Positions 1 to 35,077 of a DNA stretch of 35,077 nucleotides are shown in pieces. Both the position numbers and the translations under genes were made by a program. Below the pieces are notes generated by a model, which saw nothing but the letters and a program-made list of their open reading frames with translations, did no database searches and was not told the DNA's origin. The DNA lies in the NCBI GenBank assembly GCA_017991615.1, contig JAGOQF010000007.1, positions 1 to 35,077 of the forward strand, in the 5' to 3' direction. Each line of letters starts with the position of its first letter. Position 1 is the first letter of the stretch. This stretch comes from Candidatus Shapirobacteria bacterium (GTDB lineage Bacteria; Patescibacteriota; Microgenomatia; UBA12405).

Positions 1-185
1 ATCTTAAACCTTCCGATAGGGGAGAAATAGAAATTACCGACATCAACCGGATTTATTTAGAAAAAGGTCAATTGCAGGTCAACGTTTTTGATTCTTTATG
101 GGAAGATGCTGGCACTTTTGACAGCCTGCTTCATGTCAGTAATATTATGGCCGAAAAAGAACGAGCTAAACAGTCACAAGGCTAA
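1..185 (+). CDS. Sugar-nucleotide nucleotidyltransferase, 3' end only (RmlA-like)
   Basis: Only the last 60 codons are inside the window (reading frame begins at base 3, stop TAA 183-185). The visible protein reads LKPSDRGEIEITDINRIYLE and later has a W-x-D-x-GT motif followed by a short helix. This is the C-terminal pattern of glucose-1-phosphate thymidylyltransferase-type enzymes: the RGE-x-EITD stretch and the W-x-DaGT stretch lie in the sugar-binding half. The family joins a sugar-1-phosphate to a nucleotide in the cytoplasm to make precursors of surface polysaccharide. The last 20 bases overlap the 3' end of pyruvate kinase on the other strand. The exact sugar or nucleotide cannot be told from this fragment. 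Confidence 0.8.
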   Translation, partial: LKPSDRGEIEITDINRIYLEKGQLQVNVFDSLWEDAGTFDSLLHVSNIMAEKERAKQSQG

Positions 186-1572
186 TATCGCTGGTTGAAC
201 CGCTTTCCATCCAATTGTTACCATGGATAACTAACAAGTTATCGCCACGTTTAATTAGGTCATTATTTACTAATTCTTCAATCAGTTTTTTTGGCATTTT
301 AAAAGAGGTTTTACCAAATTTCTTTAATATCGGCTTTACTCCGTAACTGATCATCATCCCTTTTAGACTATCTTTTTTATCAGTTACTGCCACCACTGGC
401 AAATTTAGCCTATATCTTGAAAAAATCCTTGCTGTATTACCTGATTGAGTAAAGATTATCACCGCTCCAATTTTTAAATTTTTATTATTATTAACAATTT
501 TTACCGCCGCATCCACCAAAACTTCGGTAGCATTATTGGCTTCAATCTCCAGTTGTCTGACAATATCAGTATTTTCTGAAAAATAGGCTATATCTTTCAT
601 TTCTTTTATAACCTTGATTGGGTGTTTACCTATTGAAGTTTCCTCAGATAACATCAATGCATCAGTTCCGTCAAAGATAGCATTAGAAACATCTGTTGCT
701 TCTGCTCGACTGGGACGGTTATTTTTTACCATTGATATCAACATTTGAGTGGCCACAATTACTGGTTTACTGTCTATCCGGCACAGATCGATAATTTTTT
801 TCTGCCAAAAAGCTAATTCTCTGGTTGGCACTTCAATTCCCAAATCACCTCTGGCAATCATAATCCCATCACTGGCACTAATAATTTCATCAATATATTT
901 AATCGCCCTCATATTTTCTATCTTACCGATCACTTTAATCGGTAAATTCATCTTTTTAAGCAATTCTTTCAGTACTTCTATATCTCTCCTGTCTCTGACA
1001 AAAGACAAGGCAATATAATCCGGTTTAATTTCGTCTATTCTTACCATAGCTTCCTTATCCCTGTCTGCTAGTATTGGTAATCTAATTTCCTCAGACAACA
1101 AATTTAAACTTTTTCTGTTTTTAACCACAAAATCAGACTCGGCTCTAACTTTGGCTCCATACAAATCTTTCTTAATCACTGTTAGCTCCACATCCCCATC
1201 ATTTAAAAATATTTTTTCACCCTTCTTAATAAATTTAACCACCGATGTCGGATTAGCTTTAATAATTATTTTATTGTCTCTAAATCTGGATCCAATCCAA
1301 AAATAGTCTCCTTTTTTAATCTCCACATCCTCGCCATCCTTGGTTTCCACCCTTATTTCCGGCCCTTGAAAGTCCACCATCACCGCTACTCTTTTCTTTA
1401 TTTTTTTTGCCACTTCCCTCAACCGTTTAATCGTATTTCTGTGCCACTCAAAACTATTATGTTTTAAATTAAATCTAAAAATATCCACTCCTTGAATTAT
1501 CATTTGCTCCAATACCGCTTCCGAATCTGATGCCGGTCCGACAGTGGCAATTATTTTAGTTTTTTTGTCCAT
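166..1572 (-). CDS. pyk: Pyruvate kinase
   Basis: 468 aa, normal length for a pyruvate kinase without the extra C-terminal domain. The enzyme transfers phosphate from phosphoenolpyruvate to ADP, the last ATP-yielding step of glycolysis, in the cytoplasm. Visible motifs: TKIIATVGPAS near residue 5, GPEIR at 70-74, the B domain at about 75-165, KIEN around K217, ARGDLGIE at 240-247, ATQML at 274-278, RPSRAEATDVSNA and DGTDALMLS up to about 309. The active-site stretch around residue 33 is FRFNLKHN, so the usual R-x-N-x-SHG is changed after the Arg and Asn. The ATG at 1572 is favoured because a TATTAT -10 box (1580-1585) lies exactly 7 bases upstream, implying a leaderless mRNA. The 3' end overlaps the nucleotidyltransferase gene by 20 bases. 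Confidence 0.96.
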   Translation of the reverse strand: MDKKTKIIATVGPASDSEAVLEQMIIQGVDIFRFNLKHNSFEWHRNTIKRLREVAKKIKKRVAVMVDFQGPEIRVETKDGEDVEIKKGDYFWIGSRFRDNKIIIKANPTSVVKFIKKGEKIFLNDGDVELTVIKKDLYGAKVRAESDFVVKNRKSLNLLSEEIRLPILADRDKEAMVRIDEIKPDYIALSFVRDRRDIEVLKELLKKMNLPIKVIGKIENMRAIKYIDEIISASDGIMIARGDLGIEVPTRELAFWQKKIIDLCRIDSKPVIVATQMLISMVKNNRPSRAEATDVSNAIFDGTDALMLSEETSIGKHPIKVIKEMKDIAYFSENTDIVRQLEIEANNATEVLVDAAVKIVNNNKNLKIGAVIIFTQSGNTARIFSRYRLNLPVVAVTDKKDSLKGMMISYGVKPILKKFGKTSFKMPKKLIEELVNNDLIKRGDNLLVIHGNNWMESGSTSDISLVTV

Positions 1573-1645
1573 CTATAAAATAATAACATTATTCTTTTAC
1601 TCTATTTAACCCCTTTACCTTTTGAAATAAATGTTTTATCCTATA

Positions 1646-2063
1646 ACCACTTTCATCCTGAAAGTAACAGGAACATTAAAAAGAAAAGAAAGTGGTGATT
1701 CCGTTGGTGTAGTTGTTTAAAAACTATCTATATCTAATTTTAAAGGAAGAGGTGATGTAGTGTTCGATCTAAAAATTATTTTCCATCCTAAGCTGGCTTT
1801 TGCTGGCACTGTTGTGGAAGAAGATCGGGCCCTCATAGTGTCTGATAACCATAAGAACTCAGACACTTTTCATCACCCGATACCACCCTAAATGGTATTT
1901 GGGTGAAGGGACATAAAAACCGAGTTTCGACGAACTGACAGTCACAAAGCGTGACCCCAATTAATCCCACCCCAAAACACATTTCTTTTTTTTCTACCTG
2001 TTAACCGACTGGCCTGGAGCTAGATTTTTGCATCTTGCAACTATCTTTCTTCCAGGCCTTTTT
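1646..2063 (+). ncRNA. Candidate structured non-coding RNA, unassigned
   Basis: Most of this 490-base gap lacks a convincing protein but can fold extensively. Stems I can see by eye: 1646-1654 with 1688-1696 (9 perfect pairs, ACCACTTTC/GAAAGTGGT); 1765-1770 with 1822-1827, enclosing 1781-1785 with 1815-1819; 1838-1845 with 1859-1866 (8 perfect pairs); 1873-1878 with 1901-1906, enclosing 1880-1885 with 1893-1898; 1941-1945 with 1951-1955; and a closing 8-bp GC-rich hairpin 2011-2018/2051-2058 followed by five T. The T run sets the strand as +. I looked for hallmarks of RNase P RNA, tmRNA, SRP RNA and group I/II introns and did not find them. The 5' end is uncertain; TTGAAA (1622-1627) and TATAAC (1642-1647) are a poorly spaced promoter guess. 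A GTG-started 43-codon frame at 1760-1891 is the main alternative reading. Confidence 0.5.
2011..2063 (+). terminator. Intrinsic terminator-like hairpin
   Basis: GGCCTGGA (2011-2018) pairs perfectly with TCCAGGCC (2051-2058), and TTTTT follows at 2059-2063. A smaller inner hairpin, TTGCA/TGCAA, sits in the loop. It would end a + strand transcript from the structured region upstream. The T run reaches into the stop codon of the convergent yjjX-like gene. On the minus strand the hairpin is not followed by T, so it does not look bidirectional. Confidence 0.7.
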
Positions 2064-2580
2064 ACTTAATTATTCCTGATTCAACCAAGTAATTAGCTAT
2101 ACAAGTCTCAATTGAAATCTCAATTAGTGGTTTTCTAGTTTTCAAAACCATCCCTAAATAATAGTTCGGCAAACTAGGATTTTTTTGTAAAAATTCATCT
2201 ACATATTCACTCAAATACTTACCACTATTCAATATCTCTTTATGAAATTTCGGTAAAATCAATTGGTGAGATTTTGCTGACACTACTTTTATATTTTTAT
2301 CTACAATAGTTGTCCAACAAAATGTTTTAATCACTCCATTTTGATAACGGTTGTAACCCACTTCAATTCCCATTCCAATATCACTATCATCTACTAGTTC
2401 CAAAGCATTTTTAGCCCGATTTATTGACCCTAATTTAGTTTCTTTACTTGACATTGGTTGAGCCGAAACCCCGCTTGAAACTTCCACACTATTTATTGTT
2501 GTCTTTAAACCAAATTTCTTTATAACTTCATCAAGTACTTCTAATTTATTTCTAGACGTTGTCCCCACCGCTATTTTCAT
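2062..2580 (-). CDS. yjjX: Inosine/xanthosine triphosphatase, YjjX/DUF84 family
   Basis: 172 aa. The family hydrolyses non-canonical purine nucleoside triphosphates (ITP, XTP) and so keeps them out of RNA and DNA. Visible signature: an N-terminal VGTTSRNKLE strand-loop, then SGVSAQPMSSKET and GSINRAKNA near residues 36-60, and GMGIEVGYN near 72-80, matching the SGV-x-x-QP-x-x-x-ET, R-x-x-NA and E-x-G pattern of the family. A GTG one codon upstream is possible, but the ATG at 2580 is preferred: TATAAT at 2588-2593 lies 7 bases before it. The product is AT-rich compared with the core genes. It ends against the terminator of the candidate RNA. Confidence 0.87.
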   Translation of the reverse strand: MKIAVGTTSRNKLEVLDEVIKKFGLKTTINSVEVSSGVSAQPMSSKETKLGSINRAKNALELVDDSDIGMGIEVGYNRYQNGVIKTFCWTTIVDKNIKVVSAKSHQLILPKFHKEILNSGKYLSEYVDEFLQKNPSLPNYYLGMVLKTRKPLIEISIETCIANYLVESGIIK

Positions 2581-2743
2581 CACAAATATTATATCTCAAA
2601 GTGTTATCTTACATCACACTAATTAAAAACAAACCATAGTTTTTCCTTCTCTACATTCATATTATTAAAAATAAATTTATTCTGTATAAATACAAAAATC
2701 TAAGCCCTAATCAAACATTTTTTGCAATTCTTCTTTTTTAAAC

Positions 2744-3586
2744 CTACTTAATTACAAATTTATTATCACCTTCCACGTCTACCATCAAAGTATTAATCTC
2801 TTGAACAGGCCCACTTATCATCGCATTTCCAAATCTTGACCCGTCAAACTCAACAGAAACTTTTATTGGTAAACCAGATGGTTGAATAATTGACACATCT
2901 TTAATACTCCCACCAGAGTTTAAAGCCAAACACATACCCAACGCTGTAGTCCCACTTCCACAAGCAGTTTCATAAAAAATAGTATTTATATCTCTCACAT
3001 AAACTACAGGTGAAATTTCAAAACCTTCTTGATTCTTAGATACAAATATTACACCAGCAGCAGGATAATTATCTATCTTCTTTTCCTTTATAATACTCAT
3101 ACCTAATGACTTAACCTCTTCATTATTCAATCCATCAATTTTGTTACTATCAAAATCTATATAATGAACAATCCCTTCCATTTTGACTAAACAATTCTTG
3201 GTATTAGGAGCATCAAAAACTATATTTGAAACTTCAGAATATATTGGCATTTGAGCAAAAGCCTCCAGATTTTCCGTAACACCTGCTTTTAATTTTTTAT
3301 CTACCCCTGAAACTTTTATATCTATTGTTCCAGGTTTACCTCCCAAGATTATCCAAGCAGAACTCCTAGTTGCATTTCCACAAAATTCTCCACCAGCCAT
3401 TGTCAATTCAGCATTATTGATATCAGTATTTATAAAACCAACCTGTTCAATATTTGGATAACATTCCATTAAAAAATCATTTAGTTTTTTTCTTTCATCC
3501 AAAGACTCAACATTTTTAATACACAATGCTGTATCATTTCCCCCAGACCTAATACAAACCACCTTTATAGACGAACAATTTTTCAT
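2744..3586 (-). CDS. Diaminopimelate-epimerase-fold amino-acid racemase, resembling CntK histidine racemase
   Basis: 280 aa, right for a two-lobed DapF-fold enzyme. The family racemises an amino-acid alpha carbon with two cysteines and no cofactor. Both are present: C69 in GGEFCGNATRS and C209 in YETACGSGT. The surroundings differ from classical DapF. EQVGF (47-51), M-x-GGEFCGNAT and KVSG (91-94) are closer to my memory of staphylococcal CntK, the histidine racemase of staphylopine synthesis, than to DapF. No other lysine or opine-metallophore gene is in the window, so the substrate is open. It starts 57 bases from the divergent histidine leader/tRNA-His unit. A TATAAT at 3595-3600 lies 8 bases before its ATG. 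Fold and catalytic pair are secure; histidine specificity is inference. Confidence 0.75.
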   Translation of the reverse strand: MKNCSSIKVVCIRSGGNDTALCIKNVESLDERKKLNDFLMECYPNIEQVGFINTDINNAELTMAGGEFCGNATRSSAWIILGGKPGTIDIKVSGVDKKLKAGVTENLEAFAQMPIYSEVSNIVFDAPNTKNCLVKMEGIVHYIDFDSNKIDGLNNEEVKSLGMSIIKEKKIDNYPAAGVIFVSKNQEGFEISPVVYVRDINTIFYETACGSGTTALGMCLALNSGGSIKDVSIIQPSGLPIKVSVEFDGSRFGNAMISGPVQEINTLMVDVEGDNKFVIK

Positions 3587-3608
3587 TCCTTTTAATTATA
3601 AAATTTAT

Positions 3609-3636
3609 TTGACAAAAATAATGAATTTGCTATCAT
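3609..3636 (+). promoter_or_regulatory. Strong promoter of the histidine leader / tRNA-His unit
   Basis: Consensus TTGACA -35 (3609-3614), 16-base spacer, TATCAT -10 (3631-3636) preceded by TGC, an extended -10. The expected start of transcription is about 3642-3644, exactly at the ATG of the leader ORF, so the leader would be translated without a 5' untranslated region. It is divergent from, and very close to, the promoter of the racemase gene. Confidence 0.8.
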
Positions 3637-3643
3637 CAGCGTA

Positions 3644-3688
3644 ATGATACAACAAACAAGATTACAAAGACATCATCACGCCAACTAA
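3644..3688 (+). CDS. Histidine leader peptide (14 aa) of an attenuator
   Basis: The ORF encodes MIQQTRLQRHHHAN and stops with TAA at 3686-3688. Three consecutive His codons (CAT CAT CAC, 3671-3679) lie just before the attenuator hairpins, as in his-operon leaders of other bacteria. Its ATG is 7 bases after the -10 box, the same leaderless spacing seen before many genes here. A ribosome waiting for charged tRNA-His at 3671-3679 would cover segment 1 (3679-3684) but not segment 2. A ribosome at the stop codon would cover segment 2. No Shine-Dalgarno sequence is present. The peptide itself probably has no function beyond being translated. Confidence 0.75.
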   Translation: MIQQTRLQRHHHAN

Positions 3689-3737
3689 TTGGCGGGTCTT
3701 TTCTTGTTTATTTATACCCGCCATTGGCGGGTTTTTT
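3679..3737 (+). promoter_or_regulatory. Transcription attenuator in front of tRNA-His
   Basis: Four segments with exclusive pairings. 1:2 is CGCCAA (3679-3684) with TTGGCG (3689-3694), loop CTAA. 2:3 is TGGCGGGT (3690-3697) with ACCCGCCA (3716-3723), 8 perfect pairs. 3:4 is CCCGCC (3717-3722) with GGCGGG (3726-3731), loop ATT, followed by six T (3732-3737), an intrinsic terminator. Segment 1 overlaps the last codons of the leader ORF. The next gene, 14 bases on, is tRNA-His, and no other + strand gene lies upstream that would need a terminator. The predicted logic is that ribosome stalling at His codons frees segment 2, forms 2:3 and lets transcription reach the tRNA. The alternative is two unrelated GC-rich palindromes, which do occur elsewhere in the window. 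Confidence 0.7.
3717..3737 (+). terminator. Terminator arm (3:4) of the attenuator
   Basis: A 6-bp all-GC stem with a 3-base loop and a run of six T. It stands between promoter 3609-3636 and the tRNA, so tRNA-His can be made from that promoter only by read-through. Confidence 0.75.
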
Positions 3738-3750
3738 AGTATCAAAATAT

Positions 3751-3825
3751 GGTGGTATTAGCTCAATTGGTTAGAGCGCAGCTCTGTGAAAGCTGAGGTT
3801 GACGGTTCAAATCCGTTATACCACC
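3751..3825 (+). tRNA. tRNA-His (anticodon GTG)
   Basis: Acceptor GTGGTAT (3752-3758) pairs with ATACCAC (3818-3824). D stem GCTC/GAGC, anticodon stem CAGCT/AGCTG around loop CTGTGAA (anticodon GTG), T arm with TTCAAAT. It shows the two identity marks of tRNA-His: an extra G at -1 (3751) and discriminator C73 (3825), which can pair. CCA is not encoded, so it must be added enzymatically. It lies 14 bases after the T run of a His-codon attenuator, which suggests its supply is self-regulated. Confidence 0.97.
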
Positions 3826-4006
3826 CTAAAAGTCATTAAGCTTGTGAAAAATACAGATTGGAGTTATAAGGTCGGCTACTGACCTTAAATACTCAAAAAT
3901 AGCCAATAAATATTTGGTTCACAAAAAAGATTGGTTATTGGTGTAAAAACACCTCAAGAAGCAGTTACTAAAGTTATAATTAAAGCTAAAGAATATATTC
4001 AAAAAT
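3826..4006 (+). other. Spacer between tRNA-His and the M20 peptidase gene
   Basis: Contains a hairpin AAGGTC (3868-3873)/GACCTT (3881-3886) with a 7-base loop but no T run, so at most a processing or weak termination signal. TATATT at 3994-3999 lies 7 bases before the peptidase ATG, so that gene may have its own leaderless promoter. An open frame without ATG runs from about 3910 to 4014 and ends by overlapping the peptidase start; it reads like a degraded gene tail but I cannot name it. Confidence 0.5.
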
Positions 4007-5140
4007 ATGGATAAAAACCCCACCATAATCATCTTAAAAAATCTAATCAAAGTTCCTTCTTATTACGAAGATGATTGTAATGAATCAGCGTTGATCGATT
4101 TTATTCTTAATTTTATTAAACAAAATACTAAATACAAATATGTCGTTCAAAAAGTTGATGGTGACAGAAAGAATATTTTGGTTTTTAACAAACCCAATCC
4201 TAAAATAGCTTTGTTTGGCCACATGGACACGGTTTTACCAAAAGCTGACACTAAAAATCCTTTTACTCCAAGAATAATTGGTAATAAAATCTATGGCTTA
4301 GGTGCCGTCGATATGAAAAGTGGTTTGGCAATTATGCTCAACTTAGCCCAAGAAATTAGTAATGATGATTTAGCCTTTATTTTTTCAGTGGACGAAGAAT
4401 ATGAATTTAAAGGTGCTCAAAAACTTAAAAATTATTCCAATTTTAAACCTAAATTTATTATAAATCTTGAGCCGACTGATAATAAAATCCTCAATGGCTG
4501 TCGGGGAATTACTGAATTTAGTTTTATTGTTCACGGTAAATCAGTTCACGCCGGTCGAAAAATATTTGGTATTAATGCTATTGAAAAATCGGTCGAGCTA
4601 ATAAATCTTTTTCAAAAAGAATTAACTAAAATTGATTTGCCTAATGCTGGTAAAACTTCAGTAAATTTATCATATATACATGGAGGTACTCTTAAAGTTA
4701 CTCAAAATGGTCAAGAAATTAGTGGTTTAGGTATGATAGTTCCAAATTATGCTGAAATTAATTGTGAAATTAGAGTTGGTAACCCTAAAATCACCCCAAA
4801 ATATATTCAAAATCAACTAAATCAAATTGCTAAAAACATTGGTATTAAAGTAAATAACTTTAATTTTAAATTTTATTTGGGTTCTATGTTAACTCCAAAA
4901 TCAAAATTAAAAAATTTTGAAAACACTTTAAAAGATTTGAAACAAAAAGTTGAATATGCCGATATTAGTTTATCTGGTTTTTATGAAGTTCAACTTTTGC
5001 AAGAAAAATGGAATAGTGATTGTCTGATTTTTGGACCTGGTCCAATAGCTATGTCTCACGCAGTTGACGAATATGCTGATATTGATTCAATTGTCCAAGC
5101 CGAAAAAGTTATTAAAAGATACATAGAAAAAACTGTTTAG
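4007..5140 (+). CDS. M20-family zinc metallopeptidase (DapE/ArgE/carboxypeptidase type)
   Basis: 377 aa, normal for M20. The family removes terminal residues or acyl groups from small peptides and N-acyl amino acids with two zinc ions. All the metal/catalytic stations are visible: H72 and D74 in GHMDTV, D102 in GAVDMKSG, the catalytic pair E130-E131 in DEEYEF, E155 in LEPTD, and H351 in SHAVDEY. The dimerisation domain sits between about 170 and 290. It follows tRNA-His, and read-through of the His attenuator could reach it, but a TATATT 7 bases before the ATG suggests an independent promoter. Substrate is unknown; lysine or arginine synthesis genes are absent here, so peptide scavenging is more likely than biosynthesis (inference). 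AT-rich codon use. Confidence 0.9.
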   Translation: MDKNPTIIILKNLIKVPSYYEDDCNESALIDFILNFIKQNTKYKYVVQKVDGDRKNILVFNKPNPKIALFGHMDTVLPKADTKNPFTPRIIGNKIYGLGAVDMKSGLAIMLNLAQEISNDDLAFIFSVDEEYEFKGAQKLKNYSNFKPKFIINLEPTDNKILNGCRGITEFSFIVHGKSVHAGRKIFGINAIEKSVELINLFQKELTKIDLPNAGKTSVNLSYIHGGTLKVTQNGQEISGLGMIVPNYAEINCEIRVGNPKITPKYIQNQLNQIAKNIGIKVNNFNFKFYLGSMLTPKSKLKNFENTLKDLKQKVEYADISLSGFYEVQLLQEKWNSDCLIFGPGPIAMSHAVDEYADIDSIVQAEKVIKRYIEKTV

Positions 5141-5163
5141 ATTTTGTTTTGATCTTATTTTTG

Positions 5164-5234
5164 TTGCCCCGCATGGATTCGAACCACAATTACTACGTTC
5201 AGAGCGTAGTGTCCTACCATTAGACGACGGGGCA
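5164..5234 (-). tRNA. tRNA-Gln (anticodon CTG)
   Basis: Read on the minus strand: acceptor TGCCCCG pairs with CGGGGCA, D stem GTCT/GGAC, anticodon stem CTACG/CGTAG around loop CTCTGAA (anticodon CTG), T loop TTCGAAT, discriminator A. CCA is not encoded. The bases at its 5' end (GACGACGGGG on the + strand, 5223-5232) recur at 5336-5345 beside two GC-rich hairpins, described separately. Confidence 0.95.
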
Positions 5235-5298
5235 AGGTTTATTCTAGACTGTATTTTATCTTATCTTTCAAAACTTCTCCATCAATTTGCCTCAAAAA

Positions 5299-5345
5299 TA
5301 CCAGTCGCCTCTTCGGCGACCTGCCGATGAGGCAGGACGACGGGG
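5299..5345 (-). repeat. Broken copy of the tRNA-Gln 5' end split by two GC-rich palindromes
   Basis: On the minus strand the stretch reads CCCCGTCGTC, as in tRNA-Gln, then about 30 bases of palindromes, then TGGTA, which in the tRNA follows almost at once. The palindromes are 5304-5309/5315-5320 (GTCGCC/GGCGAC) and 5320-5325/5331-5336 (CCTGCC/GGCAGG). The halves can also fold alternatively: 5310-region GCCTC with GAGGC around CGGC/GCCG on the minus strand. The break falls after tRNA base pattern CGT, the same place as in the tRNA-Glu case at 22070-22135. Best read as a tRNA fragment carrying an inserted palindromic repeat; a role as leader of tRNA-Gln is possible. Confidence 0.5.
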
Positions 5346-5348
5346 TAG

Positions 5349-5378
5349 TTGTCCATATTATACGACAAATGGTATAAT
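5349..5378 (+). promoter_or_regulatory. Promoter of the 54-aa gene
   Basis: TTGTCC (5349-5354), 18-base spacer, perfect TATAAT (5373-5378). The start ATG is 8 bases downstream, so the mRNA should be leaderless. A minus-strand TATAAT (5357-5362) lies inside it and could drive transcription toward tRNA-Gln. Confidence 0.65.
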
Positions 5379-5386
5379 TTTAACCA

Positions 5387-5551
5387 ATGCAGACTATCGA
5401 AGAACTGATCGCCGATTTAAACCTGACTCCCGATCAAGCTGAAGGGGTCAAAGAATATATTAACAATCTTTTGGTGGAATTGTTGGAAAGCATCAAGCAG
5501 GATCATATTAACAACTTTGACGAAACCATCCATAATCTCAAAACTAGCTAA
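5387..5551 (+). CDS. Small hypothetical protein (54 aa)
   Basis: Starts MQTIEELIADLNLTPDQAEG and ends KTS. It is acidic, predicted largely helical, with heptad-like spacing of Leu and Ile, and no membrane segment or cysteine. It is supported as real by a good promoter ending 8 bases before the ATG, by codon use like the neighbouring core genes, and by an 8-base overlap with the convergent hydrolase gene, which is typical of gene ends here. I do not recognise a family. A small helical partner or regulatory protein is the only guess the sequence allows. Confidence 0.65.
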   Translation: MQTIEELIADLNLTPDQAEGVKEYINNLLVELLESIKQDHINNFDETIHNLKTS

Positions 5552-6179
5552 CATCCAATACATATCTCGGTTTTTCATCTCCGATAGTGGTTTTCTCTCC
5601 ATGACCCGACAATACCATTGTCTCTTCTGGCAGTTTCATCAATCTTTTTAAACTGTCATATATTTTCTTGGTTGATCCGTAAGCAAAGTCGGTTCTGCCT
5701 CTAAATTGTTTGAATAAAGTGTCACCTGAAAATAATATTTTATCTTTTTGAGAATATAAGCACACTGACCCTGGTGTGTGTCCTGGCGTTTTGATGACTT
5801 CCAGTTTTTCTTTTCCAATCCAAACTTCCTTAATTTTTGACAAGTCTTTGTCTATGGTCACTATATTTGGCGTCTCTATTTTTGTTTTTAGAAAATGTTT
5901 GGCAGTTGAGTTTTGCCTTTCTAACAAAAATTTATCCTCACTGCTGACAAATATTGGTACCTGATACATCAGTTTCAAATCCAACGCCGCCAAGCAGTGA
6001 TCAAAATGACCGTGTGTCATCACTATCCCCATCAATTCAATTTGTCTGGCTGTTATTTCCTCAGAAATTGCCACTCCATCATCTGCCGGGTCAATTACTA
6101 TGCCTTTTTTAGTCTTTTCCTCCCAAACCAAATAACAATTTGTTTCCAATTGTCCCAAAATCAATACTTCATACTTCAT
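5544..6179 (-). CDS. Metallo-beta-lactamase-fold hydrolase, glyoxalase II-like (YcbL type)
   Basis: 211 aa from the chosen start. The fold carries two metal ions and hydrolyses thioesters or related bonds; this short form resembles YcbL-type glyoxalase II. Visible metal motifs: THGHFDH, the His of TPGHTPGS, the Asp of FSGDTLF and the His of LSGHGEKT. The sequence begins MKYEVLILGQLETNCYLV, the standard first strand of this subfamily. In-frame Met codons lie upstream (to 6215), but these would overlap the divergent RRM gene. The ATG at 6179 has a TATTAT -10 box 6 bases before it (6186-6191) and is preferred. The two divergent -10 boxes overlap each other at 6185-6191. Confidence 0.88.
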   Translation of the reverse strand: MKYEVLILGQLETNCYLVWEEKTKKGIVIDPADDGVAISEEITARQIELMGIVMTHGHFDHCLAALDLKLMYQVPIFVSSEDKFLLERQNSTAKHFLKTKIETPNIVTIDKDLSKIKEVWIGKEKLEVIKTPGHTPGSVCLYSQKDKILFSGDTLFKQFRGRTDFAYGSTKKIYDSLKRLMKLPEETMVLSGHGEKTTIGDEKPRYVLDVS

Positions 6180-6201
6180 CATAGTATAATAACTCATATT
6201 T

Positions 6202-6861
6202 ATGAACCAAACCAAACCCGCATCTAAACGACTGTTTGTCGGTAGTTTGCCTTATCGGTTTACCGAGGGGGAACTCCTTAATCTGTTCATTTCTGAGGGC
6301 AAGATTGTTTCCATTAGAATTATGCACAACCGTTGGGGTAAAAGCCGAGGTTTGGGTTACGTTGAATATGAAAATTTAGATGATGCCATTAGCGCCAAGC
6401 AAAAATATCATAATTATAAAATTGCCGATAGAACCATCATTGTTGATTATGCTCAACCTGATCCGTTTCTGACCCCCGAAGGTCAAGCCCGTCACCAAGA
6501 AGCTCTCAAAAAACATCCCCATCGTCACCAAGCTCCAGCCTATTTTGATTTTCCGAAATCATCAAATTATTCAAAAAAAGATTCCAAAGATCAATCTAAA
6601 TGTAAATCCAAAGGCGGTAAACCAATTTTTAATTCATTAGGTAAATCACTCAACCACAATACTACCGGTGAATATATCCCCAAATTTTTCTTCAAAAATA
6701 CTTCCCCAAAAACCAAAAAATATCGTCCCAAGCCCGGACAAAAACCGGAATACAAGTCCAATCACCCTTTGCATGTTAGATCCAGTGTTTTTAAGCAAAG
6801 AAATTTTGGCGCTCGCTCTGGAGCTAAGTTTGCTGCTAGAAGCCGCCAAAAGTCATCATGA
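6202..6861 (+). CDS. RRM-domain RNA-binding protein with long basic tail
   Basis: 219 aa. Residues 9-86 form one RNA recognition motif: RNP2 LFVGSL at 11-16 and RNP1 SRGLGYVEY at 48-56, with the aromatic residues that stack on RNA bases. Residues from about 95 to 219 are a low-complexity tail rich in Lys, Ser, Pro, His and Arg, probably disordered and nucleic-acid binding. Bacterial RRM proteins are usually near 80-100 aa, so the tail more than doubles the protein. The stop codon overlaps the ATG of the dihydrouridine synthase gene (ATGA), implying translational coupling and perhaps a shared role in RNA handling. TATAAT at 6185-6190 is 11 bases before the start. Confidence 0.9.
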   Translation: MNQTKPASKRLFVGSLPYRFTEGELLNLFISEGKIVSIRIMHNRWGKSRGLGYVEYENLDDAISAKQKYHNYKIADRTIIVDYAQPDPFLTPEGQARHQEALKKHPHRHQAPAYFDFPKSSNYSKKDSKDQSKCKSKGGKPIFNSLGKSLNHNTTGEYIPKFFFKNTSPKTKKYRPKPGQKPEYKSNHPLHVRSSVFKQRNFGARSGAKFAARSRQKSS

Positions 6862-7895
6862 GTTTTTTAAATACTTCTCAACCCATTATTGGTCTGGCAC
6901 CTATGGATGGTGTCACCGACGAAGCTTTTCGTTTGGTTCAAACCCAAATCGCCAAACCGGATATTATTTTTACCGAATTTGTTAGTGCCGAAGGTATTTC
7001 TCGAGGCGGAGTTAAACTCTACGATACTCTTCTTTTTTCACCACAAGAAAGACCGATTGTTGGTCAACTGTTTGGCAAAGACCTCGACAGTTTTTATAAA
7101 TCGGCTATTATTTTGTCAGAACTTGGTTTTGACGGCATTGATATTAATATGGGTTGTCCCGCTAAAACTGTAACTCATCACGGTAGTGGTGCCGCTTTGA
7201 TTGATAAACCTGATCTTGCCGTCAAAATTATTCAATCAGTCAAGCAGGGGATTGATGATTGGTTTACCGGCAAAACCAAAATTACCGATCTTAAACTCAA
7301 TCAAAAGACCCTGGATGTTATCAAACGCAATCAAAAATATTCTCAATTATCTAAAAATAGTCATTTACGACCCACTATTTCTGTCAAAACCCGTTTAGGT
7401 GTCAATGAATCTGTTATTGATTCTTGGGCCGAAATTTTACTCAAACAAAATTTGGATTTTTTAACTATTCATGGTCGCACCCTAAAACAAGCTTATGCTG
7501 GTCAGGCCGACTGGTCTGATATCAAAAAAGTTGTTGATATTGCCAAACATACTTCCATTAAAATTTTTGGCAACGGTGATATTAAAAATCGTCGTCAGGG
7601 TATGGATTATTGCCAAAAATACGGTGTGGATGGTGTTCTTATCGGTCGAGCCGCCGGGGGCAATCCTTGGTGCTTTTCTAATCATCTTGCCACTCCTTCA
7701 GAAAAATTTTCTGCCATGTTGCTTCATGCTCAAATTTTTTCCCAAGTTTTTCCTCGACGTTGTTTTGACAGTCTCCGTAAACATTTTTTGCTTTATACCG
7801 CCGATTTTCCTCATGCTAAATCGCTCAGACTAAAACTAGTTAGATTAAACTCAGTCAAAGAATTATTATCTCTTGAATCAGAATTCCATAGCTGA
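6858..7895 (+). CDS. dus: tRNA-dihydrouridine synthase
   Basis: 345 aa. A flavoprotein (FMN, TIM barrel) that reduces uridines in the tRNA D loop. Motifs: GLAPMDGVTD at the N-terminus, the INMGCPAKTV-x-x-x-GSGAAL segment carrying the catalytic Cys, SVKTRLG, FLTIHGRT, and FGNGDI followed by GVLIGRAAGGNPW for phosphate binding. Between the GSGAAL helix and SVKTRLG there is a Lys/Asn-rich insertion of about 40 residues (roughly 135-172) compared with DusB-type enzymes. The start overlaps the RRM stop (ATGA). Which D-loop uridine it modifies cannot be told. Confidence 0.93.
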   Translation: MSFLNTSQPIIGLAPMDGVTDEAFRLVQTQIAKPDIIFTEFVSAEGISRGGVKLYDTLLFSPQERPIVGQLFGKDLDSFYKSAIILSELGFDGIDINMGCPAKTVTHHGSGAALIDKPDLAVKIIQSVKQGIDDWFTGKTKITDLKLNQKTLDVIKRNQKYSQLSKNSHLRPTISVKTRLGVNESVIDSWAEILLKQNLDFLTIHGRTLKQAYAGQADWSDIKKVVDIAKHTSIKIFGNGDIKNRRQGMDYCQKYGVDGVLIGRAAGGNPWCFSNHLATPSEKFSAMLLHAQIFSQVFPRRCFDSLRKHFLLYTADFPHAKSLRLKLVRLNSVKELLSLESEFHS

Positions 7896-7901
7896 TAGAG
7901 T
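7873..7901 (+). promoter_or_regulatory. Promoter of the coiled-coil gene, inside the dus 3' end
   Basis: TTGAAT (7873-7878), 17-base spacer, TAGAGT (7896-7901), then 7 bases to ATG 7909. The TTG of the -35 box is in frame with the downstream gene and can be mistaken for its start codon. Confidence 0.6.
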
Positions 7902-7908
7902 AGAGAAT

Positions 7909-8307
7909 ATGCCAGACGAAAATCAAGTTCAAAATCTAATCAATATTGAATCTTTGATCAATACTGCCAACAGTCGGATTGAAGAACTCACCCGCCAGCT
8001 TAAAGAACAAAAAGGGATGATTGATGAATTGTTATTAAATGACTCTCAATACCAGCAAGTCGATGAGGCCACCAAAAAACAAGCTAAAATCAAAAATTCC
8101 GCTCGTCAAAATATTCTCAATTCCGTCGAGGCCAAACCGGTTTTAGAAAAGATCAAAGACAATCAACAACAACTGAAAGAACTAAAAATTGCTCTATCTG
8201 ATTATTTGTCTCAATATGTTAAACTCTCTGGCACCAATCAAATTGAAGGACCAGATGGAGTTGTTCGCCAAATTATTTACACCGCCAAACTGGTCAAATC
8301 AAAATAA
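7909..8307 (+). CDS. Coiled-coil hypothetical protein
   Basis: 132 aa from the ATG at 7909 (MPDENQVQNLIN). Residues about 10-60 and 75-110 have heptad spacing of Leu/Ile with Glu, Gln and Lys between, so two helices forming a coiled coil are likely. The C-terminus (GPDGVVRQIIYTAKLVKSK) looks like a short beta segment. It has no signal peptide and no Cys. A TTG start 12 codons upstream is rejected because it forms the -35 box of a well-spaced promoter. It lies between dus and thioredoxin on the same strand. I recognise no family. Confidence 0.75.
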   Translation: MPDENQVQNLINIESLINTANSRIEELTRQLKEQKGMIDELLLNDSQYQQVDEATKKQAKIKNSARQNILNSVEAKPVLEKIKDNQQQLKELKIALSDYLSQYVKLSGTNQIEGPDGVVRQIIYTAKLVKSK

Positions 8308-8324
8308 TAGTTTACAATCCACTT

Positions 8325-8636
8325 ATGGCCAAACAAATCAATCAAACTGATTTTCAATCAGAAGTTATCGATTACCAAGGTAAAGTTCTTGTCGACTTTT
8401 GGGCTCCTTGGTGCGGTCCTTGTCAAATGCTTGGGCCTGTTATCGAAGAAATTTCTCAAGAAGTTAAAGATACTAAAGTCGTCAAAGTTAATGTTGACGA
8501 GTCCCAAGATATCGCTGTCAAATACAATATTGTTTCAATTCCCACTGTTATTCTTTTCAAAGACGGTCAAATAGTCGACACTCTCATTGGTTTTAGGCAA
8601 AAACAGGAATATCTGAACGCTATCAACAAAGCCTAA
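8325..8636 (+). CDS. trxA: Thioredoxin
   Basis: 103 aa, a single thioredoxin fold. It reduces protein disulfides in the cytoplasm, recycled by a thioredoxin reductase not in this window. The active site is W29-C30-G31-P32-C33, and the cis-proline is P73 in VSIPTVIL. F-x-D-x-GQIVD and a C-terminal helix complete the fold. No signal peptide. TACAAT at 8313-8318 lies 6 bases before the ATG, so the mRNA appears leaderless and independent of the gene 17 bases upstream. Confidence 0.96.
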   Translation: MAKQINQTDFQSEVIDYQGKVLVDFWAPWCGPCQMLGPVIEEISQEVKDTKVVKVNVDESQDIAVKYNIVSIPTVILFKDGQIVDTLIGFRQKQEYLNAINKA

Positions 8637-8681
8637 TTTTTCACGAATTAGTTTTATCGGTAGATTGGTTTATAATATCTC

Positions 8682-9635
8682 ATGACTTTAATCGATGAAG
8701 TCCGGATTACTATCAAAGGTGGCGATGGTGGTGATGGTCTGGTTCATTTTTATACCGATGCTTCCCGAAGTAAAGGTGGCCCTGACGGTGGTAACGGCGG
8801 TAATGGTGGCTCAGTTTATTTTGAAGGTGTTTCTGATATCACCAAACTCAATCAATTCCGCCATTCCAAAGTTTATAGCGCCCAAAATGGTCAACCCGGT
8901 GGACGCAACCAACGAAGTGGTAAAAAGGGCAACGATTTAATTATTCCTGTTCCTGTCGGCACTGTTGTTAACTACGATAATGGTTCCTCTGTAGAAGTGC
9001 TTAAAGTTGGTCAAAAAATTCTTATGGCTAAAGGTGGCAGCGGCGGCCGGGGAAATTTTGTTTTCAGATCTGCCACCAACCAAACTCCTAAACAAGCTGA
9101 ACCTGGATTTAAATGTCAACCTAAAAAACTTTTTCTTCAATTAAAATTAATCGCTCAAATTGGTTTGATTGGCTTGCCAAATGCTGGTAAAACCAGTCTT
9201 CTTAACGAACTTACTCGCGCCAACGCCAAAGTCGCCAATTATGCTTTTACTACCTTAGAGCCAAACCTAGGTATCAGTCGCAGTGGTCATGTTATCGCTG
9301 ATATTCCGGGATTAATTGAAGGTGCCGCTGTCGGTCGTGGTTTGGGAGTAAAATTTCTCAAACATATTGAACGGACCAAACTTCTAGTTCATTGTGTTTC
9401 TGTTGAATCCTCAAACCCTCTTAAAGATTATCAAACCGTTCGGACAGAATTGGCAAATTACAGCTCTACTTTGGCTCAAAAACCGGAAATTATCGTTTTA
9501 ACCAAATCTGATTTGATTGATATCAACACTCTCAATCGTCTCCAAAAACAAATCGGCGCCGACGTGGTCACTTCCATCATCGACACCGACAGTATCAAAC
9601 AGCTCAGCGATTTTATTTCTCAAAAATTAGATTAA
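8682..9635 (+). CDS. obg: GTPase Obg, without C-terminal OCT domain
   Basis: 317 aa. Obg is a ribosome-associated GTPase for large-subunit maturation and stress control. The glycine-rich Obg fold spans about 1-157 (KGGDGGDG, GGPDGGNGGNGG, KGGSGGRGN). The G domain follows: G1 GLPNAGKT at 164-171, G2 FTTLEPNLG, G3 DIPG at 207-210, G4 TKSD at 274-277, G5 near the end. The protein stops soon after the G domain; the OCT domain of many longer Obg proteins is absent. TATAAT at 8671-8676 is 5 bases before the ATG. The last 9 bases overlap the convergent YtxH gene. Confidence 0.95.
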   Translation: MTLIDEVRITIKGGDGGDGLVHFYTDASRSKGGPDGGNGGNGGSVYFEGVSDITKLNQFRHSKVYSAQNGQPGGRNQRSGKKGNDLIIPVPVGTVVNYDNGSSVEVLKVGQKILMAKGGSGGRGNFVFRSATNQTPKQAEPGFKCQPKKLFLQLKLIAQIGLIGLPNAGKTSLLNELTRANAKVANYAFTTLEPNLGISRSGHVIADIPGLIEGAAVGRGLGVKFLKHIERTKLLVHCVSVESSNPLKDYQTVRTELANYSSTLAQKPEIIVLTKSDLIDINTLNRLQKQIGADVVTSIIDTDSIKQLSDFISQKLD

Positions 9636-10061
9636 AGCTTTTTTGACTTTTCCCCAATCTTTTTTCAATTGAGCCGTCAGCTTAGTCAAACCGTCTTTAG
9701 TCGCCCTCAAATCGCCCTTAAATTCCGAAACTACGTCTTCCACAATCAAAGCATACTTGCTTTTATCTATTTCTTTACCGGCTGTTTTCACTTCCGCAAT
9801 TTTATTCATCACCGCCGACTTAATTTCATTGTATTTTTTAATCGTTTCTTCGGTGGCTTCACCAAATACTTCTTTCACTTTGGTTTTAGTGTCCATCACG
9901 TTGGTTTTAACTTCTTTATTGAGTTTTGCCGCCAGTTTTTTTAGATCTTCCCTAGTTTCTTTACCGGATTTTGGCGCAAAGAGCAACCCTCCTATCGCCC
10001 CAGCCGCCGCCGCCAATAAACCTGTTAAAAAAAATTTTCCACCATTGGATTTTTGTGTCAT
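9627..10061 (-). CDS. YtxH-domain membrane-anchored protein
   Basis: 144 aa. Residues about 8-28 (GKFFLTGLLAAAAGAIGGLL) form one hydrophobic, Gly/Ala-rich segment, followed by FAPKSGKETREDL, the YtxH signature. The rest is a long charged amphipathic helix rich in Lys, Glu and Ala. The family is of unknown function and is linked to general stress in Bacillus. Likely an inner-membrane anchor with a cytoplasmic or surface helical tail. Convergent with obg (9-base overlap). No clear 7-base-spaced -10 box; TAAATT is nearest. Confidence 0.83.
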   Translation of the reverse strand: MTQKSNGGKFFLTGLLAAAAGAIGGLLFAPKSGKETREDLKKLAAKLNKEVKTNVMDTKTKVKEVFGEATEETIKKYNEIKSAVMNKIAEVKTAGKEIDKSKYALIVEDVVSEFKGDLRATKDGLTKLTAQLKKDWGKVKKALI

Positions 10062-10127
10062 ATTTTGTCAAATTTAAATTAAATAACAATTCAGTCTAAA
10101 TTAAATTCCTATCACTGTCAATAAATT

Positions 10128-11039
10128 TTACCTGTTTATCTCTCTTTCCGGCCAGTGTTTGTCCACTTCCACTTTCAACTCCAAATATATCTTTCTTTCC
10201 GACATTAACTCCAATTCTTTTCTGGCATTGTAACCAATTTCTCTTATTTTTTTGCCTCCCCGACCAATTATCATTTTTTTATATCTCTCCGCAGTCGTCA
10301 AAATAGTTGCTTTTATCAAAATCAATTTTCTTTTATCTATTACACTGTCCACTTCCACATTTATTGAATAGGGGACTTCTTTTCTTAAAAATAAATAAGC
10401 TTTTTCTCTGATTATTTCCGCAATATACTCTTTTGAGTTTAATCCTATTTTAGGCTTGTTTTTCTCTTCTGCCAATTCAATATTATATTTGGTTTCTTGA
10501 TCAATTTTATCCGGCAATAATTCAAAAATAAGATTAATCAAACCTTTTATGTTCTTTTCTTTGGTGGCGCTGACTTCAATTGTTCGGTCAAATTCATCTT
10601 CCAAATAATTATATTCCGCTAAATGATCTTTTGATCCTTTGGCAACATCTATTTTATTATAAACCAATATTTTTTTAACTTTTACCTTTCTTAACAAACC
10701 GATAACCTTATTTTCTTCTTCATTTTTAGGTCGAGATATATCCACCACACATAAAATCACATCTGCTTGGTTTAATTCTTTTGGGGCTTCTTTATTGATT
10801 CTCCTACCAATCAGATCGTCAATTTTGGCCATAATTCCCGGAGTGTCAGAAAAAATTATTTTTCCTCTCTGGTCACTATAAATCACCCGACTGTTTTTTC
10901 TGGTTGTTTGTGGCAGTGGCGAAGTTATAGCCACTTTTTGTGCCATCATAGCGTTGAGCAAACTTGATTTACCAGTGTTTGGTCTGCCAATCAAAACAAC
11001 TTTGCCCATCTTTATTTGTTTTTTGTTTTTGTCTGTCAC
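10128..11039 (-). CDS. era: GTPase Era
   Basis: 303 aa. Era binds the 3' end of 16S rRNA and helps assemble the small subunit. G domain motifs: G1 GRPNTGKSS at 18-26, G2 T-x-TTRKNS, G3 DTPG at 65-68, G4 NKID at 128-131, G5 SATKEKN. The C-terminal KH domain carries IIGRGGKKIREIG. The start is a GTG at 11039 rather than the ATG at 11009 (MGKVVLIG): a TAAAAT -10 box on the minus strand (11046-11051) lies 6 bases before the GTG, the spacing seen for other genes here. The ATG would leave a 36-base leader and is the alternative. Divergent from lon. Confidence 0.94.
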   Translation of the reverse strand: MTDKNKKQIKMGKVVLIGRPNTGKSSLLNAMMAQKVAITSPLPQTTRKNSRVIYSDQRGKIIFSDTPGIMAKIDDLIGRRINKEAPKELNQADVILCVVDISRPKNEEENKVIGLLRKVKVKKILVYNKIDVAKGSKDHLAEYNYLEDEFDRTIEVSATKEKNIKGLINLIFELLPDKIDQETKYNIELAEEKNKPKIGLNSKEYIAEIIREKAYLFLRKEVPYSINVEVDSVIDKRKLILIKATILTTAERYKKMIIGRGGKKIREIGYNARKELELMSERKIYLELKVEVDKHWPEREINR

Positions 11040-11040
11040 C

Positions 11041-11055
11041 AGTGTATTTTACACT
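11041..11055. promoter_or_regulatory. Palindrome between era and lon, possible operator
   Basis: AGTGTATTTTACACT is a perfect inverted repeat (6-base arms, 3-base centre). It covers the era -10 box and lies 18 bases before the lon -35 box. A repressor bound here could affect era and perhaps lon. It could also be chance in AT-rich sequence; no regulator gene is adjacent. Confidence 0.35.
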
Positions 11056-11072
11056 AAATCCTGTTTTATTGA

Positions 11073-11101
11073 TTGACACTTAGCAATCAAAATGTTAGAC
11101 T
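11073..11101 (+). promoter_or_regulatory. Promoter of lon
   Basis: Consensus TTGACA (11073-11078), 17-base spacer, TAGACT (11096-11101), then 7 bases to ATG 11109. This is the clearest case of the leaderless arrangement. The TTG of the -35 box is in frame with lon, and an automatic call could place the start there. Confidence 0.8.
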
Positions 11102-11108
11102 GCTAAAT

Positions 11109-13484
11109 ATGCCATCAGAATCAACTCAAACCAGCGCTGTTCAGCCAGTTCGTAAGGTCCTACCGCTGATTCCTCTCAGGAATATAGTCCTTTTTCCTTC
11201 AGTCGAAACTTCGCTTTTTTTTGGTCGTAAAGAATCAATGAATTCTTTACTCCATGCCTATGATAATACTAATAGACTGGTCATTATTACCACCCAAAAA
11301 GACGGTCGGATTGACAACCCTGGTTTTAATGATCTTTATAATGTCGGCGTTTTGGCCAAAATTGAACATATTCTTCAAACTGATGGCAATCTTCACGCCA
11401 TTATCAAAGGTATTTCTCGGGTTAACATTGTCAATTTAGTCAAAACCGACCCCTTCTTTTTAGCCGAATACGTTGATTTACCGATCATTCCTGAACCTGT
11501 CTCCGAAGTTCAGCAATCTGCTGAAACTCTTCTAAGTCAGCTCAAAAAAGCTTTTGCTATGGGTCGTCAGTTTGACCTGCCGGCCATGATGCAGCTAAGC
11601 ACCGGTGTTTCCAGCAGTGACTTAGCCGACCAGGTCAGTTTCTCTATCAACGCTAAATTATCCGAAAAACAGGGATTATTAGAGACACTTATTGTTAGTC
11701 AACGTCTGCGGGCGGCTACAGAATATTTAATTCAAGAAATGAAAATTGCCGAACTGGAAAAATCTATCGAAGAAAAAACTCAGGAAAAATTTAACACTGG
11801 CATCAAAAAAAATGTTCTTGAAGAACGCAAGCGTCAAATTGAAAAAGAACTCAAACGTCTTGGTCAAAGCAGTGGTGGTGAATTTGACGAACTTGAAGCC
11901 AAAATCAAAAAAATTGATCTGCCCAAAAATATCCGCAAAAAACTTCTTAAAGAACTTGATCGCTTGATTGAAATGGGTCCTATGGCCCCCGAATCAAGTT
12001 ATATCAAAACTTATCTAGAAACAGTTATTGAACTGCCTTGGGGTAAATATGACCAATCTAAAGTCAGTTTGTCCAAAGCTTCACAGATTCTTGAAGCCGA
12101 CCATTATGGTATCAAGGATGTTAAAGAAAGAATTTTAGAATATCTGGCCGTTATTCAACTCAAAAACAAATCCGCTTCCAAAAAAAATCAAGACAATTCT
12201 GGCACTGCCAACATTTTATGTTTTATCGGTCCTCCTGGAGTTGGTAAAACTTCCTTAGGAAAATCTATTGCCAAAGCCTTGGGTCGGGGATTTGTCCGCG
12301 CTTCTTTAGGTGGTATTAGAGATGAAGCTGAAATTCGCGGTCACCGTCGCACTTATGTTGGCGCTATGCCCGGTCGGATTATCAAAGGTCTTAAAGAAGC
12401 CAAGTCTATGAATCCGGTTTTTATGTTGGATGAAGTTGATAAAATCGGCTCGGATTATCGCGGCGATCCTTCCTCAGCTCTTCTCGAAACCTTAGATCCA
12501 GAACAAAACCACGAATTCTCCGATCATTATATTGATTTTCCTGTTGATCTTTCTAAAGTCTTTTTTATTCTCACCGGCAATGATTTGTCCACTATTCCCG
12601 GACCTCTCCGTGATCGTCTCGAAATCATCAACTTTTCCGGCTACACTCTCGATGAAAAATTTCATATCGCCAAAAAATATCTCATCAAAAAAGAACTTGC
12701 CGCCAATGGTCTTACTTCTAAAAATATTGTTCCCTTAAAAGATGAAACCATCAGATATATCATCGAAAAATATACTCGAGAAGCCGGTGTCAGAGGTTTA
12801 GACAGAATTATTTCTTCTTTGTTCAGAAAAGTTGCCAAGAAAATTGTTACCAAGAAAGTCAATCAAGTCGATCTCAATAATCAAACCACTTTAAGAAAGT
12901 TTTTAGGACCTGAAAAGTTTTCCGCCACTCTTAGGGGTAAAAAAAGTGAAGTTGGTGTTTCCACCGGTCTTGCCTGGACTTCAGTCGGCGGTGATATTCT
13001 CTTTGTTGAGGTCAATATCATGCCTGGCAAAGGTCAGTTGATTCTTACCGGTAAATTAGGTTCGGTTATGAAAGAATCTTGTCAAGCGGCTCTTTCTTTT
13101 GTCCGCAGTCAATCAAAAAAGTTTGGTATCAATCAAAACTTTCATAAAATCGATATTCATATTCATGTTCCTGAAGGTGCCACTCCCAAAGATGGTCCTT
13201 CCGCCGGCGGCGCTATCACCACTGCCTTAATTTCTGCTCTCAAAAATGTACCTGTTCCCAAAGATGTCGGTATGACTGGAGAAATTACTCTCAGGGGAAA
13301 CATTTTAGAAATCGGTGGTCTCAAAGAGAAATCTATCGCCGCTCATCGAGCCGGTTTAAAAACTATTTTTATTCCCAAGGAAAATCAAAAGTCGTTAGTT
13401 GATGTTCCCAAAGAAGTCAAAAAAGACATTAAATTTATTCCTATTTCTCACTATTCTGAAATTTACCAACACCTTTTTGCCTAG
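11109..13484 (+). CDS. lon: ATP-dependent protease Lon (LonA)
   Basis: 791 aa from ATG 11109 (MPSESTQTSAVQPVRKVLPL). Lon unfolds and degrades damaged and regulatory proteins in the cytoplasm. The N-terminal substrate domain (LPLIPLRNIVLFPSV onward) is followed by a coiled helical region (about 180-260) and then AAA+ with Walker A GPPGVGKT near residue 373 and Walker B PVFMLDEVDKIG. GIRDEAEIRGHRRTYVGAMPG is the Lon pore/sensor region. The protease domain has catalytic Ser in PKDGPSAGG (near 697) and Lys in GGLKEKSIAAHRAG. A TTG start 12 codons upstream is rejected since it is the -35 box. The last 44 bases overlap the convergent hypothetical gene. Confidence 0.97.
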   Translation: MPSESTQTSAVQPVRKVLPLIPLRNIVLFPSVETSLFFGRKESMNSLLHAYDNTNRLVIITTQKDGRIDNPGFNDLYNVGVLAKIEHILQTDGNLHAIIKGISRVNIVNLVKTDPFFLAEYVDLPIIPEPVSEVQQSAETLLSQLKKAFAMGRQFDLPAMMQLSTGVSSSDLADQVSFSINAKLSEKQGLLETLIVSQRLRAATEYLIQEMKIAELEKSIEEKTQEKFNTGIKKNVLEERKRQIEKELKRLGQSSGGEFDELEAKIKKIDLPKNIRKKLLKELDRLIEMGPMAPESSYIKTYLETVIELPWGKYDQSKVSLSKASQILEADHYGIKDVKERILEYLAVIQLKNKSASKKNQDNSGTANILCFIGPPGVGKTSLGKSIAKALGRGFVRASLGGIRDEAEIRGHRRTYVGAMPGRIIKGLKEAKSMNPVFMLDEVDKIGSDYRGDPSSALLETLDPEQNHEFSDHYIDFPVDLSKVFFILTGNDLSTIPGPLRDRLEIINFSGYTLDEKFHIAKKYLIKKELAANGLTSKNIVPLKDETIRYIIEKYTREAGVRGLDRIISSLFRKVAKKIVTKKVNQVDLNNQTTLRKFLGPEKFSATLRGKKSEVGVSTGLAWTSVGGDILFVEVNIMPGKGQLILTGKLGSVMKESCQAALSFVRSQSKKFGINQNFHKIDIHIHVPEGATPKDGPSAGGAITTALISALKNVPVPKDVGMTGEITLRGNILEIGGLKEKSIAAHRAGLKTIFIPKENQKSLVDVPKEVKKDIKFIPISHYSEIYQHLFA

Positions 13485-13941
13485 CTCTAATATCTAATTC
13501 AGTTTCTCGACAGGCCAATATCTCAAAAATTTCTCCCGCTAAGTTGTCCGATTCAATCTGTTTTTTTACTCTCCTAACCCCTAAAGTATCATAGGATAGA
13601 CTTAAAAATCCATCATTATCTGTTAAATCAATTTTAATAAATCCGCCATCTTCATATCGGCCAGGCGTTACTCCATCAAACAGAATACTTACTGACCCAA
13701 AATTACTACCAATATTAATTATTGCCGGATCATATTGAATTATTTTGTCACCACTATCACCAGATTCATTTTTTCTTTGGTACAATACATGTCCATCTCT
13801 TAACTCAGACAAAATTCTAACCGCCCCACTATTAACTAGTCTCTTAAAATTTGTCCTTTCCTCATTGGTTACTGGTTTTCTAAATTCCGACACTAATCTT
13901 TTATCCGGCGGGCAGTCATAAACTCTGATATTTTCATTCAT
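13441..13941 (-). CDS. Hypothetical protein, 166 aa
   Basis: Starts MNENIRVYDCPPDKR. It has no membrane segment or signal peptide and is probably a cytoplasmic alpha/beta protein: an N-terminal helical part (about 20-45), a central beta-rich part with HVLYQR and SVSILFDGV, and a C-terminal helix with paired charged residues. I recognise no family. The start is supported by TATAAT (13948-13953) 6 bases before the ATG, inside the end of argS, so it has its own promoter. The final 15 codons lie over the end of lon on the opposite strand. Confidence 0.7.
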   Translation of the reverse strand: MNENIRVYDCPPDKRLVSEFRKPVTNEERTNFKRLVNSGAVRILSELRDGHVLYQRKNESGDSGDKIIQYDPAIINIGSNFGSVSILFDGVTPGRYEDGGFIKIDLTDNDGFLSLSYDTLGVRRVKKQIESDNLAGEIFEILACRETELDIRARQKGVGKFQNSEK

Positions 13942-13956
13942 GAGCAGATTATAGCA

Positions 13957-15708
13957 TTACATTTTTTCCACGGTTTGTATTCCCAACAGATCCAGTCCAG
14001 TTTCAATCAGACTGGCGGTTGTCCGTGTCAAAAACACCCGCCAAACTTCTTCTTTTTGATTGATTATCCAGTTTTTGGCGTAAAACTCATTATATTTTCT
14101 AGCTACCCCCAAAATATATTCTGCTATCACCGACGGTGAAAATCTTTCTGCCGCTTCTATAATTTTTTCTTCAAATTTATAAAGTTCCCTGATTAAATTC
14201 ATCTCCGATTTATCAATCTTTTCCGGAATTTTATTGATGTTTTTTTGTTCTTTCACTTTAGTTTTCTCCAGGACACTTTTGCATCGAGCATAAGTATATT
14301 GCAAATACGGTCCCGAATCTCCTTCCAAACTCATCACTTTATCCCAATCAAAAATTATGTCTTTTTTAGGATCACTCAAAAGATCACTGAATTTTATTGC
14401 TCCAATTGCCACTGTTTTTATCATTTCCTCTTTTTCAGTCGCCGTTAGTTTCTTGTCCACTTCGCTTTTGTCGGCAATTTTTTTTGCCTCCGCCATGGCC
14501 TTTTCAATTACCTCCGACAAGTGGATCGTCTCTCCTTTTCTGGTCGAAAATTTTCCTGTCGGCCATCTGATCAATCCATGAGCCACATGAACCAACTGAT
14601 TTTTATCAAACCAACCCATCAGTTCTGCTGCCGCAAACACTTGTTCAAAATGCAGTTGCTGATCCGAACCAACTTCATAAACAATCAAATCTGGATTCCA
14701 TTTTTCTTTTCGGTACTTAATTGCCGCCATATCTCTGGCAAAATAGGTCGTGGTGCCGTTGGATTTTTTTAACATCGCCGGTGGCAATTTCCCCAGTTCC
14801 ACTATCACTGCCCCTTGACTTTTTTTGGTTATTTTCTTGGCTTCAATTTCTTTAACTATTTTTGGAATCATTTTTTGATAAAAAGATTCTCCATGAACAA
14901 AATCAATTTTTACCCCCAACAGTTGATAAACCTTTTCAAATTCCATCAAAGAAATATTCACGCATTTTTGCCAGATACTTTTAGCCTCTTTATTTCCTTG
15001 TTCCAGTTTGGCAAACCAGTTCCGTCCTTCATCTGTCAAACTGTCATCTTTTTCCGCTTCTTGATGAAATCTGACATACAATTTTTCCAAATCATCGATT
15101 GTTAGCTTATCTAAACTGATTTTTGAATCATCGATCAAAAATCGAGAATCACCGTCTAAAGCATGTCGAATTGCCGCCATCAGTTTGCCATACTGAGTTC
15201 CCCAATCACCGATATGATTATCACCAATACACCGCCACCCCAATATTTGATAAATATTGTAAATCGACTGACCAATATTAGTCGATCTCAAATGACCGAT
15301 TCCAAATGGTTTGGCAATATTTGGTGACGAATAATCTATCACCATTGTTTTACCATCAAAATTTCGTCCCAATTTTCTTCTAAACTCAATATCATAATTA
15401 ATTATTTCCGCCTCTTTAATCAAATCATCTAGATTTAAATAAAAATTGATAAAACCCGCCCCAGCCGTTTCTACTTTTTCAATCAAACCTATTTTATTTT
15501 TAAAAACATAATTATTAATCTGATCTAAAAATTCCTTTGCCAGTTGCTGTGGATTCTTCCCTAATTTTTTAGCCATCACCATGGCAATATTGGTCGAATA
15601 ATCACCAAATTGATTATCGTTTGGATGTTCTATTTTTATTTCCACCGAATCTATTTTTATCTCTATCGCATCCAAAATAATTATTTTTAATTGATCCGCT
15701 ATTTTCAT
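13957..15708 (-). CDS. argS: Arginyl-tRNA synthetase
   Basis: 583 aa from the ATG at 15708 (MKIADQLKIIILDAIE). Class I synthetase that charges tRNA-Arg. The N-terminal Add-1 domain is followed by SSPNIAKPFGIGHLRST, the HIGH motif with Gly replacing the first His; ArgS tolerates variation at this site. Later come IGDWGTQYGKL, YFARDMAAIKYR, GSDQQLHFEQ, KFSTRKGETI (the KMSK-like loop) and GPYLQYTYAR at the start of the DALR anticodon domain. An in-frame Met 12 codons upstream would overlap the preceding gene and add a Lys/Gln-rich tail with no family support. It follows the tRNA-binding gene by 4 bases, so they form one operon. Confidence 0.96.
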   Translation of the reverse strand: MKIADQLKIIILDAIEIKIDSVEIKIEHPNDNQFGDYSTNIAMVMAKKLGKNPQQLAKEFLDQINNYVFKNKIGLIEKVETAGAGFINFYLNLDDLIKEAEIINYDIEFRRKLGRNFDGKTMVIDYSSPNIAKPFGIGHLRSTNIGQSIYNIYQILGWRCIGDNHIGDWGTQYGKLMAAIRHALDGDSRFLIDDSKISLDKLTIDDLEKLYVRFHQEAEKDDSLTDEGRNWFAKLEQGNKEAKSIWQKCVNISLMEFEKVYQLLGVKIDFVHGESFYQKMIPKIVKEIEAKKITKKSQGAVIVELGKLPPAMLKKSNGTTTYFARDMAAIKYRKEKWNPDLIVYEVGSDQQLHFEQVFAAAELMGWFDKNQLVHVAHGLIRWPTGKFSTRKGETIHLSEVIEKAMAEAKKIADKSEVDKKLTATEKEEMIKTVAIGAIKFSDLLSDPKKDIIFDWDKVMSLEGDSGPYLQYTYARCKSVLEKTKVKEQKNINKIPEKIDKSEMNLIRELYKFEEKIIEAAERFSPSVIAEYILGVARKYNEFYAKNWIINQKEEVWRVFLTRTTASLIETGLDLLGIQTVEKM

Positions 15709-15712
15709 ATTT

Positions 15713-16069
15713 TTAAAATACTTTTGACCCTGCCGGCAAATCATTTTCCGGAAACAATAACACTACCTCTTCTTCTATTATTCCTTTATCATTTAGTGTC
15801 TCATTTGAGGCGGCAAATATCATTGCTTCCGAAAGTTCCCCCATAATTTTTCTTGGTTCAATATTAGTCACAAATACCGTCTTTTTGTTAATCAAATCTT
15901 TAGGTTGGTACCACTTTTTAATCCCCGAAAACACCACTCGCAGTTCATCTTCCCCAAAATCCACTCTCATTCGCAATAGTTTTTCCGAACCTTCAACTGC
16001 CACCACCTCTGTTATTTTTCCAATCTTAAACTCCACTTTAGCAAAATCATCATATTTTATTTGATCCAT
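15713..16069 (-). CDS. Stand-alone tRNA-binding (EMAP II/CsaA-like) domain protein
   Basis: 118 aa from ATG 16069 (MDQIKYDDFAKVEFKIGKI). An OB-fold of the type found at the C-terminus of MetRS or PheRS and in CsaA/Arc1p. Visible pattern: F-x-K-x-E-FKIGKI, GSEKLLRMRVDFGE, VVFSGIKKWYQP, KKTVFVTNIEPRKIMGELSEAMIFAAS and the closing LPAGSKVF. These proteins bind tRNA non-specifically and can help a synthetase hold its substrate. The gene is 4 bases upstream of argS, so it may assist ArgS (inference). A TTG at 16108 could extend it, but the added residues match nothing in the family. Confidence 0.88.
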   Translation of the reverse strand: MDQIKYDDFAKVEFKIGKITEVVAVEGSEKLLRMRVDFGEDELRVVFSGIKKWYQPKDLINKKTVFVTNIEPRKIMGELSEAMIFAASNETLNDKGIIEEEVVLLFPENDLPAGSKVF

Positions 16070-16159
16070 AATTAATTTTACCAAAAATTTATGCCAAAAA
16101 TTAGACAACCAACCACCAAAATGATATTCTTTGACTAATCTTTACTGGTTAATTTATCC

Positions 16160-17518
16160 ATGAATATTGACACTTCCATTTTTAAATCTTACGATATCCG
16201 CGGCATTTATCCCGATCAAGCCGACGAAAAATTAGCCGAAAGTGTCGGTCGCGGTTTTGCTAAATACTTAAATTTCCCCGCCAAGGTTATTGTCGCTCGT
16301 GACGGTCGAATTTCTGGACCCTCCATGAAACAAGCCTTGATTGAAGGTTTAACCAAGGTTGGTGTCAGTGTTATCGATATTGATCAAGCTTCTACCGATA
16401 TGTTTTATTATGCTTGCAAAACCAGAGATTTACCTGGAATTTCCGTCACTGCTAGTCATAACCCCAAAGAATATACTGGTTTTAAAATGGTCAAAAAGAT
16501 TCCGGAATTGCTATCCGGTGAAGCTGGTATCAAAGAAATAAAAGATTGGATTGTTACCGATAGTCTACCGGCTGATACCGTCAATATCGGTCAGGTTGAA
16601 AAGTTAAGCATTATGGATGAATTTATTGACTATATTTTAGGTTTAGTTGACACTTCCCAATTCAAAAATTTCAAAGTTGTTGCCGATCCCGCTAATGGTA
16701 TGGTTGGACCCATTTTAGAAAAATTGCAATCCAAACTGCCAACCATCAGTTTTGTCCCGATGTATTGGGAAGTCGACGGCAATTTTCCCAATCACGGTGG
16801 CGACCCACTTTTGGAACCAAATCGGGTTGATATTCAGGCCAGAGTTCCTGTTGAAAATGCTGATATGGGGATTATGTTTGATCCCGACGGTGATCGTTTT
16901 TTTGTCATCGATAGTCGAGGTAAATTTATTTCTGGCGATTTTTTAACTGCCATTTTGTCTCAATATTTTCTCAGACAATACCCCGGCTGCAGCATTGTCT
17001 ACGACATTAGAGCTTCAAAAGCGGTTCGAGAAACCATCACCTCTCTCGGAGGTAAAGCTCTTGCCAACCGGGTTGGTCACACTCACATTAAAGCTCGAAT
17101 GAAAGCTGAAAACGCTTATTTTGGCGGTGAAATTTCTGGTCATTATTATTTCAAAGACTTTTTCCTCTGTGATAGCGGGATCACCACCTTTATTTATTTA
17201 TTGGATTTTCTTTCCAATTCCAGTGAACCTCTGACTCGTTTGGTTGATCAACTCAATTCCAAATATTTCATCTCCGGTGAAATCAATAACAAAGTAGCCG
17301 ACGTTCCTGCGGTTATGTCCAAAATTGAATCAACCTACGCCCCTCAAGCCATTTCTCCGGTCGAAAAAATGGATGGTCTGACTTTTGAAATGGGGGATTG
17401 GCGTTTTAATCTCCGTTCTTCCAATACTGAACCTCTACTTCGTCTCAATCTGGAAGCTGACTCGGAAGAATTGATGATTCAAAAGCGAGATGAAGTTTTA
17501 AGCATTATTCGCGCCTAA
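16160..17518 (+). CDS. Phosphomannomutase/phosphoglucomutase
   Basis: 452 aa, alpha-D-phosphohexomutase family. It moves phosphate between C6 and C1 of mannose or glucose, supplying sugar-1-phosphates for surface polysaccharide and glycoprotein. Four domain signatures are visible: FKSYDIRGIYP at the start, the phosphoserine loop TASHNP (S99), the metal loop DPDGDR near 241-246, the sugar-binding GGEISGHYYF and the phosphate-binding RSSNTEPLLR near the C-terminus. Specificity for mannose or glucose cannot be set by eye. The stop (17516-17518) is one base from the aminopeptidase ATG, so they are co-transcribed. Confidence 0.93.
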   Translation: MNIDTSIFKSYDIRGIYPDQADEKLAESVGRGFAKYLNFPAKVIVARDGRISGPSMKQALIEGLTKVGVSVIDIDQASTDMFYYACKTRDLPGISVTASHNPKEYTGFKMVKKIPELLSGEAGIKEIKDWIVTDSLPADTVNIGQVEKLSIMDEFIDYILGLVDTSQFKNFKVVADPANGMVGPILEKLQSKLPTISFVPMYWEVDGNFPNHGGDPLLEPNRVDIQARVPVENADMGIMFDPDGDRFFVIDSRGKFISGDFLTAILSQYFLRQYPGCSIVYDIRASKAVRETITSLGGKALANRVGHTHIKARMKAENAYFGGEISGHYYFKDFFLCDSGITTFIYLLDFLSNSSEPLTRLVDQLNSKYFISGEINNKVADVPAVMSKIESTYAPQAISPVEKMDGLTFEMGDWRFNLRSSNTEPLLRLNLEADSEELMIQKRDEVLSIIRA

Positions 17519-17519
17519 T

Positions 17520-18719
17520 ATGTACCAGCCTTCTCAAAAAATTCTAAAAAATTATGCCGATGTTTTAGTTAATTTTGCTCTTAATAGTGGTCGGGGAGTT
17601 AGACCGGGTGAAGTTGTTTTTCTTCAAGTCCCCGAATCAGCCAAACCACTTTTGATTGCTCTGTATCGCACCGTTCTCAAAAGTGGCGCTCATGCTCTTA
17701 TTCAATATTTGCCCAACGAGCTAGATCGAGATTTTTTTGAATTGGCCAACCAAAGTCAATTAACCTTTTTTCCCACCGCTCTTCTTAAAGGTCGAGTTCG
17801 TCAAGCTGATCATTTTTTAATGATTTTAGGTGAAACCAACTTGCACCAACTCGAAGGTATTGATCCTCAAAAAATTATGGATCGAAATCAAGTTTTCAAA
17901 CCCTACAAAGATTGGCGCGATTCCAAAGAAAATAAAGGTAAACTCACTTGGACTATCGGTCTTTATCCCACTCCGGCTATGGCCAAAGAAGCCAATTTGA
18001 CTCTCGGTCAAGCCTGGCAACAAGTTATCAAAGCTTGTTATCTGACTCATTCTCGTCCGGTTGAGAAATGGCGTTCAGTTCAACAAAAAATTGAAAAGTT
18101 ACGACAAAAATTAAACAAACTCAATATTGTTAATCTTAATATTAAAGCCAAAGATACCGATCTTAATATTGGTCTCGGAAAACATCGTCAATGGCTTGGT
18201 GGCGGCGGTCGCAACATTCCCAGTTTTGAAATTTTTACTTCTCCTGATTGGCGTCATACCAGCGGTTACATCTTTTTTGATCAGCCGCTTTATCGTAGCG
18301 GCAACTTAATCAAAAATATTCACCTGACTTTCAAAGACGGTCTTGTTGTCGATACCAAAGCCGGTTATGGTCAAAACTTTTTAAACCAATTAATCAAAGT
18401 TACCAATTCAGATAAAATCGGTGAATTTTCTTTAACTGACAAACGCTTTTCTAAAATCAACAAATTTATGGCAGAAACTTTATATGATGAAAATTTTGGC
18501 GGTCAATTTGGTAACACTCATTTAGCTCTTGGCTCGGCCTACAAAGACACTTATTTTGGTGATTCTAAAAAATTATCTCCCACTGATTGGAATAATTTGG
18601 GTTTCAACGATTCTTCGGTTCATACCGACATTATTGCCACCACCGACCGCATTGTCACTGCTACTCTTGCCGACGGTTCCAAAAAAGTTATCTATCAATC
18701 CGGTCAGTTTACTCTCTGA
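17520..18719 (+). CDS. M29-family aminopeptidase (AmpS/AmpT type)
   Basis: 399 aa. Metal-dependent aminopeptidases of this family release N-terminal residues from peptides in the cytoplasm. Expected ligand motifs are present: NIPSFEIFTSPDW (Glu ligand), IGEFSLTDKRFSK (Glu ligand), NTHLALGSAY (His ligand), and SSVHTDII (His and Asp ligands). The N-terminal half starts with NYADVLVNFALN and GVRPGEVVFLQVP, typical of the family. It begins one base after the phosphohexomutase stop and ends 12 bases from the convergent LCP gene, with no visible terminator between. Confidence 0.9.
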   Translation: MYQPSQKILKNYADVLVNFALNSGRGVRPGEVVFLQVPESAKPLLIALYRTVLKSGAHALIQYLPNELDRDFFELANQSQLTFFPTALLKGRVRQADHFLMILGETNLHQLEGIDPQKIMDRNQVFKPYKDWRDSKENKGKLTWTIGLYPTPAMAKEANLTLGQAWQQVIKACYLTHSRPVEKWRSVQQKIEKLRQKLNKLNIVNLNIKAKDTDLNIGLGKHRQWLGGGGRNIPSFEIFTSPDWRHTSGYIFFDQPLYRSGNLIKNIHLTFKDGLVVDTKAGYGQNFLNQLIKVTNSDKIGEFSLTDKRFSKINKFMAETLYDENFGGQFGNTHLALGSAYKDTYFGDSKKLSPTDWNNLGFNDSSVHTDIIATTDRIVTATLADGSKKVIYQSGQFTL

Positions 18720-18731
18720 AAAATTTTCTAT

Positions 18732-19871
18732 TCAATTTTGACCTTCAATTATTGCCGATGATGTTGCTATCCCTTTATTTTCAATAAATTTATGGACTTC
18801 TTCCCAATTATTCTCTCCCAATTTGGGTTGCAGAATAAATTGACCCGTGGTCGCCACTCCGTGAGTTAGCACATTTTTATCCGTCAGAGTCAGCGATATT
18901 ATTTTATATTCCGATAGTTGAGGTAATCTAATCACCAATTCGTTCATAGTAGTAAAGTCAATATCGGTCATAATATGGCGGGATAGAATTTTGACTGTTG
19001 GCACAATTTTAGAAATAAATCCAATATTGATTACTCTGTCTTTAACTGCATTTGCCACCAATTTTTGCCTCTCTGCTCGGTTGAAATCACCCCCGTCTGT
19101 TGGCGAGTGTCGTGATCGTGCAAATTTTAGTGCTGTCGTTCCATCCATATGTTGCCAACCTCTGTCGAAATGTAAATTTTCATACCGACAGGGGAATTGA
19201 TCTTCCAACTTTTCTCCCGACATGGTGGCTGTTAATACTGTTACTTCCTCATCAGTTTTGCCACAAGTATCATTAATGTTGGCTTCTATTGGATATTTGG
19301 GATCATCAAAAGTTTTAGATACTTTTATTTTAATTCCTCCCAAATTGTCAATTATTTTTATAAACCCGTCAAAGTCGATTGAAGCAAAATAATCAATCTT
19401 AAATCCCAATACTTCCCCAATAACTTTTTTAGCCAGTTCACCACCACCAGCTCTACCGGTAAATTCCACTTTTTTGTTAGAATATCTTTTGTCATCCATC
19501 CCGATATAAAAAACTTCGTTTATTTTTTTATTAATACTTTCCTCGTCGTTCAGGGGTATTTTAACCCACAAATCTCTGGGGACTGATATTAAATCTATCT
19601 CCTCGTCTCTTGGTCTGATTTTAGCCACCATAATCGAATCGGTCAGAAATCCACCCTCATGACCGGCTCCACCATAACCTAGCAATAATATCGAATACGG
19701 CGCTAACGGATCTGGTGTCGGTGTTGCTGTCGGCAAAAGTAAACTCTCTGTTTGCGGTTTGTTTGGTTTGACCACCATTCTGCTGTAACTGATATATCCA
19801 ACTATCAAAGCCACCAAAATCAAACCCAATATCCCAGCCAAAACCCACCAAAAAATTTCTCTTTTTTGCAT
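18732..19871 (-). CDS. LytR-CpsA-Psr (LCP) family protein
   Basis: 379 aa. LCP enzymes attach glycopolymers from lipid carriers to the cell wall outside the membrane. A short cytoplasmic start, one membrane helix (about 7-29), a Pro/Thr linker (45-58), then the LCP domain: ILLLGYGG, TDSIMVAKI, LISVPRDLWV (R99, D100), KINEVF, and ALKFARSRHSPTDGGDFNRAERQ with the conserved Arg and Asp residues. C203 and C228, between the second and third conserved blocks, could form a disulfide outside the cell. TATACT (19879-19884) is 7 bases before the ATG. Confidence 0.93.
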   Translation of the reverse strand: MQKREIFWWVLAGILGLILVALIVGYISYSRMVVKPNKPQTESLLLPTATPTPDPLAPYSILLLGYGGAGHEGGFLTDSIMVAKIRPRDEEIDLISVPRDLWVKIPLNDEESINKKINEVFYIGMDDKRYSNKKVEFTGRAGGGELAKKVIGEVLGFKIDYFASIDFDGFIKIIDNLGGIKIKVSKTFDDPKYPIEANINDTCGKTDEEVTVLTATMSGEKLEDQFPCRYENLHFDRGWQHMDGTTALKFARSRHSPTDGGDFNRAERQKLVANAVKDRVINIGFISKIVPTVKILSRHIMTDIDFTTMNELVIRLPQLSEYKIISLTLTDKNVLTHGVATTGQFILQPKLGENNWEEVHKFIENKGIATSSAIIEGQN

Positions 19872-20054
19872 AAGTCAAAGTATATACCTCTTATCGGCAA
19901 TTTTACCATTTACTATTTTATATCCCATTTTCCTCTATAAGTCCAACAAAATTCATATCCGATTATCTAAAGAATCGCACTAAATACAAAAACACTGTTA
20001 ATAGAATTAGATTAAGATTTAATATAAAATTTAGTTATTATTAGCTCGGTAGTT

Positions 20055-20819
20055 ATGAGTAAAAAGATTATTAATACTAAAAATTCTCAAGAATTTTTTA
20101 ATGAAAGTTATATAAATTTAAGTATTACAGACTCCCCACTAGATTTTTCAGTACCCAATAAAAAAATTCAAAGTAATTTGATCTCTATGGTTAAGAGAAG
20201 TAGGTCTATTATTGATTTAGGATGTGGGCAAGGTATTACTTTAAGAATATTTAGAAAATTGAATAAAAATGCCCTATTAACAGGAATAGATTTCTCTAAC
20301 GTCGCCTTAGAACACGCCAGAAAAAGAATGAAAAAAGATAAAAAAATTAAATTAATCAATAATGATTTAAATAATATAGATTTAACAAAAGAAAAATATG
20401 ATTTAGTTTATTGTTCTCAAGTTCTCGAACATTTATCTCAGTCACAGAAATTCTTAAATAATATTTACAAATCACTAAAACCAAATGGATCATTAATTTT
20501 ATGCACCGTTTATAAAAAAAATTGGGCTTGGTACTTCTATAAAAATAAATTTAACCAACCTGCTTTATCACCCGATCATATTAATGAATATAAAAAAATT
20601 GATGATCTATTAAATCAATGTAAAAAATCTGGTTTTAAAAAATATCAATATTCCCTAGAACAGTTTAAATATCCGTTAGTTGATCCAATAATTAAATTAT
20701 CTTTTAAATTTTTTAAAAATAAAAAATTTTTTAACTCTAATTTTATGGCAAAAATTCGTTCTTTAACAATGATCCCTATTTTAGGTTTCTATAATTTTCA
20801 GGTAATCTGTAGAAAATAA
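20055..20819 (+). CDS. Class I SAM-dependent methyltransferase
   Basis: 254 aa. Motif I IIDLGCGQG at 52-60, acidic loop TGIDFSN at 76-82, motif III-like YDLVYCSQVLEHL at 115-127, then a predicted strand after KPNGSLIL. This is the Methyltransf_11/12 pattern of small-molecule or lipid methyltransferases. The C-terminal third is basic and aromatic (FKFFKNKKFF) and may contact a membrane or polyanion. The substrate is unknown. The gene is much more A-rich than its core neighbours, uses ATA and AGA heavily, and lacks the tight -10/ATG spacing of other genes; it probably arrived by transfer. Confidence 0.85.
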   Translation: MSKKIINTKNSQEFFNESYINLSITDSPLDFSVPNKKIQSNLISMVKRSRSIIDLGCGQGITLRIFRKLNKNALLTGIDFSNVALEHARKRMKKDKKIKLINNDLNNIDLTKEKYDLVYCSQVLEHLSQSQKFLNNIYKSLKPNGSLILCTVYKKNWAWYFYKNKFNQPALSPDHINEYKKIDDLLNQCKKSGFKKYQYSLEQFKYPLVDPIIKLSFKFFKNKKFFNSNFMAKIRSLTMIPILGFYNFQVICRK

Positions 20820-21191
20820 ATAAACACACGTATATATAAATACAAAGTAATTAAAAATGTGATTATTTAACCAAGAGTTGCCAGTTGATATTTCAGAAAA
20901 GCGGAAACTTTATAAAAACAACTTTCAAATTAAACCTTATGAGAGACTTTCATTTTAATTTGAAAAAATTCTTGCATTCCTATCTCTCCATATTCTCGAC
21001 CAATACTAATTCACAAGGTGATATCTATTATCTTTACAGATTCATTCCTAATTCTTTTAGATTTTGATAAATTTATTAAAATCCTTATATAAAAAGATTT
21101 TAATTCCCAGACAATCCATACACATTAAATACATATTTAATCTAAACATACATATTTATTGACTTTATGAGTAGATATGATATATTTTGAT
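20820..21191. other. AT-rich gap without a convincing gene
   Basis: About 370 bases between the methyltransferase and a broken gene. A 60-codon frame exists at 20885-21067 but its composition (many Phe, Asn, Ser, no promoter at its start) looks like chance. An imperfect inverted repeat AAAATC/GATTTT around TATATA lies near 21078-21101. TATATT before ATG 21192 may be a -10 box. I see no RNA gene or terminator here. Confidence 0.5.
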
Positions 21192-21728
21192 ATGTCAAAA
21201 GAATTCGAAGAAATAAAAAGAATTTTAGAACCTTTTAATCAAGAAATTTAAGCGCGACAAGCTAAAGAAGCAGCCGAAAAAAAAAGAAAAGAAGATGAGT
21301 TTTGGAAAGAATTCTATGAAGGAATAAGGAGGGATAAAGAAATTTTAGATAAATCAGGTGTTAAAGAGATTTTTGAGGAAATTAGAGATAGTGGTTTAGT
21401 GAGGGCAAGTAACGAACCTAATTTTGGACTAGATTATACCCCTGCTTTTATAATTTATAGTGACAATTCGGTGGAAAAAAACTCATTAGATATTGCTTAT
21501 AAATATATAAGAGTAGTTTCCATATCGTTAATATTTGATGTTTTAGGACCCAATAGCGATGGGAAAGGGGAAGGCAGGTCAGAAGTTAGAATAGCAGTTA
21601 AAAATGGTCAATTAAATAAAGTGAGTCGTCCGAAGTTCGACTATTTAGACTTTATTTATACACCCATTAAAGAAGGTGAATTAGGTCAAACGATAGCCGA
21701 AGCAATAAAAAATCCAATGAAATGGTAG
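21192..21728 (+). pseudogene. Hypothetical gene interrupted by an in-frame TAA
   Basis: One frame runs from ATG 21192 to TAG 21728 (178 coding positions) except for a TAA at 21249-21251. The first part is MSKEFEEIKRILEPFNQEI, then the stop, then ARQAKEAAEKKRKEDEFWKE and a long helical stretch, then an alpha/beta domain ending AIKNPMKW. Charge pattern and codon use continue without change across the stop, so a single GAA-to-TAA change is the simplest explanation. An internal GTG (21399) could still make a 109-aa product. TATATT lies just before the ATG. I recognise no family. The gene is G-rich over C on the + strand, opposite to its surroundings, suggesting transfer. Confidence 0.7.
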
Positions 21729-21746
21729 TAAATGATATAAAGTCTG

Positions 21747-21818
21747 TGACCCTACGGGGACTCGAACCCCGGTTAGCGGAATGAGAATCCGCTGTCCTAA
21801 CCGCTAGACGATAGGGCC
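21747..21818 (-). tRNA. tRNA-Glu (anticodon CTC)
   Basis: On the minus strand: acceptor GGCCCTA pairs with TAGGGTC (one G-U), D stem GTCT/GGAC, anticodon stem GCGGA/TCCGC around loop TTCTCAT (anticodon CTC), T stem CGGGG/CCCCG with loop TTCGAGT, discriminator A. CCA is not encoded. Its 5' 22 bases overlap the 3' end of the GIY-YIG gene, whose stop lies in the tRNA. A second, broken copy of the tRNA 5' end lies at 22070-22135. Confidence 0.96.
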
Positions 21819-22060
21819 CTAGTTTTAATTAGTCTTTCAATCGCTTCTCGACTTTTCCAAGATTTAATTTGCTTTTCCCTTTTTCTAGCCAAAGAAAGAC
21901 TCGAAAACTCTTCAAAGTATATCAAATTCCAAGGTTTTTTAAGTTTAGTATATTTTGACCTGCCTTCATTATGATACTCAATACGATTTTTTAAATTATT
22001 AGTTGAACCAATATAGTAAGAGTTATCTTTTACGGATGCTAAAATATAAGTATACGGCAT
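21797..22060 (-). CDS. Small GIY-YIG nuclease-domain protein
   Basis: 87 aa, a single GIY-YIG (URI) domain: YTYILASVKDNSYYIGSTNN near residues 3-22 holds both halves of the motif, followed by NRIEYHNEG with the conserved Arg, and a C-terminal ARKREKQIKSWKS helix. Such small proteins are common in CPR genomes, and their function (DNA repair or mobility) is unproven. The last residues (RALSSSG) are encoded by DNA inside and next to tRNA-Glu, so the tail is a by-product of where the gene ended up. No clear -10 box at leaderless spacing. Together with the flanking tRNA fragments it looks like a small inserted unit. Confidence 0.9.
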   Translation of the reverse strand: MPYTYILASVKDNSYYIGSTNNLKNRIEYHNEGRSKYTKLKKPWNLIYFEEFSSLSLARKREKQIKSWKSREAIERLIKTRALSSSG

Positions 22061-22069
22061 TATCTTAAC

Positions 22070-22135
22070 ACCGCTAGTCCCGTCCCGATTTCATCGGGAC
22101 GAGGATGCTCGACTTCAGTCGGCAACGATAGGGCC
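22070..22135 (-). repeat. Broken copy of the tRNA-Glu 5' end split by a 47-base palindromic insert
   Basis: On the minus strand 22135-22125 repeats GGCCCTATCGT, the first 11 bases of tRNA-Glu, and 22077-22070 repeats CTAGCGGT, the next 8. Between them lie 47 bases (22078-22124) holding two hairpins: CGTCCCGAT/ATCGGGACG (22081-22089/22093-22101, loop TTC) and a TGC-x-CGAC/GTCG-x-CA hairpin (22107-22124). The split is after CGT, the same tRNA position as in the tRNA-Gln copy at 5299-5345. The GIY-YIG gene lies between this fragment and the intact tRNA. Confidence 0.65.
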
Positions 22136-22159
22136 AAAAAATGTAGTAAAATAGTTTAT

Positions 22160-23296
22160 ATGTATTTTACCAAATATCATCGTCATTTTAAGCTTATTAT
22201 TCTTACTGTTTTATCTACCATCGGATTTTGGTTGATTTTCTACTTCAATCTCCCCGGCAAAATTGGTTTTGATAACGTTTCTTTGGAGACTATTTTTGCC
22301 AATTACGACGGCCCAAATTATATGGTTATTTCCAAATGCGGTTACAACAAAAATTGTATCGGTCCCAATTTTTCTTTACCTCAACCTCTGGAATATTATC
22401 CTGCTCATTTTCCCGGTTATCCGGCCTTAATCACCTTTTTTAGTAACTTCACCACCGGTCCCAAGGCTATGATTTTTTCAACCCTTTTGGGTTCAATCTT
22501 TTTGAGTCTGATTTTATATGAATTTCTCCAGCTCTATATCAAGGAAAAAAAATCTTTTTGGCTGACAATTGTTTTTTTATTTTTCCCAGCCCGATTTTTT
22601 GTCCTCCGCCAAGTCGGCGCCCCTGAAACCTGGTTTTTAGCCACCACCTTGGCTTCAATATTTTTTTATAAAAAAAATAAATTTTGGTGGTCAGCTATTT
22701 TTGCCGCTTTGGCAATGACCTTCAAAACGCCGGCTATCCTTCTTTTGGTTTCATACGGCATTATCGCTCTCAAAGGATGGCTCGACACCCGTCATTTTTG
22801 GTCAGTCTTTAAAAAATATTTTCCCTACATTTTAGTTCCCATCACCATCGTTTTAATCTTTTATTTTTATTATCTCCAAACCGGCAACTTTTGGGCATAT
22901 TTTCACAGCGGCGACAACTTTCATCTCAATTTCTTGCCCTATTTGGTTTTTATCAGTACCAAATCTTGGATCAATACTATTTGGTTGGAGGATATTGTTT
23001 ATATCTTTTTATTTGCTATTTACGGAGTCTATCGTTTAGTCAAAAAATATAAATTTGATATTGTCGCCATTTATCCCTTAGTCTTTACCTTAGCCACTTT
23101 GCTGGTGGCTCATCGCGATATTAGCCGTTACATTGCTCCCATTTATCCGTTTATGTTGTTAAGTTATAAAAAGTTTTTTACCAAACGTCCCGTCAAAGTT
23201 ATTCTTATCCTGCTTATTCCGGCTATAGTTTTGTATGCCATCAACTTCGTTTGTGGCAACACCGCTCCTATTTCTGATTGGACTAATTATCTTTAA
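22160..23296 (+). CDS. GT-C fold membrane glycosyltransferase, PIG-V-like
   Basis: 378 aa with about 8-9 hydrophobic segments (first at 11-30). After the first helix is an outside loop with NYDGPNYMVISKCGY (D50) and YYPAHFPGYP near 79-88, which match the D-G-x-x-Y and FP-x-YP motifs of PIG-V/DUF2029-type mannosyltransferases that use polyprenyl-phosphate sugars. It probably glycosylates a lipid or surface glycan. C60 and C66 lie in the same loop. TAAAAT (22147-22152) is 7 bases before the ATG. It overlaps dprA by 4 bases at its end. Confidence 0.8.
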   Translation: MYFTKYHRHFKLIILTVLSTIGFWLIFYFNLPGKIGFDNVSLETIFANYDGPNYMVISKCGYNKNCIGPNFSLPQPLEYYPAHFPGYPALITFFSNFTTGPKAMIFSTLLGSIFLSLILYEFLQLYIKEKKSFWLTIVFLFFPARFFVLRQVGAPETWFLATTLASIFFYKKNKFWWSAIFAALAMTFKTPAILLLVSYGIIALKGWLDTRHFWSVFKKYFPYILVPITIVLIFYFYYLQTGNFWAYFHSGDNFHLNFLPYLVFISTKSWINTIWLEDIVYIFLFAIYGVYRLVKKYKFDIVAIYPLVFTLATLLVAHRDISRYIAPIYPFMLLSYKKFFTKRPVKVILILLIPAIVLYAINFVCGNTAPISDWTNYL

Positions 23297-24183
23297 GAAA
23301 TAAAAAACTTTCCTTCTTCCTCTATTAGTAAATCCTTCATTAACATCATCGACAGAGTTGTTGAAATTTCTGTAATTGGTTTTTTAATTTTTTGACAAAT
23401 TTCATCGCTGTTTAATGGTTCATTTTCCAAAACATCAATAATATTTTTTTCCAAATCACTTAAATTGCTGTAATCTTTGAACAAATTTTCCTGATCCGGC
23501 ATCGCTATTTTATCTTCAAAAATGTCTATTGGTTCGGTTATCATTTTGGCGGCGCCAGTTTTAATCAACCAATTGGTTCCTTCGGATGTTTTTGAATTTA
23601 TTGGTCCCGGCACTGCCAAAATTTTTTTCTTTTGTTCTAATCCTAATTTAGCCGTAATTAAACTTCCTGACTTTATCCCCGCCTCTACAATCACTATGCC
23701 TATATTTGCCAACCCAGCCACAATTCTATTTCTTTGAGGAAAACTCCATACTGTCGCTCCAAAATCAGCTTCATATTCTGATATCACCACTCCACCGGTG
23801 TTTAGTATTTGTGTATAAAGTCGATTGTTTTCTTTTGGATACGGTTGATTCAGGCCACTGCCCAAAACTGCCACCGTTTTTCCGCCATATTCCAAACATC
23901 GACTATGAGATTCACTGTCCACTCCGTACATAAACCCAGAAATTACTGTCGTTTTTCTGAAAACAATTTCCGGCATAATTTTGTTGACCGTTTCCCGACC
24001 GTATCGAGTCATCTGGCGGCTGCCAACTATACCCACTACCTTATCAAACAATTCACTTTTCCATTCGCCTCGATAATAAAGTTTTTCCGGACACATCCTA
24101 ATTTCTCTTAATTGCTGTGGCAAATCTTTTTTCTCGATTGTTTTTATCGGCCATTTTGTCCACTCAGTCATATAAATTTTCAT
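23293..24183 (-). CDS. dprA: DNA-processing protein DprA
   Basis: 296 aa. DprA loads RecA on incoming single-stranded DNA during natural transformation. The Rossmann-like DNA_processg_A domain is clear: VGIVGSRQMTRYG, TTVISGFMYGVDSESH, KTVAVLGSGLNQPYPKEN, FPQRNRIVAGLA, VIVEAGIKSGSLITA, and AVPGPINSKTSEGTNWLI. A C-terminal winged-helix-like part (about 235-296, LEKNIIDVLENEPLNSDEI) follows. The start at 24183 overlaps the yraN end by 20 bases; a second Met is 4 codons in. It is the last gene of a comM-yraN-dprA operon. Confidence 0.95.
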   Translation of the reverse strand: MKIYMTEWTKWPIKTIEKKDLPQQLREIRMCPEKLYYRGEWKSELFDKVVGIVGSRQMTRYGRETVNKIMPEIVFRKTTVISGFMYGVDSESHSRCLEYGGKTVAVLGSGLNQPYPKENNRLYTQILNTGGVVISEYEADFGATVWSFPQRNRIVAGLANIGIVIVEAGIKSGSLITAKLGLEQKKKILAVPGPINSKTSEGTNWLIKTGAAKMITEPIDIFEDKIAMPDQENLFKDYSNLSDLEKNIIDVLENEPLNSDEICQKIKKPITEISTTLSMMLMKDLLIEEEGKFFIS

Positions 24184-24547
24184 AATGATTAATTCTGGTT
24201 ACAGTCTTATCTTCATTCAAAACTATACAGACGGCATCAAGTCTGTATTTTAAAAAGTTTCTTTTTATTTCCGGGTTTAACATTAAAAAAGATTCCGCTA
24301 TTCGTCTGATCCGATTTAGTTTATATTTTGAAATCATTTCTTCTGGTGAGCCAAATTTATCACCAACTTTTAGTTTTACTTCCACAAACACCAACACCTC
24401 TTTGTTTGACATAATTAGATCTATCTCTCCCAATTTATTGTTGTAATTAGACTCAATCAATCTAAATCCTTTTTGCTCCAAAAATTTTTTGGCGATTTCT
24501 TCTCCTTCTTTGCCTTTTTTATAATTTTTTACCTTATTACTCATCAT
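24164..24547 (-). CDS. yraN: YraN/UPF0102 family nuclease-like protein
   Basis: 127 aa. The family has a Holliday-junction-resolvase/restriction-endonuclease-like fold, and its function is unproven. Motifs: GKEGEEIAKKFLEQKGF at about 12-28, then LGEIDLIMSN with the catalytic-type Asp, and VFVEVKLKVGDKFGSPEE with the E-x-K pair. It overlaps the comM stop by 11 bases and the dprA start by 20, so translation is coupled. Its place between comM and dprA is a common arrangement and suggests a role in handling imported DNA. Confidence 0.93.
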   Translation of the reverse strand: MMSNKVKNYKKGKEGEEIAKKFLEQKGFRLIESNYNNKLGEIDLIMSNKEVLVFVEVKLKVGDKFGSPEEMISKYKLNRIRRIAESFLMLNPEIKRNFLKYRLDAVCIVLNEDKTVTRINHYENLYD

Positions 24548-26075
24548 TTTTTACTCGATATTGCAAAGCTTCAGCAATATGATTTTGTTTAATTTCTTTA
24601 CTTTTGTCCAAATCAGCAATTGTTCTGGCAACTTTAATTAACCTAAAATAAACTCTAGCCGACAGATTAAATTTATTAACCGCCTGTTTTAACAATAAAT
24701 TGGCTTCCGGATTCAGATTGGCAAATTCCTTCAGATGACGATTTTTCATATCTGAATTACTATGAACTTGAGCCAAATCTTTAAATCGTTGACTTTGAAT
24801 TTTTCTGGCTTCTACAATCCGTTGTTTAATAGTTTCTGATTTTTCATTACGGTTGATCTCATCCTTGCCTATCATCAAATTATTAACATCTACCGCCGGC
24901 ACCGTTAGATGAATATCAATCCGGTCCATAATCGGCCCAGATAATTTTTTTCGATAATTTAAAATCTGAAAACTGGTACATTTACATTCTTTTTTAGGAT
25001 CACCTAAATAGCCGCACGGACAAGGGTTGGCCGCCGCTACCAGCATAAATTGAGCTGGAAATGTTACCGACCCCGCCGCTCGAGAAATATTTACCAATCC
25101 GTCTTCCAGTGGCTGTCTTAACGCTTCTAATGAATTTCTGCCAAATTCAGGAAATTCGTCCAAAAAAAGCACCCCTCTGTGCGCCAACGATACCTCGCCC
25201 GGACGGGGATTACTTCCACCCCCAATCAATCCTACTTGAGAAGTGGTGTGATGTGGCGATCTAAATGGTCGGTGGCGGATTAACGATCCTCCCGGTGGAA
25301 TATTGCCGGTAATTGAATAAATTTTTGTCACTTCCAGACTTTCTTTTTCCGTCAAGTTTGGTAAAATCCCCGACACAGCTCTTGATAACATGGTTTTACC
25401 TGACCCTGGTGGCCCCATCATAAATATATTATGTCCGCCGGCCGCGGCAATTTCTAAAGCCCTTTTAGCCTGTTCTTGTCCTAAAATTTCTGCAAAATCA
25501 AACTCCGGTCTAATATCGCTCAATATCTCATCAGTCTCCACTTTTTTAAGCGGAGTTATCAATTTTTCTCCACTCAAGTGTTTTATCAATCCTTTCAAAT
25601 TATCCACTGGATAAACCTCAATGCCTTCAATTACGCTAGCTTCATTGGCGCTCATCCTGGGTACAAATATTTTTTTAACCCCTTCTTCTTTTGCTAGCAA
25701 TGCCAATAAAAATACCCCTCTGGTATGTCTCAAACTTCCGTCCAAAGATAACTCTCCATAAAAATAAGCTTTTTCTTTTGGTAAAACTAATTCTCCTATA
25801 GAAGATAATATCCCCACTGATATCGGTAAATCATAACAAGATCCATCTTTGGGCAAATCAGCCGGCGCCAAATTGATAGTCACTTTTGCATTTGGAAACT
25901 CAATATCAGAGTTAATTATTGCTGTTTTGACTCTTTCTTTAGCCTCTTCACTCGCTTTACTAGCTAATCCAACAATACTAAATCCTGGAAAACCTTTTTC
26001 AGCTACATTGGTTTCAATTTCAACCTCAATCCCTTGCAAGCCTACGCTAACAATTGATAAAACCTTAGTCAACAT
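24537..26075 (-). CDS. comM: ComM/YifB Mg-chelatase-like AAA+ ATPase
   Basis: 512 aa. ComM is a hexameric helicase that drives branch migration during transformation. N-terminal domain: MLTKVLSIVSVGLQGIEV, GFPGFSIVGLASKASEEAKERVK and NLAPADLPKDGSCYDLPI. The AAA+ part has Walker A GPPGSGKT, then PFRSPHHTTS, Walker B GVLFLDEFPEF, and NPCPCGYLGDPKKECKC, a zinc-binding cluster. GPIMDRIDIHLTVPAV and the C-terminal lid end the protein. TAGATT lies 6 bases before the ATG. Divergent from the large surface protein gene. Confidence 0.95.
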   Translation of the reverse strand: MLTKVLSIVSVGLQGIEVEIETNVAEKGFPGFSIVGLASKASEEAKERVKTAIINSDIEFPNAKVTINLAPADLPKDGSCYDLPISVGILSSIGELVLPKEKAYFYGELSLDGSLRHTRGVFLLALLAKEEGVKKIFVPRMSANEASVIEGIEVYPVDNLKGLIKHLSGEKLITPLKKVETDEILSDIRPEFDFAEILGQEQAKRALEIAAAGGHNIFMMGPPGSGKTMLSRAVSGILPNLTEKESLEVTKIYSITGNIPPGGSLIRHRPFRSPHHTTSQVGLIGGGSNPRPGEVSLAHRGVLFLDEFPEFGRNSLEALRQPLEDGLVNISRAAGSVTFPAQFMLVAAANPCPCGYLGDPKKECKCTSFQILNYRKKLSGPIMDRIDIHLTVPAVDVNNLMIGKDEINRNEKSETIKQRIVEARKIQSQRFKDLAQVHSNSDMKNRHLKEFANLNPEANLLLKQAVNKFNLSARVYFRLIKVARTIADLDKSKEIKQNHIAEALQYRVKNDE

Positions 26076-26131
26076 TATAAAAATCTAACATAAAGTTATA
26101 TAATTTTTTAGTCTTCTGTTAAACTCAACAT

Positions 26132-28552
26132 ATGGATATCATTGATTGGTTTAAAAATGCAAGCCTAGCAGTCAAAGTAATTACTAGTGCTTTGATTTTG
26201 ATTATTCTTCTCTTGATTTTAAGTATTATTGGTGGTGGTAAATCTAAAAAAACTCAAGTCGTTACCAATAATTCAGGTGGTAAAGATTTTGAAGAAATTC
26301 AAATTGAAACCCCGACTCCAGCTCCAACCGTTGTCATTCCCACTGTTATTCCCACTTCCAAACCCACTCTTATTCCCACTAACACCCCTTATCCTACCTC
26401 TACTCCACATCCTACCATTACCCCCACCCCCACTCCCACTAATTCCCCTCAATCAACTACCAGAGCCATTAGTACGCCCATTCCTACAATTTATCCTGAA
26501 ATTCTTCATCTTAGTGCCTATCAAGTTGGACTTTATCCAGGAGAGCAACAAGAAATAAAGGCTTCTATTCTTCCTTTAGGCGTCTTTGATAATACCATTA
26601 CTTGGACAGTAGAAGACTCAAACATTGCCCGAATTGAAAGTGCTAAAAATAGGCTAATTGTTACCGCCGCTTCTCCAGGTTCCACCAAAATTATTGCCAA
26701 AACCGTCAATGATAAAACTGCCGAAATTTCAGTCGCTGTCAAAGATACTGCTATCAAGTCGGCTATTTCTGCCTCTACCATGATTTCTGCTCCCACCTCT
26801 GCTCCTATTCCTACCCAAACAGTTATTGAACCATCATCTATTCGTATTGATCAATCAACTTTTTCACTATCAAAAAATAATACTGCTCAATTGACTGTTA
26901 TTTATACCCCAATTATTACTACCAGGCGTCATCTTAATTGGTCTAGCAGTAATACTAATATTGCTACTGTTGATGTTTCCGGTAAGGTTACTGCCGTTAA
27001 TCCTGGTAATGTTACCATCACTGCCACTAGTGTCAACGGCCGAACCAGTCGGTCTAATATTACTGTTACTGACACCACTTCTCAGATTATTCCTACTCCA
27101 ACCACCTCCACCTTCGTTCCTAACGATATTAATCTTAATGCCACTTCTATTAAACTTTATTCTGATGAAATCCAGAAAATATCTGCATCAGTTGTGCCTA
27201 CAAACGCTACCGACAAATCATTACAATGGTCTAGTAACAATACTACCGTAGCTACCGTTAATAGTTTAGGTTATATCACCGCCAAAAAACCCGGCACTGC
27301 TATCGTCACTGTCAAGACCGTTAATAACATCACCAAATCTATTTTGGTTGAAGTCAGTTCAATTTACGCTACATCCAATTTAGATAGAGTGAAAATAAAT
27401 AAACCACTTTCTTGTGATCTGTCAAATAAAACATTTGCCACCTGGCAATGTGATCCAGCTTGGGCTGACAAAATTTTTGACAAAACATGCCCTGTTGGAA
27501 GCAAGGGTTATCAAGCCACTGTTTGTAATACTGGTTGTGGTTTGGCGTCCACTTCGACTATTCTTCGGGCGCAAAACCCACAAAGAACTCCAAATTGGTT
27601 GATTGACAATAAATTTGCCGCAAATACCGCATTTTGCCAATACAGAACTAGTTGGACAACTATTAGAAATGCGTTAGTAAAATACTTGGGTAAAGACGCT
27701 GTAACCACTCAAGAAGCTTTTCACTGTACATCTGATCAAATTAAAAAGCTTATTTGTAGTGATCATGTCGTTTTAGTACTTTTGGGAGGAGATAGTGGTT
27801 ATGGTCATTGGGTAACAGCGGTTGCGGTCACTCAAGATGGAGATATTGTCCTAAAAGATCCAGGTTTTGGTAGAGAAACAAGATCGGTAAACTATTTATC
27901 AAATGCTTTGAAGGGAGACTACAATAAGTTTGTCAGGAGTTGTTTAGCCGTCAAAGCTTCTTATATTCGTCCGAAAGTTGGTGACGTTGTTATCGATGAA
28001 CCGCCACCAGGAAAAATTGTTTTACCCAAAGTAACGATTGGTAATGTTTCCAGACAAGATCTGGTAAACACCGCCATGTCTCTAAAAGGAAAAGTTTGGT
28101 ATTGCAGCGTTAGTGCTAAATGTGGTTGGTATAACCAAATTGGGGTAAACAGAAGGTGGAGTAAAACTGAAATTTTTAAGGGAGTTGATGATCAGGAAAA
28201 TGTTGGTCTTGATTGTATCGGCTATGTTAGATGGGTTTATTATCAACTAACAGGAAAAGATCTTGGCTGTGAAAATGTTTCTTGTTTATGGAGAAAACTA
28301 AATGACCCGAATAGTGGTTGGAAAGAAGTTCCTTTGTCTGAAGTAAAAGCAGGGGACCTGGCTATAAAGGGTAGAGTTGAGGGATCAGAATTAAAAAATG
28401 GCCATGTTGCCATGTTCCTAAAATGGGAAAATGGCAAGAACGTTGTTATCGAAGCTGGCGGGTACGGAACAAATATAATTGTAATCAGAGATAAGCCTTT
28501 CTTAAAATATATAAGACCACCGGAAAGCTATATTAAATTTAACGATCCTTAA
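26132..28552 (+). CDS. Membrane-anchored surface protein: three Big_2 domains plus C39-like and NlpC/P60-like peptidase domains
   Basis: 806 aa. Order: membrane helix 13-36; linker; Pro/Thr-rich stalk about 59-122; Ig-like Big_2 domains at about 123-205, 234-314 and 331-410, each with the W-S/T-x-x-x-x-IA-x-V and G-x-x-x-I-x-A pattern; a C39-type papain-like domain about 425-615 (Cys C469 in NTGCGLAS, H559 in GYGHWVTAVA, D576 in LKDPGFG); and an NlpC/P60-type domain about 640-800 (C695 in GLDCIGYV, H758 in NGHVAMF, E774 following). Many other Cys suggest disulfides outside the cell. It may cut peptidoglycan or host surface peptides. TAAACT is 6 bases before the ATG. The strong Pro/Thr codon repeats at about 26310-26490 encode the stalk. 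Confidence 0.83.
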   Translation: MDIIDWFKNASLAVKVITSALILIILLLILSIIGGGKSKKTQVVTNNSGGKDFEEIQIETPTPAPTVVIPTVIPTSKPTLIPTNTPYPTSTPHPTITPTPTPTNSPQSTTRAISTPIPTIYPEILHLSAYQVGLYPGEQQEIKASILPLGVFDNTITWTVEDSNIARIESAKNRLIVTAASPGSTKIIAKTVNDKTAEISVAVKDTAIKSAISASTMISAPTSAPIPTQTVIEPSSIRIDQSTFSLSKNNTAQLTVIYTPIITTRRHLNWSSSNTNIATVDVSGKVTAVNPGNVTITATSVNGRTSRSNITVTDTTSQIIPTPTTSTFVPNDINLNATSIKLYSDEIQKISASVVPTNATDKSLQWSSNNTTVATVNSLGYITAKKPGTAIVTVKTVNNITKSILVEVSSIYATSNLDRVKINKPLSCDLSNKTFATWQCDPAWADKIFDKTCPVGSKGYQATVCNTGCGLASTSTILRAQNPQRTPNWLIDNKFAANTAFCQYRTSWTTIRNALVKYLGKDAVTTQEAFHCTSDQIKKLICSDHVVLVLLGGDSGYGHWVTAVAVTQDGDIVLKDPGFGRETRSVNYLSNALKGDYNKFVRSCLAVKASYIRPKVGDVVIDEPPPGKIVLPKVTIGNVSRQDLVNTAMSLKGKVWYCSVSAKCGWYNQIGVNRRWSKTEIFKGVDDQENVGLDCIGYVRWVYYQLTGKDLGCENVSCLWRKLNDPNSGWKEVPLSEVKAGDLAIKGRVEGSELKNGHVAMFLKWENGKNVVIEAGGYGTNIIVIRDKPFLKYIRPPESYIKFNDP

Positions 28553-28580
28553 TTGTTATTTCTCATTAAGTTGTTATAAA

Positions 28581-28600
28581 ACCCTAATTTCATTAGGTTT
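28581..28600 (+). terminator. Weak terminator-like hairpin after the surface protein gene
   Basis: CCTAAT (28583-28588) pairs with ATTAGG (28592-28597) around loop TTC. Flanking A and T bases extend the stem with one bulge, but only three T follow. The TTC loop is the same as in the GC palindrome at 22081-22101. Confidence 0.4.
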
Positions 28601-28646
28601 GGCTTCACCCAAATAAAACCCAAACATTTTTGCTAAAATAACTGGT

Positions 28647-30641
28647 ATGTCTTTTGATCTCCAATCAGACTACCAACCTTCAGGTGACCAGCCCCAAGCT
28701 ATCGCCAAACTTTCTTATGGAGTTAAACAAAATATTCCCCATCAAACCCTTTTGGGGGTGACTGGTTCGGGCAAGACTTTTACTATTGCCAATGTCATCC
28801 AAAACACTCAGTTACCAACCTTAGTTATTTCTCATAACAAAACTCTAGCTGGTCAGCTTTATCAAGAGTTTAAAGAATTATTCCCTAAAAACAAAGTTTC
28901 TTATTTTGTTTCTTACTACGATTATTATCAACCCGAAGCCTATCTTCCTGCCTCTGATACTTATATTGCCAAAGAGGTTGATATTAACGATAAAATCGAC
29001 CGTCTTCGTTTGGAAGCCACTTCCAATCTCTTGTCGGGTAATGATAACATTGTTGTTGCTTCCGTCAGTTGTATTTACAATATTGGTGACCTCAACGAAT
29101 TTGAAGCCCTGACCCTAATGCTTCAAGTCGGTCAAAATTATCCCCGCCGTCAATTAATGGAAAATTTTATTTCCTTGTTTTATACCCGGTCTGAACTTGA
29201 GTTTAAACGATCCACTTTTCGCGTTCGTGGCAATATTATTGAACTTTGGCCTTCTTATACAGATTCTTTTTTGGTTTTGGAATTCAACGGTGATGATTTG
29301 GTTGGTATTATTCAACGTCACCCTTTTACCGCTATCGAAAAAAAACTTGACCAATTCAAACTTTTTCCCGCCAAACAATATGTTGGTGGTTATCAAGATT
29401 TAGACAATATTTTTACCCAAATCCGTCGCGACTGTGACCAGCAAGTTGCCTTGTTTAAATCTCAAAACAAAATTTTAGAAGCTCAGCGGATTCGTCAGCG
29501 GGTCGAATATGATTTGGAGATGCTCCAAGAAACTGGCTATATCAACGGGATTGAAAATTATTCCATTTATTTTGACAAAGATCGCCAACACGGTGATCCT
29601 CCTTATACCTTAGTCGATTATTTTTGCCGTCTTTGGGGTAAAAACTTTTTAACAGTTATTGATGAATCCCATGTTACTGTTCCTCAAATCGGTGGTATGT
29701 ATGCCGGCGATCTTGCCCGCAAACAAAATCTGATTGATTTTGGTTTTAGATTACCTTCAGCCTTGGACAATCGACCCCTTAAATTTGATGAATTTGAACA
29801 TCGAGTTTCCAAAATTATTTATGTTTCTGCTACCCCCGCTCCCTATGAATTAAAAAAATCCAAAAATCATGTCGTCGAACAAATTATCCGCCCTACTGGA
29901 TTGGTTGATCCTGACATTAGTATCCGTTCTACCAAAAATCAAATTCCCAATCTTATTAATGAAATTCAAAAACGGGTTGATAAAAAAGAGCGAACCTTGG
30001 TGGTGACTCTCACCAAGAGAATGGCCGAAGATCTTTCAACTTATTTGTCAGACTCCACCAAAACTGGACATAATTTTAAAGTGGCTTATCTTCATTCTGA
30101 TATTATTACTTTGGAACGTTCCACAATTCTAGACAATCTTCGCTCCGGCGATTACGATGTTTTGGTCGGCATCAATCTTCTTCGTGAAGGTCTTGATTTG
30201 CCAGAAGTCAGTTTAGTCGCCATTCTTGATGCTGATCAACAAGGTTTTCTTCGATCTCAATCATCTTTAATTCAAATTATGGGCCGAGCCTCTCGCCATA
30301 TTTCCGGCAGTGTTATTTTGTATGCCGATACTATGTCCTCAGCTATGACCGGTGCTATCAAAGAAGTCAATCGTCGTCGTCGCATCCAACTCAAATACAA
30401 TCAAGAGCATCACATTACCCCCAAATCAGTGGTAAAATCAATTCGTCCTCAAATTGTTGAAGCGGTTGTTCCCGAAGAAAAACCGGACTGGTTCAAAATT
30501 GATGTTTCCACCTTGACTCCCAATCAACGTCAGAAACAAATTCGTGAACTCAGAAAACAAATGAGAAGCTTAGCTTCAAATCTTGATTTCGAATCCGCTA
30601 TTAAAATTAGAGACAAAATCCGTGAAATCGAAGATTATTAA
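28647..30641 (+). CDS. uvrB: Excinuclease ABC subunit B
   Basis: 664 aa, normal length. UvrB verifies DNA damage and recruits UvrC. Motifs: GVTGSGKTFTIANVI (Walker A), FVSYYDYYQPEAYLP (beta-hairpin start), TVIDESHVTVPQ (motif II), YVSATPAPYE, RPTGLVDP, GINLLREGLDLPEVSLVAILDADQQGFLRS, QIMGRASRH (motif VI) and the C-terminal UVR helix pair LDFESAIKIRDKIREIE. An extended -10 (TGCTAAAAT, with TAAAAT at 28634-28639) is 7 bases before the ATG. uvrA lies 450 bases downstream with a VOC gene between. uvrC is not in the window. Confidence 0.97.
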   Translation: MSFDLQSDYQPSGDQPQAIAKLSYGVKQNIPHQTLLGVTGSGKTFTIANVIQNTQLPTLVISHNKTLAGQLYQEFKELFPKNKVSYFVSYYDYYQPEAYLPASDTYIAKEVDINDKIDRLRLEATSNLLSGNDNIVVASVSCIYNIGDLNEFEALTLMLQVGQNYPRRQLMENFISLFYTRSELEFKRSTFRVRGNIIELWPSYTDSFLVLEFNGDDLVGIIQRHPFTAIEKKLDQFKLFPAKQYVGGYQDLDNIFTQIRRDCDQQVALFKSQNKILEAQRIRQRVEYDLEMLQETGYINGIENYSIYFDKDRQHGDPPYTLVDYFCRLWGKNFLTVIDESHVTVPQIGGMYAGDLARKQNLIDFGFRLPSALDNRPLKFDEFEHRVSKIIYVSATPAPYELKKSKNHVVEQIIRPTGLVDPDISIRSTKNQIPNLINEIQKRVDKKERTLVVTLTKRMAEDLSTYLSDSTKTGHNFKVAYLHSDIITLERSTILDNLRSGDYDVLVGINLLREGLDLPEVSLVAILDADQQGFLRSQSSLIQIMGRASRHISGSVILYADTMSSAMTGAIKEVNRRRRIQLKYNQEHHITPKSVVKSIRPQIVEAVVPEEKPDWFKIDVSTLTPNQRQKQIRELRKQMRSLASNLDFESAIKIRDKIREIEDY

Positions 30642-30655
30642 TTTATTTATAAAAT

Positions 30656-31018
30656 ATGTTTAAAATAGAAGGATTTTATATTTGGGTTGATAACTTAGAT
30701 AAAGCCATCGATTTTTATGAAAAAATATTTAAGAAAAAAATTAGTCATAGAGAAAAAGATAGATGGGCAGATTTTGGAGAAATAGGTCTTTATAATTACA
30801 CCATTGATGGAGAAAAAGTTGAAAAAGGAAATAATGTAACCCCAGAACTTAGAACTAAAGATATCGAAAGCGAATATAAAAGAATCAAAAAATTAAAACC
30901 AAAACATATTTCAAAAATAATTGTTTTAGAAAAACCTGTTCTTTATAAATATTTTCAATTCGAAGATGAATGGGGGAATATTTGGGAAGTTTGTGAGCAT
31001 TATTACAATAAATTTTAA
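30656..31018 (+). CDS. VOC (glyoxalase/bleomycin resistance-fold) protein
   Basis: 120 aa, one VOC unit: FYIWVDNLDKAIDFYEKIF near residues 7-25 is the first beta-alpha unit, WADFGEIGLYNY the second strand pair, LRTKDIESEYKRIK the second helix, and YFQFEDEWGNIWEVCEHY the closing strands with the D-x-x-GN-x-W-E pattern. The superfamily includes isomerases, dioxygenases and binding proteins, and the metal ligands cannot be assigned with confidence. It is A-rich and, unlike uvrB and uvrA around it, uses AGA and ATA codons; it looks like an insertion into a uvrB-uvrA unit. Confidence 0.8.
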   Translation: MFKIEGFYIWVDNLDKAIDFYEKIFKKKISHREKDRWADFGEIGLYNYTIDGEKVEKGNNVTPELRTKDIESEYKRIKKLKPKHISKIIVLEKPVLYKYFQFEDEWGNIWEVCEHYYNKF

Positions 31019-31087
31019 TGAAATATAAAATTTAAAATTATTAATCTAAACTTTTAACTTGATAAACTTTATAACTTTACAAACTCT

Positions 31088-33757
31088 ATGTTAGATAAAA
31101 TCGTTGTTAAAGGTGCCAGAGAAAACAATCTTAAAAATGTTTCTTTTGAGTTCCCCAAAAATAAATTGGTTGTCTTTACCGGAGTTTCTGGTTCTGGCAA
31201 ATCCAGTATGGCTTTTGACACTCTTTTTGCCGAAGGTCAACGCCGTTATGTTGAAAGTCTCTCTGCTTATGCTCGACAATTTTTGGGCAATATGAAGCGC
31301 CCCGAAGTTGACCTAATTGATGGTTTGTCGCCTTCAATCGCCATCAATCAAAAAGCCATTTCTCACAACCCCAGATCAACTGTCGGTACTATCACTGAAA
31401 TTTATGATTATCTCCGCTTACTTTTTGCCCGCATTGGTCACCCTCATTGTCCCAAATGCGGTCGAGAAGTTGCTCCTCAAACCAGTCGCCAAATTGTCTC
31501 TCAAATCATCAATATTGCCGGCTACCAAATCAAGGGTCTCAATTATTATCGGTTTCTAGTTTTAGCTCCTATTATCCGTGACAAAAAAGGGGATTTTAGA
31601 GGTCTGACTGATAATCTCAAAAAACAAGGTTATAAATGGATTCGGGTTGATAACCAAATCATCGATTTATATTCTGATTTTGGCATTGCCAAAACCAACA
31701 AACATAATATTGATGTTGTTATTGATCGAATTTCCGTCAACAAAGACACTCTTAAAGAACCCAAACCTCTCACCGATCGTCTTATTGATAGTGTTGAACA
31801 GGGGATGAAACTGGCCAATGGTTTGGTGATTATCTCTGAAGTTATCAGTTCCTCTTTTGATTTTCCTGATTTTCCCAAAGATTTTCACGATACTCTCTAT
31901 TCCGAAAATTTTGCCTGTCCCAACTGCAATATTTCTTTACCAGAAATTGAACCTCGCCTGTTTTCTTTTAACTCACCTCAAGGCGCTTGTCCCGAATGTA
32001 AAGGTTTGGGTTCCAAATATCAAATCGATCGTTCTAAATTTCCTGACTGGCGGGCTCGAATGATGGAAAGCCGCTATATTAATTCCGGTTCCGATGCTAT
32101 TCGTGACGAACTGGAAAAATTTATGACCAAAACCGAATGTCAACTTTGTCATGGCAGCCGTCTCAATCAAGAAGCTCTCTCAATTCATATCTTAGGCGAA
32201 AATATTTATCAAATCACTCAATATCCCATCGATAAACTCAGTCATTGGCTGAATAATTTGGATTCAGCTTTGGTAAGCGACAAAGAAAAAGAAATTTTAA
32301 TTCCTATCAAACAAGAATTGGCTGCCAGAATTGAGTTTTTATTGGCTGTCGGCTTGGATTATCTCAGTCTCGACCGCGAAGCTGGCACTCTCTCCAGTGG
32401 CGAATCTCAACGTATCCGTCTCGCCAGTCAAATCGGCACCGGTCTTACTGGGGTTTTATATATTCTTGACGAACCCACTATTGGTCTTCACTCTCGCGAT
32501 AACAATCGCCTCATTGAAACTCTCAAAAAACTCCGTGACACCGGCAATACCCTGGTTGTTGTCGAACACGATGAAGATGTTATTAGAAATGCCGATTATG
32601 TGGTTGATTTTGGTCTTTACGCTGGCAAAAAGGGCGGTCAAATTGTTGCCCAAGGGTCTTTGAAAGATATCAAAACTTCTCCAAATTCTCTGACAGGAAA
32701 ATATCTTTCCGGTAAGTTAAAAATAAAATCTTCTCCCAATCCTATTTCGGCTCAACTAAAATCAAACAAAATTTCCATCACCAATGCCCAGCAATGGAAT
32801 CTTAAAAATATCAATGTTGATTTCCCTCTAAACAAACTAGTTTGTGTTACCGGAGTTTCCGGTTCCGGCAAATCGACCTTGGTTCACGATACCCTTTATG
32901 GTGGTGTTCGCAAATCAATTTTAGGAAGTTATTATGGCACCATTGGCAAATTTGATCAAATTACCGGTACTGAACATATTTCCGATGTCCTTTTAGTCGA
33001 TCAATCTCCTATTGGTCGTACTCCTCGGAGCAATCCCGCTACTTATACCAAAATTTTTGATGATATTCGTCAACTTATGTCTCAAACCATTGAAGCCCAA
33101 CTTCGCGGTTACGACGCTAGTCGTTTTTCTTTCAATGTCAAAAATGGTCGCTGTCCTGTTTGCCAAGGTCAAGGTCAGATCAAAATTGAAATGCAATTTC
33201 TTCCCGATATTTATGTTACTTGCGACGAATGCCATGGCAGTCGTTTTAAAGAAGAAACTTTGGAAGTCGAATACAAAGGCAAAAATATCTCCCAAATTTT
33301 AGATCTGACTGTCGATGAGGCCATTGATTTTTTTAAAAATATCCCCAAACTAAAACGAAATTTGGAAACTATTCAATCAGTCGGTTTGGGATATTTAGAG
33401 TTGGGTCAACCGTCAAACACTCTTTCTGGCGGTGAATCTCAACGTCTTAAAATCAGTCGTGAGTTGGTCAAAAAAGAAAATGGTCGTATACTCTATATTC
33501 TTGACGAACCCACCACTGGACTCCACTTTTATGATGTTGACAAACTTATTGCCGTCCTCCGCCGCTTAGTTGATAAAGGCAACACCGTTGTTGTTATCGA
33601 ACATAATTTAGATATTATCAAGAATGCCGATTGGATTATTGATATGGGTCCCGAAGGCGGGGACAAAGGCGGTGAAATTGTTGCCGTTGGTACTGTCACC
33701 GACATCATCAACTCTCCCAAAAGCTACACCGGTCAATATCTCAAAACTCATCTTTAA
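31088..33757 (+). CDS. uvrA: Excinuclease ABC subunit A
   Basis: 889 aa, somewhat shorter than the usual 930-950. UvrA scans DNA for bulky damage as a dimer with two ABC ATPase modules. Module I: GVSGSGKS at 32-39, GTLSSGESQRIRLASQIG (signature), YILDEPTIGLHSRD. Module II: GVSGSGKST near residue 592, NTLSGGESQRLKISREL, YILDEPTTGLHFYD. Zinc sites: CPKC early, CPNC with CPEC in the first insertion, CQLC, and CPVC with CDEC in module II. Q-loops and the UvrB-binding insertion are present. The -10 box is unclear (TATAAC or TACAAA nearby). Confidence 0.97.
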   Translation: MLDKIVVKGARENNLKNVSFEFPKNKLVVFTGVSGSGKSSMAFDTLFAEGQRRYVESLSAYARQFLGNMKRPEVDLIDGLSPSIAINQKAISHNPRSTVGTITEIYDYLRLLFARIGHPHCPKCGREVAPQTSRQIVSQIINIAGYQIKGLNYYRFLVLAPIIRDKKGDFRGLTDNLKKQGYKWIRVDNQIIDLYSDFGIAKTNKHNIDVVIDRISVNKDTLKEPKPLTDRLIDSVEQGMKLANGLVIISEVISSSFDFPDFPKDFHDTLYSENFACPNCNISLPEIEPRLFSFNSPQGACPECKGLGSKYQIDRSKFPDWRARMMESRYINSGSDAIRDELEKFMTKTECQLCHGSRLNQEALSIHILGENIYQITQYPIDKLSHWLNNLDSALVSDKEKEILIPIKQELAARIEFLLAVGLDYLSLDREAGTLSSGESQRIRLASQIGTGLTGVLYILDEPTIGLHSRDNNRLIETLKKLRDTGNTLVVVEHDEDVIRNADYVVDFGLYAGKKGGQIVAQGSLKDIKTSPNSLTGKYLSGKLKIKSSPNPISAQLKSNKISITNAQQWNLKNINVDFPLNKLVCVTGVSGSGKSTLVHDTLYGGVRKSILGSYYGTIGKFDQITGTEHISDVLLVDQSPIGRTPRSNPATYTKIFDDIRQLMSQTIEAQLRGYDASRFSFNVKNGRCPVCQGQGQIKIEMQFLPDIYVTCDECHGSRFKEETLEVEYKGKNISQILDLTVDEAIDFFKNIPKLKRNLETIQSVGLGYLELGQPSNTLSGGESQRLKISRELVKKENGRILYILDEPTTGLHFYDVDKLIAVLRRLVDKGNTVVVIEHNLDIIKNADWIIDMGPEGGDKGGEIVAVGTVTDIINSPKSYTGQYLKTHL

Positions 33758-33758
33758 A

Positions 33759-35077
33759 TCAGCGACATTTTTCTCTGATTTCTATTGCTGTTCTCCATTT
33801 TGTTTCCCATTTGTCCGTCATACAATAATCATTAAACTGATTTAACCATTCCAAATAATCATTTTTAACTTCATAAATCAAAGCTATTTTTCCATTTTCG
33901 TTTTTTCTGGCATTCTTATAAAATTGATTTTGAGATCTTAGATATTCAGGTACTTCCATTAAGCTGTAAGAAACTTTTTCTGGCATATAGCCATACTTTT
34001 TATTGCCATACCACCAATACAAATACTGATTCGGATAATCATAAACCTCTGGCACGTAAGAATAAGCTTCAAATCCGTCCCCAGCCATTTTTTCATATAC
34101 CCAATCAATATTTTTCATCAAATTAGCTAAGTTCTTTGGATCATCGCTTGATATTCGGTCCATAAATTTAGATTGGTCTTGATAAACCAACCCAAAATTT
34201 CTTATTAAAAATATTGCCATCATTAAGGCTATTATTTTTTTGTATCTGCTCAAACTTACTATTCCCATCCCTACCACAAATACATACCAAACTCTAAGGC
34301 TTTCCAAATACCACATTTTCAAAGGGTAATGATAAATCGTTATATAAAACCCCAACATTAATATCCAAAAACTCAAAAAATATATCCCAAACTTTCGGTA
34401 TTTTTTGTTTACTAAAATTAAACACCCTGACATTAATAAAATTATTAACCCCCAACCATAGGGTAAAATAAACTGCCCTTCCATAAACTTTCTCATCGAA
34501 TTTAAATGACTGACAACAATTTCACCAAGCGGTAATTTATCTCCTAATACCTGATTTTGACCACTAAACATCCCTAACAATAATTTTGTCATCTGAAATT
34601 TATTTTTTATTTCCAAAGCTATTTGTGGCAAAAACCAAGGCACAATTCCTACCAAAAAATTTTTCCACCAAGCCGCCTTTTTGTTTACCACTACCACCAA
34701 AATCGCAAATAAAATACAAACTATCCCAAAAGCCGCTTCAAATTGAGTTAACAGACCGCTTGTGACTCCCAACCAAAATACTCCTTTTTTGTCTTTCTTT
34801 TCCAAAAAATTCCACAATGCCAAATAAAAATAAACGCTCAAATATGTTGCCATATTGGCATTCCAAAAATATTGAGTAATTCCAAACAATTGTGGTGCCA
34901 TCAAAAACAAACTCGATACAATTAACCCTAAACATACGTCTTTTTTTCTAAAAAATTCAAATATAATCACCCCGGTGATTAAAAATCCTAGTATGTTCCA
35001 AATCACTAAAGCTTGAGGATTGCCTTGCCCCAACCAATATGCCGGCAAATTAAAGTAATAATAAAATAGTCCCAATC
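33759..35077 (-). CDS. GT-C fold membrane glycosyltransferase, 5' end missing
   Basis: At least 438 aa in the window; the frame is open to the window edge, and the first visible residues (GLFYYYFNLPAYWLGQGNP) match the region after the first loop of PMT/ArnT-like transferases (G-x-x-YY), so the true start lies outside. About nine hydrophobic segments follow, then from about residue 320 a soluble C-terminal part rich in Tyr, Trp, Asn and Lys, probably on the outside. The catalytic Asp of the first loop is not visible. It likely adds a sugar from a lipid carrier to a surface acceptor. It ends one base from the uvrA stop on the opposite strand. Confidence 0.75.
   Translation of the reverse strand, partial: LGLFYYYFNLPAYWLGQGNPQALVIWNILGFLITGVIIFEFFRKKDVCLGLIVSSLFLMAPQLFGITQYFWNANMATYLSVYFYLALWNFLEKKDKKGVFWLGVTSGLLTQFEAAFGIVCILFAILVVVVNKKAAWWKNFLVGIVPWFLPQIALEIKNKFQMTKLLLGMFSGQNQVLGDKLPLGEIVVSHLNSMRKFMEGQFILPYGWGLIILLMSGCLILVNKKYRKFGIYFLSFWILMLGFYITIYHYPLKMWYLESLRVWYVFVVGMGIVSLSRYKKIIALMMAIFLIRNFGLVYQDQSKFMDRISSDDPKNLANLMKNIDWVYEKMAGDGFEAYSYVPEVYDYPNQYLYWWYGNKKYGYMPEKVSYSLMEVPEYLRSQNQFYKNARKNENGKIALIYEVKNDYLEWLNQFNDYCMTDKWETKWRTAIEIREKCR

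Follow-up and report, generated by a model that had tools for sequence, protein, structure and literature searches.

Locus organization

The window, by which we mean the whole 35,077-nt stretch of DNA analyzed here, carries on its forward strand a tRNA-His gene (anticodon GTG, 3752–3826; 70.1 bits against the Rfam tRNA family) whose identity base G-1 is encoded at 3751 and whose CCA end is not encoded. Upstream lies a promoter (3609–3636) composed of TTGACA (3609–3614), a 16-nt spacer and the extended -10 element TGCTATCAT (TG-C-TATCAT; hexamer 3631–3636), which makes 11 of 12 consensus matches in addition to the TG and is the only promoter-like site on either strand within 3300–4200. The ATG of a 14-codon open reading frame (3644–3688, stop codon 3686–3688, forward strand) follows 7 nt past the -10 element without a Shine-Dalgarno sequence, and its peptide, MIQQTRLQRHHHAN, includes the regulatory codons CAT CAT CAC at 3671–3679. 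Downstream of the tRNA, an M20 (ArgE/DapE-like) peptidase gene (4007–5140, forward strand) is possibly co-transcribed with it, although this is an inference; its putative product could be a histidine-releasing peptidase or deacylase.

The end of the reading frame and the sequence beyond it can pair in several ways. Segment 1 (CGCCAA, 3679–3684) forms 6 bp with TTGGCG at 3689–3694, the first part of segment 2 (TTGGCGGGT, 3689–3697). Segment 2 forms 8 bp with segment 3 (TGGCGGGT at 3690–3697 with ACCCGCCA at 3716–3723), and segment 3 in turn forms 7 bp, six of them GC, with segment 4 (ACCCGCC at 3716–3722 with GGCGGGT at 3726–3732), which together with the T residues at 3732–3737 (GGCGGGTTTTTT, 3726–3737) completes an intrinsic terminator (3716–3737). 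Because the gene upstream of the leader is on the other strand, this terminator ends no upstream forward-strand gene. The promoter, the 14-codon frame with CAT CAT CAC, segments 1–4, the six-T terminator and the tRNA had all been described in an earlier note on this DNA, and each was confirmed base for base. The note had not included an additional pairing between segment 0 in the early part of the frame (AAACAAGA, 3654–3661) and segment 5 (TCTTGTTT, 3702–3709), which creates a long hairpin around the His codons and lengthens the 1:2 hairpin, itself weak alone. The window leader folds at -36.5 kcal/mol, compared with -21.2 kcal/mol for dinucleotide shuffles (z -4.4; 0 of 200 shuffles).

Conservation of the leader within the family

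The window element was searched for in 57 relatives, where tRNA genes were then located and open reading frames listed. A His-codon reading frame, antiterminator and terminator precede tRNA-His in 21 genomes from 11 genera of the window's family (G000, which is the window genome, G001, G002, G008, G009, G011, G012, G015–G017, G019, G020, G022, G024–G026, G028, G029, G031, G032 and G034), so that the His codons and the frame, whose loss in relatives would have spoken against the earlier note, are kept in 20 further genomes. The family leader frames comprise 12–15 codons with 2–5 His codons each (for example MNTAVVILNHHHTTN, MTNKSKLSHHHRPV, MRQTSTNHHHHA and MNTLMSTHHHHHQ). In 10 of the 21 genomes the leader stop codon is only 57–76 nt from tRNA-His, and the same-genus genome G001 has kept its leader 59 nt before the tRNA. 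No such leader was found before tRNA-His in 14 of 35 family genomes, in some cases owing to contig ends.

Spacing is conserved at both ends of the frame. In all 23 family leaders examined, two of which precede hisS, a -10 element (at least 4 of 6 matches) ends 6–8 nt before the ATG and a Shine-Dalgarno sequence is absent, suggesting on sequence grounds that the leader mRNA is very probably leaderless. The first His codon lies 15–29 nt before segment 2 in 35 of 35 leaders, though their sequences differ.

Across 374 genomes of the class, a pattern search found 12 with a T run no more than 30 nt from a tRNA-His-like start; 10 of these belong to the window's family, indicating that tRNA-His as a direct target is mainly a trait of that family. 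Outside it, tRNA-His targets were found in two other families: in G047 the terminator stands 7 nt before tRNA-His, which is followed by hisS, and in G298 the distance is 71 nt. A search of plasmids returned only other tRNA matches.

Pairing specificity and covariation

RNAalifold applied to a MAFFT alignment recovered the 2:3 helix alone, with little covariation, a consequence of variable loop lengths and a conserved core. We therefore used per-sequence helices and a permutation-based swap test, in which the pairing of a segment with its own partner is compared with its pairing to the partner of another leader. For 35 leaders from about fifteen families, the 2:3 score was 19.93 with the own partner versus 15.37 (sd 0.54) with swapped partners, a difference reached in 0 of 5000 permutations; pairs from different families include GTTGGTTGGTGAG:TTCACCAGCCAAC and CAGAGGGTTGT:ATAACCCTCTG alongside TGGCGGGT:ACCCGCCA of the window. 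The 0:5 pairing (14.5 versus 11.0; 0 of 2000) and the 3:4 pairing (0 of 2000) were likewise specific. A 1:2 hairpin of 4–8 bp is present at the end of the reading frame and was not specific (169 of 2000). Of the pairs whose covariation the earlier note had put forward as a check on its model, 2:3 covaries strongly across families, 3:4 is specific by the swap test, and 1:2 shows only weak specificity in relatives.

The permutations disregard relatedness and do not give exact probabilities; a subset with one leader per genus gave the same answer. The 2:3 core hardly varies inside the family, where one pair has changed on both sides; the evidence for covariation comes from distant members and from flanking pairs. 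The antiterminator 2:3 and the terminator 3:4 are mutually exclusive and both conserved.

Predicted folding with a ribosome on the leader

We modeled folding around a ribosome whose footprint ends 16 nt past the first base in the P site, a size assumed from general knowledge. Before segment 4 is transcribed, a ribosome holding the first His codon in its A site gives a predicted 2:3 probability of at least 0.98 in all 25 leaders, and one at the stop codon gives 0.00 in all 25. Untranslated RNA, again before segment 4, was predicted to block 2:3 in 17 of 25 leaders. Once segment 4 is present and the ribosome is on the first His codon, equilibrium folding favors the terminator in 17 of 25 leaders, the window included, and 2:3 in 8 of 25. 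The decision for antitermination must consequently be a kinetic one.

Genomic context

The window genome contains 44 tRNA genes, and in stretches fetched around them only the tRNA-His of the window has an upstream frame with a run of cognate codons together with a terminator; terminator-like sites stand upstream of tRNA-Ala, -Cys, -Tyr, -Gln and -Met in this genome, without a comparable leader. This control, together with the conservation described above, rules out a chance reading frame. At tRNA-Ala(TGC) (L269, contig C7 of the window genome), a terminator-like hairpin at about 5430 lies 55 nt upstream of the tRNA and is followed by a TATAAT-like sequence, with no Ala-rich leader there.

A second copy of the leader element (MTDINLSLSNHHFATS) stands directly before hisS in the window genome. 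Both putative targets, tRNA-His and hisS, function in the use of the sensed amino acid, and provision of the tRNA would answer the same signal as that of the enzyme charging it. The proposal of the earlier note that the attenuator acts on tRNA-His is supported, but tRNA-His is not the sole target. M20-like genes lie between tRNA-His and hisS in G017, G026, G029 and G034.

Histidinol dehydrogenase (hisD, PF00815) was missing from all of the 57 relatives, whereas 13 of 14 controls have it. By this measure the bacterium seems unable to synthesize histidine through the known pathway, which fits the earlier guess that the cell imports it.

Proposed mechanism and alternative explanations

Together, the observed anatomy, conservation, covariation, geometry and absence of hisD make it highly likely that the tRNA-His gene is the direct target of ribosome-mediated transcription attenuation at this locus. 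Transcription would start at or beside the leader ATG, and a ribosome would translate MIQQTRLQRHHHAN. When His-tRNA is ample, the ribosome would reach the stop codon and cover segment 2, so that 3:4 forms and the transcript ends near 3737; untranslated RNA would adopt the long 0:5/1:2 hairpin, which frees 3:4 too. If charged tRNA-His is in short supply, the ribosome would stop on CAT CAT CAC and mask segment 1, leaving segment 2 free; 2:3 would form before segment 4 exists, and the polymerase would continue into tRNA-His. Charged tRNA-His would thereby repress its own gene, and its output probably rises only at low levels of charged tRNA-His. The interpretation of the earlier note as a whole, a plausible guess from the sequence alone, is well supported by the comparative data. 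In the absence of transcript data, termination, read-through and the rise of read-through at low charging are inferred, as are translation of the leader and the sensing of charging.

The same DNA could be read in other ways. The terminator might close an unrelated short transcript, with tRNA-His transcribed from its own promoter and not regulated by the leader. Room for such a promoter exists in some relatives, where the terminator and the tRNA are 100–200 nt apart (L008, L013, L026, L038 and L041), and the other tRNA-His gene of the window genome has a plausible promoter of its own. In the window, however, the gap is only 14 bases and contains no promoter-like site, and the T run lies about 3–10 nt from the tRNA in G009, G028, G029, G034 and others (7 nt in G047); we consider this explanation highly improbable, and the separate tRNA promoter that would have refuted the earlier note was not detectable between terminator and tRNA-His. 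We give even less credence to an attenuator without a ribosome sensor, in which the terminator answers a HisRS-type protein or T-box-like tRNA binding and the reading frame is incidental. Strong hairpins do form without translation, and the free leader RNA already favors the terminator; yet sequence change around them has spared the His codons, the frame, the spacing from -10 to ATG and the distance between the His codons and segment 2. Moreover, no T-box or other Rfam family matched at the gathering score, and a permissive search gave only weak sub-threshold matches. The T-box family (RF00230) did not match the window in either search, and His_leader (RF00514) did not match it at the gathering score or at E up to 10, on which basis a T-box or known Rfam leader was rejected.

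It is also conceivable, if unlikely, that the window holds a decaying duplicate which came out of a tRNA-His/hisS operon and that the second tRNA-His gene of the genome (contig C14, L031/L074; 68.8 bits) is the working one. This second gene has no leader and lies about 2.1 kb upstream of hisS, whereas the window copy is not beside hisS. G002 likewise carries two tRNA-His genes, and one was seen in most other family genomes by a similarity search whose count is not exhaustive. Decay is hard to reconcile with a copy that is intact in every element, including G-1 and a tRNA fold scoring slightly above that of the second gene, and with the leader retained before tRNA-His in the same-genus genome G001. 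A decaying duplicate would be compatible with a mechanism that is real in relatives, and with an unattenuated second gene present it is uncertain how much the window copy matters physiologically. Should attenuation of tRNA-His by its own charging be correct, tRNA supply could be set gene by gene through the charging level of the tRNA itself, and the ultra-small, uncultured Patescibacteria, on whose gene regulation little is known to us, would gain a clear regulatory system.

Relation to known attenuation systems

Control of biosynthesis by leader-peptide attenuators is textbook knowledge, and synthetases are sometimes regulated in this way too. In the his operon attenuator of Enterobacteria (RF00514; the trp/phe/thr/leu type), the position of the ribosome decides termination. 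This system shares with the window a short frame with a His run, alternative 1:2, 2:3 and 3:4 pairings and an intrinsic terminator; the window differs in targeting a tRNA and not biosynthesis, in being leaderless without a Shine-Dalgarno sequence, in the long stem of the early reading frame, and in a host without histidinol dehydrogenase. T-boxes, which sense uncharged tRNA by direct binding and in Firmicutes often act on hisS, resemble the proposed system in that tRNA charging controls termination, but the T-box fold was not found in the window.

The charging machinery is itself a target of leader-peptide control elsewhere. A pheST attenuator operates in gamma-proteobacteria. Attenuators of trpS and leuS have been described in Streptomyces (PMC1262725). 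These three share such control with the window and differ in that they regulate synthetase genes only and no tRNA gene. In bacilli, hisZ and a hisS paralogue are preceded by a His leader peptide (Naville and Gautheret 2010, PMC2965389), which, like the hisS leader of the window genome, has a target of the histidyl-tRNA synthetase family; it differs in belonging to Firmicutes and having no tRNA gene target, and a common origin is not evident. His operon attenuators of Firmicutes, whose leader peptides contain three to five His codons, resemble the window in these codons and in the antiterminator/terminator pair, but their targets are biosynthetic operons (PMC9413887). In the open literature, with subscription journals and preprints outside our scope, we found no attenuator acting on a tRNA gene, the cognate one included; given this limit, priority cannot be asserted. 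The mechanism is of a known kind and the target, a tRNA gene, of an apparently unreported kind.

Related leaders elsewhere in the class

A covariance model built from 22 leaders gave matches in 73 of the 374 class genomes, with exactly two matches in the window genome, the window element and the hisS leader. Outside the family many matches were weak, and loci were counted only where a His-run reading frame and a terminator were both present, which left about two dozen. Named relatives in the class, Microgenomatia (Patescibacteria), are Beckwith-, Pace-, Roizman-, Woese- and Levybacteria. Divergent class leaders precede hisS, histidine-racemase-like proteins (G072, G143, G197 and G235; NCBIfam HisR/CntK E 1e-19 to 1e-27, below curated cut-offs), an inosine-uridine nucleoside hydrolase (G093) and uncharacterized genes. 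It is likely that tRNA-His is subject to self-closing attenuation by its own charged form, that in relatives this unit heads a tandem-attenuator tRNA-His/hisS operon, and that related leaders mark a histidine-salvage regulon spanning the class, with histidine-racemase-like proteins among its members, in bacteria lacking histidinol dehydrogenase. If so, the shared control element names candidates for histidine salvage, among them the racemase-like proteins and the M20 peptidase.

The gene divergent from the leader in the window (2744–3586, reverse strand) also encodes a histidine-racemase-like protein (NCBIfam HisR E 1e-25, CntK 8e-24, DapF only 6e-4), with both Cys motifs, GGEFCGNATR and ETACGSGTT. 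Its best PDB match is the histidine racemase 9cr6; the scores are below curated cut-offs and the activity is putative. This gene has no His leader of its own in the window; homologues in other members of the class do stand behind one. At two loci (L199, 1629–3032; L221, 2650–4083), a histidine-racemase-like domain fused to a GNAT acetyltransferase stands directly behind a His leader. Further leaders (L200, L197, L210, L220 and L229) precede a nucleoside hydrolase, weakly phosphoribosyltransferase-like proteins and operons with reading frames resembling purine nucleoside phosphorylase.

Tandem attenuators flank tRNA-His at L007, L014, L016 and L038, where a second leader frame (e.g. MIYLKFNLTHHTHTVVTNQRGVVLA) with its own terminator follows the 3' end of the tRNA. 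The ATG of this frame overlaps the A of the encoded CCA end, so that tRNA 3' processing and translation of the second leader may compete. This second leader type (HHTHTVV.NRRGV) recurs in other genomes (L003 at 1595, L010 at 1620, L008 at 2904, L027, L029, L037, and L089 at 4104), where it precedes M20 peptidase or other genes before hisS, and its reading frame extends through segment 2 in a geometry unlike that of the window leader. In Doudnabacteria, another lineage of Patescibacteria, short frames with HH or HHSHH (L128 at 4581, L130 at 2115) sit a few kb upstream of hisS and share a CCCCTGCAAGCGCAGGGG-T terminator.
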